Shown here: positions 1 through 64,000 of the stretch, in pieces | How positions within the stretch are numbered: the stretch's first letter is position 1 | Layout of the letters: every line of letters begins with the position of its first letter | Virus record (IMG/VR): IMGVR_UViG_3300042453_005575 | Span: 1-64,000 of that record | Length of the DNA: 64,000 bases | Origin: a virus | Direction: 5' to 3' (one strand) | Notes under the pieces: generated by a model | Databases searched by the model: none | The model's input: only the letters and a program-made list of their open reading frames with translations | What the model was told of the DNA's origin: nothing | Made by a program: the position numbers and the translations under genes

Positions 1-2
1 AA

Positions 3-3000
3 TCATCCTACGCCACACAACCAGGCGGAACTTCGTTCAGCATAGATAATACAAAAACTTTTACAGGGCTAGACCCTGTTTTTAGACCTAACATTATTTC
101 TGGCGGTCCGGCTATAAGATTCGAACTACTCAACGCAACACCTTTACCCGGAGGCTTAACATTTAACACCACCTCCGGAATAATTATCGGGAAATTGACG
201 GTCAATGCTTCTGGAACTTATTCAAACAGTATACGCGGAGTAAATATAAAAGGTCCTACCGAGTATATCGAATTTACTATAAATTATTCTAAATTTACTG
301 CGCCGGTATTCGCCTCTCCGCAAGCGGGAGCGATTATTAACTTGGCTTATGGGCAAACGTATTCTGAGACTGCCCCGCTGTTCACCGCAGCAGCTTCGAC
401 CATAGATGGTGGATCTGATAATTTTGCTCCAGGATTAACGGACACCACCCGCAACAAATACACCATTTCTTATAATAACTCTACCACTAGCGGATTCAGC
501 ATGGGGCTCTACACAGGTAAGTTTGTAGGAGCTGCGGCGAACAGCTGGTCGCCTACGAGCGGTGACTTCCCAGCTAACATAACCGCTACTAATCCTGCAG
601 GCTCCAGCACTAGGGCTATAACGTTGAGGGTAAGCAGACCTCTTCCTCCTGTGGTGCAAACACCTAAACCCAACGATTTATTTACAGTTGTACGAGGAAC
701 TACATACACGGAAAATAATTCAATACTAACTCCGTTTGCGACCAATAACCCAACAGCATGGTCTGCAAGTGGTCTGCCTTCGGGGTCAGGGTTAACCATC
801 TCAGGATCAAGCGGCAAATTAATCGGGGTTGTTAATAATACTCTAGGCGCAAATGTGTATGCTGTTGATATTAGAGCTGAAAACTCGGCTGGAGCATCGC
901 CGGCTGTGCCTATCAAGATTATTGTTCCTATAGCCATAATATCTCCAGGATTAAATCAAACTATAGATGTAGGTGTGGAAGGCAGCATAATCTCAAATGT
1001 AGATATTGTGGTGTCGGGAGTTCCTGCCGGAGCCACTATTTCTTATACGGCAGTTACGCTAAATATTGCAGGCCTACAACTACAAACTTTCACCCCTGCC
1101 CCCGGATTGCCGCTTTCCGCGAAAATCATAGGCACCCCAACATCCGCAGGGCTCTATACAGTTGTAATCAGAGTTAGTGCGCAAACTTCCGACTCACAAA
1201 ATTTAGGCTCCGTAGACGCCAGGTTCTTTATCCGAGTTCAGTCGGTGAAAAGCTCCATCGCAGGAAAAATCACTAAAGATGACGGAACTACACCTATAGC
1301 GGATGCCGTTGTGTCCTTAAGTGCTTTATCCAGGACAGCCACCACAAATGCTTCGGGTGATTATATGTTGACAGATATTGTGGACGGTCAGTACATAGCT
1401 TCAGTTAGTAAAGCCGGGTTTGTATTCACCCCAGCAACCCAATTAATTACAGTAAATTCTCAGAATATCTCTGGGGTCAATTTTACAGGAGTCGAAGTTA
1501 TTTCTATTTCAGGAAGAATAAGGACCTCAAACAATATAGGTATCAGTGGTGTTACGGTCAGTACAGGGACAACCTCCGTTTCTACTAACGCTTCAGGTGA
1601 GTATGCATTAATCGGGGTTAGCCCAAATCAAACAATCACATTAATCCCTAGCAGGTCGAATTATAGTTTCATGCCGAGCAGGCTAACTTTGCAGATAGCA
1701 ACCACCAGTTTGCAAAATCAAGATTTTGTAGGAGCTATTGCTTATGCGGTTAGTGGAACTATAACCTATGGAGGTCAACCAGCAAATTCATTAACACCTG
1801 TTTTAGGAACAACAATCGCAGCCAGGAATGCATCAACAAAAGAAACCTTGTATTTCACAACAGCTGCGGCTAATGGAACTTTTTCTTTATTGCTTCCTAC
1901 AGGTAGTTATGAGCTGGTACCAATTTCTTATCTTCTAAGGTTCAATCCTGTCACCATAGACGTAACCGTAGGTACTACCGCCGTACCTAATAATAACTTT
2001 AATTCTGTTGATGCTGTATCACACATGATCAGAGTGCTTGATGCTCCTGAAAATTCTCAGTTAGAACTTCCTATATCAGGAGCATCGGTAAGAGTTCTTG
2101 AAGGGCCTATGAAAGATTATTGGGGGCTGACCGACGCGCGTGGAGATGTAATATTGCACGGGCTTGGAACAGGCGATAACAACCAGCAGATAACTCAGCA
2201 TAGACTACAGATAATCAAGCAGCCATACATATTTCCCTCTGGCGATAACGCATTGGAAATTACTTTGAGATCGCTGGGTTACGACCAAAGACAAGTTACT
2301 TCGTGGAGTTATGGAACTACTTATCAAGTAGGCAATCTTGTATCGTATCAAGGTTTTGTGTACCGCGCGCAAGGGAGCTCTGGCTTCGTTTCGCTTAGCC
2401 CTCCTAATCTTGAGCCAAGCAGATGGCTTTCTTTAGGTGCTAGTTTTCCTTTAGGTGTTACGGCTATGACAATAGTCACTCCTAATTTTTTCACTGTTTC
2501 CGGGAAAGTAACTTTCTCATCACAATTTGTTCTAGCTAACCCAAATTATCCTTATGCTAACGAAAGAATCAAGTTGTATCGAGCAGATATCCCTACTCGG
2601 GATGCTTTTGTCGCTGTGTCTGGAGCCCCGATAGTTAGTGCGGGGGCTAGAACATATAACTATATATTTACTGACGTGCCCGGGGGCGAAATTAATTACA
2701 AATTAGGACTAGCCAGCCCGCAAGGTAAAACCACAGCCCCCATCGGCGAATATTCTTTAAACTTCTTCAATGCCGACGTAACGAATAAAGATTTTACAAT
2801 AAGCCAGCTCACTGCAACACCTCCTGGAACCCCGAGCATAAGCTCTATTAACCCTGAAAAGCAAGCGCTTCTGATCAATGTAGCCACACCTCCGGATAAT
2901 GGGGCGCCGATAACATCTTTTCAAGTTTCTTTAGATAATGGTGCAACGTTCGTAACTTTCACGAGCGGGATAAATATTCCAACTTCCAGGTTCAGAATTT

Positions 3001-6000
3001 CAAATTTAACAAACGGAACAACTTATCAAGTCGTTGTTAGAGCTATAAATGTTGCCGGAAGCAGCGCTTGGTCAGCCATGGTTCCTGCTATTCCAGCCAC
3101 ACCCATCTATAATACTATGTACGTTTTTGGGTTAACTGGAGATTTGGGTAACCCGAGCATGTCTCCTCCTATGGCAAAACTTCAAGGGTCATCATATATT
3201 TGGAAAGCGGACGAGTTAGTTCGTAGTCCTGCGGATACCAGATATAGATATGCTGTAGGCCCTACTACCTCAGAACCTATGTGGGGACCTGGAACCGGTG
3301 GGGTCTCCCCTGTGTCCACAACCTCATCCTCATGGTTTGAGTTCCTGGACACCGCGCAAAGCGGGGTATATGAATTCACATTCGATAATGATTTGCTTAC
3401 ACAAAGCGCAATTTTTAAATATGGAAGACCTACTTCTCCAACCATAAACTCAATAATCACAGCGAATGGAACAGCTGTTGTTAATTTTTCTCAAAGCACA
3501 GCAGACGTGGTGGCAAGTTATGAATATAGTTTGGATGAGGGAGCGACTTGGGCCACCGTAACTCCCGGAACATCCAGTCCTGCAGTTATCCCGGGGGTTT
3601 TGTTTGGTGTAGATTATAGATTTGGGTTGCGAGCCGTAAACATAGTAGGAAGAAGCCCATCCTCACCATATCGAACAATTCGAGGAAACATCGTTCCTCA
3701 GCCTCCCGAGAATATCTCCGTGATCGCTAGAGACGGAATGGTTGAAGTTAACTTTACTCCAGGCCCGTCGGTAGCCGGAGAGACGGTGGTTAACATGAAA
3801 TATTCGATAAATGGAGGAAGCACTTTTGCAGCCAGATCACCTATCGATAACCGAAGCCCATTATTTATAACTGATGTAACCAACGGGCAAACTTATAATA
3901 TTCAGCTCAAATCTTCGAACGATGCAGGAGATAGTGGAGCCGCACCGGTTCCTTCCATATCTGCCACGCCCATAGCCGACCCGTCGCGCACACAAATGAA
4001 AATCCTGTTAAACCCAGGCTCTGCGAGCTGGGCCACAGGGGCGCAAATGACTAAAACTGGCGATTATACATGGCGCGGGTCAGCTACTGTGACTAGCGCA
4101 ACGAACGTTAATTTCAGATTTGCATTTGACAGTAATTCTTCTGTGCTTGGTTGGGGGCTTGGAGGCGAAGCAGGAAAAGTAAGGCGTTCCAATCAAGCGA
4201 TCAATCTTACAGATGCTACGATAGGCATATATGAATTTACTTTAAACACACAGACACAAACATACACGGTTACTAAAATTGTAAGTTTACCGCAGCCACC
4301 AACATTAACTTCCTATATCACAAGCCCGTCGACTATATCTTTTGCGTTTGTTGCTCCTGAAGATAACGGAGGATCTCCTATAATTGGTTATCAGTATAGC
4401 ATTTCGCCGACCACCACCCCTGCAAGTTGGATTGATTTGGTTGAAGTGGTTGTTGTAACCGCTCCAAACACACCCGTACACGGTCGCTATGCGCGTAACG
4501 GAGTGCTTAACGGCAAACCACGCTACACAAAATCCGACGGATGCACAATTGCCTGGTTTACTAACGGAATAAGCAAGTATTGGTATATATCCCGTAGTGA
4601 AGCCAACAACAGCCAAGACGGGGTCTATTATTCAAATCAATCAGACGCGGTAACTCCAAACCTTGTTCCGGCAAGCGATTGGAATGTCTCTCCAAATGCC
4701 TCGATAAACTTAGGCATCAGCGATATACCCCTGCCTCCGCAGGTGCTCCTCCTAAGTGGAGGAGCATTCGATGATATTGGCTATTACACAATATCTGGGC
4801 TCGCGCCGGGGGTGGCTGTATCACTATTCTTACGCTCGATAAACATCTTAGGAGCAGGCAACGCCACCAATCCCGCAACTACGATAAGGCCTGCTAATCT
4901 TCCGGCCTCACCGACTATCACAGGCGTTACATCGCCTAAGGATGGAGAATTGCATATAGCCTATACTCCACTGACGGCCAGCACCGATACACCTATTACT
5001 GGGTACGAATATCGCGTTCGTCAAGGAAGTGTTTATGTGGATTCGAATTGGTCGCAATTCAGAGGCGGGCTTTCTGAAAGACCTGGGGTTATTCGCGAGT
5101 TAAAAAGAAACACTGAATATACAGTGGAACTTCGAGCGTTCAACAGAAGTGGTGGTGGTGCTGTGAGTGAGTGGACAGCTACTACGATGGATAGGGCATT
5201 CACCAACATATATTTGATAGGAGATCATAATGATTGGTCGTTTGTTACGCGCCCTGCCATGGTAAAACAAGGAACAACAAATGAATGGGTGTACACTATG
5301 CCTGTGGATGACCCAACAAATAAATCTGTTAAATTTGTTATAGGCTCGAGTTGGACCGACCCTCATTGGGGGGATAACGAAGGCTATTCTGTTTTATTAT
5401 CGGATAACATAGCTGACAGAGACGCAGACAACATCAGTATCGACGGTTTCGGGCCTGGGTTATATAGATTTTATTTTTGGGACAATACGTATAAATATGA
5501 CTTTAAGAAAATTTGTAATCTCCCAGACCAGCCTATAATAACATCTGTCACTATATCCGGTAGCACCGCGACAGTTAATTTCCGCCCGTCATCTTACACT
5601 CCGAACAATCTTTTAAACCCATCCTCAGCTATTACGAATTATTCGTATCAGTTGTCTTATCAAAGCACGACTACTCCATGGACTCTTTTTAACCCGGCAA
5701 TAACAACCTCTCCTGCACAAATAACAGGGCTATTAAGCGGTATTCAATACACGATTAAAATGCGCGCAAATATACCTGAGGGAGGCGGGCTTCCTTCTGA
5801 TCCGTTTACCTTTAATACTTTGCTGGACGCCTCGTCTACGATGTATATCGTAGGCACAGATGATTTTGGAGGTTTTACAACGTTTAGTGAGTCTCAAAAA
5901 ATGGGGTTGAACCAAGCTGGGCAATTTTGGGAAAAAACACTAAACATTAATTCAACACCAACTTCCGGCTACCTGGAGTTTAAGTTTGCCACAGGCCCGT

Positions 6001-9000
6001 TCGGGCAGCCAGGCCAATTCGATTGGGGTGACTCGAATCAGGATGGAGTAGCCGGGCTCGGAGAAGACAACATCAGGCTCTATACTTCGAGCGGGCTCGG
6101 AGCGTATAAAATAACATTCACACCCTCGAATTCTACATACAGTGTCTTGTTCGTCACACCAGTTTCAAACCCTCCTACATTAGGTACATTCACAAGCACA
6201 GCAAATTCAATTACTCTTAGTTTTACTCCACCGACATTTACTGGAGGATTACCAATCACTGAATACCGATATTCTCTAAATAACGGGGCATTTACATCCA
6301 CCTCACCAGTCACGCAGTCGTCACCAATAACTATCACTGGTTTAACTGAAAGCACAGCGTATTCAATAAGATTAGTAGCTGTAACCAGCGCCGGAAGCAG
6401 TGCTCCCTCCACAGCTATAAATGCTTCTACCACAGGACCAGCATATTCTTCGATGTTTATAATCGGAAGTGCTTCAGAATTAGGTGCATGGAATACTGCA
6501 AACGGACCTGCTATGACTTCAATATCAGGATCCGGGGGTTATGGATGGTCAGCAGATATAAACTTTACTTCTATCGGATCCGTAGAATTTAAATTTTTCG
6601 TTCAACGGGATTTTAACTCGATAGGATGGGGAGACGGGACTGACCAGGACGGGATTGCTGAACAGGGAGGCAACAATATAGTCCGAAATATTGCTTCCGC
6701 AGGGTTGTACAGAATTTCTTTCAGTACATTAACCAGAGCCTATTCTATTCAACTTGTATCTTCTGTTCCGAGTGCTCCGACGATCTCAGCAGTATCCATA
6801 CCTTCTAATAGCACAACTTCAGCCACACTCACACTCGCAACATCACAGTCCGGGGCAGGTATTACAAATTACGCTTATTCTCTAAATAGCGGAACATTTA
6901 CAGATATATCGCCAGCCACAGGAAGCGTAGGCTCGATTACAGTTACAGGGCTTCTCTCCGGAACAACTTATACTGCAAGGTTAGTGGCCAAAAACGCTGC
7001 GGGATCATCTCCGGCGTCCAATTCGGTAGAATTCAAAACACCGGTTTCTACAATGTATGTTCCAGGCTTAATGGGTTCTTGGCCAGGGTCCACAGATCCT
7101 TTTTCTGAACAAAACAGTTTTCAAATGTCTCGCCCAACCTGGGTAGATGACGGGCATACATGGACATTACTAGCGCCTATTAACACATTACCTGCAAATA
7201 ACAATATTTCATTTAAATTTGCCACCGGCCCGAATTGGTCGACCGGATTGAATTGGGGAGCAGGAAATTTAGCAGGAACAGCTGCTCAAAACGGGCCGGA
7301 TATCACACATAATTTTTCATCTGGTCCTGGAGTATACACAGTAACATTTAATACGAGACAACTTACATACAGTATCACTTATTCAGGAGCCATACAATCA
7401 GCACCGAGCATAACCAGCATAACACCTTCTGATACAAGTTTAACTGTGAATTTTACCTTAGGCTCTTCGAATGGAACGACTGTGACCGGGTTAGAGTACT
7501 CTTTAAATGGTGGAGGATGGCAAGCTAGAAATCCTCAAGGAACCAGCTCGCCTCTCGTTATAACCGGGCTTTCACTCGGAGTCACATATTCTGTTAGTAT
7601 AAGAAGTATAAGTAACAACGGAAGAAGCGCAGCTTCGTCAACCGTTTCGCAAACCACATCAGCTACTTTAACACCACCTTTTATAACTTCTGTTTCTCCG
7701 GCTTCAACAACTAGCCTTAGTGTGGCGTATACCGCTAGCACTGCTTCTGCAGGTTATTCCGTTACAGGCTATCAATATTCATTAGACAATGGATCATGGT
7801 TAATACCTTCCGGAAGCAGTTCATCAGCTAATCCTATGGTTATAACCGGGTTAACCGCAGGAACATTTTATTCTGTTCGAATAAGAGCTACAGGAACACC
7901 CCCAAGCACTTCACAACCATCAGCTTCAAATACCGCGGTAACAGCTTACGCCACAATGTATATCCCTGGATTGATAGGTAATTTCAATACTCCTTTTAAC
8001 ACTACTGGGCAAGTAACCATGGCTAGCGGGTTAGGTGGAGACTTGCATAACTTGCATAATTGGTGGGCAACACATGAAATAACTTCCACAGGCAATGTAT
8101 CATATAAATTTGCTGAAGGACCGAGTTGGAATGATGATAATTGGGGTGTAGCCGATAGCGCCAATCCTTCAGGTAGCCTTGTTTCCGGAGGTGTAAATAT
8201 AACAAGATCCGTTACAACCTTAGGAATATATGAGATCACATGTAACATACGAACACTGACGCATACTTTTGTCTTGTTAAGCTCTGCCCCGGCTATCACA
8301 AGCATAACTTCCGCAGGAGGACAACTTTCCGTGAATTTTACCGCACCATCCAACAATCCATCCACTATAACGAGCTATGAATATTCCACAGACAACGGAG
8401 CCACATGGAGAGCGCGATCCTCAGGCGCCACCGAGAGCCCCTTGGTGATATCCACGATATCAGGAACTGCAAATACAACTTTAGTTCCAGGAACTGCTTA
8501 TCAAGTCAGAATACGCGCAAGATACGACGGAGCTACTCAAAGTTATCCTGGAGGTGCTAAAGTTCTGAATAGCCCGGCTTCAACAGCAGTGAGTGCTACA
8601 CCCACAGCATCTACGGACGCTCCATCAGCGTTTAGAGTGTTGACTTCTACAGACACATTGACTGCGGATTTTATATCACCAAACACTAATCAAAATACAA
8701 TAACCAATTATCAATATAGTTTGGATGGAGGGCAAACATGGACAGCGATGAATCCTTCAGTTACGAGCAAAAAATTCGACCATGTAGTTTTAACAATACC
8801 TTACACAACATCTCAAGCGAATGTAGGTGTGAGAGCTGTGACTAGCGCCGGAACCGGAGCCGCATCAAGCTTCGTTTCAGTTTCACGCCCAACAGGGTCG
8901 AGTGTAACTACTACATTAGCTAGATGGGGAAGCCAAACTTTGAGAGCAACTATTCGTGTTAGTTCAAGCAATACGCAAAAAAATCATATCCGTGGGTATG

Positions 9001-10880
9001 AGTATTCGACCGATGAAGGGCTAACTTGGATCAGTCTTAGTTCCGAAAGCCTTTCCGGAAGAATAAACATCACCGGGCTAACCAATGTAGCGAGTAATAT
9101 GGCAGGAACTTTAGGTCTTATAATTAGAGAAGTTTATGCTACTGGGTTAAAAGGCCCGGTTCCTCCTATACCAACAAACAAATTAAACCCCGCAGCCGCT
9201 CCAACAGCTTCACACTTTACGCTCAATGGCGTTGGGTCAGCGGATTGTGCTAATAGATGGAATTATAGCGGCTATACAAGCAATCCGGCCCCGGGAATTT
9301 ATGTTGCCGAAACCTTAGTTCCGACCACTCCCTGCGCGGGGGACTTTAGGCTGACAGGTGGATCATCCACATATTCAACAACAATAGGGTTTCCGTCTCC
9401 ACCATGGACATCGAGCTCAGCAGTTTTGTGTAAAGTATGGACTAACCTTTATGGTGCCACGGCGCCGACAGGCACTTATTATCACCCATCGCTCGGGGGC
9501 TCAACAAATATCTGGGTACGAATCAAACTTAGTAGTGCATCAAGTTACCCTGCGTTATCATCCGCAACACCTAGCCTTACTATGGACACGGATGAGATAT
9601 CCGGTTCAAAAACCCTCGGTGATCCAAATATCAGCTCAAATAATTCCGCGCAAGTTGTACATTATTCTGTATTCTTAGACCTCGCTACTATACGCTCAGG
9701 TTCAACAACACCAACATTCCATAGAACCTTTGGGTACGACAAAGGGATTTCTTATTCTACTAATGAATTTGCTTTACCTATACCGCCACAAACAACAAAC
9801 CCACAGATAACTATCTCACTAAACCAGGCCGCAGAACAAATGACTGTGACTTACCCGGATGGTGTAATAACCACACCTCCAACAATACTAGCTGTGGTTC
9901 CATCATACACCCAACTTAATGCTTTAACAATTTTCTTCACACCTCCTAGCGATATATATAGCAATCTAAACAGTATAACAAGATACGAATTTCGCTATAC
10001 ACATGCCGGAACAACTTATGGCTGGGAAACATTAAACGACGCAACTTCACCAATAACAACTCGAGCGATGGCTCAAGTACCAGGCGAGCAATTTAATATA
10101 CAAATTAGAGCCATTACTACGTGGGGTAAAGGAAAAGAGTCTAATTTTATGCTCGGAACAACAGGAGGAACAACAACCGCTCCTTCAGCCCGATATGTAT
10201 CAGGAAATTTAGACATCTCCTATACTTGGGACAATGATACGAGTACTTATACTGTTGTTTTAGGAATAAAACGTCCGGAAAAAACACTAAATAACCAAGC
10301 TATTGTCGGCTATCAATTCGGCGGTACTCTGAACGGGATCCCCATAACTTTTAGAACTGCGACTGTAATAAACGGGACAGCAGATTCAGAAACACCATCG
10401 CTGCGTTTCTCTTTATCAGCAGGAAGTTATGTTATAAAGATACAAGCAAACACCTCTTCGACTCTCCATGGATCCGGCTTGGGTGAACAGTCTGCGGATA
10501 TAACTTTCACAACTCCAGCAGCGCCCGCGTCTGACGCACCTGATATTTCCGGGCTTGAATACTTCCTGGAGCCCCCACCTCTTACAGGAGGCGATTATCG
10601 CTTAACTGGTGGGATATATTTTTATAATTTAAGAGGAACTATAGGTGGCTTGGAGTACAAACTAAACAACGGAGCATGGACGAATATTGACTATTATCCG
10701 ACAAATAGCATGGGGCTACCACGAACTCCTTTCTATTTATTTACTCACACATCGAACTGGTATGGACCAGGCCCCGAGCCATTACCTTACCCCGGAATGT
10801 ACCGAATAACCATTAGAATTCGATATCAAAATAGCAGCCTAGGTTATTCGCTCCCGAGCAACGAAATTCAAAATTCATAA
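3..10880 (+). CDS. Giant modular fibre/adhesin-like protein with FN3 and SusE-type repeats (5' end off window)
   Basis: The reading frame is open from base 3 with no stop, so the true start lies outside the window; the TTG at 195 is not needed as a start. About 3,625 residues are visible. The first residues look like a putative Ig (He_PIG) fold. Three carboxypeptidase-regulatory-like beta domains follow (nt about 1245-2010), then a chitin-binding-like segment with spaced Trp/Tyr (nt about 2290-2430). From nt about 2810 to 8600 FN3-like modules (typical ends ITGLT..T.Y) alternate with at least seven SusE/SusF- or CBM-like modules, each opening with a T-x-M-Y-x-x-G type strand (nt about 3105, 3990, 5195, 5833, 6445, 7045, 7950). 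More FN3-like units fill the C-terminus. Probably a virion surface fibre or glycan-binding protein; family-level folds are inferred from motifs. No catalytic site is visible. Confidence 0.8.
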   Translation, partial: SSYATQPGGTSFSIDNTKTFTGLDPVFRPNIISGGPAIRFELLNATPLPGGLTFNTTSGIIIGKLTVNASGTYSNSIRGVNIKGPTEYIEFTINYSKFTAPVFASPQAGAIINLAYGQTYSETAPLFTAAASTIDGGSDNFAPGLTDTTRNKYTISYNNSTTSGFSMGLYTGKFVGAAANSWSPTSGDFPANITATNPAGSSTRAITLRVSRPLPPVVQTPKPNDLFTVVRGTTYTENNSILTPFATNNPTAWSASGLPSGSGLTISGSSGKLIGVVNNTLGANVYAVDIRAENSAGASPAVPIKIIVPIAIISPGLNQTIDVGVEGSIISNVDIVVSGVPAGATISYTAVTLNIAGLQLQTFTPAPGLPLSAKIIGTPTSAGLYTVVIRVSAQTSDSQNLGSVDARFFIRVQSVKSSIAGKITKDDGTTPIADAVVSLSALSRTATTNASGDYMLTDIVDGQYIASVSKAGFVFTPATQLITVNSQNISGVNFTGVEVISISGRIRTSNNIGISGVTVSTGTTSVSTNASGEYALIGVSPNQTITLIPSRSNYSFMPSRLTLQIATTSLQNQDFVGAIAYAVSGTITYGGQPANSLTPVLGTTIAARNASTKETLYFTTAAANGTFSLLLPTGSYELVPISYLLRFNPVTIDVTVGTTAVPNNNFNSVDAVSHMIRVLDAPENSQLELPISGASVRVLEGPMKDYWGLTDARGDVILHGLGTGDNNQQITQHRLQIIKQPYIFPSGDNALEITLRSLGYDQRQVTSWSYGTTYQVGNLVSYQGFVYRAQGSSGFVSLSPPNLEPSRWLSLGASFPLGVTAMTIVTPNFFTVSGKVTFSSQFVLANPNYPYANERIKLYRADIPTRDAFVAVSGAPIVSAGARTYNYIFTDVPGGEINYKLGLASPQGKTTAPIGEYSLNFFNADVTNKDFTISQLTATPPGTPSISSINPEKQALLINVATPPDNGAPITSFQVSLDNGATFVTFTSGINIPTSRFRISNLTNGTTYQVVVRAINVAGSSAWSAMVPAIPATPIYNTMYVFGLTGDLGNPSMSPPMAKLQGSSYIWKADELVRSPADTRYRYAVGPTTSEPMWGPGTGGVSPVSTTSSSWFEFLDTAQSGVYEFTFDNDLLTQSAIFKYGRPTSPTINSIITANGTAVVNFSQSTADVVASYEYSLDEGATWATVTPGTSSPAVIPGVLFGVDYRFGLRAVNIVGRSPSSPYRTIRGNIVPQPPENISVIARDGMVEVNFTPGPSVAGETVVNMKYSINGGSTFAARSPIDNRSPLFITDVTNGQTYNIQLKSSNDAGDSGAAPVPSISATPIADPSRTQMKILLNPGSASWATGAQMTKTGDYTWRGSATVTSATNVNFRFAFDSNSSVLGWGLGGEAGKVRRSNQAINLTDATIGIYEFTLNTQTQTYTVTKIVSLPQPPTLTSYITSPSTISFAFVAPEDNGGSPIIGYQYSISPTTTPASWIDLVEVVVVTAPNTPVHGRYARNGVLNGKPRYTKSDGCTIAWFTNGISKYWYISRSEANNSQDGVYYSNQSDAVTPNLVPASDWNVSPNASINLGISDIPLPPQVLLLSGGAFDDIGYYTISGLAPGVAVSLFLRSINILGAGNATNPATTIRPANLPASPTITGVTSPKDGELHIAYTPLTASTDTPITGYEYRVRQGSVYVDSNWSQFRGGLSERPGVIRELKRNTEYTVELRAFNRSGGGAVSEWTATTMDRAFTNIYLIGDHNDWSFVTRPAMVKQGTTNEWVYTMPVDDPTNKSVKFVIGSSWTDPHWGDNEGYSVLLSDNIADRDADNISIDGFGPGLYRFYFWDNTYKYDFKKICNLPDQPIITSVTISGSTATVNFRPSSYTPNNLLNPSSAITNYSYQLSYQSTTTPWTLFNPAITTSPAQITGLLSGIQYTIKMRANIPEGGGLPSDPFTFNTLLDASSTMYIVGTDDFGGFTTFSESQKMGLNQAGQFWEKTLNINSTPTSGYLEFKFATGPFGQPGQFDWGDSNQDGVAGLGEDNIRLYTSSGLGAYKITFTPSNSTYSVLFVTPVSNPPTLGTFTSTANSITLSFTPPTFTGGLPITEYRYSLNNGAFTSTSPVTQSSPITITGLTESTAYSIRLVAVTSAGSSAPSTAINASTTGPAYSSMFIIGSASELGAWNTANGPAMTSISGSGGYGWSADINFTSIGSVEFKFFVQRDFNSIGWGDGTDQDGIAEQGGNNIVRNIASAGLYRISFSTLTRAYSIQLVSSVPSAPTISAVSIPSNSTTSATLTLATSQSGAGITNYAYSLNSGTFTDISPATGSVGSITVTGLLSGTTYTARLVAKNAAGSSPASNSVEFKTPVSTMYVPGLMGSWPGSTDPFSEQNSFQMSRPTWVDDGHTWTLLAPINTLPANNNISFKFATGPNWSTGLNWGAGNLAGTAAQNGPDITHNFSSGPGVYTVTFNTRQLTYSITYSGAIQSAPSITSITPSDTSLTVNFTLGSSNGTTVTGLEYSLNGGGWQARNPQGTSSPLVITGLSLGVTYSVSIRSISNNGRSAASSTVSQTTSATLTPPFITSVSPASTTSLSVAYTASTASAGYSVTGYQYSLDNGSWLIPSGSSSSANPMVITGLTAGTFYSVRIRATGTPPSTSQPSASNTAVTAYATMYIPGLIGNFNTPFNTTGQVTMASGLGGDLHNLHNWWATHEITSTGNVSYKFAEGPSWNDDNWGVADSANPSGSLVSGGVNITRSVTTLGIYEITCNIRTLTHTFVLLSSAPAITSITSAGGQLSVNFTAPSNNPSTITSYEYSTDNGATWRARSSGATESPLVISTISGTANTTLVPGTAYQVRIRARYDGATQSYPGGAKVLNSPASTAVSATPTASTDAPSAFRVLTSTDTLTADFISPNTNQNTITNYQYSLDGGQTWTAMNPSVTSKKFDHVVLTIPYTTSQANVGVRAVTSAGTGAASSFVSVSRPTGSSVTTTLARWGSQTLRATIRVSSSNTQKNHIRGYEYSTDEGLTWISLSSESLSGRINITGLTNVASNMAGTLGLIIREVYATGLKGPVPPIPTNKLNPAAAPTASHFTLNGVGSADCANRWNYSGYTSNPAPGIYVAETLVPTTPCAGDFRLTGGSSTYSTTIGFPSPPWTSSSAVLCKVWTNLYGATAPTGTYYHPSLGGSTNIWVRIKLSSASSYPALSSATPSLTMDTDEISGSKTLGDPNISSNNSAQVVHYSVFLDLATIRSGSTTPTFHRTFGYDKGISYSTNEFALPIPPQTTNPQITISLNQAAEQMTVTYPDGVITTPPTILAVVPSYTQLNALTIFFTPPSDIYSNLNSITRYEFRYTHAGTTYGWETLNDATSPITTRAMAQVPGEQFNIQIRAITTWGKGKESNFMLGTTGGTTTAPSARYVSGNLDISYTWDNDTSTYTVVLGIKRPEKTLNNQAIVGYQFGGTLNGIPITFRTATVINGTADSETPSLRFSLSAGSYVIKIQANTSSTLHGSGLGEQSADITFTTPAAPASDAPDISGLEYFLEPPPLTGGDYRLTGGIYFYNLRGTIGGLEYKLNNGAWTNIDYYPTNSMGLPRTPFYLFTHTSNWYGPGPEPLPYPGMYRITIRIRYQNSSLGYSLPSNEIQNS

Positions 10881-10891
10881 ACTTTTTGTAT

Positions 10892-10913
10892 TATAATATT
10901 CTATTGATATAAT
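10892..10913 (+). promoter_or_regulatory. Candidate promoter(s) before the paralogous virion genes
   Basis: Two TATAAT boxes lie at 10892-10897 and 10908-10913 in the 41-base gap after the giant gene. The second ends eight bases before the ATG at 10922, so its transcript would be almost leaderless. There is no convincing -35 element and no Shine-Dalgarno sequence. Confidence 0.45.
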
Positions 10914-10921
10914 CTAACAAT

Positions 10922-12163
10922 ATGGCTATTTTAACACTGTCAAAAAACAATAAAAATCAATACAGGAGATATCCATTTAAACAAAATACAAAGTGTATCT
11001 CTGAGGACGGGTTCGTTCTTTCTGACAAGATTATAGTGAATTGTTCGATCACGAGCACTTATGGTTTTCATAATTTGTTTATTAAACAAATTTTCTATAA
11101 AGAGAATATAGTCCGAATAGCTCTAGCTTCTGTAATTACTCGAGCAGCTTTAGGCATATTCGAGGGCGAGATATATGATGATTTTACTGTAATTCCATTT
11201 ACTGCATTTAAAAGATACATATCCGGTACTTTAACAATAGGTTCGTTCGAGGAGCTGCAAAAAATAACGAGAATATTATATTTTTCAGAAGATGCTACCG
11301 AACTAGAGGAATCTACAATTTTTTGCTATACTCCACCTAGCGTGTCTAGTGTTCGAGACATAAAAGATAATGAAATTCGTGGGCATGTTAATTACGGGAC
11401 ATTAATTAATTTAACAAAGTCTAAGCCCGCACTTCGCGACACACGGCTTAAAGTCAATAACACAGAACCCATATTTAATATGTCGGATAAATCCACGAGA
11501 TTAGGAAATTGCCCCAATCCTATTATTAAAACTATAAATGGTGTAGAGCCTTACCCGGTTCTTTCAGATACAGGGACCGACGCGGACAAGAACAATGGCA
11601 ATATTTATCTTTTTGGTGTTTTACCTGTGGCGTTTTATGGGGTAGAAGGCCAAAATAATCAATTTGAGGCAGGGTCGTTAAATTTATCAACAGAAAGTCT
11701 TTCTTTAGACTCGCTGTGTACACAAAGAAATAAAGTAATTCCTCCGACACCGGAAAAAATGTTTTATACATCCATTGTTGACCCGGATAAACTTCCTTCT
11801 GGTGTAACTATAGATTATCCTATTCGCGTTTTAGGCAAACTCGAAGCAACACAATACCTTCCGGCCGCAGCTTTAAGAGGAGATGCTTACGTTATAGGCT
11901 TAGAATTATATGTAGCTGATAAAGATTCCCCGAGCCCTGAGGAATGGGTTAATGTGGGCGACTTTATAAACCAATATTATACCAAACCAGCTTTGGAGAC
12001 CAAGGAGGCCGACCCTATAACGGCTTTACCTCCGTACGACCAACCAGCTAGATTGGCTGGTAATTTCTTTACAGCTACTAGACCAGAATTTTACTACTGG
12101 CCTCAATTTGTGAAACCTGAGCATTACAACGAGTGGAGGAACGATAGCAATGGCAATATATAA
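10922..12163 (+). CDS. Putative virion protein, first of three tandem paralogues
   Basis: A 413-residue protein of unknown function, directly downstream of the giant fibre gene. Its N-terminus carries Q-Y-R-R-Y-P-F at residues 13-19, matching the motif position in the next two genes (N-E-N..PF and N-E-N-E-Y-R-S-F-P-L). This suggests three copies of one N-terminal domain with divergent C-termini. The rest is beta-rich and polar, without signal peptide, membrane segment or enzyme motif. It overlaps the next gene by 14 bases, so the two are probably translated together. Position in the block points to a tail, baseplate or fibre-associated role; that is inference from context only. Confidence 0.75.
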   Translation: MAILTLSKNNKNQYRRYPFKQNTKCISEDGFVLSDKIIVNCSITSTYGFHNLFIKQIFYKENIVRIALASVITRAALGIFEGEIYDDFTVIPFTAFKRYISGTLTIGSFEELQKITRILYFSEDATELEESTIFCYTPPSVSSVRDIKDNEIRGHVNYGTLINLTKSKPALRDTRLKVNNTEPIFNMSDKSTRLGNCPNPIIKTINGVEPYPVLSDTGTDADKNNGNIYLFGVLPVAFYGVEGQNNQFEAGSLNLSTESLSLDSLCTQRNKVIPPTPEKMFYTSIVDPDKLPSGVTIDYPIRVLGKLEATQYLPAAALRGDAYVIGLELYVADKDSPSPEEWVNVGDFINQYYTKPALETKEADPITALPPYDQPARLAGNFFTATRPEFYYWPQFVKPEHYNEWRNDSNGNI

Positions 12164-12869
12164 TGTATTAAGTTGGAGAAACGAGAATAGTTTAACAGGG
12201 CACCCTTTCCAAAACGAATCCCCGATTCCTGGGTTCATTGTAGATGCCAGGTTTGTCCAGTTTGATGGGTTCATTCCGTTATTAAAAAGTGTTCGGGTTG
12301 AGGATGACTCGGTGTTTCTCGATATACTTTTTGATTTACCTAAAAGTATTGAAGTGGTTTTTACAAAAAATTGGTTTAACTTAGGTGAAAAAGGAAGGCA
12401 TATCTATATTCACTATTCTACTCCAACGTATCGCCGTTACATGGGCTCTATTAGTTTTGGTGAAGGAACATCCGAGTTATGGCCTGGTTATGTAGGAAGA
12501 AAATTAAATTTTGGGCTGCAATTTTTACCTGAAACAGTCAGATCCATACCATCAAAAGACGCGGTGTATACGTTTGATGGAGATTATGGAGATGTTACGA
12601 TAGGCCGCGCGAATAACGATAGTTCGATATTTTTTAATAAAACACCTAACGCCATAGTGCATAATGCTGTCGGTGGGCATTCTGTAGAAAATACTGTTCC
12701 TCAAGGGTTGAGACAAATTAATCTTGTAAAACCCAGAAACAATAATATAAATCTAGCTTCGAACGATATTATTAAAATGAGCTCGCCTACAAACACTACG
12801 CTGGTTATTTCGTTGGTCGGCGGCTCGACCAGCGGGAGATCTTTCGCAGCACCAACGCTATCTTCATAA
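12150..12869 (+). CDS. Putative virion protein, second of three tandem paralogues
   Basis: A 239-residue protein whose start is supported by one of the few clear ribosome binding sites in the window, GGAGGA eleven bases before the ATG and inside the end of the previous gene. The N-terminus W-R-N-E-N...H-P-F (residues 9-20) aligns with the motif of its two neighbours. An aromatic and glycine-rich middle (residues about 70-125) suggests a beta fold. The last 30 residues are Ser/Gly/Thr-rich. Function is not recognised; context suggests a structural role. Confidence 0.75.
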   Translation: MAIYNVLSWRNENSLTGHPFQNESPIPGFIVDARFVQFDGFIPLLKSVRVEDDSVFLDILFDLPKSIEVVFTKNWFNLGEKGRHIYIHYSTPTYRRYMGSISFGEGTSELWPGYVGRKLNFGLQFLPETVRSIPSKDAVYTFDGDYGDVTIGRANNDSSIFFNKTPNAIVHNAVGGHSVENTVPQGLRQINLVKPRNNNINLASNDIIKMSSPTNTTLVISLVGGSTSGRSFAAPTLSS

Positions 12870-12872
12870 TAT

Positions 12873-13817
12873 ATGGACCAAATAATTGACTGGTTAAACG
12901 AAAACGAATATCGAAGTTTTCCCCTTATAGAAGACTTTACTAGAGTCACAGGAGGCTCTGCAGGAGGCTGGGAGCTAGATAATGGAGTAATACTCGATGC
13001 GCAGATCGTGAACAACAATTCCTCATTTCCCACAAACTCAGCTAATTTCAATGTTCTGCTGAAAACTATAGAACATGTGACTGAATTTGGAACTCGAAGT
13101 CTGAAGTTTATTTTCGGAGATACCGGCAATACATTTGTTACTTTCACGGTAACCTCTCCTCTAAACAAGGTATACCCATTGTACCTCAGGGATCCATCCA
13201 CCGGGAGCTTGCTTGTTTTGGGGGAAGCCACAAAAAAAATTCCTATGGTGGCAACTGATGTAGATGGTGTCGCCACGTTGAGTATTCCAGTAGAACCTTC
13301 TGTTTGCTATGATTTTACAGAAGCTTGGCTGGGTGTGAAATCGATAGATTCTTTGGATAATAAGAAAACTCTGACGATTGTCGGTAATCCTACTGATTCT
13401 TACAAACCTTTTCTACCTCTTCAACCCGCAGACCCCAGCAATCCTCTCCAAGGAGATGTATATTTTTTAGAAGGCTACAATTTCAAAGTAGACATGAGTG
13501 ATGGCTTTGTTAATTTATATGTAGGAGCTGAGTATGGGCTACAAATGGAGTGCGGACTGTCATTTATAGCTTCGGAATATTTGGATTGCGATGAACTTGT
13601 GTCGTATATAAATGGAATTCCTCCAGACAATAAGGGTAATTTCCGACTGCTAGGAGGAAATAATATAAATATAATCGAAGGCACTGCGCTGCCGTTCGAA
13701 ATCAATGATCCTTTTGAAGTAGAAACTGACGCCCGCCCGCATTCGCTGTTTGTCGGCTTGACTTTCGAAAGTTCTGACTTATGCTCACCTATAAGTATAG
13801 TGCCTACAATTGAATAA
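12873..13817 (+). CDS. Putative virion protein, third of three tandem paralogues
   Basis: A 314-residue protein beginning three bases after the previous stop, with no Shine-Dalgarno. The N-terminus has W-L-N-E-N-E-Y-R-S-F-P-L at residues 7-18, the clearest form of the shared motif. The body is beta-rich and contains several Cys residues in the second half (ECG, YLDCDEL, DLCSP) that could form disulfides or bind metal. No enzymatic motif is seen. Copy number and tight spacing imply duplication within a virion cluster, possibly of proteins that share one binding partner. Confidence 0.75.
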   Translation: MDQIIDWLNENEYRSFPLIEDFTRVTGGSAGGWELDNGVILDAQIVNNNSSFPTNSANFNVLLKTIEHVTEFGTRSLKFIFGDTGNTFVTFTVTSPLNKVYPLYLRDPSTGSLLVLGEATKKIPMVATDVDGVATLSIPVEPSVCYDFTEAWLGVKSIDSLDNKKTLTIVGNPTDSYKPFLPLQPADPSNPLQGDVYFLEGYNFKVDMSDGFVNLYVGAEYGLQMECGLSFIASEYLDCDELVSYINGIPPDNKGNFRLLGGNNINIIEGTALPFEINDPFEVETDARPHSLFVGLTFESSDLCSPISIVPTIE

Positions 13818-13819
13818 TT

Positions 13820-14152
13820 ATGACAACATCCAGTAAAAATAAACGACTTGTGTTTACAAGTGTAAATCAGCTAATTACATTATTGAAAGATAACCCTGAT
13901 ATTGCTAGACAAATGCCTAGATTTGCTCCGTTAGCTAAAGCAGAACTAAGTTCTTCACCTAAAAAAGGATGTAATTGTGGAGCTAAACAAAATATAGTTA
14001 CTCCTGACGTCAATAAGCAAATAGCTGAAGGAATCTTATCTTCCCTGACTAATGAAGATTTTGTTCAAATTAAAAATATTTTAGAATTATCTGAACTATG
14101 TTATTATAAGAGAGACAAAGAAAATAATAAGCTAGAATTAATTTGTGTATAA
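13820..14152 (+). CDS. Small hypothetical protein with a C-x-C-G motif
   Basis: A 110-residue protein, two bases after the preceding stop. Helical N-terminal and C-terminal halves are split by a short linker with Lys-Lys-Gly-Cys-Asn-Cys-Gly (Cys51, Cys53), which could be a metal or disulfide site. The family is not recognised. It lies inside the virion-type block and shares its direction and lack of a Shine-Dalgarno, so it is probably co-expressed with the structural genes. Confidence 0.65.
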   Translation: MTTSSKNKRLVFTSVNQLITLLKDNPDIARQMPRFAPLAKAELSSSPKKGCNCGAKQNIVTPDVNKQIAEGILSSLTNEDFVQIKNILELSELCYYKRDKENNKLELICV

Positions 14153-14800
14153 ATGATAAAAGGTGACAAAGAGCAATATCTTGAAAATGGAGTGAATAGC
14201 TCAGACCCTCTCCTAGTGGGCAACAGCGGCTATAATTCACGCGCACCAGGTAAAAGCAGTATAGTCGCTAGAGGGGTGAGCCCTACTAGCACAGAAGAAA
14301 ACCAACTTTTTCTTGATGGAATTCCTGGGGCGATTTTTCAGCGTGGCGAGCCTAACCCTGATGTGTTTTATCAGGGGGATGATGTTATTTATGACGTTTA
14401 TCTATTTTTCCGTGGAAAACCTGTTACCACAGACGACTATGAGATAGTAGTTTCAGTTAAACCTAGCCCAAGAGCGATAAATGATATTTGGCGCGCCACA
14501 TCAGAATCCGGGTTAAGTGAAGTAAAAACTAGCGGAGCAGGTTATTTTGAAATATGGATTCCTTCGCAGGTAACCTCAGAAATATTGGCTGGTTCGTATT
14601 ATATTACTGTGTGGGTTAAAGAAAAGTTTGCGGCTACCGGAGGAAAATACGATAGATCAAGCGTTATTTTAACCCACATCTTCAACATCACCTATAGCGC
14701 TTTTTCACCTAAGCCTGAAACAGCATCTTCAGAATCTTTTGAAAAAATACACCGAACGAATTTAGAAAAAACTTGGCCTCCACACCAAAGTACAATCTAG
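14153..14800 (+). CDS. Putative virion-associated protein
   Basis: A 215-residue protein whose ATG immediately follows the previous TAA. The first 50 residues are Gly/Ser/Asn-rich and probably flexible. Residues about 65-175 alternate hydrophobic and polar residues as in an Ig-like beta sandwich (VFYQGDDVIYDVYLFF, and YYITVWVKEKF). No catalytic residues or membrane segments are visible. Last gene of the virion block before a gap with a promoter. Structural role inferred from location and beta content. Confidence 0.7.
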   Translation: MIKGDKEQYLENGVNSSDPLLVGNSGYNSRAPGKSSIVARGVSPTSTEENQLFLDGIPGAIFQRGEPNPDVFYQGDDVIYDVYLFFRGKPVTTDDYEIVVSVKPSPRAINDIWRATSESGLSEVKTSGAGYFEIWIPSQVTSEILAGSYYITVWVKEKFAATGGKYDRSSVILTHIFNITYSAFSPKPETASSESFEKIHRTNLEKTWPPHQSTI

Positions 14801-14838
14801 TTATTTTCAAACATCCCCAAGCCATATTTAGTTATTAT

Positions 14839-14850
14839 TTAAGGTATAAT
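14839..14850 (+). promoter_or_regulatory. Candidate leaderless promoter (GGTATAAT)
   Basis: TATAAT at 14845-14850, preceded by GG as in the two RNA-gene promoters at 15292 and 16939. It ends six bases before the ATG at 14857, so initiation would fall on or next to the start codon. The upstream 14801-14840 is AT-rich without other features. Confidence 0.5.
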
Positions 14851-14856
14851 AATTAG

Positions 14857-15228
14857 ATGAATAATAGCTATTCTGAAAAAAATTATAGCGAAAGCGTAAT
14901 TTTTAATTTAAGTGAAGGAAATCATGGTGCTATTCGTGTACTCATGGATTCTTTAATAAACAACGAAAAAATAGACCCACAGAATGCTTGGGGGGCGCTA
15001 GGTTTCATACTCAACATTGCTGCTATGAATATTAGGGGCAGTAGAATTTGGGTACTCTATAAAATGGTTGGTTGCGATTTGGTCAAAGCTACAGCCATTA
15101 TTCGAGCAGCTCAACTTGGGATTATATCTAGAGCGGAGCTTAGAAGAATGATAGACTTTGAGGATGGAGCTTGCGCAGATGCGTTGTTGTGTAAAGTTCG
15201 AGAAGTGCTAGAAGACTTTGCCATGTAA
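14857..15228 (+). CDS. Conserved-looking phage protein of unknown function
   Basis: A 123-residue, mostly helical protein. The central stretch around NAWGALGFILNIAAMNIRG and the following W-V-L-Y-K-M-V-G-C-D segment resemble an uncharacterised small phage family I have seen in large phages, but I cannot name it. It has its own promoter-like box ending six bases before the ATG and a hairpin terminator eight bases after the stop, so it looks monocistronic. It sits between the virion block and the RNA island. Confidence 0.7.
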   Translation: MNNSYSEKNYSESVIFNLSEGNHGAIRVLMDSLINNEKIDPQNAWGALGFILNIAAMNIRGSRIWVLYKMVGCDLVKATAIIRAAQLGIISRAELRRMIDFEDGACADALLCKVREVLEDFAM

Positions 15229-15235
15229 AAGCACT

Positions 15236-15262
15236 GAGAAAACATTTATATGTTTTCTCTTT
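15236..15262 (+). terminator. Rho-independent-type terminator
   Basis: Nine-base-pair stem GAGAAAACA / TGTTTTCTC with a six-base loop, followed by TTT. It closes the 14857 gene and insulates the tmRNA promoter downstream. Confidence 0.6.
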
Positions 15263-15282
15263 AGCTGTTAGATAAATTTATA

Positions 15283-15319
15283 ATTTTTTGGTATAATATA
15301 TTGAACGGCACTATTGTGC
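15283..15319 (+). promoter_or_regulatory. Shared RNA-gene promoter, copy 1 (drives tmRNA), with 5' hairpin
   Basis: Extended -10 box TTGGTATAAT (TATAAT 15292-15297) preceded by a T-tract. Eleven bases beyond it lies GCAC-TATT-GTGC (15308-15319), which can form a hairpin at the very 5' end of the transcript. The same roughly 40-base block recurs before the giant RNA at 16929, with GCAC/GTGC changed to GCAT/ATGC so that pairing is kept. Expected transcript start is about 15303; the leader to 15360 would be removed by RNase P. Confidence 0.65.
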
Positions 15320-15360
15320 TTTCGCTTGATTTTTTGTTAGCGTAGTATTATATTATTTAT

Positions 15361-15786
15361 GGGGGTATACTGGCTTCGATACGTAGTCCGTGTATCATAA
15401 AACAGCCGAGGATGATTCGTTGGCCTCGTAAAAATCGAATCAAAAACTAAACGCCAATATTGAAATGGCTCCTTCTCTCGCAGAAGCTGACGCTATCCTC
15501 GAAGCCACCGGCTTTGTTGATTCCGAGCAGCTGATGGCCGCCTGACCGGCGCCATCGCTTAAGAAGGCACAGGACCGAGGATTGAGAGTAACCTCGCGGC
15601 TGCGAAACGCCGTAAAATCTCTCAAAGATGATGGTAAACCATTCCGCTCGAATATGCGTTAATTATTCCTCGACTCATGTTAGGTCTCCAGCCGACCGTA
15701 TATGAGTTTAAATAAATAAGCTGGTAAGCTGTAGCTTTTATGCTATGTTAATTACGTAGACAGGGGTTCGACTCCCCTTACCTCCA
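15361..15786 (+). ncRNA. ssrA: tmRNA with an unusually long tag reading frame
   Basis: The 5' end GGGGGTA pairs with TACCTCC at 15779-15785 as a seven-pair acceptor stem (one G.U), followed by discriminator A; CCA is not encoded. The conserved D-loop-like ACTGGCTTCGA follows the 5' end, and a T arm AGGGG-TTCGACT-CCCCT precedes the 3' end. The tag frame follows CTAAAC, the usual context of the resume codon: GCC at 15453, then 30 codons to TGA at 15543-15545, beginning Ala-Asn-Ile-Glu-Met and ending Leu-Met-Ala-Ala. That hydrophobic Ala-Ala end is a typical ClpXP-type degron, but 30 residues is much longer than the about ten of E. coli. It rescues stalled ribosomes and tags their products; SmpB is not in the window and is presumably host-supplied. 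Confidence 0.93.
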
Positions 15787-15794
15787 CATTTTAC

Positions 15795-15866
15795 TGCAGG
15801 GTCGACAAGGGGTTAAGTCACTGCGCTCATAACGCAGCATCGAGGGTTCGAGTCCCTCCCCTGCTA
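15795..15866 (+). tRNA. tRNA-Met(CAT), initiator-like
   Basis: Cloverleaf with anticodon loop CTCATAA on stem CTGCG/CGCAG, T arm GAGGG-TTCGAGT-CCCTC and D stem GAC/GTC. Position 1:72 is a T:T mismatch and the second D-stem pair is A11:U24; both are initiator features in bacteria. The anticodon stem lacks the three consecutive G:C pairs of the same orientation usual for initiators. CCA is not encoded. It lies eight bases after the tmRNA and is probably cut from the same precursor. Confidence 0.88.
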
Positions 15867-15875
15867 ATCTTTTTT

Positions 15876-16553
15876 ATGAAAAGTATATTTTATGCTCCCG
15901 TTCTTGAAACTGGGAAAAACCACCAAATATTGTTTTGGGGCTGCTTGCATTATAGGCACAATCCTAAGTGGGAAATTCCTCTATGGAAACGCCGAGGTTT
16001 TAGTAGTTCTGAAGAACATGATGCTGCAATTATAGATAGATGGAACAGCAGAGCTTCTAAAGAGACTATCGGCTTTTTACTCGGTGATAATGTTTTTGGG
16101 TATAACGCAGCTGAATCTTTTCGAAGTTTATTAAATCGTCTGGTTTTCAATCGGATATATATAATGCCTGGAAATCATCAAGCCGGGTGGAAACAAACTT
16201 TTGAATCTTTGGATGAAAATATTTATTTCGCTCAGCATGGTGGAGAAGTAGTGCTTGTTCCGAATTATTTAGAAGCTTATATTAACGGGCAAGCTGTTGT
16301 TATGAGCCATTACCCCATATTATCTTGGAATGGCCAAGCAAAAGGAAGCTGGATGTTGTTTAGCCATGTACACGGCTCTCTGAACAAGTCAGAGGTGGGG
16401 AGATTATATTTAACTAACGGGCTTAACAAAGAAGTATCCGTAGAAGCTTCACCTTATCCTTCCTCGTTCGGGGATATAAAGGAATGGATGTCTCGAAAAA
16501 CACTTTTTTCTCCGGACCACCACGAAAAAAGTAACAACACTGGTTTAATTTAA
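15876..16553 (+). CDS. Calcineurin-like metallophosphoesterase
   Basis: A 225-residue protein with the metallophosphoesterase motif series in order: GCLHYRH (residues about 22-28, the usual Asp replaced by Cys), GDNVF (about 69-73), GNHQ (about 99-102), MSHYPI (about 143-148) and FSHVHG (about 162-167). The family binds two metal ions and hydrolyses phosphoesters; the substrate here is unknown. It starts ten bases after the tRNA-Met with no Shine-Dalgarno, so it may be expressed from the tmRNA/tRNA transcript. Unlike the SbcD-like gene at 32052 it has no large partner next to it. The Cys at the first motif is atypical and could alter metal preference. Confidence 0.85.
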   Translation: MKSIFYAPVLETGKNHQILFWGCLHYRHNPKWEIPLWKRRGFSSSEEHDAAIIDRWNSRASKETIGFLLGDNVFGYNAAESFRSLLNRLVFNRIYIMPGNHQAGWKQTFESLDENIYFAQHGGEVVLVPNYLEAYINGQAVVMSHYPILSWNGQAKGSWMLFSHVHGSLNKSEVGRLYLTNGLNKEVSVEASPYPSSFGDIKEWMSRKTLFSPDHHEKSNNTGLI

Positions 16554-16599
16554 AACTTTGCAAGAAGTAAAGTAATTACCCCATAATTATTTTGCTTTT

Positions 16600-16664
16600 G
16601 CAGATGGTGGAGAGGCGGCATAACCTGTCGTCCCTGGCGCGCCGTGACCGCCTTATGTCCGGCA
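16600..16664 (+). promoter_or_regulatory. GC-rich structured 5' leader with two exclusive folds
   Basis: A GC-rich island in AT-rich DNA just before the gene at 16674. AGGCGG (16613-16618) can pair with CCGCCT (16648-16653), or CGGCATAA (16616-16623) can pair with TTATG-CCG (16653-16661, one bulged base). The two pairings use the same bases, so they exclude each other, as in a switch. GGCGCGCC lies in the loop. No known riboswitch consensus was recognised, and it does not fold as a tRNA. Confidence 0.3.
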
Positions 16665-16673
16665 ACCTTTTTT

Positions 16674-16904
16674 ATGAACGTTAAAGAATTAATCGAACAA
16701 TTATCCAAACATGATCCTGAAGCTATGGTGGTAATAAGAGGCTATGAGGATGGTGTTGATGAAGCTATTAAAACCGAAGCAGTGCAGATTTCTAAATTTC
16801 CTATTGTTGAATGGTATTATGGAAAATACAGAATTGAACACCAGGCTGAGCCGAATATAAAAACAACCTCGGCTGTGTATATAAACAACGGTAAATATTT
16901 TTAG
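16674..16904 (+). CDS. Small hypothetical protein
   Basis: A 76-residue protein if started at the ATG at 16674 (MNVKELIEQL). An upstream in-frame ATG at 16644 falls inside the structured GC-rich leader and is less likely. The N-terminus, a helix ending in SKHDPEAMVVIRGYEDGVDEA, resembles a widespread small phage family with the pattern L-x-x-x-D-P-x-x-x-V-x-I; members have no known function. It is the last gene before the giant RNA, and may be regulated by the leader structure. Confidence 0.7.
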   Translation: MNVKELIEQLSKHDPEAMVVIRGYEDGVDEAIKTEAVQISKFPIVEWYYGKYRIEHQAEPNIKTTSAVYINNGKYF

Positions 16905-16928
16905 AATCAACAAAATATATTTTAGTTA

Positions 16929-16966
16929 ATTTTTTTGGTATAATATATTGAACGGCATTATTATGC
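16929..16966 (+). promoter_or_regulatory. Shared RNA-gene promoter, copy 2 (drives the giant ncRNA), with 5' hairpin
   Basis: Nearly identical to the tmRNA promoter block at 15283: T-tract, TTGGTATAAT (TATAAT 16939-16944), then ATATTGAACGGCA. The hairpin arms are GCAT (16955-16958) and ATGC (16963-16966) around the same TATT loop. Compared with copy 1, one C-to-T and one G-to-A change compensate each other. Expected transcript start is about 16950. Confidence 0.65.
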
Positions 16967-18145
16967 TTGTTTTTAATTTTGGCCGTGTGCGGCCATAAGA
17001 TAACCTCGGTAACGAGAACAAAGTGGATCGCCATCACCGTGGCGATCTGCGGGGGTCCTCGACCCCTCCGAGCACACAAGGAGGTAATCATTATTTCTGC
17101 CTGTTGAGGGTTTTAAAGGAATAATGCTTTCCGGTTGAGACCCGGAAGGTGAGTGCTAAAAACACAATAAGTAAACCTTTAGCTGATATGCGAGCAACTA
17201 GACTGGTAATCTAGGTATCGCGTTCAGCAGCTTAGAAGTTTTCGCTGAGAAAGGCAGAGGAAACTTCAAAACCGTGCTAACCAGGCACAGGATCAGTAGC
17301 GCATCAATTCTCTCAAAAGGAGAGTTGGCGGAACCCGCGAGCACTGATTCAGGATCTCAGGTGATATCTAGCCTTCTAACAGGGGCATATAGAAACCTAA
17401 AAAGGAAAGCCTCGGGGCTTCTGCAGTGAAAGATGACTTCGTCCCAGGAAAAGCCTGGGGTTTATCGGCTCCCTAAAGCCGGTATTAATAGAGGTTAGGA
17501 TAATCTTTGGAACCTGTAGCAGGGTTTGGAGGGTGCGCAGCCTTCACAGAGAGGAACTAGCGAACAACTGTGGATGAAACCTTGATTTGGGGTAACAAAT
17601 CGTCATTGCTAGATACGTTGCAAAATAACGTGGATAAAACGGAGAATCAATATACTTCGTCAAAGCCTAGTAGTTGTAGCTGTAATCTCAGGCTGCATTA
17701 ATTTAACTCGACTTGGCGAGTATAAACAGGATGTAGGCCAAGAGCGGCAGGCTATATTTTTTACATAGCTTGCAATTCGGCAAGTGTGCTGCAGCATACT
17801 TTACCTCGACCGGGCTAGGCTCTAAGCGTTTGTGGAAACTTAGAATAAGTATCTGAGGTCAGGTCTCCACAGACCTGAGGCGAGATACAAACTAGTTATA
17901 CAGAGTAGACCTCGCAATCCGGCTTGCTTTGGTTGTTGCCTCTACTCATGATTTATAATTTTGGAGGATATCGAAAGAAATACATTCTATGTTTAAACAT
18001 AAAAGTTCATATACCTCCATTTCTTTTTGTGTATCTTTTTTGGTACGCAAAACCACTGGCCCAGCAGTGAAGTGCTGCAATCTGGGACAAATTTTTAGCT
18101 ATTTACTGGTTTAGCGGTATAACCTCGAACCAGGTAAATTTAATT
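16950..18145 (+). ncRNA. Giant ornate structured noncoding RNA, GOLLD/ROOL-class candidate
   Basis: About 1.2 kb without a plausible gene but with dense hairpins. Examples are CTCG-GTAA-CGAG (17005-17016, a GNRA tetraloop) and GATCGCCA/TGGCGATC (17026-17033 with 17040-17047). GTGTGC/GCACAC (16985-16990 with 17072-17077) closes a multi-helix junction. Further helices are CCCAGG/CCTGGG (17443-17459), TCAGGTCT/AGACCTGA with a CCAC loop (17859-17878) and TTTACTGGTT paired with AACCAGGTAAA (18102-18138). Size, phage context, and closeness to tRNA and tmRNA fit the known giant phage RNAs GOLLD and ROOL. I cannot recall their consensus well enough to assign one. No rRNA, RNase P or intron-core signature was recognised. 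Boundaries are approximate, from the promoter and the last helix. Confidence 0.72.
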
Positions 18146-18168
18146 CATAAAAACAATAGAAAGTAAAA

Positions 18169-18213
18169 ATGAGCAACAAACTAAATTCAAACAAAGACTG
18201 GGAGGAACTCTAA
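18169..18213 (+). CDS. 14-residue leader peptide, coupled to the next gene
   Basis: ATG at 18169 opens 14 codons (MSNKLNSNKDWEEL) ending in TAA at 18211-18213, whose last A is the first base of the next ATG. The TAATG overlap would let ribosomes finishing the short peptide restart on the 92-residue gene. GGGAGGA inside the peptide serves as Shine-Dalgarno for the next gene. Whether the peptide itself matters is unknown. Confidence 0.4.
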   Translation: MSNKLNSNKDWEEL

Positions 18214-18491
18214 TGATTACATACAAACCGCCAGGCAAGATTAAAATTTCAAAAGAGCGTAAAGTGGACATTATAGACATACTCGATGATATTATTGGAG
18301 ATATAGCGAATGATGCTTTTTTTAACCCCAAACTATCAGTTAATGACTCTAACTATGAGAATATCGCAAATCTCAACGATATCCACCGTGAGCTTCAAGG
18401 AATAGATTTTATTGCTGTAGAACTCCAGAAACTTAAAATCGAACGCACCAAAGAAGCTAACAATTTACTTAAAAAAATAATTAAAAAATGA
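18213..18491 (+). CDS. Small hypothetical protein
   Basis: A 92-residue, charged, helical protein; family not recognised. A clear GGAGGA lies eight bases before the ATG, unusual for this genome. It is the first full gene after the giant RNA. The C-terminal third is Lys-rich with heptad-like spacing (VELQKLKIERTKEANNLLKKIIKK), compatible with a coiled coil or nucleic-acid contact. It overlaps the next gene by four bases (ATGA), so the two are translationally coupled. Confidence 0.65.
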   Translation: MITYKPPGKIKISKERKVDIIDILDDIIGDIANDAFFNPKLSVNDSNYENIANLNDIHRELQGIDFIAVELQKLKIERTKEANNLLKKIIKK

Positions 18492-18823
18492 CTAATTATA
18501 CATTTGGCGTTATAACAAAAATTCCTTCATACAAAGAAGGCGGAAACCTCTATAGTTCTCTGATGGTTAACGAAGAAAAACAAGAAGATGGTTTTGAATC
18601 ATATAGAGAACTTAATGATGAAGACGAAGATGTAGAAAGTAGAGATAATGCAAATTTCATATGGGCACGAAGACCTACCTTTGAACTGGGAGAGATTTTA
18701 ATTCTCGACGGTGAGTATGGAAGAGAAGTTTGTGGAAAAGGGAGAAAACCCTCTAAATGGGCCGTAGAATGTATATATTTTTCGGATCTCGAAACCGCTG
18801 TTGAGCGAGCTAAAAATCTATAA
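18488..18823 (+). CDS. Small acidic hypothetical protein
   Basis: A 111-residue protein starting in an ATGA overlap with the previous stop. The middle is acidic (residues 37-52, including NDEDEDVESRD), followed by a predicted beta region with FELGEILILDGEYG. Family unknown. A 46-base AT-rich gap separates it from the following gene. It shares direction and spacing with the other small genes here; no regulatory signal is visible. Confidence 0.6.
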   Translation: MTNYTFGVITKIPSYKEGGNLYSSLMVNEEKQEDGFESYRELNDEDEDVESRDNANFIWARRPTFELGEILILDGEYGREVCGKGRKPSKWAVECIYFSDLETAVERAKNL

Positions 18824-18869
18824 TTAAATTAAAGTTGTAATTAGTAATTTTAAACCAAATAAAAAATAA

Positions 18870-19394
18870 ATGGGATACACACACTATTGGACATTTAATC
18901 CAGATGAAATTGAATCTACCACCGAACTTCGAAAGAATTTTTTGGAAGCATCGCGCCTTGTTCGCAGAGGCTATCTCGCAATCAAGAACAATCCATCCCT
19001 CCACGAAGGAATTGCAGGAGGGGGTTATGACAACGAACTCTGCGAAATCAGAGGAGGGATGGGGACAGGTAATCCCGTTTTCAACGAATCTGAAATCTGG
19101 TTCAACGGAGAGGAAAAATCTGGATTGAGCCATGAAACATTCCACATTCAAATGCAAAAACCTATGAGGGACTTTTGCAAGACCGCAAGAAAACCATACG
19201 ATATTCTTGTGTGTTATGCACTTCTATGTTTTGACCATGTGTTCGATAACAAATTGGTATTTCATTATTCCAGCGATGGAGACAATTACGATTGGAAAGC
19301 GGCATATCGCTTTGCGAGGGAAGTGGGAGGTTTTGAACCTAAAATGTTTGAGGAGGGAATACGAAATCAATTAGCAACAAAACAATTAGAATAA
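18870..19394 (+). CDS. Phage protein of the MGYTHYW type, unknown function
   Basis: A 174-residue protein beginning M-G-Y-T-H-Y-W, an N-terminus that recurs in many phage and plasmid proteins of unknown role. His, Trp and Cys residues are well spaced, with central NNELCEIRG- and ETFHIQ-like strands, but no known catalytic motif. It heads a run of three genes (to 20477) that prefer ATT/ATC over ATA for Ile, unlike most of the window, which hints at separate origin. Confidence in the gene is high, in function none. Confidence 0.75.
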   Translation: MGYTHYWTFNPDEIESTTELRKNFLEASRLVRRGYLAIKNNPSLHEGIAGGGYDNELCEIRGGMGTGNPVFNESEIWFNGEEKSGLSHETFHIQMQKPMRDFCKTARKPYDILVCYALLCFDHVFDNKLVFHYSSDGDNYDWKAAYRFAREVGGFEPKMFEEGIRNQLATKQLE

Positions 19395-19401
19395 CAATAA
19401 T

Positions 19402-19974
19402 ATGCCAAACTGGTGCAACAACACAATTCAATTTGAAAGCAGAAAACCTATTCGGGATTTCCTTTCACCATACCTTAATAAACTGGAAGATGGAGGATAT
19501 GAATTTGATTTCAACAAGATCATTCCAGTTCCAGAGGATTTGGTAATCACTTCAGCCCCCGGCACAAAGGACGAGGAACTTCAAGCAAAATACAAAGCAA
19601 ATACCAAAAAACACGGATATGCGAATTGGTATGATTTTTGTATAGAAAGGTGGGGAACCAAGTGGAATGGTAGCGGAGACTTTAGCCATGATGACAAGGC
19701 ATTTATATTTGAAACGGCATGGAGTCCATCACTACAAATCACAGCAGAAATCGCAAAGCAATTACCAGATGATGAAATGCTAATTCACAATTACATTGAA
19801 GAAGGCATGGATTTTTGTGGCAAGTTTGTTGCTGGCAATCTTGGTAGGGACGATGAATTCTATAATAAAATCTCCGATGCTCCCCAATCATTGAAGGATG
19901 AACTTGGATACGAGCCTTGGGAGGAAGAAGAACTTGACGAGGATGAGGATCTGGTGGAAGATTCAAAGCCATGA
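19402..19974 (+). CDS. Api92-like (DUF1281-type) ferredoxin-fold protein
   Basis: A 190-residue protein starting M-P-N-W-C-N-N, the hallmark N-terminus of the Api92-like family seen in phages and plasmids. The family also shows the central W-Y-D-F-C...W-G-T-K-W block, present here at residues about 73-88, and the ETAWSPS segment. The fold is ferredoxin-like; biochemical function is unknown. The C-terminus is very acidic (EEEELDEDEDL). It overlaps the next gene by four bases. Neighbour and codon use tie it to the 18870-20477 trio. Confidence 0.8.
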   Translation: MPNWCNNTIQFESRKPIRDFLSPYLNKLEDGGYEFDFNKIIPVPEDLVITSAPGTKDEELQAKYKANTKKHGYANWYDFCIERWGTKWNGSGDFSHDDKAFIFETAWSPSLQITAEIAKQLPDDEMLIHNYIEEGMDFCGKFVAGNLGRDDEFYNKISDAPQSLKDELGYEPWEEEELDEDEDLVEDSKP

Positions 19975-20477
19975 CACCATACAAACACACCCAATCAAGC
20001 CAACCCAAGTGGGGTGGTATTCCAGAAGATTACATCGCATTACATGACTGGTTTGATGAAACCAAACAATATACAGGTGATTGGACACATCGTGCGTTGC
20101 GCCATCATTCAGCAGGAGTGCAATGGGCGATCAACGAATTTGGACACACCATTGAAAATTCCAAGGGACAAAAAATCCCAACAAAATTACTTGCAGAACA
20201 GCACTTGATGGAGGATTATGGATTCATTCCAACTCCCAAGGATTACCTTTCACCACTCATTAAAAATCCAGAGAAGTGGATGCTGATGGTGGGGGAAACA
20301 AACCAAACAACAAACATTAGAAATAAAATGAAAATCGAAATACCAGACAAACTCATTTTAGATATTAAAACAGCTTGTCATGGATATGACATACCAGAAA
20401 CTCATCAAGAAATAGAACAAACGATTCAATCTATTTTAACCGCATGGATTGAAACAGAAAAAAACAAATCATGGTGA
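19971..20477 (+). CDS. DUF6915-like protein
   Basis: A 168-residue protein with the pattern DYIALHDWFDETK, RALRHHSAG, EFGHTI and EQHLMEDYGFIPT (residues about 20-85), which matches the DUF6915-type family of phage and bacterial proteins. The conserved His residues suggest metal binding, but no activity is established. ATG overlaps the previous stop. The last 50 residues (after KWMLMVGET) are not typical of the family and look like an appended helical tail. Immediately downstream lies the second structured RNA. Confidence 0.72.
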   Translation: MTPYKHTQSSQPKWGGIPEDYIALHDWFDETKQYTGDWTHRALRHHSAGVQWAINEFGHTIENSKGQKIPTKLLAEQHLMEDYGFIPTPKDYLSPLIKNPEKWMLMVGETNQTTNIRNKMKIEIPDKLILDIKTACHGYDIPETHQEIEQTIQSILTAWIETEKNKSW

Positions 20478-20483
20478 GCAACT

Positions 20484-20848
20484 CTACCTCTCAGTTAGAC
20501 CTAAAACTGAGTCTCTATATAAAAGAGATATAGGAAATTTCGTGATAGTTAATGGGTTGCTTCACGAAATTTTTCCTTAAAACAGAGTATGGGTTTCTAG
20601 AAGACATCCTAAAGCCGAGTAAGCTAAAACTTCTAGACAGGTTTGGTGTTCTGTGTTAAATTGAATTGTTTCAATCACACAGCCTCTTGAGGCGCAACTG
20701 CAGAGGTCCTAATTGCGATGAAAACACCAACTTTTAATTTGAGGTAACCACGAACCCACTGGTAATAGGCATTATACGAAAATGGAAAGTTCGTATGAGT
20801 AAGTCCTGCCTCAAAACTCCTATTACACGTTTTGCGTGTATTAGGAGT
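20484..20848 (+). ncRNA. Second structured noncoding RNA, type unknown
   Basis: A gene-free stretch with many stable helices: CTCAGTT/AACTGAG (about 20496-20517), GAAATTTCGTGA/TCACGAAATTTT (20534-20545 with 20562-20573), TCTAGAAG/CTTCTAGA (20596-20603 with 20630-20637). A multi-helix domain is closed by TTGGTGTT/AACACCAA (20643-20650 with 20723-20730) and encloses CTGTGT/ACACAG. It ends in a 14-pair hairpin with one mismatch (20816-20848). No promoter copy like those at 15283 or 16929 is present, so it may be made as the 3' part of the upstream mRNA. No known class was recognised. Confidence 0.55.
20816..20848 (+). terminator. Long hairpin ending the second structured RNA
   Basis: ACTCCTATTACACG (20816-20829) pairs with CGTGTATTAGGAGT (20835-20848), one T:T mismatch, loop TTTTG. 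The downstream tract is only moderately T-rich, so it could be a terminator or a 3' stability element. Confidence 0.5.
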
Positions 20849-20901
20849 TAGAATAAGCATTAATTGTAGATTAAAATAATTTTTTTGTTTTTAGCTAGCA
20901 G

Positions 20902-20993
20902 TATATTTCCGCGACCTCATAAATTTTATACTACTATATTCGAGTAATTTCGATATAGACAGCTCATATACTTTTATGAGGTCGCGAAAGTAT
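20902..20993. terminator. Extended inverted repeat between convergent transcripts
   Basis: CGCGACCTCATAAA (20910-20923) pairs perfectly with TTTATGAGGTCGCG (20973-20986), and pairing continues outward for about six more pairs. A nested stem CTATATTCGA/TCGATATAG sits inside. The repeat lies between the + strand RNA and the end of the minus gene at 20994, so a bidirectional terminator is most likely. The T-rich side follows it on the + strand. The gap 20849-20901 holds nothing else recognisable. Confidence 0.55.
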
Positions 20994-22289
20994 TTATTCT
21001 TTTATCGCAGTAATTTTAACATCATGACACGTCAGCTGTATCATGGTAAGCAATTGGCTTATGTATTTTTCATTTATAAATGGAATACCTATACCTAAAC
21101 TTAAAAACTTTTGTCGGATACCTTTGGAGAACAGATGCCTTGATACAAAATATTTATCTTCCATTTCAAAAGGAATCGCAATTTTTTCAAAATATATCAT
21201 CCCGCACCAGACAAACTCTTCGTCTCCATTTTTTGTTGTAATTTTTTTGATTTCGCTGATGTCCAAAGTAAAATTCGTTAGCTGCTCCTCTTCATTTCGC
21301 TTTATTAGGAAATAAGCTTTATCGCGTTTTACATAGGTCTTTCCTTGTACATTGAACTGATGTTCTCGAGTTTTCATCCAGTAAGGCATTAATTTCTGGT
21401 TTGAATTTTTTTCTAGCTCTTGAACTTGCGAATAATTCAGTAATGCTACATGATTTTTTAAATCTTCGGATCCCATTTTTCCTAGCATTAGATCAACGAT
21501 GCTTGTTTTGAACTTGGATTTAGAAGCTTCGCTCCATATTTTTATGAGTTGCTCGGTACCCAGCATGTCTGATATACCTACAGCTTTTTCTGTGTTCCAG
21601 TAGTCATTTTTATAGTTCCATGTGTTCCCGGGTTTGACTTTTAACTCATTGAAATCCCGTAGTATTTCAACACCAGATTTTCCATACCAACCGTACTCAC
21701 CGTTCATAAATACAAGTTCTCGTGTATGTATATCGTTTAATTTAGCTAACTCCAACGTACATATATGCTTAGGCGAGCTAAAAGAAGGTATTACAATAGT
21801 TTTTTTATATTTGTATTTATTCTCTAAATTCAACTTAGGGAAAGCTTTCATAACTTTTTCTGTTAAGTAGCCTATCTCATTTGCAATTAAATAAGGCATT
21901 CCCATGTCAACCAGGATATCTTTAAAGTAAGTGACTTTATCAAAATTTCTTGCTCTGGCAACCTGGGCTTCTTGTTTACTTAATAGCCAAACAGATTGAA
22001 AAGTCATTATACGGGTTTGATTTTGGTATAACTTTTTTTCAGCATATTCAGAATATGGAAGATTAAAGTCAAAACAATCAGAAAAATCTCTACATATAGT
22101 GCCATATAGCTTAGGCCAATCATCGATCGGAAAAAAATCAAAAATATTCCCGATAAAATCTTGCGTTTTTGATTTAGCGTACCAGCCAAACAAAGGTAGT
22201 CTTATAAAATCGTATTCCGACGTATGCATACCCAACTTTGATACCACGCTTGGTAGGTTTATTTTACTATTGAATGTATTCAGTAACAT
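20994..22289 (-). CDS. Hypothetical protein on the minus strand
   Basis: A 431-residue protein of unknown function, one of only two confident minus-strand genes. It is rich in aromatic residues (PLFGWYAKSK, EYGWYGKSG, FVWCGMIYF) and looks like a soluble multi-domain protein. I see no Walker, zinc-finger or nuclease motif. Its ATG is 20 bases from the divergent ATG at 22310, so the two genes share a very short promoter region. Its mRNA ends at the inverted repeat 20902-20993. A replication-associated role is possible but unsupported. Confidence 0.75.
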   Translation of the reverse strand: MLLNTFNSKINLPSVVSKLGMHTSEYDFIRLPLFGWYAKSKTQDFIGNIFDFFPIDDWPKLYGTICRDFSDCFDFNLPYSEYAEKKLYQNQTRIMTFQSVWLLSKQEAQVARARNFDKVTYFKDILVDMGMPYLIANEIGYLTEKVMKAFPKLNLENKYKYKKTIVIPSFSSPKHICTLELAKLNDIHTRELVFMNGEYGWYGKSGVEILRDFNELKVKPGNTWNYKNDYWNTEKAVGISDMLGTEQLIKIWSEASKSKFKTSIVDLMLGKMGSEDLKNHVALLNYSQVQELEKNSNQKLMPYWMKTREHQFNVQGKTYVKRDKAYFLIKRNEEEQLTNFTLDISEIKKITTKNGDEEFVWCGMIYFEKIAIPFEMEDKYFVSRHLFSKGIRQKFLSLGIGIPFINEKYISQLLTMIQLTCHDVKITAIKE

Positions 22290-22292
22290 AGT

Positions 22293-22298
22293 TATAAT
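22293..22298 (+). promoter_or_regulatory. -10 box in a 20-base divergent promoter region
   Basis: TATAAT at 22293-22298 ends eleven bases before the ATG at 22310, giving an expected leader of about five bases. On the other strand TTATAAC lies just before the ATG at 22289. Both promoters must reach into the coding region of the opposite gene. Confidence 0.4.
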
Positions 22299-22309
22299 GA
22301 GTGTAAATT

Positions 22310-23362
22310 ATGAAATTAGCCTTCGACCAGCAAACAGACTATTCAAATAAAGAATTATATGGCATGTTTGTCAATATAGATCTTCCAGAGTATGTTAAGA
22401 CCGCTAACCTTGACGACAGTTTAGAATTAAGTAATTTACCAAAAACAGCTTTTGCGGATTCTGATAGATGTATATATCCCATTAATACTCCTGCTCGTGT
22501 TTATGTTTCTAATGCTTACTTTATCAATAAAAAGGCTGATATCTCCAAACTATACGGTGAAAGTTACACAAGTCAATTGGAAAACAACATAAAAGAAGCT
22601 GCGTCTATATTCGGGATTACTGAGGACTTGGAAAACTACTCCAGTTCTTTCAACGAGAAAATTGCTGAGGATTACCCTGAGCGTTATTTGACTGAGTTTA
22701 ATTTTGGTGAAAATTCTTTAATCCAACTTTATCCAGTCAAGACAGCTTCGGACTTAACCGAATGCGCCACGCATTTTGTTAAAAATATAAAAAATTATCC
22801 GTTTGATGTGCGTGTTAAAACCGCACAAAATATTGTTAAATTTGCTGAGGAGCTAGAGGTCGAAGATGTTCCTGAGTTGGTTATGAAATATGCCGGTCTT
22901 TATTACCCGGATCTTTCTAACCTCGGCGGAGAAATACGCCGGAGGGCAGCTAAGCTTACTAAAGAGGCTAATAAGAAAATTTACGAGGATGTAGCCAAAG
23001 ACATTTCTAACATGACCGAAATTTCAGAGGTTATGAAAATCGCGGAAGTGCTGTTTCATATTGAGAACATGGAAGGTCTTTATGACAAAACTGCGGTAGC
23101 TAATGTTTTAGGCGACCCTGTGGATTGTATCTTCACCCATTCTATCGAAAAAATTGCAGAAGATCTGGCTTTCATCGATATTCACGGAGATAAATATAAA
23201 GTCGAAGATTTAACAAAAATTAGTCGCGATAAATACGAGGAAGCTTTCGGGTTTGAATTAGACCCGGCCGATATTGAAAAGCTTGCAGAAATTCTTCCTA
23301 CAATGCCTCGTAGTGATGTAAAGTTATTCGAAGAAATCTCAGGCATACGACCTATCCGGTAA
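22310..23362 (+). CDS. Hypothetical protein, possibly virion-associated
   Basis: A 350-residue acidic, helix-rich protein; family not recognised. Residues 40-75 (KTAFADSDRCIYPINTPARV followed by SNAYF) give a distinct N-terminal domain. The rest is a series of amphipathic helices rich in Lys-Ile-Ala-Glu. A segment of this kind, KxAFADxxxRxFPI, also occurs near capsid and terminase genes in some large phages in my recollection, but this is weak. It is transcribed away from the minus-strand gene at 20994. Confidence 0.7.
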   Translation: MKLAFDQQTDYSNKELYGMFVNIDLPEYVKTANLDDSLELSNLPKTAFADSDRCIYPINTPARVYVSNAYFINKKADISKLYGESYTSQLENNIKEAASIFGITEDLENYSSSFNEKIAEDYPERYLTEFNFGENSLIQLYPVKTASDLTECATHFVKNIKNYPFDVRVKTAQNIVKFAEELEVEDVPELVMKYAGLYYPDLSNLGGEIRRRAAKLTKEANKKIYEDVAKDISNMTEISEVMKIAEVLFHIENMEGLYDKTAVANVLGDPVDCIFTHSIEKIAEDLAFIDIHGDKYKVEDLTKISRDKYEEAFGFELDPADIEKLAEILPTMPRSDVKLFEEISGIRPIR

Positions 23363-23442
23363 TTTAATAGCGGCGAATATTTTTGTTTTGGCTGAGTTAA
23401 TTTTATTTAGACAGCCTTCCAGAATCTGCTATATTTATATGC

Positions 23443-23991
23443 ATGAAGACGGCAAAAGAGATTTTAAAAGATGAAAAAGCTCCTGTAGTAGCTCTACTTT
23501 GGCTAGTGACCAAAGAATACGGAAAAGAGTGCTATGATTGGGAACCTGCCGTATTAAAAGCAGAGCTACAGGAAGATTTCAAATGCGAATTGTCCGATCT
23601 TCAATCAGATAAAATTCAAGCAGGGATAACGCTTCTTACTACAGAGCTATATGAAAATGATATAGCTGTTTTTGAAACATTGAATTATTTGTTTAATCAT
23701 CAATTAGACGAATTTGATATAATGAATCCTTTAGAGCCGGAAGAATTGATCTGCGGGCTCACAGAAGCATATCTAATACGAGGAGAAACTCTTAATTTTT
23801 CTCAAGAAATTAAAGTATACGCAGGGCTAATATTCCGTGATTATGGAATGTGCAAACCTCCAACACTATTCCCTTCGGCTATAATGCAAGAACGTGAAGG
23901 AAATGACGACGATAAAAATGCAGCTCTACAAGAACTATTTGATGAAAAAATACGTATAACAAAAGACTATTTATCTAAATGCACAAGTTAA
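23443..23991 (+). CDS. Hypothetical acidic protein
   Basis: A 182-residue acidic, helical protein of unknown function, 80 bases after the previous gene. The gap contains AT-rich TATATTTATATG directly before the ATG and could hold a promoter. It overlaps the AAA+ ATPase gene by 13 bases, which suggests they are made together. No motif is visible; Trp and Cys residues cluster in the first half. Confidence 0.65.
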   Translation: MKTAKEILKDEKAPVVALLWLVTKEYGKECYDWEPAVLKAELQEDFKCELSDLQSDKIQAGITLLTTELYENDIAVFETLNYLFNHQLDEFDIMNPLEPEELICGLTEAYLIRGETLNFSQEIKVYAGLIFRDYGMCKPPTLFPSAIMQEREGNDDDKNAALQELFDEKIRITKDYLSKCTS

Positions 23992-25157
23992 ACTCACCGA
24001 ATTTCATTACGCATGATTTTTATGAAAAACCGATGGGCTCTAGAGCTGTTAAAATAGAATATCTGTATAATAAACTGTTCGGTAAAATTCCTACTTTGGT
24101 AGGTTTCTCAGATCAATTCGAGCTATCTTCGCTTGAAGCTATTAATAAGCATTTCGACTTATTCAATGGAGATATGAGTAGAGTGGCTGACAAACTTTTG
24201 GAAGAGTGCGTCTGGGTAGGGAAGGAAGGCACTGTTTTTGCGGGCTGCTTGCTACTCACACAACACCGAGCTAATAAGATCGCCAGCGCCCCAGGTATAG
24301 GAAACATAGACTTAGATATACAAGATTTGATGGACGGCTTTATGAGTAGAAGCGAGTTATCCGATGGTATGCCTAATTCTGGAATGTATGTGTCATTGCG
24401 CGCAGCCTGCCATACAAAAGAGCAAGCTGCGGAGATAATAAAACTAATTGACGACTACAAAATAATTGAAAAAAGCAAAATATACATTTTATCAAACAAT
24501 TATGGAGATTTAGACCTAACAGCTTTGCCTATAGAGCCGCTTAACATAGATTTAAATTTAAACTACGGAGATAACTTCAAAGATTTCCACGAGCAATTAG
24601 TGCATAATTTAAACACTAAAACATCAGGATTATATTTATTTTATGGCGAGCCCGGGACAGGGAAATCTTCGTATATAAAACATTTATTAAATGGTGAGGT
24701 AAACCGTAAAATTGCATACATACCTATAAGTTTGGTTGACCGCCTTGTTTCTCCAGACTTCTTACCGCTGCTCATAGCAAATAAAGATTTAATTCTTGTT
24801 ATGGAAGACGCGGAAAAAGCACTGCTATCCAGAGATTCGGACGGGTCAAACACAGATCTAGTGTCGGCTATATTAAATCTGACTGATGGTTTTTTAGGGC
24901 AAGCCATGAACATTTCGATTATTGCCACTTTTAACACCGCTCGAGAAAAAATAGACTCGGCGTTGCTCAGGAAAGGAAGGCTTAAAATGAGTCATGAGTT
25001 TAAAAAACTACCGTTAAAAAACGCTAAAAGTCTTGCCGAGTCTTTAGGAGTGGCTAGTGACTTAATAGAACAAGATATGAGCTTAGCAGATATATATAAT
25101 ATCAACGAAGATACTGGCTATAAAACTGAAGAAAAGAAAAAGATCGGGTTCAATTAG
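23979..25157 (+). CDS. AAA+ ATPase
   Basis: A 392-residue protein with an N-terminal domain of about 200 residues without known motifs and a C-terminal AAA+ core. Walker A is GEPGTGKSS (residues about 222-230), Walker B ILVMEDAEK (about 270-278), sensor 1 IIATFNT (about 313-319) and an arginine-finger-like LLRKGRLK (about 328-335). The layout resembles the Bcs1/FtsH/Ycf46 side of the AAA family. Its role is probably remodelling of a protein or protein-DNA complex. It is tail-to-tail with TerL, overlapping by four bases. It is distinct in sequence from the Ycf46-like ATPase at 27570. Confidence 0.82.
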   Translation: MHKLNSPNFITHDFYEKPMGSRAVKIEYLYNKLFGKIPTLVGFSDQFELSSLEAINKHFDLFNGDMSRVADKLLEECVWVGKEGTVFAGCLLLTQHRANKIASAPGIGNIDLDIQDLMDGFMSRSELSDGMPNSGMYVSLRAACHTKEQAAEIIKLIDDYKIIEKSKIYILSNNYGDLDLTALPIEPLNIDLNLNYGDNFKDFHEQLVHNLNTKTSGLYLFYGEPGTGKSSYIKHLLNGEVNRKIAYIPISLVDRLVSPDFLPLLIANKDLILVMEDAEKALLSRDSDGSNTDLVSAILNLTDGFLGQAMNISIIATFNTAREKIDSALLRKGRLKMSHEFKKLPLKNAKSLAESLGVASDLIEQDMSLADIYNINEDTGYKTEEKKKIGFN

Positions 25158-26890
25158 AACACGACAGCACCGTCGTAAGGCTCTTCTCTGGCTGATGAAC
25201 TCGGCCCTAATAAGCTTGCATCACCTACAGTCATGTATGCTGCGCAAACAGCAAATACAAGGCTATGCATCGCATCATCAGGTTGCTTCGGGTTATGGTC
25301 ATATATGAGCTCTTGCCCGTACAAGCCGTCTCTGACTTCCATAAAAATATTCAAGATGTCTTGCATATAAACGGAAACATCTTCCCATCTAGGAAACAAT
25401 ATTTTACCTGCTTTGATTTGACGGATAACCAGAGAAATTACGTCAGATCTATGCAGTACCCACCTATTTTGTCTCCAGTCATAGACACCTGGCTCAAAAT
25501 GCTGTATCATCTTTGTTCTTCTATACGTAGCTAGCTGCGATCTTTGAGGGCTAGTTAATTCGCATAATTTAATACCTCGGATAGGGTCCGGGCCAGAGTC
25601 AGAAACACAGAAAGCATTAACACTGTTAGCTCGCAAAGCTATATCTTTTATGTGTGCTTCATGGTCATGCCCTCGGTATATTTTAGCGAAAAAAACCTCA
25701 TAAATTCCGTCTTCCCTCATTGCCCCCATCGTGGCGACAGTTCTTGACTGCAGCATCGATACACCCCAATCTATACCTACAGTGTACACTTTATATCTAC
25801 CTCTATTTTTTCCCAATATGTTTAAATTTCTTTCTTCGCTATCTTCGCTTTGGGGACCCAATACACACACTTTCCTTAATTCTTCTTCTGTTATTGGTTT
25901 TGTTCCGATATCAAAAGTAAGCCCGAATGTTTCATTCATCACTGTTTTTAATTCATATTTACCACTATGAACTTTTTCCCAAATTTCATGCCACTCTTTC
26001 TTATTTTCATTAAAGTGAGGTAGGATAGGCTGCGCTAGGTGATAACCAGTCATTAAAAAATTATTAGGGTTCATTGCCACCCACTCTCCTCGCTTTGCAT
26101 CCAGTAGACCGCCACACTTACTACAACTCAAGCCTTCTTTACCAATCATTTTCATAGGGTCATTACCTTCTGTTAAAGAATTCCAATGCCCGCACGAGCC
26201 GCATTTCATCATCCATTCTAATTGATTCGAAGACTTCCATAACTTATGTATTGTGTTCGTAGAATCTAAAGGAGTTCCTGCGAATATTTCACGTTTATAA
26301 GGCGACATTGCCATTGTTTCTTGAACAATCGGTATTTGGTCGTACTGGATGTCTTGAATTTCATCATATACAACACAATCAATCGCAGGACCACGAGTCC
26401 GAGTAGCGTCGTCTTTTACATATCTAAACAGCACACTACTCCGCGTATCATCAAGAATCTTTTCAAACACATCATTTTTAAACCAGCCTTTTACTAAAAG
26501 TTTTTTAATTTTAGGACTGTCAAATCTCGGAGGTATATAGTTACTTGAAAAATATTTAGTTGTTAGCTCCTGAGGCCCCACATACATCATCTTGAAATAA
26601 TTCCATCTAATTAAATTAAGACAAATAAAATTACTTAATAGTGTAGATTTTAAAGTTTTACGACTACACTTCAATAAAAGCTTTTGAGGCATATGATCGT
26701 AAATATGCTTCAGCATAGGGAAAGCAGTCAGACTCTGCAGTCTACCTTCGTTATCATAAAGATAATTCTCGACAAAGTGCGAAGGAGGCAGTACCGAAAA
26801 AATTAATTGTCGGGCAAGAAACGTGCTTTTAGGACTTTTCTTTCCTAAAAGTTTTTCAATAGTGTCTTTAATTTTATCATGGGCCATCAT
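25154..26890 (-). CDS. Terminase large subunit (GpA-type, with zinc ribbon)
   Basis: A 578-residue protein if started at the ATG at 26890; an in-frame TTG at 26926 would add twelve residues. The ATPase part has a Walker-A-like CSRKTLKST (residues about 75-83) and Walker B CVVYDEIQD (about 171-179). A CGSCG...CSKCGG zinc ribbon (about 231-262) interrupts the linker, as in lambda GpA-type terminases. The nuclease part has GIDWG, CVSDSG and PDDAMHS acidic motifs. It packages DNA into the prohead. Lying alone on the minus strand, far from the virion genes, is unusual. No small terminase subunit was recognised. Confidence 0.88.
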   Translation of the reverse strand: MMAHDKIKDTIEKLLGKKSPKSTFLARQLIFSVLPPSHFVENYLYDNEGRLQSLTAFPMLKHIYDHMPQKLLLKCSRKTLKSTLLSNFICLNLIRWNYFKMMYVGPQELTTKYFSSNYIPPRFDSPKIKKLLVKGWFKNDVFEKILDDTRSSVLFRYVKDDATRTRGPAIDCVVYDEIQDIQYDQIPIVQETMAMSPYKREIFAGTPLDSTNTIHKLWKSSNQLEWMMKCGSCGHWNSLTEGNDPMKMIGKEGLSCSKCGGLLDAKRGEWVAMNPNNFLMTGYHLAQPILPHFNENKKEWHEIWEKVHSGKYELKTVMNETFGLTFDIGTKPITEEELRKVCVLGPQSEDSEERNLNILGKNRGRYKVYTVGIDWGVSMLQSRTVATMGAMREDGIYEVFFAKIYRGHDHEAHIKDIALRANSVNAFCVSDSGPDPIRGIKLCELTSPQRSQLATYRRTKMIQHFEPGVYDWRQNRWVLHRSDVISLVIRQIKAGKILFPRWEDVSVYMQDILNIFMEVRDGLYGQELIYDHNPKQPDDAMHSLVFAVCAAYMTVGDASLLGPSSSAREEPYDGAVVF

Positions 26891-26941
26891 AAACGACCGA
26901 GCAGGTTGAAAAAAATCATACCGCAAGATACTGCAGTGAAT

Positions 26942-27043
26942 ATGTATCGCTTTCTAAGTAGTTCCATAGAGGCATTGCTCAGTATTACTAATCCAGTAAT
27001 GTCTGGCAAGAAAAAATGTTATCGTGTGTACAAAACTAAATAG
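26942..27043 (+). CDS. Possible 33-residue basic peptide
   Basis: A short frame in the 180-base divergent gap between TerL and the AT-hook gene, from ATG 26942 to TAG 27041-27043. It encodes a hydrophobic first half and a basic tail (GKKKCYRVYKTK). It has no Shine-Dalgarno and no recognisable family. It may be real or chance; the gap also has to hold divergent promoters. Confidence 0.28.
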   Translation: MYRFLSSSIEALLSITNPVMSGKKKCYRVYKTK

Positions 27044-27070
27044 TATTTTATCAGAGTATTATATAAACAT

Positions 27071-27586
27071 ATGCCTGAAAAATCAGAACAAAAATATACA
27101 AAAAAAATAAAAGCTAGAAGAGGAAGACCTCCAGGGTCTAAAAACAAAAAAATTGTAACCCATAAAAAAAGTAGAGTAGAGAAAGTTAATAATAAAAAAA
27201 CTCGTTCTAGGGTGAAGATAAGTGCAGTCGAAGAAAAACCTGACAAATTAGCTGCATTCAGGTCTAAGCGAGTAAAGCCGTTAACTATAGAAAATCTAAA
27301 ATCCACCCAGGACAAAATTCAAAATTGCAGCCACGATGCAGCTGAAACTGAGGAACTAGATAACCATATTATTATAAAAGCAGTCAAATGGTTATCACAA
27401 CATATGCACCACACCGAAGTTCAGTATTATAAAAGTCATTCAAAAAAAAGAAATATGTCTTTTATAAACTGTATGGTATCCGATATTTTAGGCTTTTTTA
27501 ATGTAAAAGATACAGACTTGCATAAATATGTTAAAACCAACAAATTCATAGTAAATTACACTAACACAAATGGACTTCATAAATAA
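27071..27586 (+). CDS. AT-hook DNA-binding protein
   Basis: A 171-residue basic protein. The N-terminus carries an AT-hook, ARRGRPPGSKNKK (residues about 15-27, core R-G-R-P), inside a Lys/Arg-rich disordered region to about residue 60. AT-hooks bind the minor groove of AT-rich DNA, which this genome is. The C-terminal 80 residues form a small helical domain with His-rich HMHHTEVQYYKSH. It overlaps the Ycf46-like gene by 17 bases and thus opens that module. TATATAA lies eight bases before its ATG. Confidence 0.75.
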   Translation: MPEKSEQKYTKKIKARRGRPPGSKNKKIVTHKKSRVEKVNNKKTRSRVKISAVEEKPDKLAAFRSKRVKPLTIENLKSTQDKIQNCSHDAAETEELDNHIIIKAVKWLSQHMHHTEVQYYKSHSKKRNMSFINCMVSDILGFFNVKDTDLHKYVKTNKFIVNYTNTNGLHK

Positions 27587-29156
27587 AATCAACAATTACC
27601 ATAAAGCTTGTTACTCAGGCTTGTTTGTATTAACCCACGAAGAAGGAAGACTTTCTAGGGAGCTATTGAGCTTGAGTGACCGAGACCCGGGAATAGCTAT
27701 ACACGAGTGGGACGCCCAAAACGGGTTAGTTTATAGGATAGGTGCAAATGAAGGTGTCCACCCGGACGAAACAAAATCTACATCTTATTTGTTAGATTAT
27801 ATTCAAAATTATAAACATACGGACACCATTTTTATCTTGAAAGATTTTCATCTGCATTTTGATAAAGTTATTAATATTAGAATGCTTAGGAATGCTTGGA
27901 ATAAGTTAAAACGCCGCAGAAATATGATAATCTTTGTCGGGCACAAATTCGCTGTTCCTGCAGAGCTGCAGAAAGAAATCCAGCTGTTAGACTATAATCT
28001 CCCTGATGCCGCAGCTATTAACGAGAGGCTTACATTCATCAAAGATTCAATCAACAAAGAGCTGCAAGACTCAAATAAGCCTATTATTGAAATAGAGCAA
28101 TCTATTGCTGAGGCATCTGTAGAGGCTGCCAAAGGCATGACCCATGTGGAAGTCGAGAATGCTTTTGCTATGGCGTACGTGACGGCTAAAAAGTTTGATA
28201 GTGTTTTTGTTGACGCCGTTTTTCAAGAAAAAATAGCTCAACTTAAGAAAAATGGCCTACTCACATACATGGAACCAAACATATCATTTGATAATGTGGG
28301 TGGTATGTCCGGGCTTAAAAATTGGTTATTGGCGCGTAAAAAAGCTTATTCAAAAGATGCGCGTAGTTATAATCTACCTTTACCTAAAGGAATGTTGTTG
28401 GCCTCTGTTCCAGGCACTGGCAAATCACTCATATGCAAAGCTATAGCTAAAGAATTTGACTGCCCATTATTTGCGTTAGATCTTGGGTGCATATTCGACT
28501 CTTTAGTCGGCAACAGCGAGAAAAATATGAGAGAAGTTATTAAAACGGTCGAGAGTATAGGTAAGTGCGTAATATTGATAGACGAAATCGAAAAAGCCCT
28601 TAGCAACTCAGCAGTGTCTGGGCAAGGAGATTCAGGCGTAAGCTCACGTATATTCGGCACATTTTTAAGCTGGCTCAATGATCGAACAAATCCTGCTTTT
28701 ATAGTGGCTACAACAAATAATCATACGTTGCTTCCTTCTGCGCTTATTCGCAAAGGAAGATTTGACCAGTTATTCTGGGTAGATCTTCCTAGCGCTGAGG
28801 AGCGGAAAGAAATATTCAATGTGGTTATCAAAAAATACGGAAGAGACCCTAGGGATTTTTCGATAAAAACTTTTGTTTCTGGCGCCGAAAATTTTACAGG
28901 TGCAGAAATCGAAGAGGTATTCAAAGATGCTATGTATAGAGCTTTTGATCGTGGAGAAGAAATAGCAGACAATCATGTAACTGATGTTTTGGCAGATTTC
29001 ATTCCTTTTGCTGTGTCGCATGAGGAAGACTTGAAAATAATGCGGCGACAAGCTCAAGGTAAACTTGCGATGGTCACATCGGAAGGAGACCCTATCGCCG
29101 ACGTAGAAAAAAATATGCGCAAGTTGAGCATTGCGCTAGGAGTAGGAGCAGAATAA
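27570..29156 (+). CDS. Ycf46-like AAA+ ATPase
   Basis: A 528-residue protein. The N-terminal 230 residues match the Ycf46 style (FVLTHEEGRLSRELL, then an ATP-site-poor domain with IFILKDFHLH). The AAA+ core has Walker A SVPGTGKS (residues about 278-285), Walker B VILIDEIEKA (about 333-342), sensor 1 IVATTNN (about 377-383) and arginine finger IRKGRFD (about 391-397). The FTGAEIEE sensor-2 region follows. Ycf46 is a chloroplast and cyanobacterial AAA protein of poorly known function. Here it sits with Ycf35/DUF1257 and DUF2997 genes, a grouping that supports the assignment. Confidence 0.85.
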   Translation: MDFINKINNYHKACYSGLFVLTHEEGRLSRELLSLSDRDPGIAIHEWDAQNGLVYRIGANEGVHPDETKSTSYLLDYIQNYKHTDTIFILKDFHLHFDKVINIRMLRNAWNKLKRRRNMIIFVGHKFAVPAELQKEIQLLDYNLPDAAAINERLTFIKDSINKELQDSNKPIIEIEQSIAEASVEAAKGMTHVEVENAFAMAYVTAKKFDSVFVDAVFQEKIAQLKKNGLLTYMEPNISFDNVGGMSGLKNWLLARKKAYSKDARSYNLPLPKGMLLASVPGTGKSLICKAIAKEFDCPLFALDLGCIFDSLVGNSEKNMREVIKTVESIGKCVILIDEIEKALSNSAVSGQGDSGVSSRIFGTFLSWLNDRTNPAFIVATTNNHTLLPSALIRKGRFDQLFWVDLPSAEERKEIFNVVIKKYGRDPRDFSIKTFVSGAENFTGAEIEEVFKDAMYRAFDRGEEIADNHVTDVLADFIPFAVSHEEDLKIMRRQAQGKLAMVTSEGDPIADVEKNMRKLSIALGVGAE

Positions 29157-29160
29157 CACT

Positions 29161-30180
29161 ATGATTGCGGAAAACAACCCAAAAGAATATAAAATAACAG
29201 ATACACTGCAAAAGTATTACGACAAAGTTTTTCAAGATGGAAAACTTGTGAATGTGCATATAGGCATGTGGGGGATGAGCTATAGTTTAACCGAGAATGA
29301 TATTAAACTGGATAATAAATTACCAGAAACCATTAAACTCGGTAAAAAAATGCTTATTAAGCCTGCAGTATTCAACGCATTCAAAAATTATGAACAGCGC
29401 GTTCGTAATTTTCTTTATAGTAATTCTTTTGAATTCCCATTAGTGAGCCAAGCGCATTTCGTCCCCAAGTCAAAATACATGGAAGTGTACGGAAAGCTTA
29501 ATGAAATGGGGAATAAGTATATGGGAATGGTTGATGAGTTTATTGAAAAATACCAGGATTATAAAAAGGAGGCGCTTGATTATTACGAGCAGCATAAAGA
29601 TTCAGTGAACGTCGAGCATTTGGAAGAATATTACCCAGAACCTGGGAAAGTTCGCTCTAAGTTTTATTTCGATATTGTTTCATTCGAGATAACTATACCT
29701 GCCGAGTTTAAAAAGTTGGACTTGCACGACGAGATTAACCGTGAAAAAGCTGCGGCCGAAGCTCGGGAGCAGGCGTTAGTTAATTACGAAGATCAATATT
29801 CGAAGCAGCTCGATGTGCATATGGCTAAAATTAGCGATTTTGTTAATGCCGCAACGCTTACCTTGCGTGAAAAGATAACAGAGCATTGTGAAGTTGCTTT
29901 GAATAAAATTAACAAAAAAGAAATTGTGTCCGATGCCAATATTCGTACACTAATGAAACATATCAAAGAATTCAGAGAACTGAACTTTGTTGATGATAAA
30001 GCTATCGAGGATAAACTTCAAAAAGTAGAAGCGCTTCTACAAGGCGATCATGATTTTAGTAAAGATAAAGACGCTTTGGGTTTGCTTAAAGAGCACCTCG
30101 CAAGCGTTGTCACCGAGGCTGAAAACTTGACAGACTTAGCTAATGTGTCTGGAGAGTATTTTAGGAAACTAAGCGTTTAA
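29161..30180 (+). CDS. DUF3150-like protein
   Basis: A 339-residue protein four bases after the Ycf46-like gene. Its first 150 residues follow the DUF3150 pattern: an LVNVHIGMWG-like strand, LGKKMLIKP, a FxxxEQRVRNFL helix, then FVPKSKY and a long helix with FIEKYQDYKKEAL. The second half is coiled-coil-like, ending in a Lys/Glu-rich region. DUF3150 proteins occur with AAA+ ATPases in bacteria and phages; a partner or substrate-adaptor role is plausible but unproven. Same transcript as the flanking genes by spacing. Confidence 0.7.
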   Translation: MIAENNPKEYKITDTLQKYYDKVFQDGKLVNVHIGMWGMSYSLTENDIKLDNKLPETIKLGKKMLIKPAVFNAFKNYEQRVRNFLYSNSFEFPLVSQAHFVPKSKYMEVYGKLNEMGNKYMGMVDEFIEKYQDYKKEALDYYEQHKDSVNVEHLEEYYPEPGKVRSKFYFDIVSFEITIPAEFKKLDLHDEINREKAAAEAREQALVNYEDQYSKQLDVHMAKISDFVNAATLTLREKITEHCEVALNKINKKEIVSDANIRTLMKHIKEFRELNFVDDKAIEDKLQKVEALLQGDHDFSKDKDALGLLKEHLASVVTEAENLTDLANVSGEYFRKLSV

Positions 30181-30185
30181 ACGTT

Positions 30186-30491
30186 ATGGAAATGGATAAT
30201 CACTCAGACGAAACTTCTACACTCGAACCTCCTAAGCACGATATGCTGCATATCAAATTTAGGGGGGATAAACACGAATATATTCTTCCTTACTGCGAAG
30301 TTGCAAACGGGGTAATAGCAGAGATATTAGAAAATGAAATTGTTATAGCGTCAGTTAAACCTGACGAACACCCTATAACCTTGAAATACAAAGAGTTTCT
30401 TTCTATTATTGAAAAAACTTTTGATACAAAGCAAATAACATCATTGGCTGTACAAATTCAAGGAGAGTTCGACGTGTTCAAAATATTATGA
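30186..30491 (+). CDS. Small hypothetical protein of the Ycf46/Ycf35 module
   Basis: A 101-residue acidic protein lying between DUF3150 and the Ycf35-like gene. The N-terminal 20 residues are polar and probably disordered; the rest looks like a mixed alpha/beta domain (HIKFRGDKHEYILPYCEV). It overlaps the next gene by four bases (ATGA). I do not recognise a family. Position within a run of tightly spaced genes suggests it belongs to the module. Confidence 0.6.
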   Translation: MEMDNHSDETSTLEPPKHDMLHIKFRGDKHEYILPYCEVANGVIAEILENEIVIASVKPDEHPITLKYKEFLSIIEKTFDTKQITSLAVQIQGEFDVFKIL

Positions 30492-30877
30492 GTCACTGCG
30501 TTAATATAAAAACCAACTTCAAAAACATCAATACGTTGCTTTCGCAATTTACATCAAAAGGATGGAAGATTGCCTTGGACGCTAAATGCCGTACATACCC
30601 AAGCGACCCCCGTAAAAACGAGGTGCATAAGTATGTGGCTCAAAACCCGAGAAATGGCGGCTATGATGTAGGTATTGATATCGACAGCTCTGGAAATGCT
30701 TATCTTGTATGCGATTTTTTTGATCGCAGTATAGAAGAGCAGTTAGGAAAAGAGTTAAAAGAAATTAAACAAGGTTACGCTCTATCCGAGATTAAAAAGT
30801 TTATGTATGAGGAAGATCTTGACTACCAGGTTAAAGAACTAGCCACAGGTGAACTAGTAGTAATCGCAGAAAAATAA
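30488..30877 (+). CDS. Ycf35-like protein (DUF1257)
   Basis: A 129-residue protein beginning M-S-H-C-V-N-I-K-T, close to the M-S-H-F-x-x-I-K-T start of DUF1257/Ycf35 proteins. It continues with NGGYDVGIDIDSSGNAYLVCDFF and a C-terminal region with LDYQVKE...GELVV typical of the family. Length matches the family. Ycf35 is conserved in cyanobacteria and plastids but its function is unknown. Co-location with a Ycf46-like ATPase and a DUF2997 gene supports the call. It overlaps the preceding gene by four bases. Confidence 0.75.
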   Translation: MSHCVNIKTNFKNINTLLSQFTSKGWKIALDAKCRTYPSDPRKNEVHKYVAQNPRNGGYDVGIDIDSSGNAYLVCDFFDRSIEEQLGKELKEIKQGYALSEIKKFMYEEDLDYQVKELATGELVVIAEK

Positions 30878-30878
30878 C

Positions 30879-31157
30879 ATGCATAAATTAAAAATTGCCT
30901 CAAAAAACTTCGAAGACATAAAATCAAAATTGGCCCGGTCTTTAAAAGAAACTCTGTATAATGAATGCTCGCCTCCTCCGAATGAGCTCCATATACCTTA
31001 TGGATCAGTGGTGGAGGATAAGGAAGAGCCATACACAGCACTAGCTGTCGTTACATATATAGTAAGATGCCCTGGAGAAAAAAAGCATACGGTGCATATT
31101 AAATTCAAATACGATAAAGAAGGAAAATTCTTAAGAGATACTATGGAATATGTCTAA
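30879..31157 (+). CDS. Small hypothetical protein of the Ycf46/Ycf35 module
   Basis: A 92-residue protein one base after the Ycf35-like stop. It has a helical N-terminus and a C-terminal beta region (ALAVVTYIVRCPG, then HTVHIKFKYDKEG). Not recognised. It overlaps the DUF2997 gene by eight bases, so it is probably expressed in fixed ratio with it. Confidence 0.6.
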   Translation: MHKLKIASKNFEDIKSKLARSLKETLYNECSPPPNELHIPYGSVVEDKEEPYTALAVVTYIVRCPGEKKHTVHIKFKYDKEGKFLRDTMEYV

Positions 31158-31350
31158 AAAAATCGTATTTAAAATAAATAAAAATGGAGATGTGCTTATA
31201 GATAAAGTGGAAGGCTATGGTTCTGGGTGTTTGGAAGCCACAAAATTCATAGAAGGAAAGCTGGGTTCTGTGGATGAAGCCACACGTAAATTTACCAGCG
31301 AATACGAAGAGCTTCCTCCGGTAGAAACATCCGAAGTAGCTAAGCATTAA
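31150..31350 (+). CDS. DUF2997-like protein
   Basis: A 66-residue protein that matches the small DUF2997 family: a beta hairpin IVFKINKNGDVLIDKVEGY, then GSGCLEATKFIEGKLG, corresponding to the family pattern G-x-x-C-x-x-A-T-x-F-x-E-x-x-L-G. Function is unknown. In bacteria this domain is found beside DUF1257 and AAA ATPases in my recollection, as here. It overlaps the previous gene and is followed three bases later by the next. Confidence 0.72.
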   Translation: MSKKIVFKINKNGDVLIDKVEGYGSGCLEATKFIEGKLGSVDEATRKFTSEYEELPPVETSEVAKH

Positions 31351-31353
31351 AAT

Positions 31354-31617
31354 ATGCCCTCTGTTATTTATATAGATAACGCGGGGTGTATAACGGGGTT
31401 AGCCGACGACACACTCGATAAATTAGGTTTTCTCGGGACAAAAACCGTGGAAAGAGTTTCCGAAATAGAATTCAACCACGATATACAAAAGTGGGTGGCA
31501 ATTTCATCGAAAACACAAAAGGTTATTTCGACTGACACTGTCCGCAGTGTTCTAATCGATAAAGAGCGAGAGTACCTTAACTCCCAATTAGAGCAATCGT
31601 TTGCTCTTAAACGATAA
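31354..31617 (+). CDS. Small hypothetical protein of the Ycf46/Ycf35 module
   Basis: An 87-residue protein, three bases after DUF2997. The start IYIDNAGCITGLADDTLDKLGFLG and the later EIEFNHDIQKWVA look like a compact alpha/beta domain conserved in phages, but I cannot name it. It is the last gene before a strong hairpin (31625-31661), which may mark the end of the module transcript. Confidence 0.62.
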   Translation: MPSVIYIDNAGCITGLADDTLDKLGFLGTKTVERVSEIEFNHDIQKWVAISSKTQKVISTDTVRSVLIDKEREYLNSQLEQSFALKR

Positions 31618-31624
31618 TAATTAA

Positions 31625-31661
31625 TGGGGTTGGTCGCCTACATCGGTCGCGGCCAACCCCA
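31625..31661 (+). terminator. Strong 13-pair hairpin ending the Ycf46 module
   Basis: T-GGGGTTGGTCGC (31625-31637) pairs with GCGGCCAACCCC-A (31649-31661), with one G.U and an 11-base loop. AAATTATTT follows. It could end transcription or act as an attenuator for the recombination genes. It rules out the upstream ATG at 31624 as the natural start of the next gene. Confidence 0.6.
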
Positions 31662-31683
31662 AATTATTTACAAACCGCAATAT

Positions 31684-32055
31684 ATGAATCGTATAAAAAC
31701 AGAAATTCTTCATTTTAAACAAGGTAAAAGCCACGATAAAGTTTATATCGTTGAGGTGCTCGAGCACGATAAGCAGTATTATGTTTACGCCTATTATGGT
31801 AAAAGAACACAAGAGCACCTTGTGAGGCAGTTCAAACATATCGCTGATTTCCAAGGCGAAGCTGTTGATCATTTTAATTTACTGGTTAGAAAAAAAATTA
31901 AAGCAGGCTATAAAATGCTTGCGAATAATTCTCATATAGATATCCCTGGTATGAAGCATTTGTTGTCCGTCCATTCGGTTAAAACCGATATGGTGAAAAA
32001 AATTGAAAAAGCTGAAGAAAAAATTGTTATAGAACATAGAAAATTATTGGTATGA
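31684..32055 (+). CDS. WGR-like domain protein
   Basis: A 123-residue protein when started at ATG 31684, after the hairpin. An in-frame ATG at 31624 would put the start inside the stem and is disfavoured. Residues about 10-75 fit a WGR-like beta fold: KVYIVEVLEHDKQYYVYAYYGKR (aromatic-rich strands, with Y-G-K-R in place of W-G-R), then a helix and LVRKKIKAGY. WGR domains bind nucleic acid ends in PARPs and other bacterial proteins. The tail is Lys/Glu-rich. It overlaps the SbcD-like gene by four bases, which suggests a link to recombination. Confidence 0.62.
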   Translation: MNRIKTEILHFKQGKSHDKVYIVEVLEHDKQYYVYAYYGKRTQEHLVRQFKHIADFQGEAVDHFNLLVRKKIKAGYKMLANNSHIDIPGMKHLLSVHSVKTDMVKKIEKAEEKIVIEHRKLLV

Positions 32056-33152
32056 GCAAAAAATTTATAGTTTTTTCTGACCAACACTTGGAAGCTAAGC
32101 TGTATAATCTCCCGGACTTAGAAAAAGATAACCGGCAACTATTCACTGATGTAATAAATATTGCAGTAGAGCTTGAAGTAGATTACTTGATTTCTGTTGG
32201 TGACTTATTTGATAATAATCGCCCCAGCTCTGAAACTATAACTTTTGTTTCGAGTGAAGTAGCCAGGCTAAAAAAAAGCGGTGTAACCCCTTTAGCTATC
32301 GCCGGAGATCACAGCAAGCCTATCGACGGGGCTACATGGGAAACTATCTGCGGCTTCCAAAGTGTGAATATTGTTTCGGAGTTCGTAGGATTTGATTATA
32401 TGGATAACCCTCAAGAGGTGCTGAGGCGTATAAACAATGAGCTTAGCGTAAGACCGCGAGATTCGGTGGAATTCATATTTATGCACCAGCAAATACCAGA
32501 AATATGGCCTTTTTGCGATGAAAAGAAAAAAATACATTTAAAAGATATCGACCTGGGTAATCATTGCGCGTCGATGAAAGCCTTTTTCCTGGGCGACATA
32601 CATAAACGCCAAGACATACGCTACAAAGACATAGTTTGTGGTCGTGAAATATTTGCAGGTTACTGCGGAAGCTTAGGAGTGACCGCGTCCGATGAAACTA
32701 AGAAAGAGGGGCTGTACTATTGGAATGGACAAAAATTGGAGTTAATCGAATACAAGCTCCCTAGGAAATTTATAACTATTGATGTGACAAAACAGTCCCT
32801 AGAGATTTTGACTCAGGAGCTATTTAAAGAATACTTGGGAGTAGCGGCAAAACCTGTGTTTATATGCAGAGTGGATAATGGTGTGAAGATCGAGCATAAG
32901 CTTGATTTTTTATACGACTTAGGGCATGTCAGATTCACAAGAGTTAAACAAACTATCGAAGGTACAGAAGAGATGCTCAACATTAGATCTGAATTGAAAA
33001 CTACCGAAAGACTGGCCAATGTTTTGAAAGACTTAACGCAGCCTTTGGAAAACAATACGGAAGTTTACAACGCAGCTTATAGTTTGTTAGTGGACGAAGA
33101 TCCTAAAAGAATATTAGACAATTTATATGCAACCATAATTGAAAAACCTTAA
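32052..33152 (+). CDS. SbcD/Mre11-like recombination nuclease (gp47-like)
   Basis: A 366-residue protein with metallophosphoesterase motifs in the Mre11 order: FSDQHLE (residues about 7-13), GDLFDNN (about 50-56), AGDHSKP (about 85-91, Asp in place of the usual Asn), FMHQQ (about 137-141) and LGDIHKR (about 176-182). The C-terminal third is the capping region. With SbcC it forms an ATP-driven nuclease that resects and processes DNA ends in recombination-dependent replication. It starts in an ATGA overlap with the WGR-like gene; its partner lies 160 bases downstream. Confidence 0.85.
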   Translation: MSKKFIVFSDQHLEAKLYNLPDLEKDNRQLFTDVINIAVELEVDYLISVGDLFDNNRPSSETITFVSSEVARLKKSGVTPLAIAGDHSKPIDGATWETICGFQSVNIVSEFVGFDYMDNPQEVLRRINNELSVRPRDSVEFIFMHQQIPEIWPFCDEKKKIHLKDIDLGNHCASMKAFFLGDIHKRQDIRYKDIVCGREIFAGYCGSLGVTASDETKKEGLYYWNGQKLELIEYKLPRKFITIDVTKQSLEILTQELFKEYLGVAAKPVFICRVDNGVKIEHKLDFLYDLGHVRFTRVKQTIEGTEEMLNIRSELKTTERLANVLKDLTQPLENNTEVYNAAYSLLVDEDPKRILDNLYATIIEKP

Positions 33153-33169
33153 CCCCCAAAATATAGACA

Positions 33170-33435
33170 TGAACAGAGAACCTTTGAGTAATTTGCTATT
33201 AGAATACCCTCTTCTTGCGGTATCCAAACATATCCAACAAGATAATTTTTTAAATGACGAGGTGGCGGACTTTAGATGTTTTGAAACTATAAACTTACTT
33301 ACTATTGACAGTTATGGAACTCACCAAGCTGATAATGAAAAATTTTCGAGCGCACAAAGCTTTATCCCTAAACCTAGCGCAGGGAATCACTGGAATAATC
33401 GGAGGAAACGGAACCGGCAAGTCCAGTATAGTTGA
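33170..33435 (+). CDS. Possible small protein between sbcD- and sbcC-like genes
   Basis: An 88-residue frame from ATG 33170. The first 50 residues look protein-like (EPLSNLLLEYPLLAVSKHI) and fill a 160-base gap that would otherwise be empty. The last 40 overlap the SbcC-like gene in another frame and look like shadow sequence, ending RRKRNRQ. A real gene that overlaps by over 100 bases would be exceptional here. It may be a short regulator or a decayed gene. Confidence 0.35.
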
Positions 33436-35359
33436 AGCGATAATGTTTTTGCTGACCGGAGAAGGTTACGGCAAAACTAAAAATGAAATGCTGACTGTTG
33501 GAGAAGTCAGCGGTTATGTAATCGGGCATTTATCTATAGACGGCAAAGAAGCTGTTCTGGAAAGACATATAGACACAGCCAAGGTAAACTTGAAATATGA
33601 TGGAAAAGTTTATAAAAAATCCTCAGAAGTTTCGGAATTGTGGGGAAACTTATTCCAAATAGATAAACACATAGTTAAAAATATCGTTATTTCCAACCAA
33701 GGAGAAATAGCACTGTTGTTGAACGGCGATGCCAGCACTAAAGAAAAGTTATTCCAAAAAATATTTATGGTTCCGAATACATCAAAATTGCGGGACATAA
33801 TATGGAATAATTATATAAAGGCCGCTCCGCCAGAATATCCTGTTAAAGACTCGTCAGAGCTTCGAAGCGAAGTACACATTTTAAAAAAATTGATAGAAGA
33901 AGAAGAATTGGAGCTGGCGGCTGTTCATGTAGATGAAGGTGCTTATGATAAACTTATTGCACGTAAATCTTTTTTGACTCAAGTTGTAAATTCGGCAATG
34001 CTTCTAGCAAAGTATGACGCTTTAATCCCGAGATTAGAGTTGGATATAACTGAACTTCGGGCAGAAAAAGCAGGTATAAACAACAAGACAGCGCATATCG
34101 ACATAGCTACCTACATACAAAAGTTACAAGCTCTGGATGCATCGAAGCCCTTATATGAATCAAAACAATTGGTTTTGGTGAAGAAAAAGACGCTTATTCC
34201 TCCAGGAAAGATATTAGACCAAAAGGCTTACGATGAAGCAAACCATAAGCACTCCGAATTGGAAACAAAGCTCGCTTCTTTAAACTTGGTTACTAGGGAG
34301 TTTCGTACCAAAATCGCTGATTATGAGTCTAAAGGGATTGCTTCTGGAGTATGCCCAACTTGTGGAACAAGTCTAGAAAATCTTTTGGACGTGGTTGCAC
34401 ATATAAAATCAGACTTAGCAATTCGCGAAAAAGAGATAGCCGGGGTATCGCAAGAACTTATGAGCGCTAAAAATGATTATGAAAATTTAAGTAAGCTTAA
34501 AATTGCTTGGGAACTATACCATACCGAGCTAAAAAGTCTCGACGACAAGCTTGAGGCATATGAAAATATCGATTATTCTGAGGAAGACCATAACTTATAC
34601 AAGTCTGTGGTTAGCCAGTACGACTTGTACGCGGCAGAAGTTAGAAAAATTGACGCCCGGCTAGCTTCGCTCGAGACTGAGTTAAATTCAGCCAAACTAA
34701 GCCTTGCAGGAATCACTCAATATGATAGGGACAGATCAGAATTTGATGGAGAACAAGCTGAGATAGACGCGCAGATAATAAAGTTTAAGGAAGCGCAAGC
34801 CAAAGCCACAGCTATAAAGGTTTCTATAGGGGCTAAAACCAAAGAGTTAGAGGCATTACTAAAACAAGTAGATGAAAACAACAGATATATTGAAAAAAAT
34901 GCTCGACGTAAAAAATACGTAGGTATTCTCAATTCATTATACGACCTGTTCCATACTTCCAAGTTTCCTCGCGCGCTTATACAAACCTATGCATCAACTG
35001 TTTCAGAATATATGACTGAAATATTAGCTTCTTTTGAATTTCCTTACACAGCAAAAGTGAATGAAAGCTTTGGGATAAATATCTATGATTCTGAAGATCG
35101 TGAACTCCCTAGTATATCGGGCGGTCAACAAGTTATGGTTGGGTTTAGCTTACGCATGGCGTTGCATCAAATGTTTGTAGGTGCATTTCCGTTCATGATT
35201 ATAGACGAAGGTTCCTACGGGCTAGCCGAAGATTCTATAAAAAAATATTTTAATATTATTTCTAAGCTTAACAAAACCAGTAAATTCAAACAGGTCATTG
35301 TGATCGACCATCACAAAGAGTTGTCTGACTACGTTGATCATACTATATTGCTGACATGA
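33314..35359 (+). CDS. SbcC/Rad50-like ATPase (gp46-like)
   Basis: A 681-residue SMC-like ATPase. The ATG at 33314 is chosen over a TTG at 33305 because it opens directly on MELTKLIMKNFRAH, the family N-terminus. Walker A is GGNGTGKSS (residues about 29-37). Two coiled-coil arms flank a zinc hook, CPTCG (about 347-351). The signature SISGGQQ lies at about 599-605, Walker B MIIDEGS at about 627-633, and a switch His in VIDHH near the end. It works with the SbcD-like nuclease. The next gene overlaps its stop by four bases. Confidence 0.9.
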   Translation: MELTKLIMKNFRAHKALSLNLAQGITGIIGGNGTGKSSIVEAIMFLLTGEGYGKTKNEMLTVGEVSGYVIGHLSIDGKEAVLERHIDTAKVNLKYDGKVYKKSSEVSELWGNLFQIDKHIVKNIVISNQGEIALLLNGDASTKEKLFQKIFMVPNTSKLRDIIWNNYIKAAPPEYPVKDSSELRSEVHILKKLIEEEELELAAVHVDEGAYDKLIARKSFLTQVVNSAMLLAKYDALIPRLELDITELRAEKAGINNKTAHIDIATYIQKLQALDASKPLYESKQLVLVKKKTLIPPGKILDQKAYDEANHKHSELETKLASLNLVTREFRTKIADYESKGIASGVCPTCGTSLENLLDVVAHIKSDLAIREKEIAGVSQELMSAKNDYENLSKLKIAWELYHTELKSLDDKLEAYENIDYSEEDHNLYKSVVSQYDLYAAEVRKIDARLASLETELNSAKLSLAGITQYDRDRSEFDGEQAEIDAQIIKFKEAQAKATAIKVSIGAKTKELEALLKQVDENNRYIEKNARRKKYVGILNSLYDLFHTSKFPRALIQTYASTVSEYMTEILASFEFPYTAKVNESFGINIYDSEDRELPSISGGQQVMVGFSLRMALHQMFVGAFPFMIIDEGSYGLAEDSIKKYFNIISKLNKTSKFKQVIVIDHHKELSDYVDHTILLT

Positions 35360-35571
35360 TGTTCGTGCTATACGAGGGTATCAAAGACAAACAAGAGATG
35401 ATGTGGGAACCGCCTTATGGTCCCGGGTTCACAAAAGATGAAATAGCGAATGCCGAAACCATGGATATCGTTGCTTCTGATATAAAAGAACCCGGGATAG
35501 ATTACGCTATATTTATGTTAAGAAATAAAACAGGTGAAGTAATTCAAAGCAAAAAAATTATTGGATATTAA
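35356..35571 (+). CDS. Small acidic hypothetical protein
   Basis: A 71-residue protein in an ATGA overlap with the SbcC-like gene. It has several Met and acidic residues and a C-terminal strand (YAIFMLRNKTGEVIQSKKIIGY). It is not recognised. Its coupling to the recombination genes suggests co-expression but not a function. Confidence 0.6.
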   Translation: MMFVLYEGIKDKQEMMWEPPYGPGFTKDEIANAETMDIVASDIKEPGIDYAIFMLRNKTGEVIQSKKIIGY

Positions 35572-35575
35572 CTTT

Positions 35576-35833
35576 ATGGGAAAAGAACTAAAAGAAAACG
35601 CGATCATTCCTACTTTGCTAGCTGGGGCTGCTGTGTATTTCGGCATGACCAGGAATAGTAGTAAGCTTGGGGATGTAACTAAAATGGCTGTGTCAAGGCT
35701 TGTAGACGACCAGGTGAGTAGAAATACCGGAGGTCAACCAAAGCCAAACAATCATAAAATGAAGCATAAAACCGCAAAAAGTAAGTCGAATAAAACTAAT
35801 AAAATACGTTTGCACGATATTCAACATCGATGA
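35576..35833 (+). CDS. Small basic protein with one hydrophobic segment
   Basis: An 85-residue protein if started at ATG 35576; a TTG five codons earlier overlaps the previous stop. Residues about 10-24 (IIPTLLAGAAVYFGM) are hydrophobic enough to be a membrane or buried helix. The C-terminal half is Lys/Asn/Thr-rich and strongly basic (KMKHKTAKSKSNKTNK). The mixture suggests a small membrane-anchored or DNA-contacting protein. It overlaps the UvsW-like gene by four bases. Confidence 0.6.
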   Translation: MGKELKENAIIPTLLAGAAVYFGMTRNSSKLGDVTKMAVSRLVDDQVSRNTGGQPKPNNHKMKHKTAKSKSNKTNKIRLHDIQHR

Positions 35834-37287
35834 AAATCAAGTTAACTAGATTCGATGGAGGTTTGAAAATAAACCCCAGCCCTGTGTATTTATTAAAATT
35901 TCTTCGTTATTTCCACAGAGAAATGCAATCAATTCAATGGAAAAGAGAAAGTGTATTTGTTGAAAAATTATTATATGTTTCTGACGAGGAAGGTTCTATA
36001 TACACATTGCCGGGGTTTTTTAAAGAGATTGTTGATTTATGCCATAAAAACATGGACGCTGTAGAAATAGAGGATTATAGAACATCTATGCCTGAGCCTG
36101 ATTGGGCTGCGGTTAAAAAAATAAAACTGCGCGATTACCAAGTTGAAATGGTTCTGGATATGCTTTTCAAAGGCAAAGAAGACATCGGAGTTATTAACGC
36201 TACAGGAGGCGCAGGAAAAACGTATCTACAAGCTATCACATATGCTGCTTGGAATAAATTGAATACTATTTTGGCTATCCCTCTCAAACAGGTTGTGCTG
36301 CAGACGCACGCCAAATTTAAACAATTATTCCCAGATAAGCATATTGGTATTGTGGGAGACGGGAAAAACGATATAAGCTCGGATATCACAATAGCAACAT
36401 TCAGGTCTTTAAAAAATTGTGCCTTAGAAAAATGTGAACTTCTTCTTGTGGACGAAATGCAGTCTGCGGGGCAGGACACTTTCCAAAACTGCTTGAAGTT
36501 GGTTAAGCCTCGAAGAATATTTGGGTTTTCAGCAACAACTGAAGGTATGTTCAATAATACAGATAAATTGCTGAAAGGCATGTTCGGAGAAGATTTGATA
36601 TATTTTCCTTATGACGATGCGGAGGTAGCCGGGGCGGTTGTTCCTGGGGTTGTGTATATGGTAAAAATGCCGGATGATTTAATTACTGACGGGTACACAA
36701 GTATGGAAGCTAAAATTAAACATGGAATAAAACGGTGCTCCGAAAGAAACGAAATAATCGGTAAAGTATGCGCAGCAATTCCTAAAACTTGGCAAACAAT
36801 TGTATTTATAGATCATGTCAAGGACCACTTGGTTTCTTTGTTTAAGTATTTACCTCAAGGCTCTAAATATTTGCATAGAGAAAGCAGTAAAAAAAGTGTT
36901 GGGGCTTTCGCATTATCCCCTAGCGAACAAAATAAAGTAATCGAAGAATTTGCCAATAACAAATTTCAGATACTTGTAGCTAGTGATGCTTTCCGGGCAG
37001 GTGTAGACATACCTAATTGTAGGGTAGTTGTTCAGGCTTCGGGAGGGTCATCTAAAGTTGAAATATTGCAGGAGGCTTATCGTGGGAGCAGAATTCTAAC
37101 AGAAGAGTATAAGGAAAAGTTTGGGCTGGAAGAAAAAACTCATTTTGTGTTGGTGGATTTCATGGACAACCATGACCCGACACTGGAAAATATGGCTAAA
37201 AAGCGCATTTCTTATTACAAAGAACAGAAATGGAAGATTAAAATCATAGAAGATTATAGTAAAATCGACTGGTTTAATTACACGTAA
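35830..37287 (+). CDS. UvsW-like SF2 DNA helicase
   Basis: A 485-residue superfamily 2 helicase. Residues 1-100 form an N-terminal domain, then LRDYQVEMV (Q-motif-like), Walker A NATGGAGKT (about 121-129), DEAD-box equivalent LLVDEMQS (about 204-211), motif III FSATTEG (about 234-240). Motifs V and VI read LVASDAFRAGVDIPN and QEAYRGSRI. In T4, UvsW unwinds branched DNA and controls the switch from origin- to recombination-dependent replication. Adjacent SbcCD-like genes and primase fit that role. Confidence 0.85.
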   Translation: MKIKLTRFDGGLKINPSPVYLLKFLRYFHREMQSIQWKRESVFVEKLLYVSDEEGSIYTLPGFFKEIVDLCHKNMDAVEIEDYRTSMPEPDWAAVKKIKLRDYQVEMVLDMLFKGKEDIGVINATGGAGKTYLQAITYAAWNKLNTILAIPLKQVVLQTHAKFKQLFPDKHIGIVGDGKNDISSDITIATFRSLKNCALEKCELLLVDEMQSAGQDTFQNCLKLVKPRRIFGFSATTEGMFNNTDKLLKGMFGEDLIYFPYDDAEVAGAVVPGVVYMVKMPDDLITDGYTSMEAKIKHGIKRCSERNEIIGKVCAAIPKTWQTIVFIDHVKDHLVSLFKYLPQGSKYLHRESSKKSVGAFALSPSEQNKVIEEFANNKFQILVASDAFRAGVDIPNCRVVVQASGGSSKVEILQEAYRGSRILTEEYKEKFGLEEKTHFVLVDFMDNHDPTLENMAKKRISYYKEQKWKIKIIEDYSKIDWFNYT

Positions 37288-37291
37288 ATTT

Positions 37292-37495
37292 ATGACCAAC
37301 GCACAAGAACAACATATAGCGTATACTATAAAATCAGTGCATGACTATTGGCTGGCCAGGCCTTGGCTCAGATTAGGCCAGCTTATGTATAATGTAGCTC
37401 ATACAGGTGGGTGGAGGCACGCTGATCTATTCAATTGTCCTGACGAAATAATTACCGCAGGGTTGGAAAAATCAGCCCAGGAAAATAATATGTAA
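37292..37495 (+). CDS. Small phage protein with RLGQL motif
   Basis: A 67-residue protein between the UvsW-like and primase genes. The pattern W-L-A-R-P-W-L-R-L-G-Q-L-M-Y-N-V...D-L-F matches a widespread small phage and bacterial family of unknown function characterised by R-x-G-Q-x-x-x-N followed by an aromatic-Asp segment. Four bases separate it from the previous stop and one base from the primase start. A regulatory or accessory role is only a guess. Confidence 0.65.
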   Translation: MTNAQEQHIAYTIKSVHDYWLARPWLRLGQLMYNVAHTGGWRHADLFNCPDEIITAGLEKSAQENNM

Positions 37496-37496
37496 A

Positions 37497-38423
37497 ATGA
37501 ACCAAAAGGTAAAAGAACTCCTGAAATCTAAATTTGGTAAGGTAAAAAGCGTCTCGGGCGGAAGCTACCGAATAGTATGCCCGACATGCACCCCAAAAAA
37601 TTCGAAAAAAATGAAACGGTATATAAACCCCAGCTGGTCTGTTAGCAATTGTTTTATATGCAGCCAAATTATACCTATATATGATTTATTAGGAGAAGAT
37701 ACATTCTATTTTGCTAACTCAAAGACTCACGAAAAAAATGAAGAAGAATATAAGTACGCAAAAATACTACCATATAATTCTTCTGTTAAGCTTTCTGAGC
37801 TTGCTTGTGACGCTCCGGTTATTCATTTTTTGCAAAATGACCATCTGTATAATATGTTATACTATGATTCATTAGGTATTAGATACATACCAGCGAACGG
37901 AGGAATCAATATTCCTTTCGATTCAGGCTTTGTGGTCAACACAGCTGAAAGCCTTTTTTTCCCTGTGTTCGACAAAAATAATGAATATGCTGGGTGGCAA
38001 TTAAGATTCATTCCTAACACATGGAACGGAGACAGATTTCAATTCATGCGTTATATGCAGCTTTTTCCTAAAGGTGATCATTTATTCAATTATAATTTTG
38101 CAAAACAATACACAGATGTAGTCGTTGTGGAAGGAGTGAAGAAAGCTTTGAAACTTGGAAATGCTGTTGCTACTTTAGGTAAAGGAATATCAGACACGCA
38201 AAAACAGCTTATACAGGAGTGGAGAAACATAACACTGATATTAGACGGCGAAGAAAGCACACAAATTCTTGCCGAAGCAATCAGAAAAGAATTCCGCTCG
38301 AACGGTAGAAAGTGTGTAAATATAGATTTAAGAAAATATGGATTTGAGTCTCCAGACGATACCACGACAGAACAATTGCAGACTATAATAAAACAAGAAT
38401 ATGCTAAACAGCGCGCAAGTTAA
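37497..38423 (+). CDS. DNA primase (DnaG/gp61-like)
   Basis: A 308-residue primase. A zinc-binding pair CPTC (residues about 27-30) and CFIC (about 52-55) forms the N-terminal DNA-reading domain. A core then leads to a Toprim domain with VVVVEGVKKALKLG (about 204-217) and LILDGEES (about 247-254), the Glu and Asp metal ligands. It makes RNA primers for lagging-strand synthesis together with the DnaB-like helicase two genes downstream. It overlaps the next gene by 23 bases. Confidence 0.85.
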   Translation: MNQKVKELLKSKFGKVKSVSGGSYRIVCPTCTPKNSKKMKRYINPSWSVSNCFICSQIIPIYDLLGEDTFYFANSKTHEKNEEEYKYAKILPYNSSVKLSELACDAPVIHFLQNDHLYNMLYYDSLGIRYIPANGGINIPFDSGFVVNTAESLFFPVFDKNNEYAGWQLRFIPNTWNGDRFQFMRYMQLFPKGDHLFNYNFAKQYTDVVVVEGVKKALKLGNAVATLGKGISDTQKQLIQEWRNITLILDGEESTQILAEAIRKEFRSNGRKCVNIDLRKYGFESPDDTTTEQLQTIIKQEYAKQRAS

Positions 38424-38973
38424 TAGCCGTATAAAAGAAGATTTGGAGTACGAATTCACCAACAAAAAGCGGTTAAGTCTTCCAAAATATTCATATTTTT
38501 CAACTCCCGCAGGCGAAAATTATTTTTGCGAAGCTGCTTTGCTTTGCGAAAAATTTAATTTACACCCTGCGCAATATATAGACATTATGTGGAAGCATAT
38601 GGGTGATAATAAAGTAGAGTTTTTTAGCCCTGCTCATATCCGCGGAAACGGAGCTTTAAAAGCCATTAATGAGTATTTCGAAGAAAATAAAAATTATGAG
38701 ATAGAAATTACTAACGCTAATATCGACTATAATGATATGTGGTTTTTCCAAAAAAACAGCGTTATGCAGTATCTTCAAATAGGTGTGCCTCTAAAAGATA
38801 TACTGATGGATTCTTCTCTAAAATTCCCTGCATGGTTTAGGATTTTATCTACTGAAAGCCGGGATCCGGATATAATCGATAAATATAAAGCAATAGCCAA
38901 AAAAGAATTAAATAATGCTTTGATAGATTTTATAAAACTTAACAATTTAGACATGAATAGAATACTTGATTAA
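38401..38973 (+). CDS. Hypothetical protein between primase and helicase
   Basis: A 190-residue protein placed exactly between primase and replicative helicase genes. It is rich in Asn, Tyr and Phe with an all-helical look. Gene order suggests a helicase loader or primosome protein, a role that T4 gp59 plays, but there is no sequence sign of that family and I cannot identify it. It overlaps the primase by 23 bases and ends one base before the helicase ATG. Confidence 0.65.
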   Translation: MLNSAQVNSRIKEDLEYEFTNKKRLSLPKYSYFSTPAGENYFCEAALLCEKFNLHPAQYIDIMWKHMGDNKVEFFSPAHIRGNGALKAINEYFEENKNYEIEITNANIDYNDMWFFQKNSVMQYLQIGVPLKDILMDSSLKFPAWFRILSTESRDPDIIDKYKAIAKKELNNALIDFIKLNNLDMNRILD

Positions 38974-38974
38974 T

Positions 38975-40384
38975 ATGCACGAATTATACAATGACGCGGA
39001 TTTTATCGAGCTTGTTATAAAATGCATGTTTAGGTCTAAAAACATTTTGCAAAAAGCATTAGACTTAAAGCTGGTCCCTGAGGATTTCGGGACAATCACA
39101 GTTTACCAGGCATTTGCGCAGGCAGCGCTAGAAATAGGCGAGGCCCCCATAAATTCCAAATTATGCCTAGCCAAGCTAAAATCAATCTTGCCTGAAAAAG
39201 GCATCGATGACACAAGTTCGGCTATAGAATTTTGGGAATTTGTGTATGATGAGGGTGAAGATATAAACGAAGGTTACGTTTTAAAAAACCTTCCAGATTT
39301 TACGTCAACACGAAAGTTTCAAAGAGTACGTTTGGAAGAATGTAATTCTCCTGAAGAAGCTGTTATTAAGGCGCAGAATATCATTGGGGATATAGCATTC
39401 AGGAAAACTGCGCAGGATATTCGTACTTTTACACCGTTCAAAAATATCGTTTTAACCGAATTAAGGGAGTCACTCGAAACCGGGTTTAGTGCTATCGATA
39501 TGGTGGCGCGGGGCCTAAACTATCAAGAGTTTGGGCTAATCCTAGGGCATAGCGGGTCAGGTAAAACAGCAGTCGCAGTTTATTCCGCGATACAGAACGC
39601 AAAAAAAGGCAGGAAAGTTCTCTATCTATCTATCGAAGAACCGGCGGAAAACATATGTAGTCGTATATATTCGAATATATTCAGAATTTGTTATACTGAC
39701 TTACACAAAGGCTCGGTCATTGTTCAAGAAGATTTGGTTAAGCTTTATAATAATATGACCGAATTTCAAAAAACTCCGCTTTTAAATTTGCATGTGCATG
39801 ATTTACGCGGGGCTCAGGGCTCGATAACTGCTAAATATCTCGAGAACTATCTTGATCATTTGTATTTAAGCACAGGATTTCACCCTGACTTGGTATACAT
39901 AGATCAAATGGACTACCTAACAACGAACAGTAAATATGATTCAGAATGGCAAAAATATGGAAAAGTGGCTTTTGAAATTGATGAATTTTCAAATCATTTA
40001 ATCGGAGGGAAGCATAAGTTTTCAATATGGCTGCTACACCAAGCCGGTGGTAAGATGACAAAAAATTTCACTAACGCTGAAATAACAGGGTTCAAAGGTA
40101 TTATAAAACCCACCGACATGGCTTTGGCTATTGGGAGGGACAGCTCACACTCCACACTTGTTAACATATTCTCTCTTAAATCTAGGCACGCGAAAAACTT
40201 CAGGTTTGATTATATAGCTGAGTTGGAATTTATGAATTTTGAAGAGTTGAACAATGGAGCCGAGGATAGAATAAAGATGGAGCATGAAGATAAAATGAAA
40301 CTTAAAAAAAGTAATTTTGCCAACGTCCCTAATAAAAGTATGTTGTTGCCTTCGGCTAACACGGGGTTTGAGAGCGTTGTGTGA
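38975..40384 (+). CDS. DnaB-like replicative helicase (gp41-like)
   Basis: A 469-residue protein started at ATG 38975; a TTG nine bases upstream is an alternative. The N-terminal 150 residues resemble the DnaB hairpin domain. The RecA-like core has Walker A LGHSGSGKTA (residues about 189-198), then KVLYLSIEEPAEN, Walker B LVYIDQMD (about 307-314), and WLLHQAGG with the sensor His/Gln. It unwinds DNA ahead of the polymerase. Order primase-helicase-polymerase is a compact replisome operon. Confidence 0.85.
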   Translation: MHELYNDADFIELVIKCMFRSKNILQKALDLKLVPEDFGTITVYQAFAQAALEIGEAPINSKLCLAKLKSILPEKGIDDTSSAIEFWEFVYDEGEDINEGYVLKNLPDFTSTRKFQRVRLEECNSPEEAVIKAQNIIGDIAFRKTAQDIRTFTPFKNIVLTELRESLETGFSAIDMVARGLNYQEFGLILGHSGSGKTAVAVYSAIQNAKKGRKVLYLSIEEPAENICSRIYSNIFRICYTDLHKGSVIVQEDLVKLYNNMTEFQKTPLLNLHVHDLRGAQGSITAKYLENYLDHLYLSTGFHPDLVYIDQMDYLTTNSKYDSEWQKYGKVAFEIDEFSNHLIGGKHKFSIWLLHQAGGKMTKNFTNAEITGFKGIIKPTDMALAIGRDSSHSTLVNIFSLKSRHAKNFRFDYIAELEFMNFEELNNGAEDRIKMEHEDKMKLKKSNFANVPNKSMLLPSANTGFESVV

Positions 40385-40390
40385 GTAAGT

Positions 40391-43096
40391 ATGAATAAAA
40401 ATTCAAGTAAATTATGTATTAGACCCAAAGCTTTGGCAGATACGCAGCCCGAGCTTATGATTATATTTTCGCATCCAAACATGGACGACTTGCAAGTTCG
40501 TGAATTTGGTAAAAAAGGATATGCCGCTGAAGAAGTGGTTAGCGCCTTAGAAGCTGCCGGCATCCCTCTAGATAAGGTATATTTTACAGCAATGGTCAAG
40601 CACGGTATAGGGAGTAAGGCCAAACCTTCTGCCGAAGACATAGACCTTTTTGCAGGTGAGCTGGACGAAGAAATCGACCGGTTGAAACCTAAATTAATTA
40701 TGCCTTTGGGTGCGGAAGTATTCAAAAGGATAATGAAGTCCAATATAAAAGTAGGAGATTATATCGGAGAAATCACAGATACCCCGTACGGCAAAGTTTT
40801 AGCCAACTACGCACCTGGTATGATTGTGATGATGGACCCTACTAAGCGCCCTGAGTTTAGAGAAAATTTCCTATTGGCGAAACGAGCTCTAGACAACAAC
40901 CTACAATATCAAGATTTTAAGTATATTGTTATAGATAGCCCCGCTGAAAACGAAGCGATATTAAATAAATATATTAAATCCGGGGCATTTACAATCGGCT
41001 ACGACGCAGAATGGTTCGGTAGTAAATTTACAGACGACGAGGTCATGTACGAGTTCCAGTACTCTTGCGAAAAAAATGTAGCTGTGGTGTTAAACATATC
41101 CAAAGACGGTAAGACAGAAAATTTGGAATTATTGAACACTATGAAGTTGTTATTAGAGCACCCACAAGCACAGCGCATGGGCTGGAATATTCGTGCTGAT
41201 GACCTCAGGCTAAAGCATAGAGGTTTTAATATACCGGATGAGACGCTCGCTTTTGATGGTATGAAAGCCGTGGCTTTCTTCGATTCCAGGCTAAGTAAGG
41301 GTTTGGAAACAGGTGTAAAAATATTTACAGATTATCCTCCCTACTACACCGAGCTAAACAGAAAACTAAAAGAGCATAAATTAGCTAAAAATGAGTTAGC
41401 AAAATTAAAATTTTTAGACCCAGATGTTTATTATTACTATTGCGCGGGTGATGCGGTGAGCCACCGAGAAGCTTGCTGTAGAATGCGGCATTCGTTCCCC
41501 GCGAACCTGAAAGACTTTTATTTCAATGTGTATCTTCCTTTAACCCATTATTTTTTGGATATGGAGTACACAGGAATTGCGGTGGATAAAAATATTCTAG
41601 AAGATCTGACAGCGAAATATTCTTCTAAATATTACGAGTTACGAGAGGAGTTAACAACGTTCCTTAAATTGATTTATGGTGTTGAAGATTTCAATCCTAA
41701 TTCAGCCCCGCAAAAGAAAGAATTGCTTTTTGATGTTCTGAAGCTGGAACCTGCGTATTATACAAAATCAGGTAAATCCCCCAAATCAAAGGTATGGTAC
41801 GATAAACAATCGCCGCAGTCGCAGAAAATGTATCAGCCGTCCACTAACGGTAAATCATTATCTACGATGAAATTCAAATTAGAAGAAATATTAGAGCAAC
41901 ATCCGAATTCTATTGAGCTAAAGAACAAGCATAAAGCCATAACTCTGCTGCTGAATGTAAGCAGAGTCGGAGTATTTGCCACAAAATTTCTTTCTAAAAA
42001 AGGTATTATTGAAGATGCAACGGATGACTCACTCGAGGATGACTCGGAGGAGCCGCTGAAACAAAGTTATTGGGCTGCTATATGTAACGACGGAAAAGTT
42101 CATGCTAGCTTTTTTGAGTGCTTGAAAAATTTTAGAGCTTCAAGTTCACCTAACGTGCAAAACCCTGCATCCAAGGTGTTGGCGTACATACCTGACATTT
42201 TTGTTCCAAATTACACCAAACTTTCTTCGGAAGAACAGAAGTCTCTTGCGCATATTATGCCTAAAAATATACGCAATATATTTCACCCTGCGGATCCTGA
42301 TTATTATTGGGTTGAGCTTGATGTCGCAGGAGCTGACCTTGCGATTATGGCTTTTTTATCTCGCGATAAAGATTTCATACAGGATATTAGGGCAGGTAAT
42401 TTCCATCAAACTAAAATGCGAGAATATTTTAATGACCCTACGCTAACAAAAAAAGATGTATCCAAATATGTGATATCCAAGAGTATCACATTTCGTGTTT
42501 CTTACACCGCAGGTTTAAAATTTGCCGCATTACCCATACAGGCTGATATATACGCTGAGAATGGGCTGTATGTTTCGTTGGAAACATTAAATTATGCGCT
42601 GGAAACATGGCAAAGGTATAAAGACTATATGCTTTTCCGTGACAAATGTACGGCTGAAGTTGATAACCACAATAAAATAACAAACGCGAGAGGCCTAGTG
42701 CTGAACTATGAAAAAACCGATAATTTCGGTATTTTAGCTGGGTGGAAAAATGAAAGTTTGGCTTTTCCTGTAGCCAGTGAGTTGGCTTGTTTTATGTGGG
42801 ATGCTTCGGTTAATTTTAAAAACCTCATGAAAAAGGAAGGTTTATGGATGAAATATATTTACCCTGTTAATACTGTACATGACGCAGGTTATTGGGTAGT
42901 GCATAAAGATTTAGTTAAAGATGATTACATCCAAGAAATGCTCAAATACATATTCTGTCACAAAACTTATTTAGCTACTAATGATAATGTAGGCTGTGAG
43001 TTGGTAATTTCTGACAGATGGAAGGGAAAGGAAAAAATCTTTGAAAAAGAAACTGCCTGGAACTTTGAAAAAAATATTTGGGAGTGGAAAAATTGA
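40391..43096 (+). CDS. Family A DNA polymerase with N-terminal UDG-like domain
   Basis: A 901-residue protein. Residues about 1-170 look like a uracil-DNA glycosylase-superfamily domain (LIMPLGAEVFKRI, then GKVLANYAPG). A 3'-5' exonuclease follows with GYDAEW (about 203-208), NIRADD and YCAGDAVSH. The polymerase part has motif A ELDVAGADLAI (about 640-650), motif B SKSITFRVSYTAG (about 696-708) and motif C NTVHDAG (about 827-833), where the usual Glu after His-Asp is Ala. A UDG-PolA fusion is known from SPO1-type phages. It probably is the replicative polymerase. Confidence 0.88.
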   Translation: MNKNSSKLCIRPKALADTQPELMIIFSHPNMDDLQVREFGKKGYAAEEVVSALEAAGIPLDKVYFTAMVKHGIGSKAKPSAEDIDLFAGELDEEIDRLKPKLIMPLGAEVFKRIMKSNIKVGDYIGEITDTPYGKVLANYAPGMIVMMDPTKRPEFRENFLLAKRALDNNLQYQDFKYIVIDSPAENEAILNKYIKSGAFTIGYDAEWFGSKFTDDEVMYEFQYSCEKNVAVVLNISKDGKTENLELLNTMKLLLEHPQAQRMGWNIRADDLRLKHRGFNIPDETLAFDGMKAVAFFDSRLSKGLETGVKIFTDYPPYYTELNRKLKEHKLAKNELAKLKFLDPDVYYYYCAGDAVSHREACCRMRHSFPANLKDFYFNVYLPLTHYFLDMEYTGIAVDKNILEDLTAKYSSKYYELREELTTFLKLIYGVEDFNPNSAPQKKELLFDVLKLEPAYYTKSGKSPKSKVWYDKQSPQSQKMYQPSTNGKSLSTMKFKLEEILEQHPNSIELKNKHKAITLLLNVSRVGVFATKFLSKKGIIEDATDDSLEDDSEEPLKQSYWAAICNDGKVHASFFECLKNFRASSSPNVQNPASKVLAYIPDIFVPNYTKLSSEEQKSLAHIMPKNIRNIFHPADPDYYWVELDVAGADLAIMAFLSRDKDFIQDIRAGNFHQTKMREYFNDPTLTKKDVSKYVISKSITFRVSYTAGLKFAALPIQADIYAENGLYVSLETLNYALETWQRYKDYMLFRDKCTAEVDNHNKITNARGLVLNYEKTDNFGILAGWKNESLAFPVASELACFMWDASVNFKNLMKKEGLWMKYIYPVNTVHDAGYWVVHKDLVKDDYIQEMLKYIFCHKTYLATNDNVGCELVISDRWKGKEKIFEKETAWNFEKNIWEWKN

Positions 43097-43105
43097 AACA
43101 TACGT

Positions 43106-43861
43106 ATGAATGACGCGCAAGAAGTGGTCAAAAAATTTGATCACCTCAAGTTAACCAATAATTCCAAAGTAAGATTTTATGAAAAACATAACAATACTTT
43201 CAGTTTAAGGCAGGGCAGACCCGAAGATGGCGGGACATGTCCTCACGCCACCCAAGGAAAAGGTGGATGCCTGAGTGTCTGTTACGACGCTAATTTAAGA
43301 AAACTCTATAAAAACTACGCTGCTGTGGAAGATGATAACACAGCTCTGGTACGCGGCGCAAAAGATGCAGCAGAGCTGGTAGGGATACTCGAAAAAACTG
43401 TTTCTGTGTGGCTTGCAGGCGACAAAAAAGACAAAAAGTTTTTCAGAATCCATACTGGCGGGGATTTTTACAACATGGACTACGTGGTGGCTTGGGCAAG
43501 GGTTATCGAAAAGTTCTCTGGTGTTAGGTTTTGGGCATACACCAGATCACTTTTCGCTATCTCTACACTCGCAGAGCTTAAAAATTTAACTCTGCTCTTG
43601 AGCTGCGACCCGGTAAATAAAGATGAAGTTTTAAAAGCTTACGCCCCATATCGAGATTACCCTAACGTCACCGTAGCTTGGATGGGTAATGATTTCCCGG
43701 AAGAACACCTAAGCGACAGATCTGTATTGATTTGTCCGGAAGTAACAAAGAAGGTTAAAAATACTAAAGAAATAGGCGCATGCGCACGTTGCAGAGCCTG
43801 CATAGATCGTCCGTTAAAATCAGGATTTTTTAGATACATACAATTTCCTATTCATAGATAA
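43106..43861 (+). CDS. GP88-like protein
   Basis: A 251-residue protein with the layout of the gene product 88 family: KLTNNSKVRFYEKHN, TCPHATQGKGGCLSVCYD (residues about 46-63), HTGGDFYN (about 113-120), then VRFWAYTRS (about 137-145), and a C-terminal CPEVTK...CARCRAC cluster. The conserved Cys residues suggest a metal or iron-sulfur site. Function is not established. It follows the polymerase by nine bases and may be part of the same transcript. Confidence 0.78.
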   Translation: MNDAQEVVKKFDHLKLTNNSKVRFYEKHNNTFSLRQGRPEDGGTCPHATQGKGGCLSVCYDANLRKLYKNYAAVEDDNTALVRGAKDAAELVGILEKTVSVWLAGDKKDKKFFRIHTGGDFYNMDYVVAWARVIEKFSGVRFWAYTRSLFAISTLAELKNLTLLLSCDPVNKDEVLKAYAPYRDYPNVTVAWMGNDFPEEHLSDRSVLICPEVTKKVKNTKEIGACARCRACIDRPLKSGFFRYIQFPIHR

Positions 43862-43890
43862 CCACTCAAAACATTCCTATATAACACAAT

Positions 43891-44523
43891 ATGAAAAAAA
43901 TCGAAATACAAATGGCACAAATCGCCACAGTTGAATTCCTTGCAGGCTTTGGCGTAGTAGAAAATAAAGACATTGCGGCCGTACTCGGTCCGCTCTCGAG
44001 CCATGATAAACTCCGCGGAGTTAAAAGATCTATAACAGTTATCAAAAACAAAAACCAAAAAGCTAAGAAAAAACCTGAAGTTAAAACAGTTGCGCTAGCC
44101 AAAATTTATGTAAACCCGAAGGTAAAGGCTAAGCCCCGCGAAAAAACTGCGACAGGAGAAAACATCACTTCTCAAGATTTAAAAGTCTCTGATCTTGCAA
44201 CAGCAAGAATTCGAGGCTATAAAGCAGAGATTATTCGCCTCTGTGGGCGAGAAGCAAGAAAGAACATCATGGCCAATAATATGTCTATGCATGACATCGA
44301 GTCTTCTGGGCGCGAAGTGTATCGCGAACCGTTTAGAACTCTTTACCATGAATTTGATGCTGTGATTTCTCGCAAGCTTGAAAATACTGGCATGACTCTA
44401 GCCGACTATGGGTTAGGATTCAAGCTGGATAAAAATGCCGCTAACTATCTCGAAAAGGTGGCTAATGCTGGGTTCCTCACCCATATGTATACGGTTGCAA
44501 AAAATCTTTACGGTTCTAGATAA
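43891..44523 (+). CDS. Basic hypothetical protein
   Basis: A 210-residue protein of high positive charge. A Lys-rich middle (residues 50-95, KNKNQKAKKKPEVK, then VNPKVKAKPREK) joins an N-terminal helical region to a C-terminal domain of about 110 residues that starts LKVSDLATARIRGYKAEII. A nucleic-acid-binding role is plausible. I do not recognise a family. Gaps of 29 bases upstream and 72 bases downstream may carry promoters; none is clear. Confidence 0.65.
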   Translation: MKKIEIQMAQIATVEFLAGFGVVENKDIAAVLGPLSSHDKLRGVKRSITVIKNKNQKAKKKPEVKTVALAKIYVNPKVKAKPREKTATGENITSQDLKVSDLATARIRGYKAEIIRLCGREARKNIMANNMSMHDIESSGREVYREPFRTLYHEFDAVISRKLENTGMTLADYGLGFKLDKNAANYLEKVANAGFLTHMYTVAKNLYGSR

Positions 44524-44595
44524 TACAGATAAAATATACTATTAGTGTAACTTAGTTAATTATTTAAACGCAATATAACTTCATTTAGAAAAATT

Positions 44596-44850
44596 ATGAA
44601 ATATAAAATCGACATCGCAGACAGAACTGGACACACCACCATGGCAGACTTAAATATTCAAGAGGCTACTGATCAAATTATAGACCACGCTGAAAAAAAC
44701 TTGATGTGGGTATTTATAAACGGTGAAAAGTTTGAGTTTTCTGGAGCTGATTTTCGCTCTGAAGAAAATGTTGAAAAGCTTCAAGGGAAGCTCGAAGCGC
44801 TGAATGACCCTGCGGTTCTCTTGACTGGCGCATTGGTTGGCGGTTGCTAA
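44596..44850 (+). CDS. 84-residue protein ending in Gly-Gly-Cys; possible ubiquitin-like modifier
   Basis: A small protein with the order strand (KYKIDIADRTG), strand (HTTMADL), helix (IQEATDQIIDHAEKN), strand (LMWVFINGEKFEF), then a helix and a flexible tail ALVGGC. Size, beta-alpha-beta layout and a C-terminal Gly-Gly plus one extra residue are what a ubiquitin-like or sulfur-carrier precursor would show. A JAB protease and an E1-like gene lie 3 kb downstream. The identification is inference; tail hydrophobicity could also point to another role. A strong terminator follows it, so it is expressed separately from those genes. Confidence 0.6.
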   Translation: MKYKIDIADRTGHTTMADLNIQEATDQIIDHAEKNLMWVFINGEKFEFSGADFRSEENVEKLQGKLEALNDPAVLLTGALVGGC

Positions 44851-44890
44851 TCAAATAGAGTAAAGCTTTTACTAAAAGCCGAAACTTACT

Positions 44891-44924
44891 TAGCCCTGCA
44901 CCGTTTAAATATGGTGCAGGGCTA
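44891..44924. terminator. Strong hairpin after the Gly-Gly-Cys gene
   Basis: TAGCCCTGCACC (44891-44902) pairs perfectly with GGTGCAGGGCTA (44913-44924), ten-base loop. AAACTT upstream and AAGTTT downstream extend it. Symmetric shape suggests termination in either direction. Confidence 0.65.
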
Positions 44925-44978
44925 AAAGTTTATATACATACACACACACTTATCTAAAATTTGAGCATTTTTATTCCT

Positions 44979-47039
44979 ATGCATTTTTCCATAAAAGAAT
45001 TTAAAACAATTGTAAACGACTTTTTCGCATACAATAAACATATTATAAGCGGGCAAGTAACGGTAGACTATCACTATTCTTCAGAAGCAGCCCCGAAATA
45101 TAGATTAAATTTCGGAAACCTAGAGTTTGAAACTGTGGAGGATATGCATCAAGTTTCCAAATACATACCAATACCTCTCCACGGGCTGATATATAAGAAT
45201 AAAGACCGTCACCCTAAGCTTTGGAACCATCTGGTCGTGAGCGCTAATTCTAATGACAAGCCTGCCACATTAAGCCTCATACAGAAAAAGCATACCGAAG
45301 CATTCAAAAGTATTAAACTAATTCCGGAAACTCTAGCAGAAGATCGCCAACCGTTTATTATATGTGAGGAACCTCTTGAAGTTACTGAAGGAAATTATAC
45401 TTATAGGTTTTTAACAATACCTGCATCAGGCAGATTCCGTGGCGGATCAAGATCTGATATATATTTGGCAGCTCGAAATGACGAGCCTATATATGATTAC
45501 CTGGATAAAGGTTATTTTGTGCTTCCGCTAGTCCGCCGGTTCTCGGCTTCGAATAAAACAGGTAAAACCACGCTTGTTGCAGATGAATACAACGTTCATG
45601 TGGCTCACATCATGCTAATGTGCTGTATACAGCCTGCTTTGGTCTCGGAATTGCAGGATGGATGTTTTATAAATTCGCATAACGCTGAAATAATGAGGCT
45701 GAAATTAGAGAAAAAATTAAGTGAAAAACAAAAAGCAGTTTTCGATAAGGAGAAAGCCAATATCGAAGCAGATTACAGGAAAAATACAACTCTCATTGTT
45801 ATAGGAAAACTCATGTCAGACGATATCCCAAAAACAACTATGAGAGATATCGTGTTTACAAAAACTTCTGCCGCATACGAAAACATTACGATAGAGGCAT
45901 CTGATTTGCTGAATGTCCTATACTCCAGGATGAATTTCCAAGGCGAGTTCGACATCTACGCTATCAGCAATTTATATAGCCAGTATGTAGAAGAATTATT
46001 GAACCAATCTCTTGAGGCTAAGGTATTAACACCGATTAAAATTAACGGAATCGAGATCAAGCCCTCGATAACTGCAACATATCAAAGATATATCAATGGA
46101 ATACGAATAAACAAAGACGAAGTAGCCAAAGTTATCCACCGCGCTTCTTGCTTTCATGACCAGAAAGACTACAATTTGTTTCTTAAGTCCATTTCCCGTA
46201 TGTCTATACGTTGGCATGATATTATTGCTAATGGCCTGCCTGTAAAAATCCATCAAATGAACTATGATGAATTAAAATCGCCAACACCCTCGGAGCGCGC
46301 TCCGGTTATAAAATTCTTTATAGACACCGATGACCACAGACAGATCAAAATCAAAGTAGATGACAAGCGTGCTGTGCGTGTCCAGTTTTCAAAATTACTG
46401 AAAAAGGTTGATAGCTTAAATAGAAAAACAAACGGCGGCTATGGTGCTCAGTATATTAACGGGTACAGATACACAACTCGAAACGGTGAGTGGTGCGCTC
46501 GAGAGCTTGTCGCTATTTTAGCTGAGTGTTGCACATTCGCTGAAAAAACAAAAAATGAAAACGGGGAAGAAGTAAACACAGTAAAAGTTGAGATAACGAA
46601 AGAAGATCTTACAAAACTTTTAGGTGTGGTGCAAAAAGAAAAAGAAGCAATGCTTAAAAGATCTAAAGAATTTTTGGCTTCGGCTGTCAAGCTGACCGGA
46701 GCAGAATCTATAGAATTTTTGGGTAAACCAGCCTATAAAGTAAAAGGCTTACTCCGTGAATACGCTGTGGTTATAGAAGACGCTAAAGTTTACGATTACG
46801 CTACAAAGCAATACCGCTGTATTGTGAATGACCGCCATTATAAAGGAGCCGGCTATGACGACATAGCATCTCGCTTATTGGCACTTAAAAATGACTCTGT
46901 TATGCAAAATCATATCGGCACACTCAAAGGAGCTGCTCAACCAGGAGCGGAAAACGCTCACAATAGCTACGCACCCGACAGAGAGATAGGAGAGATGGTC
47001 GAAACTATGGTTGACGAAGTGCTGAAAAAAACTGCATAG
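44979..47039 (+). CDS. Large hypothetical protein
   Basis: A 686-residue protein when begun at ATG 44979 (a TTG at 44961 is in frame). It has no recognised motif. Residues about 230-265 form a charged coiled coil (AEIMRLKLEKKLSEKQ). The middle has WHDIIANGLPVKIHQMN, and the C-terminus YRCIVNDRHYKGAGYDDIASRLLALKND, a pattern I associate with uncharacterised proteins of large phages. It precedes the exonuclease-like, JAB and E1-like genes with short gaps and may be transcribed with them. A substrate or scaffold in that pathway is conceivable, not shown. Confidence 0.72.
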   Translation: MHFSIKEFKTIVNDFFAYNKHIISGQVTVDYHYSSEAAPKYRLNFGNLEFETVEDMHQVSKYIPIPLHGLIYKNKDRHPKLWNHLVVSANSNDKPATLSLIQKKHTEAFKSIKLIPETLAEDRQPFIICEEPLEVTEGNYTYRFLTIPASGRFRGGSRSDIYLAARNDEPIYDYLDKGYFVLPLVRRFSASNKTGKTTLVADEYNVHVAHIMLMCCIQPALVSELQDGCFINSHNAEIMRLKLEKKLSEKQKAVFDKEKANIEADYRKNTTLIVIGKLMSDDIPKTTMRDIVFTKTSAAYENITIEASDLLNVLYSRMNFQGEFDIYAISNLYSQYVEELLNQSLEAKVLTPIKINGIEIKPSITATYQRYINGIRINKDEVAKVIHRASCFHDQKDYNLFLKSISRMSIRWHDIIANGLPVKIHQMNYDELKSPTPSERAPVIKFFIDTDDHRQIKIKVDDKRAVRVQFSKLLKKVDSLNRKTNGGYGAQYINGYRYTTRNGEWCARELVAILAECCTFAEKTKNENGEEVNTVKVEITKEDLTKLLGVVQKEKEAMLKRSKEFLASAVKLTGAESIEFLGKPAYKVKGLLREYAVVIEDAKVYDYATKQYRCIVNDRHYKGAGYDDIASRLLALKNDSVMQNHIGTLKGAAQPGAENAHNSYAPDREIGEMVETMVDEVLKKTA

Positions 47040-47064
47040 CCCATCAAATAAACACAGAAAACAA

Positions 47065-47706
47065 ATGAAAGCACCTTATATACTGGATATAGCTACCACA
47101 CCCTTGCCAAGAGAAACCCTCTTGGCAAGGGCTCCAGAATTCAAAGCTGGCGCGAATCTAAAAGACCCGGCTAAAATAGCCGAAGATATAGAACGAAAAA
47201 AGAAAAAGTATTTGGAAGATGCCCATCTTTCAGAAGCAACTGCTACTGTTTCGTGCATAGCTATAGCTGATTATAACCATCCAACTGATTCGATGTTGCT
47301 CACCAACGACTCTGAGAAGGATTTGCTGGCGAGCTTCGAAGAATTTATAACTAAAAATGAAAAAGAAAAACTAATAACATTCAGAGGATTTAAATTTGTT
47401 TATCCTTTCTTAGCTAGAAGAGGTGCGGTACACGGGTTCAATTTTTTCAAATATCTTGTGTACCCCGCAGCACTTCAAAGCAACCCATTCGAGCAACATA
47501 TCGACGTGGCAAAAATATGGGCTTGTGGGAGCATTTTTCATCCTGAAACGCTTCAAGAAATAGCTGATGTTCTAGGTATAGAATGCAGCGGGGTTTCTGA
47601 CATTTACCATGAATTAGTTAATAACACGTCTGATTCTTATGCGTTCGTACATATGTTCAATAAATTAAAAATAATAAATAAAATAGGTAAAGCCTTAGGA
47701 ATATAA
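47065..47706 (+). CDS. PolB-like 3'-5' exonuclease homologue with degenerate active site
   Basis: A 213-residue protein resembling predicted DnaQ/PolB-type 3'-5' exonucleases: YILDIATTPLP (residues about 5-15), NLKDPAKIAEDIERKK, SEATATVSCIAIAD, ITFRGFKFVYPFLARRG (about 103-119) and HIDVAKIW. In active members the first motif reads D-I-E-T and the second has a conserved Asp; here the Glu is Ala and that Asp appears as Tyr. It may thus be inactive or bind DNA without cutting. It sits four bases before the JAB gene. Confidence 0.7.
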   Translation: MKAPYILDIATTPLPRETLLARAPEFKAGANLKDPAKIAEDIERKKKKYLEDAHLSEATATVSCIAIADYNHPTDSMLLTNDSEKDLLASFEEFITKNEKEKLITFRGFKFVYPFLARRGAVHGFNFFKYLVYPAALQSNPFEQHIDVAKIWACGSIFHPETLQEIADVLGIECSGVSDIYHELVNNTSDSYAFVHMFNKLKIINKIGKALGI

Positions 47707-47710
47707 TATT

Positions 47711-48160
47711 ATGGGGTTATTTGAAAATATTAATCATCTATTGGCTAAAGAAATAGTCGAAGCCTCCCGTGTATGTGGATATTCAGAAGAAGAACAGGGT
47801 GGTATTATTCTTGAAAAAAATGGGGAGTATGTTTTTACCTATGTGAAAAACAAGCATAGAGGAAGTGATATGGCTCCTCAGCTGTACGAAACTGACTTAG
47901 AAGATTTTAAAGAAAATGTGGCCCCGAAAGTTGCGGATGGGTGGAAATTCTTTGCGAGTTTCCACACACATCCGTCATTCAGCCCTACCCCTAGCCGCTT
48001 GGATTTGGAGAAGTTATTCACAGGATTCAAATATAATGTTATTTTTGCTACCCATCAAAAAATGTTTTGTTGGGCAGAATGGTTGTCGCAAGATCATTTA
48101 TTTTTATATTACATTCCATTAAATTCACTCAAACTTATTATACATCATAATGAATCATAA
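47711..48160 (+). CDS. JAB/MPN (JAMM) metalloprotease
   Basis: A 149-residue protein with a complete JAMM zinc motif: His85-Thr-His87-Pro, seven residues, Ser95, two residues, Asp98, preceded by a Glu-rich strand (EEEQGGIIL) that can give the catalytic Glu. JAMM proteins cut isopeptide or C-terminal bonds of ubiquitin-like proteins, or trim tail proteins in some phages. It overlaps the E1-like gene by 11 bases, the classic partnership of prokaryotic ubiquitin-like systems. Short length fits a stand-alone catalytic domain. Confidence 0.85.
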   Translation: MGLFENINHLLAKEIVEASRVCGYSEEEQGGIILEKNGEYVFTYVKNKHRGSDMAPQLYETDLEDFKENVAPKVADGWKFFASFHTHPSFSPTPSRLDLEKLFTGFKYNVIFATHQKMFCWAEWLSQDHLFLYYIPLNSLKLIIHHNES

Positions 48161-48743
48161 AATTGCAATCGCGGGGGCAGGAGGAATCGGCTCTAACCTA
48201 TTAGCTATATTATTCGACTACGGCTTTAACCGTAAACAATTTGACTATGCTTCTGCCAAGGTCGATATTTACGATGACGACACAGTCGATTTGACTAACT
48301 TATTACATCAAAATTATAAAATAGACGACATCGGTAAATACAAAGTATCTGTTATGGAAGACAAGTACATTGTGAATGGGATCAAACGAAGGATGACCCC
48401 AGACGATTTTAAAAATTACAATGTTGTCTTTTGTTGCGTAGATAATATGCCTTTCCGTAAGGCTCTTTACGAGTATAGTTGGAACAACACAGATAAAAAA
48501 TTGTTCTGGGTTGACGGGCGCTGCACATCGCGGCAAGGCGCGGTGTTCACTTCTGAAATGCCTAAAGATATTCTGCTAAACTACATAGACGCTTCAAAAG
48601 AGGAAGGTGGATGTCTACTCGCCTTTGAGAAAGAACAGAACATCAGCCACACACTTCCAACGATTGTCGCAGGAATGATGGCTCAAGCTTTTCTAAACAA
48701 CCTTCGTGAGCAAAAAACATCCAAACTTATATTTATGGTGTAA
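48150..48743 (+). CDS. ThiF/E1-like adenylyltransferase
   Basis: A 197-residue E1-like protein. The nucleotide-binding loop is GAGGIGSN (residues 9-16), followed by YDDDTVDLTNLLHQNY (41-56) and IGKYKV (61-66), matching the Asp, Arg/Gln and Lys positions of ThiF; the Arg is His here. CVDN (96-99) is the conserved Asp region. Cys125 in VDGRC could be the thioester cysteine. It is shorter than ThiF and lacks the CxxC zinc ligands. It should adenylate the C-terminus of a ubiquitin-like protein; the overlap with the JAB gene makes a two-gene unit. Confidence 0.85.
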   Translation: MNHKIAIAGAGGIGSNLLAILFDYGFNRKQFDYASAKVDIYDDDTVDLTNLLHQNYKIDDIGKYKVSVMEDKYIVNGIKRRMTPDDFKNYNVVFCCVDNMPFRKALYEYSWNNTDKKLFWVDGRCTSRQGAVFTSEMPKDILLNYIDASKEEGGCLLAFEKEQNISHTLPTIVAGMMAQAFLNNLREQKTSKLIFMV

Positions 48744-48760
48744 CTATTTGAGATAGAATT

Positions 48761-48795
48761 GTGTAGGTATACTGTTGTACCCGGTGTACCTGCAC
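48761..48795 (+). terminator. Hairpin after the E1-like gene
   Basis: GTGTAGGTA (48761-48769) pairs with TACCTGCAC (48787-48795) with one G.U, and wobble pairs extend inward. AAAATTTTAA follows. It likely ends the JAB-E1 transcript. The remaining gap to 48946 holds only AT-rich sequence, with a possible -10 (TATAAA) near 48927 for the next gene. Confidence 0.5.
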
Positions 48796-48946
48796 AAAAT
48801 TTTAACTACTTGACAACTAAACTCAGGGAAACCATATTCAGATAGTTAACCACAGTTTTATCAAATCATCGATTTTTAAAATGCTTTTTAATATAGCTGG
48901 CAAACGCAAAACCTTTATTACTGTATAAACACACTAAAATATCACA

Positions 48947-49975
48947 ATGCCTATCATCAAACCATCAATTAAATTCGAAGGTTCCGATTTAAACTTAACC
49001 GCTTCGTCAGCCCCTTACATTCGCGAGGGTGTTCGGCGAGCGATATTTAATAAAACTACAAACCAAGAAGGAGCTTATCTTTACTTTCTGCCTGCGTTCA
49101 AAGCAGACGCTCATGGAAATGGAGTGTGGTATAAGAAGATAACTATTCGAGATAATTTCGGGACAAATTTTAAAGAAAAATATTATGTTCCTGACCGTAA
49201 TGAAGATCCGGCGGAATATTTTTCAAACAACTTTAGAATTTTGTATACTGAAGAAAGCCGCCCGAGAGACGAAGAAGTTAATGGTCGCAAGTTTAAAAAA
49301 TACCCCAGCTATGGTCGTTTAACAGACCGTGTGCTGTATAATGTAGCTTTTGCTCAGAATTTAGGTCTCGGAGCACATGTTTTAGATTTACCGTTAAGAA
49401 ACGGTGCCGATATTTTAAACAATTGGCTTGGAAGTAAAGATTTGGCTGGCAATAACCGACAACCAATAAATGACCCTGACCACTGTTTTCCTGTTTTTGT
49501 AAAACTCAAGGAAAACAGCGCTAACCCATGGGTTCTACAAATAGACAGCAGCCAGGCAGTCAAGCTTCCTCCTCAACTGGCGAACAGTGATTACTTATAT
49601 GATTTAGACGACATTTTCGAAACAAAGTCCAAAGAAGAGATTATTGCTAAGCTTCGTGAAATGTATTCTAGCAGTGTATTTGAAGCTTGTATGGATGGAT
49701 ATGATGGTTTGACTAAAGGGGCTATTTCACCTAGAGGCGTTGTCGCCCCAAAGTTCACAGCTCCTTCAGCCGAATCGTACAGTCCTGCCCCGACCAAACC
49801 GGTCGCCGCACCAGTCGCAGCAGTTGATATCCCCAAGGCTACTATAACTGCCCCAAAAATAGCAGTTAATCCCCCGCCAGCTGCGGAGATAGATATAAGC
49901 ACTCTTCCGGCTAACCCAATAGCTTCTGCGAAGTTGTCTAGGGAAGAAGCAATGAAGTTCATTAGCTCGAATTAA
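48947..49975 (+). CDS. Putative ssDNA-binding protein (gp32-like role)
   Basis: A 342-residue protein directly before UvsX. The core resembles single-strand DNA-binding proteins of large phages: aromatic-rich AYLYFLPAFKADAHG, VWYKKITIRDNFG, KYYVPDRNEDPAEYF, DRVLYNVAF and LDLPLRNGADILNNW. Residues about 265-320 are a Pro/Ala-rich flexible linker, ending in a short acidic-basic tail. Such proteins coat single strands and load recombinase and replisome. Identification rests on pattern memory and gene order, so it is moderate. Confidence 0.6.
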   Translation: MPIIKPSIKFEGSDLNLTASSAPYIREGVRRAIFNKTTNQEGAYLYFLPAFKADAHGNGVWYKKITIRDNFGTNFKEKYYVPDRNEDPAEYFSNNFRILYTEESRPRDEEVNGRKFKKYPSYGRLTDRVLYNVAFAQNLGLGAHVLDLPLRNGADILNNWLGSKDLAGNNRQPINDPDHCFPVFVKLKENSANPWVLQIDSSQAVKLPPQLANSDYLYDLDDIFETKSKEEIIAKLREMYSSSVFEACMDGYDGLTKGAISPRGVVAPKFTAPSAESYSPAPTKPVAAPVAAVDIPKATITAPKIAVNPPPAAEIDISTLPANPIASAKLSREEAMKFISSN

Positions 49976-49976
49976 A

Positions 49977-51167
49977 ATGGATTTTGAAGGCTATCTAAAT
50001 TCTATCAAAAAAAATTTCGGAAAAACATTTAAAGCAGACAATGTTAATCTGGAATTAAATACTGTAGATAAAGAGTTACCTCCTACAGGGATTGTCCTAG
50101 ACAATCCCTTGTTGGAGTATGCTTTTGACCGAAGGTTTATGGCGTACGGAAGGTGTTATTTAATTTATGGTAAAAAGGGGTGCTCTAAAACAACCATGCT
50201 TTTTGATATAGCTAAAATATTTCAAAAAGCAGGCGGGAAAATGTTTTGGGTCGAAACCGAGAGCGCCCCAGATTTCAATTATATGCAGCTACAGGGTGTG
50301 AACCCTAACGGCGTAATATATCACAATCCTAGATCATTAGAGGAAGCTCTGACATTATGCAAAATAACTATAGAGAACTACTCTAAATACACCGACGGTA
50401 AAACACCTATCATGGTGGCGCTCGACTCGATTGCTGGCGCTGCTACCGACTATGAGCGGGACCAAGATATAATAGGCCAACAAAAGGTGGGCGAACACGC
50501 TAAATTAATGGCTGCTTTCTATAGAAACATTATTCCATACCTGGAATGCGAGAATATGGTCTTTGTAGCTACCAACCAGCTTCGAGACAATATTAGCGCC
50601 ACTGGTCCTGGGTTTGGGATGGAGAAACCAGAAGCGCTTATCGGAGGCGAGGCGCAAAGGTTCAACTCTACTTATCAGTTCAAAGTAGCCAGAATAAAAG
50701 ATAACCTCACGGAAGACCATATGGGAGTTAAGCGTAAATCAGGCTCCACACACTCTCTAACTGTTAAGCGTAATAAGCTAGGTAGAGAAGGCAATAGCCA
50801 AAAAATAGAGTTTGATATACATATCAATGGAGGTATTGATTGGTATTCGCCATTGGTTCGGATGCTTGGAGAAAATTATTCTGCTCTTGTTGGTAAGACT
50901 GGTGGGTGGTATACTTGGAAAATACCTAACACTAAATTTGCTATTAACGTAGATGGAGAAGTGCAAGAAGGAGTTATTGACACAGAGAAGAAATTCAGGG
51001 AATCTGAATTGGCTTATCTGTTGGCCAATAGCGTTGAAGGTAAAGAAGTTGCTAGAAAAGCTTTTAGCATTCCTGACATGCCTTCCGCAGAAGTTATTGA
51101 AGAAATTGATAACACAAACAAAGCTCGACGCAAAAGAAAGTCTGAGTTAGAAGTTGATGGAGAATGA
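49977..51167 (+). CDS. UvsX/RecA-like recombinase
   Basis: A 396-residue RecA-family ATPase. Walker A is YGKKGCSKTT (residues about 63-72), followed by KMFWVETESAPD with the catalytic Glu, Walker B MVALDSIAG (about 142-150) and FVATNQLRDN (about 188-197), the L2-adjacent Asn/Gln region. The C-terminal tail is charged (KARRKRKSELEVDGE). It drives strand exchange and recombination-dependent replication with the neighbouring SSB candidate, SbcCD-like and UvsW-like proteins. It starts one base after the previous stop. Confidence 0.88.
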   Translation: MDFEGYLNSIKKNFGKTFKADNVNLELNTVDKELPPTGIVLDNPLLEYAFDRRFMAYGRCYLIYGKKGCSKTTMLFDIAKIFQKAGGKMFWVETESAPDFNYMQLQGVNPNGVIYHNPRSLEEALTLCKITIENYSKYTDGKTPIMVALDSIAGAATDYERDQDIIGQQKVGEHAKLMAAFYRNIIPYLECENMVFVATNQLRDNISATGPGFGMEKPEALIGGEAQRFNSTYQFKVARIKDNLTEDHMGVKRKSGSTHSLTVKRNKLGREGNSQKIEFDIHINGGIDWYSPLVRMLGENYSALVGKTGGWYTWKIPNTKFAINVDGEVQEGVIDTEKKFRESELAYLLANSVEGKEVARKAFSIPDMPSAEVIEEIDNTNKARRKRKSELEVDGE

Positions 51168-51345
51168 AACAGATATTTTGGTGCGTGTGACTGCAGAACT
51201 TAAAAAGCATTACAGCCTACGCGGTGTGGCTCAGGATCTTTTCCCTGATTTTGACGTTACGCCCGCGCAGCCCCAAAATATTACCAATGATTCCTCAGTA
51301 GAAAAAATCAATGAACGACTATCTTCAAAAGCTAGCCGAGATTGA
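51157..51345 (+). CDS. Small hypothetical protein overlapping the recombinase end
   Basis: A 62-residue frame starting at ATG 51157 (or ATG 51154), inside the last codons of the UvsX-like gene, and running into the start of the next small gene. An early helix (ETDILVRVTAELKKHY) and a Pro-rich middle are seen. No family is recognised. Overlaps at both ends (11-14 and 35 bases) are longer than typical, so it is less certain. Confidence 0.45.
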   Translation: MENETDILVRVTAELKKHYSLRGVAQDLFPDFDVTPAQPQNITNDSSVEKINERLSSKASRD

Positions 51346-51496
51346 AAAGCTCATCAAAAAAATGGATCTTCCCTTTTACCGTAAAAAAGTAAAAAATAAC
51401 GAAGATTTAAGATGGCTGAAAAGTAGTTTGTGTGTAAAAAATACTAAACACGCTAATTATAGCAAAGCTATGGAAATAATAAGTTCCTTAGTTTAA
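51311..51496 (+). CDS. Small basic hypothetical protein
   Basis: A 61-residue helical, Lys-rich protein (LAEIEKLIKKMDLPFYRKKVKNNEDLRWLKS). It is followed by a stable hairpin before the RuvC-like gene. Function unknown. Proximity to UvsX and RuvC suggests co-expression with recombination genes. Confidence 0.55.
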   Translation: MNDYLQKLAEIEKLIKKMDLPFYRKKVKNNEDLRWLKSSLCVKNTKHANYSKAMEIISSLV

Positions 51497-51498
51497 TT

Positions 51499-51527
51499 AT
51501 TCAGGGAGGTCCGAACCCTTCCTGAAT
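51499..51527 (+). promoter_or_regulatory. Eleven-pair hairpin ten bases before the RuvC-like start
   Basis: ATTCAGGGAGG (51499-51509) pairs with CCTTCCTGAAT (51517-51527) around the loop TCCGAAC. The GGGAGG in its 5' arm looks like a ribosome binding site sequestered in the stem. It could be a terminator for the upstream genes or a control element for the RuvC-like gene. Confidence 0.45.
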
Positions 51528-51536
51528 ATAAATATT

Positions 51537-52040
51537 ATGGTATATATCGGGTTTGATAACGGCGTAACTTCACAAGGCATAGGAGTCATTTCTTCGAAAG
51601 GAGAGGTGCATCTCTACGCATTGCCTATTAAGCGCGAACCTAGCTACACAAAAGAAGAAAAGCATATCACAAGAATAGACTATGCGGGGCTTGTCAACCT
51701 GTTAAAAGCCATCAAATCTTCATTTCCTGGAGAAAAATTTATAACAGCTATAGAAAGGCCCATGGTTAATAGCCGTCGCTTTAACGCGACATTATCCGCG
51801 ATAAGGTGTCTGGAAGCTACCATTATAGCTCTAGAAAGTGTAGGGTTAAAATACCATTATATAGATTCAAAAGAGTGGCAAAGATCTTTACTCCCTGCAG
51901 GCACAAAAGGAAGTGAAGACCTCAAAAAAGCCAGCTTAGATGTAGGTAGAAAAATGTTTCCCCATATAAAATTCAAAAAAGATGCTGACGGAATGTTGAT
52001 AGCTGAGTATTTGAGAATCAAAGATTCTAGAAAACTTTAA
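51537..52040 (+). CDS. RuvC-like Holliday junction resolvase
   Basis: A 167-residue RNase H-fold nuclease. GFDNG (residues 5-9) gives the first catalytic Asp, AIERP (about 70-74) the Glu, and KKDADGMLIAEY near the C-terminus the remaining acidic residues. Its length fits RuvC. It would resolve branched DNA made by UvsX-driven recombination before packaging. The upstream hairpin may regulate it. Confidence 0.82.
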   Translation: MVYIGFDNGVTSQGIGVISSKGEVHLYALPIKREPSYTKEEKHITRIDYAGLVNLLKAIKSSFPGEKFITAIERPMVNSRRFNATLSAIRCLEATIIALESVGLKYHYIDSKEWQRSLLPAGTKGSEDLKKASLDVGRKMFPHIKFKKDADGMLIAEYLRIKDSRKL

Positions 52041-52062
52041 CATTAAATATATAACTATTCTT

Positions 52063-52833
52063 ATGTTGCAATTAGACTTCTTGGGAAACTTTTCTCAAGA
52101 ACAAGAGGATATAAGTTTAAATGACGGTCAGTATGAGTTTTGGGACAGTGAATATAAAATACACCCAAAACCTCCGGTGATAATTAATTATAATAAAATT
52201 GAAAAATTTTTTATAGAGTTGGATTATTCGAAAGTTTCAGATTACAAAGGTTACTGGGAGAGTATAACTCCACAGAATGATGCGGATGTGTTTTGTCGTT
52301 GGTTGTTCGCTTTTATGAGTGTGCACACATCGTGGAAGGCTAATATTGTCGGGTATGCCGCTATAAAAAATTGGTGGACGTGGATAAATAAATGGGAAAA
52401 TTTATTGGAGTTGATACAAGCTAGCGGCGTCGGCATGCATAATAATCGGCTTAAGTTTATTTCTGAGTTTGCTTATGATTTTTGGGAAGACCCCTCAAAG
52501 TATAAAAAAGAGCAAAATGAATCTTGGAGTCAATTCAGAAATAGGCTTGAAAAAATTACTTTAGGATTAGGCATGGCAAAAACAAGTTTTGCTTTAGAAA
52601 TGTGCTACCCGAATCAGGCTAAAATTACATGTTTAGATACACACATGTTTCAAGCTTACGGCTTAGATCAATCCAAGCACGCTAAGAAATACAAAACAAT
52701 CGAACAGCATTGGGTCTATATGAGTAATATGTGGAATATTCCTCCATACATAGCCAGGTGCATGTATTGGGACCATAAACAGGGCCACTTAGACAGCAGA
52801 TATTGGAGCTTTGTATTCGAAAAACAAAAATAA
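52063..52833 (+). CDS. HhH-GPD-like DNA glycosylase
   Basis: A 256-residue protein. The central part has QASGVGMHNNRLKFI, then LEKITLGLGMAKTSFALEM (residues about 164-182) and CLDTHMFQAYGLD (about 190-202). The Lys in GMAKTSF and Asp in LDTH align with the catalytic Lys and Asp of Ogg1-type bifunctional glycosylases. It probably removes damaged bases from phage DNA. Trp-rich segments precede this region. A UV-damage endonuclease at 56176 adds to a repair theme. Confidence 0.72.
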   Translation: MLQLDFLGNFSQEQEDISLNDGQYEFWDSEYKIHPKPPVIINYNKIEKFFIELDYSKVSDYKGYWESITPQNDADVFCRWLFAFMSVHTSWKANIVGYAAIKNWWTWINKWENLLELIQASGVGMHNNRLKFISEFAYDFWEDPSKYKKEQNESWSQFRNRLEKITLGLGMAKTSFALEMCYPNQAKITCLDTHMFQAYGLDQSKHAKKYKTIEQHWVYMSNMWNIPPYIARCMYWDHKQGHLDSRYWSFVFEKQK

Positions 52834-52836
52834 AAT

Positions 52837-53040
52837 ATGGAAGACAATGAAGAATTAATTCAAGACGTGGAGAATGTACTGGAATATCTTTTAGCTGAAG
52901 GGATAGTTGAAAAAACTTACAAAAACGGAGAAGCGTATTATAACATAACCCCCGAAGGTTCGAGGCTAGTGCAAAAAACTAAAAAAGCCCCGCGTATGTC
53001 ACTACGGCGTAAGAAATCTTTGATTATGATAAAACCATAA
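52837..53040 (+). CDS. Small winged-helix-like protein, paralogue 1
   Basis: A 67-residue protein with VLEYLLAEGIVEKTYKNGEAYYNITPEG, a pattern of helix, turn and beta wing as in small winged-helix domains. The next gene repeats it (YLVAEGFIEPT...YNYTPEG). The C-terminus is very basic (MSLRRKKSLIMIKP) and may touch DNA. It starts three bases after the glycosylase stop. Confidence 0.62.
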   Translation: MEDNEELIQDVENVLEYLLAEGIVEKTYKNGEAYYNITPEGSRLVQKTKKAPRMSLRRKKSLIMIKP

Positions 53041-53057
53041 GTTATAATATAGATGCT

Positions 53058-53279
53058 ATGGACAACGAAGATTATGAATCTTGGGGTGAAAATAGCCCTA
53101 ACGAACAATTCGAGCAAATACAAAAATTAATCAATGAATTAAACCGCAGGTCCAAAAAATGTATGGACTATTTGGTTGCCGAAGGGTTTATAGAACCCAC
53201 AGCAACGCCTGGGGTTTATAACTATACGCCAGAAGGTTTGGTGTTAGCAAAACGAGAGTTTAAAAAGCTGTCTAGCTGA
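53058..53279 (+). CDS. Small winged-helix-like protein, paralogue 2
   Basis: A 73-residue protein whose second half (CMDYLVAEGFIEPTATPGVYNYTPEG) mirrors the preceding gene, so the pair arose by duplication. The first half is acidic and unlike the paralogue. A TATAAT box (53043-53048) ends nine bases before the ATG, so it can be expressed on its own. Both may be small transcription regulators; the evidence is fold-like pattern only. Confidence 0.62.
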   Translation: MDNEDYESWGENSPNEQFEQIQKLINELNRRSKKCMDYLVAEGFIEPTATPGVYNYTPEGLVLAKREFKKLSS

Positions 53280-53313
53280 AATCTTCGGCAGCCGGTAAAA
53301 ATTCTCATTTTTT

Positions 53314-53386
53314 GGGGGTGTAGCTCATTTGGTAGAGCAAGACCTTTGCAAGGTCGAGGTAGCAGGTTCGAGCCCTGTCATCTCCA
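53314..53386 (+). tRNA. tRNA-Ala(TGC)
   Basis: Full cloverleaf with acceptor GGGGGTG/CATCTCC, discriminator A, D arm with GGTAGAGC, anticodon loop TTTGCAA and T arm with GTTCGAG. The acceptor contains G3:U70, the main alanine identity pair. CCA is not encoded. Confidence 0.95.
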
Positions 53387-53406
53387 ATTTTTGGCAAACA
53401 ATTTAT

Positions 53407-53913
53407 ATGAAAAAAGAATTAGAACTAAAATTAGTCGAGAAGTATCCAAAAATATTAGCTGACTATGGTGGTGATAAAATGCTTACGTGCATGCACTGGG
53501 GGGTAGAGTGCGGCGACGGTTGGTATGAGCTATTAGATAAAGGAATGGAGAAAATTCAGCATATATGTGATATGACCTCGGATAACATGCAATTAAAAGC
53601 TTCACAAATTAAAGAAAAGTATGGTACTTTGCGATTCTATTATATTATAGAAAACGGGTCAGAGGTTCAAAACGAAATACTTGACGACCTAGTTGAAATA
53701 ATGGAATTGAAGTCTTCTAGAATTTGCGAAAATACAGGCAAACATGGCGAACCGTGCGTTTTTGCTGGGTGGTACAAAACATTATGCTACGCTGAAGCGA
53801 GGAAGCAAAAATACAGGGCTGTTAATGATTCCACCGAAGCATACTGGAAGACGTTGGACGCAAAACAAAACCCTGCAGAAGAAACCTCTGAAGATGAGGA
53901 AATTAAAATATAA
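53407..53913 (+). CDS. Phage protein with KYGTLRFYY motif, unknown function
   Basis: A 168-residue protein from ATG 53407; an earlier in-frame start lies inside the tRNA-Ala gene and is rejected. ECGDGWYELLDKGM, QIKEKYGTLRFYY and CENTGKHGEPCVFAGWYKTLC match a widespread phage family of unknown function, with several conserved Cys and Trp. The C-terminus is acidic. Independent small gene in the tRNA-bearing accessory region. Confidence 0.75.
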   Translation: MKKELELKLVEKYPKILADYGGDKMLTCMHWGVECGDGWYELLDKGMEKIQHICDMTSDNMQLKASQIKEKYGTLRFYYIIENGSEVQNEILDDLVEIMELKSSRICENTGKHGEPCVFAGWYKTLCYAEARKQKYRAVNDSTEAYWKTLDAKQNPAEETSEDEEIKI

Positions 53914-53947
53914 AATATTCGACGAGTAACAAAGTATTATAAAATAT

Positions 53948-54346
53948 ATGGGACTAGACATGTTTGCATATAGTGTACCTAAAAACCATGCAATTTCTCC
54001 ATTTAGTTACACCAAAGATACACAAAAAGAAATACATTATTGGAGAAAACACCCGGCTTTGCATGAGTGGATGGAAACATTATGGACAGAAAAGATGCGG
54101 GATGCTAATTATGGGTATTTGGATGCGTCATTAACGTTTAATACTTGCCCTATAGAACTGAATTCAGAAGACTTAGACCGCTTAGAAAAAGATATTAAGT
54201 GCAATAATCTTTCACATAAAAAAAGGTTTTTTTCATGTGAAAATTCTCCGGATGAAGAACGCGTTATTGACGATTTAACATTCATACATAAAGCTCGCCA
54301 AGAATTATCAGACGGAAACGCTATCTATTACGATTCTTGGTGGTGA
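53948..54346 (+). CDS. Small phage protein beginning MGLDMFAY
   Basis: A 132-residue protein with the start M-G-L-D-M-F-A-Y, the WRKHPALHEWMETLW block and a C-terminal YYDSWW. These mark a common phage family, often left unnamed. The conserved Trp and His residues suggest ligand binding, but nothing is known. TATAAA lies seven bases before the ATG. Confidence 0.75.
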   Translation: MGLDMFAYSVPKNHAISPFSYTKDTQKEIHYWRKHPALHEWMETLWTEKMRDANYGYLDASLTFNTCPIELNSEDLDRLEKDIKCNNLSHKKRFFSCENSPDEERVIDDLTFIHKARQELSDGNAIYYDSWW

Positions 54347-54401
54347 TATTAAATAAATTTTCCACCTTGATCGCCGGCATATTTACGTAGATAATATATG
54401 C

Positions 54402-55055
54402 ATGACTAACTCCGAGCTAGAAGAACATTGGAATAACAAACATCCTAAAAATCCAGTTATTTACACCGGGAGAGCTATACCTAGCAAATGTCCTACATGT
54501 AAAAGTAATACTTTACAGGATAAGGTTAGGATCGATGTAAAAACAATGCTTTCTGCGAATGACTATCAGCTTAAAAAATTAGCGGAAGTCGAACGCCTGA
54601 TTGGGGTTAGCTATGATGAAACTATATGGAACATCCAAAAATGGGTAGTCAAAAACATCAAATATGTCGGCGACGATTTAAGCCAAGGGGTATTAGAATA
54701 TTGGCAGTTTCCTTTTGAGACTTTAAACCTCAGGTTGGGTGATTGCGAAGACGGTGCTTTGCTGCTGGCAGGGTTGGCGATAAACAGCAATGTCCCGGCT
54801 TTCAGGGTTCGTATGGTGGCTGGAAATGTTCAGCCTGATGTAACGGCCCCGGAAGGCGGGCATGCTTATGTAATGTACTTACGAGAATCAGATAATCAAT
54901 GGGTTGCTATAGATTGGTGTTACTTAGAAGATTCGGCTGTGCCAGTAGCATCCAAAAAGTTATTTAACCAAAACTCTAGTTACAAAAATATTTGGTTTTC
55001 ATTTAACCAAATGTTCTCATGGTCCAAAAGAGCAGAGGAGTTCATGTCTTTTTGA
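54402..55055 (+). CDS. Transglutaminase-like cysteine protease
   Basis: A 217-residue protein. A small CPTC...-type segment (residues about 27-30) precedes a transglutaminase-like core: LGDCEDGALLLAGL (Cys about 115), GGHAYVMYL (His about 153) and WVAIDWCY (Asp about 171), the Cys-His-Asp triad in the usual order. Such domains in phages are predicted proteases or amidases; the target is unknown. The following 84 bases (55056-55139) have no gene. Confidence 0.78.
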   Translation: MTNSELEEHWNNKHPKNPVIYTGRAIPSKCPTCKSNTLQDKVRIDVKTMLSANDYQLKKLAEVERLIGVSYDETIWNIQKWVVKNIKYVGDDLSQGVLEYWQFPFETLNLRLGDCEDGALLLAGLAINSNVPAFRVRMVAGNVQPDVTAPEGGHAYVMYLRESDNQWVAIDWCYLEDSAVPVASKKLFNQNSSYKNIWFSFNQMFSWSKRAEEFMSF

Positions 55056-55139
55056 ACTAGCTGTGGGCTCACAAAGTCGGTAGAGTATAAATTCATAAAT
55101 TCGAAAGCGGAGTCTAGTTTGACTACCGGGTTCATTTTT

Positions 55140-55213
55140 GCGGGATTGTTGTAATGGTAGCGATTCTCTTTTACACGGAGAAAGTGGAGGTTCGATTCCT
55201 TCATCCCGCACCA
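55140..55213 (+). tRNA. tRNA-Val(TAC)
   Basis: Acceptor GCGGGAT/ATCCCGC with discriminator A and an encoded CCA, anticodon stem TCTCT/GGAGA with loop TTTACAC, T arm GGAGG-TTCGATT-CCTTC. Anticodon TAC reads GTA and related valine codons. Confidence 0.93.
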
Positions 55214-55218
55214 AATTT

Positions 55219-55548
55219 ATGCAAGAACAAAATAATTGTAATACAACTTTAATAGAAATACCTTTAAAAAAAGATCAAGATGACCTGTGGTTGAATAAAA
55301 GATTGCGGAATGCGGCAGTCCAAATAACATGCAAAAAATACGTAGATAAGACCGCATCTCCTAAAGAGTATGCGCAAGACAACGGGATGCACTGCCCTTT
55401 TTGCCGTAGTTATACGATGACTAGCGGAAATATAGAAATCGATGATACACAAATATTCCAAAAAATTTCCTGCCTCGAATGTGGAGAATCCTGGTGCGAT
55501 ATCTATAAACTGGCTGGGTATTATAGCCCAAAAACTGTGTGCCTATAA
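55219..55548 (+). CDS. Zinc-ribbon hypothetical protein
   Basis: A 109-residue protein from ATG 55219; the longer frame would start inside the tRNA-Val gene. CPFC (residues about 58-61) and CLEC (about 85-88) make a zinc ribbon of the kind found in nucleic-acid-binding proteins. The N-terminus is polar, with LNKRLRNAAVQI. The C-terminus GESWCDIYKLAGY is typical of phage zinc-ribbon proteins of unknown role. Confidence 0.75.
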   Translation: MQEQNNCNTTLIEIPLKKDQDDLWLNKRLRNAAVQITCKKYVDKTASPKEYAQDNGMHCPFCRSYTMTSGNIEIDDTQIFQKISCLECGESWCDIYKLAGYYSPKTVCL

Positions 55549-55574
55549 CATGGGACTAACTATTAAAACACAAC

Positions 55575-55925
55575 ATGGAATCAACTACTAAAGCACAACA
55601 AACAAATTCAACGAAAGCCGGCCAAGAAAATAATAACGGTACCTGCTTTTCCACTATATCAAAAGTGCATTATACCCTTCTGGGAGAACATCCAGAAGAT
55701 AGGATTTATGGAGATAAGGAACATATTCAGAAGCTGTACACATATATAACTTCTATAATATGTGGGCTAGCAGATAGCTTGAGGCTAACTTTATCCGGAG
55801 AAAAAATATTAATAGATTATTTGAACGATGCCCGTGACATTCTTTTCGAAGAATATCTTGAAGAGAAAAATTTAAAATATGTAGATTTAGTTTGCGAAAA
55901 TAATCATTACATACGCAATAAATAA
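55575..55925 (+). CDS. Hypothetical protein
   Basis: A 116-residue protein, not recognised. The first 25 residues are Gln/Asn/Thr-rich and disordered. The remainder is helical (HIQKLYTYITSIICGLADSL) and may form a small bundle. Spacing to the flanking genes is short, without Shine-Dalgarno. It shares the tRNA-bearing accessory region. Confidence 0.6.
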   Translation: MESTTKAQQTNSTKAGQENNNGTCFSTISKVHYTLLGEHPEDRIYGDKEHIQKLYTYITSIICGLADSLRLTLSGEKILIDYLNDARDILFEEYLEEKNLKYVDLVCENNHYIRNK

Positions 55926-55929
55926 ATAA

Positions 55930-56157
55930 ATGAAAGCAATACTCGAATTTGACCTGCCGGACGATAAACATGACCATGCATACGCCGTAGCCGGGCTTGA
56001 CGCATTAATACTTATAGACGATGTTTTGAATGAAATACGAAATAAACTTAAATATGAAGGTGGAGCGTTTAAAGAATGTGATGATGCTACGCTAGAAAAA
56101 GTAAGAGAATTTATACTGGGGCTAAAACAAGCCAGTAATATCCCTGAATTAATTTAA
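55930..56157 (+). CDS. Small phage protein of the MKAILEFDLP type
   Basis: A 75-residue protein starting M-K-A-I-L-E-F-D-L-P-D-D, followed by a helical region with EIRNKLKYEG and a final helix. This pattern is widespread in phage genomes and has no known function. Four bases after the preceding stop; the next gene starts after 18 bases. Confidence 0.72.
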   Translation: MKAILEFDLPDDKHDHAYAVAGLDALILIDDVLNEIRNKLKYEGGAFKECDDATLEKVREFILGLKQASNIPELI

Positions 56158-56175
56158 ACTATATATTTTGTCGCA

Positions 56176-57111
56176 ATGAATAAAACAAGATTAGGGTACT
56201 GTTGTATTTCTTTAGGTGAGCACTTAAGTAAATTTAGAACAATAACTTTAACCAGAGCAAAGGCCTTAGGCGCAGAAGCAAAAGACAAACCTTACAAGCT
56301 TTGGCGAAAAGAAAAGTTATTCACGATATGGCGGCATAATTTGCAGGAGTACGTGGATATTTTGCACTATAATTTACAAAATAATTTTCAGGTTTACAGA
56401 ATAAGCAGCGATTTATTTCCTCTTGCCGACCATGAGGACTTTTTGTCTATCTGGGATGATTTTTCATCAGACAAAGCTAACTTCAACCAAGCCTATCAAG
56501 CTACACAATACGTAATTTCGGCCGGATTTAGATTATGCGCTCACCCTGGACAATTCGTCTCACTCGGGAGCCCAAACGATAGAGTTAGAGAAAATTCTAT
56601 AAAAAATTTAGAGCTGCATGCAAAAATATTTGATTTGCTTGGTTTAGAGAAAACGTGGGAATCCCCGTTAAATATCCATTTAAGCAACGGGAAAGATAAT
56701 ATAAAAAATTTAAAATATTTTCAAAGCTCTATAGAAAAATTAAGCGAGTCCGCGCGATCAAGATTGATTTTTGAAAATGAAGATAAATCTTTTTGGGTTT
56801 GGCAGAACATACGTAAATATTTTGAAAATTTTCCTGTGACTTTAGATTTTCATCATAGAGCTATAAATAATCTTGGCGAGCAAGAGAAAGAGGCGTTTGA
56901 CGCTTGTAAAAGCTCTTGGGGAAAATTTCGACCATTAATGCATATCTCAGAAGGGAAAACCGGAAAAATGGATAGAACTCATCATGACTGGGTAGAGACC
57001 TTGCCGGAATGTATTTTATCTGATGGTGGAGTTGACCTGGAAATAGAGGCTAAGAAAAAAGACTTGTCTGTTTTTAAACTGCGGAAAAAATATGCAATGT
57101 TAGTTATTTGA
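56176..57111 (+). CDS. uvdE: UV-damage endonuclease (UvdE)
   Basis: A 311-residue TIM-barrel endonuclease. Motifs in order: RLGYCCIS (residues about 5-12), YRISSDLFPL (about 75-84), CAHPGQFVSLGS (about 118-129), NIHLSNG, LIFENEDKS, LDFHHR and HISEGK, ending with DLEIEAKKKDL. These supply the three-metal site of UVDE. It nicks DNA 5' of UV photoproducts without needing photolyase or UvrABC. It gives the phage its own repair of UV damage, in line with a surface-water or light-exposed niche, though that is inference. Confidence 0.88.
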   Translation: MNKTRLGYCCISLGEHLSKFRTITLTRAKALGAEAKDKPYKLWRKEKLFTIWRHNLQEYVDILHYNLQNNFQVYRISSDLFPLADHEDFLSIWDDFSSDKANFNQAYQATQYVISAGFRLCAHPGQFVSLGSPNDRVRENSIKNLELHAKIFDLLGLEKTWESPLNIHLSNGKDNIKNLKYFQSSIEKLSESARSRLIFENEDKSFWVWQNIRKYFENFPVTLDFHHRAINNLGEQEKEAFDACKSSWGKFRPLMHISEGKTGKMDRTHHDWVETLPECILSDGGVDLEIEAKKKDLSVFKLRKKYAMLVI

Positions 57112-57116
57112 ATTGG

Positions 57117-57344
57117 ATGCAAAGAGTGTACATAAATTTTAACTGGTTAGCTAAAAAATATGGAGGATTATATATAGGTTTACGTGCAAATTTTCCTACC
57201 TATATTTTATACAGTAATCAAAGAATATATAAAACACGTATTATAAGTATTGGGCTGCTATTTTTTCAAATATCTGTACGTATTCGAGGAAAAAGGGGAA
57301 GAACCATAACACAAAATATACCGTGCTGGAAAAATGAAAGCTAA
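57117..57344 (+). CDS. Possible small basic protein with a hydrophobic segment
   Basis: A 75-residue frame from ATG 57117, five bases after UvdE (a TTG at 57108 also lies in frame). It has a hydrophobic stretch IISIGLLFFQISV (residues about 46-58), with basic residues on both sides, so one membrane segment is possible. It overlaps the next gene by 11 bases. No family is recognised. Confidence 0.5.
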   Translation: MQRVYINFNWLAKKYGGLYIGLRANFPTYILYSNQRIYKTRIISIGLLFFQISVRIRGKRGRTITQNIPCWKNES

Positions 57345-57945
57345 ATTCCAAAATATAACTATAACTAAAGAGTTTTTAGATCAAAATCAAACTGCTTTCT
57401 ATGTATATAGCGATAACGGGCAAAAAACAGCTACTCCGGAAGATGCGCAATTTAGAGGATATCCTAGAGCAATTGGGTTTGTGACAAGAAAGATGTGGCA
57501 AATAATACCTTCATCATTTTTTAGACCTGAAGAGTACATAAAACCTTTTTTTGACCAACTGAAGCAGTTGCGTCAGTATATCCAGAGTAACCCAGGCCAT
57601 ACGTTCTATATATCAAAATTAGGTTATTCTACCGATAATTATTATTATATCTGGGAAAAAATAATTGGGCATAATTTGATAGATGATTTGGCTGAATTTG
57701 AAAACGTGATATTTTGCTGGGAAAATACCCTCGAACCCCAGGCTGTTTCTTCACCCACGAATGAACTCGCTAATAATGATAAAGATGATAAAATACGTGA
57801 ATTAGAACTAAAATTGGATGAAGCTTATGCTGTTATAGATGCGCAGCGAGATGAATTCACGAGAAATCTAGAAGAAGTGGAAAACAGCGTTGACTCAAGC
57901 TACCGTAGTGTTAGATATTATTCAAAGTCTGATGATCTAGAATAA
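57334..57945 (+). CDS. A1S_2505-like phage protein with coiled-coil tail
   Basis: A 203-residue protein. The first 130 residues (AFYVYSDNGQKTATPEDAQFRGYPRAIG shortened here as two conserved blocks near residues 21 and 40) and HTFYISKLGYSTDNYYYIWEKI resemble the A1S_2505-type phage family, whose function is unknown. Residues about 150-190 form a Glu/Asp/Lys coiled coil. It is followed four bases later by the hydroxylase-like gene. Confidence 0.6.
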   Translation: MKAKFQNITITKEFLDQNQTAFYVYSDNGQKTATPEDAQFRGYPRAIGFVTRKMWQIIPSSFFRPEEYIKPFFDQLKQLRQYIQSNPGHTFYISKLGYSTDNYYYIWEKIIGHNLIDDLAEFENVIFCWENTLEPQAVSSPTNELANNDKDDKIRELELKLDEAYAVIDAQRDEFTRNLEEVENSVDSSYRSVRYYSKSDDLE

Positions 57946-57949
57946 AGTT

Positions 57950-58513
57950 ATGCAGAATATCAAAAAAATATTAAATGATCAAATTATTGCCGGTAGGCTG
58001 CTCGAAGAAATTAAAATAAACGAACGGTTCACTAGCCACAGCTGGAAATTGATTGATTTACCTCAAAAAGAAACAGCAGGTAAAAATAGATTAGAAGGCA
58101 TACAACTGGTAAGTGCAAATTTTAAACAAACCGAGGGCAGCTACGCAAAAAATTCATATTTATCGACTCATTACCCTTATTCGGAAGAAATATTGAGTTT
58201 GTTTGAATCACTATGCTGCGGTCCAGTAGTTAACGCTGCTTTTATAAGATTAACACAGGGAGACGCGCTTTTACCTCATAAAGATAATGATTGTTTCTTG
58301 CCTGACTCTGACTTTCATTTCCATCACGACCACTATCATTTTATGGTAAGAGGAAAAATAGAGCTTTCGGTGGAAACAGAGGTTTTTACTGTTGTAACAG
58401 GGGACTTTATTTTTTTTAAAAATGAGCTGTTGCACAGTTTTAAAAATCTAGAAACCTCGGACAGCTTAATACTTGTTCTAGATGTCAGAACACCCGAAAA
58501 ATATAGGAACTGA
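57950..58513 (+). CDS. Aspartyl/asparaginyl beta-hydroxylase-like dioxygenase
   Basis: A 187-residue protein with a 2-oxoglutarate/Fe(II) cupin pattern: ALLPHKDND (His and Asp ligands, residues about 104-112), HYHFMVRGKIELSV (about 127-140), GDFIFFKNELLHSFKN (second His at about 163) and LILVLDVRTP. The spacing matches the Asp/Asn beta-hydroxylase family. It might hydroxylate a protein or small molecule; the substrate is unknown. It ends where a structured gene-free region begins. Confidence 0.7.
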   Translation: MQNIKKILNDQIIAGRLLEEIKINERFTSHSWKLIDLPQKETAGKNRLEGIQLVSANFKQTEGSYAKNSYLSTHYPYSEEILSLFESLCCGPVVNAAFIRLTQGDALLPHKDNDCFLPDSDFHFHHDHYHFMVRGKIELSVETEVFTVVTGDFIFFKNELLHSFKNLETSDSLILVLDVRTPEKYRN

Positions 58514-58544
58514 CACATCCATTCGTATATGATAAAATTATTTT

Positions 58545-58840
58545 TTTCGGTAGTAGAGTGTTCCGAAATAAGTAGTCTCTTTTTGCCTGTTAGTGTGTTA
58601 GAAGAGATTATGAAGCCGGTCGAGTTAAGCTACGATAAAACTACGACACCGAGCATTATATAAACACAGGCTTTGGACGGCGTTTTAGCCTTTTTGGGCT
58701 GGAACTCGTTAAGGAAGGGGACAATTTCCGGAGCAAACCCCCTTCGAACACTAACAATAATGTGGGCTGGTTCCCGATGACCCAGTGAGTCGGATATTTC
58801 CGACCGAAAACAAAATCGGAGGCACTTAAGCTTTTTAAAC
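58545..58840 (+). ncRNA. Third structured RNA candidate (or long 5' leader)
   Basis: The 340-base gap before the gene at 58856 is GC-richer than its neighbours and folds. GTTAGTGT (58589-58596) pairs over distance with ACACTAAC (58748-58755). AGCC-TTTTT-GGGCT lies within. Downstream, TGGG/CCCA (58763-58766 with 58781-58784) and GTCGGA/TCCGAC (58789-58794 with 58799-58804) form further hairpins. No tRNA or known riboswitch was recognised. It may be an independent RNA or a regulatory leader. Confidence 0.42.
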
Positions 58841-58855
58841 CTAAAAATTAAAATT

Positions 58856-59077
58856 ATGCCCAAACTCACTCTTAAAAAATTTCGAGAAATGACTGAAAAT
58901 CTTTCTGAAAACACTCTTTTGGCTTACCATAGTTTTGACAAAGGCCTTTGCTTGACTAGCTATCGTGTAGAAGATTTTTGGCTTTTCCCTAAAGACCATC
59001 CTAACAAAACTTTAATTGTGCTGAACCCTGCCTCAGATTATGACACTCGAGCTTCTCGAAAGGTTGAAGAAAAGTAA
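58856..59077 (+). CDS. Small hypothetical protein behind the structured leader
   Basis: A 73-residue protein, KLTLKKFREMTENLSENTLLAYHSF at the start and FWLFPKDHPNKTLIVLNP in the middle. It is not recognised. It follows the structured region at 58545-58840 by 15 bases, so that region could control it. It is the last gene before the cluster of four tRNAs. Confidence 0.6.
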   Translation: MPKLTLKKFREMTENLSENTLLAYHSFDKGLCLTSYRVEDFWLFPKDHPNKTLIVLNPASDYDTRASRKVEEK

Positions 59078-59150
59078 TTGCACGGTGTTTAAAACTATGC
59101 TATAGATAAAATATGGCCAGCACTAAATTTAACCTTTTGTACTTTATCTA

Positions 59151-59221
59151 GCGAAATTAGTTTAATGGTAGAACTGGACTCTTCCAAAGTCAGGACGAGG
59201 GTTCGATTCCCTCATTTCGCA
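59151..59221 (+). tRNA. tRNA-Gly(TCC)
   Basis: Acceptor GCGAAAT/ATTTCGC, discriminator A, anticodon loop CTTCCAA, T arm with GTTCGATTCC. CCA is not encoded. First of four tRNAs in 365 bases; the next begins two bases later. Confidence 0.94.
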
Positions 59222-59223
59222 GT

Positions 59224-59298
59224 GCCGGTGTAGCTCAGTGGTAGAGCGTCGGTTTTGTAAACCGTTGGTCGTCGGTTCGAATCCGACCGCTGGCTCCA
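59224..59298 (+). tRNA. tRNA-Thr(TGT)
   Basis: Acceptor GCCGGTG/CGCTGGC (two G.U), discriminator T, encoded CCA, D arm GCTCAGTGGTAGAGC, anticodon loop TTTGTAA, T arm with GTTCGAATCC. The anticodon reads ACA-type threonine codons. Confidence 0.94.
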
Positions 59299-59306
59299 TT
59301 TATACT

Positions 59307-59378
59307 TTGCTCGTGGTGTAGCGGCTAGCATTACTCCTTGTGACGGAGTCGGGGCGGGTTCAAATCCCGTCGAGCAAC
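59307..59378 (+). tRNA. tRNA-His(GTG)
   Basis: Acceptor TTGCTCG/CGAGCAA with discriminator C, which is typical for histidine. Anticodon stem ACTCC/GGAGT with loop TTGTGAC, T arm GCGGG-TTCAAAT-CCCGT. The base before position 1 is T, not the G-1 expected for tRNA-His, so G-1 may be added after transcription. CCA is not encoded. Confidence 0.93.
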
Positions 59379-59443
59379 TTTATCAAATTAAATTTTAAAG
59401 AGCATACACCAAAAAAGCAGCCTGATTTTGTGAAGAGCTGTAT

Positions 59444-59515
59444 GTCCTCGTAGTGTAACGGTTAGCACAGCAGGTTTTCATCCTGCTAGTCGGAGTTCGA
59501 GTCTCCGCGAGGATG
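59444..59515 (+). tRNA. tRNA-Glu(TTC)
   Basis: Acceptor GTCCTCG/CGAGGAT, discriminator G as in bacterial tRNA-Glu, anticodon stem GCAGG/CCTGC with loop TTTTCAT, T arm CGGAG-TTCGAGT-CTCCG. CCA is not encoded. A 65-base spacer after tRNA-His holds nothing recognised. Confidence 0.94.
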
Positions 59516-59564
59516 CGTTGTTCTTGTTGATCATTTCTATAAATAGCTTATAGTATCTTTTTAC

Positions 59565-60140
59565 ATGAAACTTCTATCTACAGAACCTTTCGGGAAGATA
59601 TATTTAAAAAATAAATATTTCGACTCTCCTGAAATAATTGATGCTTTGGTGTCAATAACTAGAAATGCTTTCTTTCCTCCTGAAAGAAAGCCGTACATAA
59701 CTAAAAAAGGAAGAACTGCGCAGTGGGCGTTTGATTTCAGAGTAGCTCTTTTTGAGCAGACCACGCGGGTATTCATGCCTCATCTAGCTAGATACCTAAG
59801 CGAACAAAACTACAGTACAATTGGTGTTAGAGGCTACGGAGCTTTCCCATTTATAGGATTATTACAATACCCTGGGATAAATAATATACTGGTTGTAAGA
59901 GAAAAAAGAAAACCTTACGCATTTCTCAAAGACATAGAGGGTGATGCAGACATTAATTCCCCAGTTTGTTTGCTAGAAGACCTCGTTAACAGCGGTAAAA
60001 GTTTAATGGTGGCCCACCAAATATTCGCTAGAAATAAATATAACGTAAACAAATATGTTTCTTTTCTTAATTTTGGTTGGAACACAAATAAGAAGTTGAA
60101 CGTAAGTTTATTAGATACTATTTTAGAACTGCACAGATAA
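59565..60140 (+). CDS. Phosphoribosyltransferase-like protein
   Basis: A 191-residue protein. VCLLEDLVNSGKSL (residues about 134-147) is a PRPP-binding motif, hydrophobic residues then Glu-Asp and the Ser-Gly-Lys-Ser loop. The TIGVRGYGAFPFIGLL segment (about 86-101) fits the preceding substrate loop of type I phosphoribosyltransferases of the orotate group. It may salvage a base or modify a nucleotide. It is seven bases upstream of the MEMO/LigB-like gene, suggesting a joint pathway. Confidence 0.78.
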   Translation: MKLLSTEPFGKIYLKNKYFDSPEIIDALVSITRNAFFPPERKPYITKKGRTAQWAFDFRVALFEQTTRVFMPHLARYLSEQNYSTIGVRGYGAFPFIGLLQYPGINNILVVREKRKPYAFLKDIEGDADINSPVCLLEDLVNSGKSLMVAHQIFARNKYNVNKYVSFLNFGWNTNKKLNVSLLDTILELHR

Positions 60141-60147
60141 TAACACT

Positions 60148-60921
60148 ATGCCCGTTAAAACAATATGCGTGGTGCCTCATGGAGGTATTCTTATCAATGG
60201 TAGGGCGAATACAAAAAAAACTATAAAAGGGTTTGAATGCGTGGCTAAGAAACTAAGTAAGAAAAATATATCTCATCTTTTTATAGTAGACCCTCACGAT
60301 ATCATACACAGGCAAAAGTTTATGTGTTTTCTTTCATCTGTGTATAGTGAAGAAAAACCTGAGAGCAGAAATAAAATAGATCGTATATATATGGGTAGTG
60401 CTGCGCTTAATCTAGCGCTTTTATCTATAAAATCTAACTATATATCGCATAAAGTAGAAATAAACCACAATATAAAATGGGGGTCTTCTGTTCCTCTTTA
60501 CTTTTTATCAGGGAAAAACAGAAGCATTACAGTAGCCTCCATAGACCGAAAGATCCCCACAAACGATATACGAAAAGCTGGTTGCGAAATATTCGAATTA
60601 TTGAATAACCGGCAAGAAAATATTGCTATAGTGTTATCTTGCGATTTATCACACAGCCATTCTACCGAAAATCTTGATTTTCCTTACCACTGTAATTCAA
60701 AAATTTACGATGACCATGTTTATAATACTGTAAACATGCAAAAAATAGAAAATTATAATGATATACCTGACATTATTATTGAAACAGCTCGGACTGATGC
60801 TCACGCGCAGCTAACTATGCTCGCAGGAATATGCACTAAATATAGCTATTGCTCGAAAGTTTTTTCGTATGAAATTCCATCATACTATGGAATGCTCACA
60901 GGAATTATTGAATTAGAATAA
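60148..60921 (+). CDS. MEMO/LigB-like (class III extradiol dioxygenase fold) protein
   Basis: A 257-residue protein with VVPHGGILI (residues about 8-16), VDPHDIIH (about 47-54), VLSCDLSHSH (about 162-171) and a C-terminal SYYGMLTGIIE. These are the metal-site His positions and layout of the MEMO1/LigB superfamily, which includes iron dioxygenases and proteins of unknown catalysis. Its pairing with a phosphoribosyltransferase is unusual. No membrane or signal segment is seen. Confidence 0.72.
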   Translation: MPVKTICVVPHGGILINGRANTKKTIKGFECVAKKLSKKNISHLFIVDPHDIIHRQKFMCFLSSVYSEEKPESRNKIDRIYMGSAALNLALLSIKSNYISHKVEINHNIKWGSSVPLYFLSGKNRSITVASIDRKIPTNDIRKAGCEIFELLNNRQENIAIVLSCDLSHSHSTENLDFPYHCNSKIYDDHVYNTVNMQKIENYNDIPDIIIETARTDAHAQLTMLAGICTKYSYCSKVFSYEIPSYYGMLTGIIELE

Positions 60922-60924
60922 AAA

Positions 60925-61122
60925 ATGCATTGTTTAGACAAAATTAAAACTTATGCGGTGAGAGTTGAACATAATGGAAAAATTTACGAGGGAACTGTTT
61001 GGAAATACCCGAGCAGCAGTAAATTTTATAGCTGGGCATTTGTAGACCCCAAAGGCGACTACCCTGAAAAAACAACAGAACATGAAATTGTGGAATATCT
61101 TCAAAAAAATTGGAAAGTCTAA
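60925..61122 (+). CDS. Small hypothetical protein
   Basis: A 65-residue protein with a beta-rich start (YAVRVEHNGKIYEGTVWKYP) and a C-terminal helix. Unknown family. It starts three bases after the LigB-like stop and overlaps the next gene by 41 bases, longer than usual, so either start could be revised. Confidence 0.55.
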   Translation: MHCLDKIKTYAVRVEHNGKIYEGTVWKYPSSSKFYSWAFVDPKGDYPEKTTEHEIVEYLQKNWKV

Positions 61123-61381
61123 GACATATAGAATAGAAATCACGCAAGGTTGTGTTTATTTTCAAATGAAAATAAACGAAACTTTTATTGATGAGCTTAA
61201 TGAAAAAGAACAGTCTGAACTAGTTGATTATCTACTTATAAAATTAAAAGAATCTTATTCGCGGGGTGAAATAACTTTGCAGCGACTAATTGAAAATTTT
61301 GACTACGACGACTATCAATATGATTCTGTGCCGTGCGATCAGTGCGGTGACACAGTGTCTACTACAATTTGGAATATATGA
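61082..61381 (+). CDS. Small protein ending in a CDQC zinc-knuckle-like motif
   Basis: A 99-residue protein. A helix (NEKEQSELVDYLLIKLKESY) leads to an acidic segment and the C-terminus PCDQCGDTVSTTIWNI, a tail that recurs in phage proteins (C-x-x-C-G-D). With only two Cys it might bind metal as a dimer. Function is unknown. The first residues overlap the previous gene. Confidence 0.65.
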   Translation: MKLWNIFKKIGKSKTYRIEITQGCVYFQMKINETFIDELNEKEQSELVDYLLIKLKESYSRGEITLQRLIENFDYDDYQYDSVPCDQCGDTVSTTIWNI

Positions 61382-61390
61382 ATATTACTT

Positions 61391-61690
61391 ATGACTTATG
61401 AGACATTTGAAAAAATAATTACGTCTTTACAAGATGGATCAAGCAAATACGATACACTGCATAGCCTAGGAATTGATTTACTGGCGTATGATGAACCTTA
61501 TCAAAATACTATATCCATTCTTATAGCTGAAGTTTTTGGCGAAACCGGTGCGGATTGGATTAATTGGTATTTGTACGAAAAATTCCCGCCAGGGTCTAAA
61601 GAACCGCTTAAAGCTTGGGACGAAAACAATAACGAAATTTGTTATGATGTTAAGTCTCTATGGGAGGTAATAAAAGATGCTCAATCTTGA
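61391..61690 (+). CDS. Small acidic phage protein
   Basis: A 99-residue acidic protein with FEKIITSLQDGSSKYDTLHSLGIDLL and ADWINWYLYEKFPP. The pattern, including the LYDLGIDL-type helix and W-x-W-aromatic segment, is common in phage genomes, with no known role. It overlaps the next gene by 14 bases. Confidence 0.68.
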   Translation: MTYETFEKIITSLQDGSSKYDTLHSLGIDLLAYDEPYQNTISILIAEVFGETGADWINWYLYEKFPPGSKEPLKAWDENNNEICYDVKSLWEVIKDAQS

Positions 61691-61889
61691 AGATTTGGAA
61701 CCTAGAAAAGATGAATTTGTCGGAAAAACGTTGAATGAATTGGTGAGTTTAATGAAATCTTTAGAAAGTTCGATATTTGATTCTCAATGCTACGGTGTAA
61801 ATGATGTCACATTGTTGCTGCGTATAAAAAGAGAATTATCGGATAGAAGCTACAACTGGGAAACTCTGGATAATGCGAGTCATAAATAA
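61677..61889 (+). CDS. Small hypothetical protein
   Basis: A 70-residue protein, charged, with two short helices (VGKTLNELVSLMKSLESSI and VTLLLRIKRELSDR). Family unknown. It overlaps both the preceding gene and the membrane peptide that follows, typical of a coupled string of small accessory genes. Confidence 0.58.
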   Translation: MLNLEDLEPRKDEFVGKTLNELVSLMKSLESSIFDSQCYGVNDVTLLLRIKRELSDRSYNWETLDNASHK

Positions 61890-62001
61890 ATTATTTTTAC
61901 CTATATTAATTTTATTATTTAGTTACGCTCTTATGTTTTTTCTAACAAAACTAGGTGAAACAGCTATAAATTTTTATACGACAACTTATTCATTTAAATA
62001 A
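61873..62001 (+). CDS. 42-residue single-pass membrane peptide
   Basis: A short frame from ATG 61873 to TAA 61999-62001. The N-terminus is basic (MRVINK), followed by a strongly hydrophobic segment LFLPILILLFSYALMFFL, and a polar tail. By the positive-inside rule the N-terminus would be cytoplasmic. It fills the gap between genes at 61889 and 62004 and overlaps the former by 17 bases. It could be a small holin- or inhibitor-like membrane protein; function is open. Confidence 0.55.
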   Translation: MRVINKLFLPILILLFSYALMFFLTKLGETAINFYTTTYSFK

Positions 62002-62003
62002 TC

Positions 62004-62288
62004 ATGAAAACCCCATCTCAAAAAGAAAAGATAGCCATGTATGAAAGTTTCCTCCATAAAATAAATACATTTGTCATCTTAGTAGATAACGAAGGCATTA
62101 AAGAGCTAGTCACAAACGCTGATAACTTTTCATATGCTCATAGGCGTGGAAATGGCGAACTCTCCGATCGCCAGCAACAAAGATTAATTAACAGCGCATT
62201 CTGGAAACTCTGTGACACGCCGGAGACAGATAGAAGAATAGCAGACAGGCAAAGAGCTTACACCCATAGCCGAGATGAGAATAGGTAG
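62004..62288 (+). CDS. Small phage protein with SYAHRRGNGE motif
   Basis: A 94-residue protein. YESFLHKINTFV, NADNFSYAHRRGNGELSDRQQQRLINSAFWKL is a conserved pattern seen in many phages (the S-Y-A-H-R-x-G-N-G core is distinctive), with no assigned function. The C-terminus is Arg-rich. It overlaps the next gene by 14 bases. Confidence 0.72.
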   Translation: MKTPSQKEKIAMYESFLHKINTFVILVDNEGIKELVTNADNFSYAHRRGNGELSDRQQQRLINSAFWKLCDTPETDRRIADRQRAYTHSRDENR

Positions 62289-62817
62289 ATGGGAGCATAG
62301 TACAAAGCCGTCTGTGTTTATTGTTACAGAAAATGGAACAGAAATATATCGAGGAAATTATAAAGAAGGCAGCATTATCATGAATGAATTACAGCATAAT
62401 CCTGTACGCGACTTGAACAACGCTCGGAATTTACCGAGGGACACGCCAGAAATCGAGATAGTTCGAGGAAAAAATAATCCTGTAGCGGACTTCTTTTCCT
62501 CTCCAAGCACCACACCAGAGACAGACGCTGCAGTTAGGGCTAGTGAAGGCCAATGGTCTTTTATATTAAAAGAATGTTCTCAAAAATTAGAGTTAGAATT
62601 AAGAGAAGCGAAAGAGAAAATAAAAGCCCAGGAGGAGCAAATAAGCTTATTGAAAAAAGCCGCTAATTTTACAAATAATTTTAATTTTAGCGAAGAATTT
62701 TTTCAATGGCTTATGGCAAGTTCTTACGCGGCGTGCACTAGCGATATACATTTAGCCCTAAACGACGCTTGGGAGTCAGGTAAAAACGCAAAATTACAAC
62801 AAACGCATGACTGTTGA
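62275..62817 (+). CDS. Coiled-coil hypothetical protein
   Basis: A 180-residue protein. Residues about 105-130 form a Glu/Lys coiled coil (LELELREAKEKIKAQEEQ). The preceding 60 residues are Pro/Asn/Thr-rich; the TPETDAA segment recurs in phage proteins with such coils. An internal ATG (residue 36) is an alternative start. It ends with an 11-base overlap into the next gene. Confidence 0.62.
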   Translation: MRIGRWEHSTKPSVFIVTENGTEIYRGNYKEGSIIMNELQHNPVRDLNNARNLPRDTPEIEIVRGKNNPVADFFSSPSTTPETDAAVRASEGQWSFILKECSQKLELELREAKEKIKAQEEQISLLKKAANFTNNFNFSEEFFQWLMASSYAACTSDIHLALNDAWESGKNAKLQQTHDC

Positions 62818-63220
62818 AGAATTTTTGCAGATAAAAAATATAGATAAATTATCAGAACAAAGGCAAAAAATTTTTCACACCGCGGAAAAATTAAACACAG
62901 TGCTGTTTAATGACAAATATTGGGATTTATTAGGCTTAATTAACACCCAATGGTATTACATCACTACAATCAAAAAAAAATATATAATCCTCAACACGAC
63001 AGGCAATTTTAAACCATTTAAAAATATGAAAATTATCAGAGTATCTCCTTTTTCAGGCAAAACCAATGTGCGAGAAATTGATGTTACAGAAGAACAGATT
63101 AAACTCTGGGAAGGCGGCGAGCTAATTCAAAACGCTATGCCTAATGTGTCGCCAGGTGATAGAGAATTCATCAAATCAGGAATAACTGATGAAGAGTGGA
63201 ATGAAACTTTTGGAGAATAA
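62807..63220 (+). CDS. Small phage protein with DREFIKSGITDEEWN tail
   Basis: A 137-residue protein. The C-terminal pattern IQNAMPNVSPGDREFIKSG followed by ITDEEW is common in phage proteins of this size and near DNA-metabolism or accessory genes, without known function. The N-terminal half is Lys-rich with aromatic residues. Four bases separate it from the RNA ligase gene. Confidence 0.7.
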   Translation: MTVEEFLQIKNIDKLSEQRQKIFHTAEKLNTVLFNDKYWDLLGLINTQWYYITTIKKKYIILNTTGNFKPFKNMKIIRVSPFSGKTNVREIDVTEEQIKLWEGGELIQNAMPNVSPGDREFIKSGITDEEWNETFGE

Positions 63221-63224
63221 AACC

Positions 63225-64000
63225 ATGAAATTAGCGTCAATAGAAAGCATCGTATCGATTAAACCGCATTCAAACGCAGATAAACTCGAACTCGCCCAAG
63301 TTTTAGGGTGGCAAGTCGTGGTACAAAAAAGCATACACAAGCAAGGCGATAAAGTTGTGTTTATCCCGATAGACACAATCGTCCCCAGATGCGAGTGGTC
63401 AGAATTTCTTGTGGACAAGGATAGCCCGGACAAACCGATTAGGCTAAAAACTAAAAAATTAAGGGGAGAATATTCCGCTGGAATCATTGTTTCTCTCACT
63501 AATTTTCCAGCGTTCTTTCAAGAGCTGGAAATTGGTAAAGATGTAACTGAATATTTGGGGGTTACAAAATACATAAAAGAAATACCTGCCCATTTACAAG
63601 GAGAAACAGCTGGAGATTTTCCCACACATATATGTTCAAAAACAGACGAAGACAACGGTTTGTCTGATTTAGAACTTGTTCGAAAAACAACTACAAATAA
63701 TGAGGTTGTTGTTACACAGAAAATAGATGGAACGTCTATTTCAATTGTTTTTGACAATGGTGAAATTACACATGTCTGTTCTAGAAATTTATCAAAAAAA
63801 GAAACTACGGAAAGTGTGTACTGGAAAGCCGCCAGAGCGCTCAAGCAAGTTCCAGGTTTTACTGGAGTAATTCAAGGCGAATTAGCCGGAAATGGAATTC
63901 AGAAAAACCCTATGAAACTTGAAGGTATAGAATTGTTTGTGTTTCAGGTTAAAACAAAAGAAGGAGATTATTTAAATTACCAAGCGATGAAAGGTTTTTG
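63225..64000 (+). CDS. RNA ligase, DRB0094-like (3' end off window)
   Basis: 258 residues are visible before the window ends. The N-terminal domain (LASIESIVSIKPHSNADKLELAQVLGW) is the OB-like domain of DRB0094/Rnl5-type ligases. The nucleotidyltransferase motif I is KIDGTS, Lys at about residue 166, followed by SRN (motif Ia-like) and GELAG (motif III-like). It seals RNA breaks; in phages such enzymes repair tRNAs cut by host anticodon nucleases. The phage's own tRNAs upstream are possible substrates. Confidence 0.85.
   Translation, partial: MKLASIESIVSIKPHSNADKLELAQVLGWQVVVQKSIHKQGDKVVFIPIDTIVPRCEWSEFLVDKDSPDKPIRLKTKKLRGEYSAGIIVSLTNFPAFFQELEIGKDVTEYLGVTKYIKEIPAHLQGETAGDFPTHICSKTDEDNGLSDLELVRKTTTNNEVVVTQKIDGTSISIVFDNGEITHVCSRNLSKKETTESVYWKAARALKQVPGFTGVIQGELAGNGIQKNPMKLEGIELFVFQVKTKEGDYLNYQAMKGF

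Follow-up and report, generated by a model that had tools for sequence, protein, structure and literature searches.

A GOLLD RNA with both of its domains, a pistol self-cleaving ribozyme and a further structured tail lie in tandem between positions 16950 and 18145 of the window, the 64,000-nucleotide stretch of DNA analysed here (positions 1 to 64,000 of IMG/VR record IMGVR_UViG_3300042453_005575). The locus probably specifies a GOLLD precursor, from which the pistol cuts GOLLD away from the tail. The virus record is 90 kb long and encodes a phage terminase, in line with the phage or prophage setting of GOLLD, which is often close to tRNA genes.

The first-pass annotation had described the region as one gene-free, helix-dense RNA of 1.2 kb close to tmRNA and tRNA genes. 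Its gene-free and helix-dense character is confirmed, as is the proximity of both genes, which lie about 1.1 kb upstream. The single RNA is replaced by three modules (Table 1), and the pistol was absent from that account. The ORF list contains no plus-strand ORF longer than 51 aa within 16967-18114, and a coding region at 16950-18145 is ruled out, with no ORF of size and no protein family. Compared with dinucleotide shuffles, folding energies correspond to z scores of -6.0 for 16970-17290, -2.3 for 17289-17700 and -4.7 for 17790-18145. The same test gives -1.8 to +0.7 for four controls, of which three are coding and one is mostly coding.

Table 1 Features of the GOLLD-pistol locus and its upstream neighbors (window coordinates).
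Feature	Position	Strand	Remark
Promoter, second exact copy	15287-15302	+	upstream of tmRNA
tmRNA	15361-15789	+	~1.1 kb upstream of giant RNA
tRNA-Met	15795-15866	+	~1.1 kb upstream of giant RNA
Extended -10 promoter TTTGGTATAATATATT	16934-16949	+	drives giant RNA; predicted start near 16951
5' leader hairpin GCAU-UAUU-AUGC	16955-16966	+	compensatory change relative to tmRNA copy
Module 1: GOLLD RNA, both domains	~16980-17694	+	~715 nt
GOLLD 5' domain	16980-17288	+	descriptor signature; z -6.0; outside Rfam model
GOLLD 5' domain P1, UGGCC/GGCCA	16980-16995	+	descriptor
GNRA hairpin CUCG-GUAA-CGAG	17005-17016	+	GOLLD 5' domain signature
GOLLD conserved 3' domain, RF02032	17289-17694	+	150.0 bits
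Module 2: pistol self-cleaving ribozyme	17706-17778	+	starts 12 nt past GOLLD
Pistol P1, ACUCG/CGAGU	17706-17710/17717-17721	+	RF02679
Pistol pseudoknot CUUGG/CCAAG, five pairs	17712-17716/17738-17742	+	RF02679
Pistol P2, GGAU/AUUC	17729-17732/17775-17778	+	separate register analysis
Pistol P3	17748-17754/17766-17772	+	RF02679
Predicted pistol cleavage site	near 17773-17774	+	inferred
Module 3: structured tail	17779 to ~18100-18145	+	structured by z score; no Rfam match

A full-length GOLLD RNA and its promoter

The conserved 3' domain matches RF02032 at exactly the gathering score of 150 bits in a region-restricted Rfam search (E 1.2e-41) and exceeds the cut-off in a search of its own genome (E 1.8e-43). 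The whole-window Rfam scan at gathering does not list it. Identity to the Rfam GOLLD consensus is 51.5%. Compared with the 98 consensus pairs, 35 are the same, 9 are changed on one side and 41 on both, 9 are non-canonical and 4 are gapped. Thus 90% of the pairs are kept, against 36-45% when the partners are slid by 1-3 columns; the counts come from an alignment fitted to the RF02032 model and hence lean towards it. The GOLLD 3' motif GUAAUCUCAG is also present.

The first-pass annotation had seen the profile of GOLLD and ROOL here, and only the GOLLD half of this assignment stands. The model search it proposed, covering GOLLD, ROOL and other large RNAs, returned GOLLD, and no ROOL covariance model matches at gathering or with E values up to 5. 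Group I/II introns and rRNA are rejected, with no gathering-level match in the Rfam search; a plastid intron model gives only a chance-level minus-strand fragment (E 2.7). Covariation is seen relative to the Rfam consensus, so that none of the findings named beforehand as fatal to a giant RNA (an intron or rRNA match, a protein family, a lack of covariation) applies. GOLLD was found in 0 of 51 records from phosphoesterase relatives (14 loci) and terminase relatives (37 loci), and there is therefore no close homologue to align; the best segments of the terminase relatives are 76-86% identical.

Since the Rfam model comprises the 3' domain only, we wrote a descriptor for the 5' domain. It consists of a P1 hairpin with a loop that pairs downstream, followed by [AG]AUAA, a GNRA hairpin and AAAG. 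The descriptor matches 80 of 105 GOLLD sequences, compared with 9 of 1494 control windows. It replaced a MAFFT alignment of full-length GOLLDs, in which the 5' domain of this locus was misplaced. Here, the match spans 16980-17077 and therefore extends GOLLD to ~16980-17694. The P1 loop GUGUGC (16985-16990) is predicted to form a pseudoknot with GCACAC (17072-17077). The GNRA-type loop noted earlier is present as GUAA at 17009-17012, and AAAG follows the hairpin at 17020-17023. Judged by its sequence, 16980-17694 is a real, full-length GOLLD, and thus an already-known kind of RNA.

The promoter proposed in the first-pass annotation is also confirmed. The extended -10 element TGGTATAAT (16936-16944) lies inside TTTGGTATAATATATT, which has three exact copies in the 90-kb record (15287, 16934 and 70738), while the reversed-pattern control has none. 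One-mismatch copies in terminase relatives are located upstream of small genes and/or tmRNA. The leader hairpin on the tmRNA side reads GCAC-UAUU-GUGC, with one pair changed on both sides; the remaining leader is identical. Because the promoter core is common to both RNAs, this arrangement suggests that GOLLD may be expressed alongside the translation-rescue RNA. The phage tmRNA itself (15361-15787) encodes a long tag of 30 residues, ANIEMAPSLAEADAILEATGFVDSEQLMAA. Long and seemingly similar tags occur in the tmRNAs of terminase relatives.

The pistol and the structured tail

The pistol matches RF02679 with 40.9 bits, against a gathering score of 34.5. The copy retains an intact P1, pseudoknot between the P1 loop and the P2/P3 junction, A-rich strand, AGCG core and P3. 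Rfam does not align P2 or the cleavage junction. Leaving one base unpaired before P3 gives a P2 with 4 of 4 pairs and a two-nucleotide junction, CA. The same parser, applied to 118 viral pistols, shows mostly 2-nt junctions, a length that its scoring favors; GU is the most frequent of several dinucleotides, and 3 of 4 P2 pairs are typical. According to Harris et al. (PMC4604425), pistols strictly conserve the length of this junction but not its letters. Over 45-54 nt, the enzyme strand shares 87-91% identity with pistols of other phages. The score is lower than those of the copies at GOLLD 5' ends (67.6-74.7 bits). The copy at 17706-17778 is probably active, as far as its letters tell, if not certainly so.

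The tail matches no Rfam family in the region-restricted search. Blastn finds no relatives of it past the pistol part, giving only chance-level matches in named phages, and detects no relative in named phages that covers the whole of 16950-18145. The next gene begins at 18213; the tail is its 5' leader or else an RNA of its own. A hairpin at the end of the tail (18099-18140) carries GGUUUAGCGGUAUAACC and CUCGAACC and is reminiscent of tRNA D- and T-arms that lack an anticodon arm.

Pistols at GOLLD boundaries and at other viral loci

We compared the locus with 119 further GOLLD loci taken from IMG/VR. A pistol scan of 90 GOLLD-bearing records yields three copies above the cut-off besides the present one. 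Two are located at GOLLD 5' ends (L038 and L013/L177), and one is found elsewhere in its contig, within long gene-free DNA (L073). Targeted scans added L293, L300 and L302. The pistol directly adjoins GOLLD P1 in L300 and in L013/L177, and lies ~60 nt ahead of P1 in L038/L293/L302, which form one lineage. GOLLDs with a 5' pistol thus occur in three lineages other than the present one. In L298/L299/L301, GOLLD precedes the same downstream gene as in L300/L302/L293, and inspection reveals terminator- and promoter-like DNA at the place of the pistol. Because of this replacement, promoter and pistol look interchangeable as putative means of making the GOLLD 5' end.

At the 3' side, the flanks of other phages' GOLLDs carry terminator-like DNA, tRNAs or genes. 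A tRNA starts at most 40 nt past the 3' motif in 15 of 106 GOLLDs, corresponding to the place of the pistol here. In IMG/VR and GTDB, which may lack records very close to the present one, the search patterns revealed no second GOLLD with a 3' pistol; relaxing the pattern gave 52 matches, none of which adjoins GOLLD or a pistol signature. The terminase-relative set (37 loci) contains sub-threshold pistol matches only. Hammerheads near GOLLD were rejected, with a single descriptor match 1.9 kb away and no excess above the control.

Several GOLLD loci show additional features. Six have stretches 3' of GOLLD (L023, L071, L081, L093, L119 and L025), several of them tRNA-like, with acceptor- and T-arm-like pairing. 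These are not called as tRNAs; a called tRNA follows 120-310 nt on. The 90-kb contig of L073 combines GOLLD, the pistol, a near-threshold hatchet (48.5 of 51 bits) and kilobases of gene-poor, repeat-like DNA. Its two ends, L178 and L179, are near-identical.

Pistols of other viral loci have surroundings of their own. In six related loci (L182, L193, L199, L215, L239 and L252), the pistol is followed by ~190 nt, located ~40-240 nt past it, and then a tRNA-like gene. In the members that were read, the ~190 nt have an apparent closing stem GUCUCGC/GCGAGAC. This stretch may be an undescribed RNA with a pistol on one side and a tRNA on the other. Elsewhere (L284:6283, L212, L210, L229, L211, L185 and others), long DNA without an 80-aa ORF often follows the pistol, up to 1.9 kb. 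Large-RNA Rfam families, tmRNA excepted, have no match in 17 such loci. Further loci contain two or three pistols each on one strand, 0.4-2.2 kb apart: L194/L242 (12519, 13723), L222 (12554, 14056), L230 (10862, 13066), L207, L282 and L366. With this spacing, neighboring pistols could excise the RNA between them, giving it 5'-OH and cyclic-phosphate ends. Several pistols in L359-L366 are placed about 20-40 nt ahead of an ATG, as would suit cleavage of polycistronic phage transcripts between their genes.

A model for GOLLD end formation

The GOLLD identity with its two domains, the promoter, the pistol match and the repeated occurrence of pistols at GOLLD boundaries are computational results; transcription, cleavage, cage assembly and a function in infection we infer along the following lines. 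Transcription from the promoter at 16934, with the same core as that of tmRNA, would give a precursor comprising full-length GOLLD, the pistol and the structured tail, which extends in the direction of the genes beginning at 18213. GOLLD would fold, and a pistol cut near 17773/17774 would detach it from both the tail and these genes. When a pistol cleaves, the upstream fragment ends in a 2',3'-cyclic phosphate and the downstream fragment begins with a 5'-OH (PMC4604425). The freed GOLLD would accordingly retain the ribozyme and a cyclic phosphate at its 3' end, and the tail would start with a 5'-OH. By analogy with its family, GOLLD would presumably then assemble into a homo-oligomeric cage.

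Several observations speak against this model: the 3' domain scores exactly at the cut-off, the pistol is weaker than those at GOLLD 5' ends, its P2 and junction need a one-base change of register, no other GOLLD in IMG/VR or GTDB was found with a 3' pistol, and the 51 records of terminase and phosphoesterase relatives contain no GOLLD. An ordinary GOLLD followed by a dead pistol remnant is an alternative that we take seriously and hold to be unlikely. In that case, read-through, termination or host RNases would define the GOLLD end, and the tail would be no more than a structured leader of the next gene. The low score fits a remnant, being the lowest of the GOLLD-linked copies, as do the failure of Rfam to align P2 and the junction and the unique 3' position. 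A remnant would not be expected to keep P1, pseudoknot, A-rich strand, AGCG core and P3 intact, to allow a fully paired P2 in one register, or to preserve an enzyme strand this close to the pistols of other phages.

The unity of the 1.2-kb region could also be real, with the pistol fold serving as a structural domain and the tail as an extra cage domain of one giant RNA. In its favor, the tail shows pronounced structure (z -4.7), and the minimum-energy fold unites it with the pistol in one multibranched domain. Such a 3' domain is present in no other GOLLD examined, however, and we consider this reading improbable. The new giant-RNA class that the first-pass annotation allowed for, merely resembling GOLLD, is disfavored and has next to no credibility. 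While the Rfam score exactly at the cut-off and the 51.5% identity would suit it, E values of 1e-41 to 1e-43, the 5' signature unused by Rfam and the GUAAUCUCAG motif all point to GOLLD itself. A precursor cut by its own pistol is thus the reading we prefer.

We know of no function for the RNA-only cages of GOLLD, and the literature searched holds no account of how GOLLD ends are made. The pistols that precede GOLLD in other phages suggest how giant RNAs get their ends. The occurrence of a self-cleaving ribozyme beside GOLLD in four phage lineages provides an answer that can be tested; it links the natural role of the pistol with giant RNAs and suggests that defined ends are required by cage RNAs. 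We propose tentatively, as a conjecture we would not yet rely on, that pistols are dedicated phage end-processing devices for giant RNAs, that promoter, pistol and tRNA can replace one another in making GOLLD ends, and that the tail released here is an undescribed structured phage RNA.

GOLLD and pistol are each known separately, and the new part is provisionally the neighboring pistol together with the recurring pistol-GOLLD pairing. The open-access papers searched, other than the first descriptions of GOLLD and of pistol, do not mention the two together, and the novelty is provisional to that extent. The GOLLD env-38 cage was solved as a 14-mer, and the parts of that report consulted describe tRNAs in linkers and expression that is linked to lysis and rises then, and name no ribozyme beside GOLLD (PMC12286853). 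The present RNA resembles RF02032/env-38 in its 3' domain, the P1, pseudoknot and GNRA hairpin of the 5' domain, its phage origin and the neighboring tRNA-Met and tmRNA. It differs in the promoter core held in common with tmRNA and in its 3' side, where a terminator or tRNA gives way to a pistol, starting 12 nt past GOLLD, and then a structured tail. ROOL is likewise a large, ornate, cage-forming phage RNA near tRNAs (PMC12286853), but its model does not match this locus. The pistol shares P1, the P1-loop pseudoknot, the conserved enzyme strand and P3 with RF02679 (PMC4604425), and departs from it in the register of junction and P2 and in its place at the GOLLD 3' edge. L300, L177 and L038/L293/L302 have both RNA elements side by side on one strand, as here. 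Their order is reversed: the pistol comes first, and its cleavage would set the 5' end of GOLLD.
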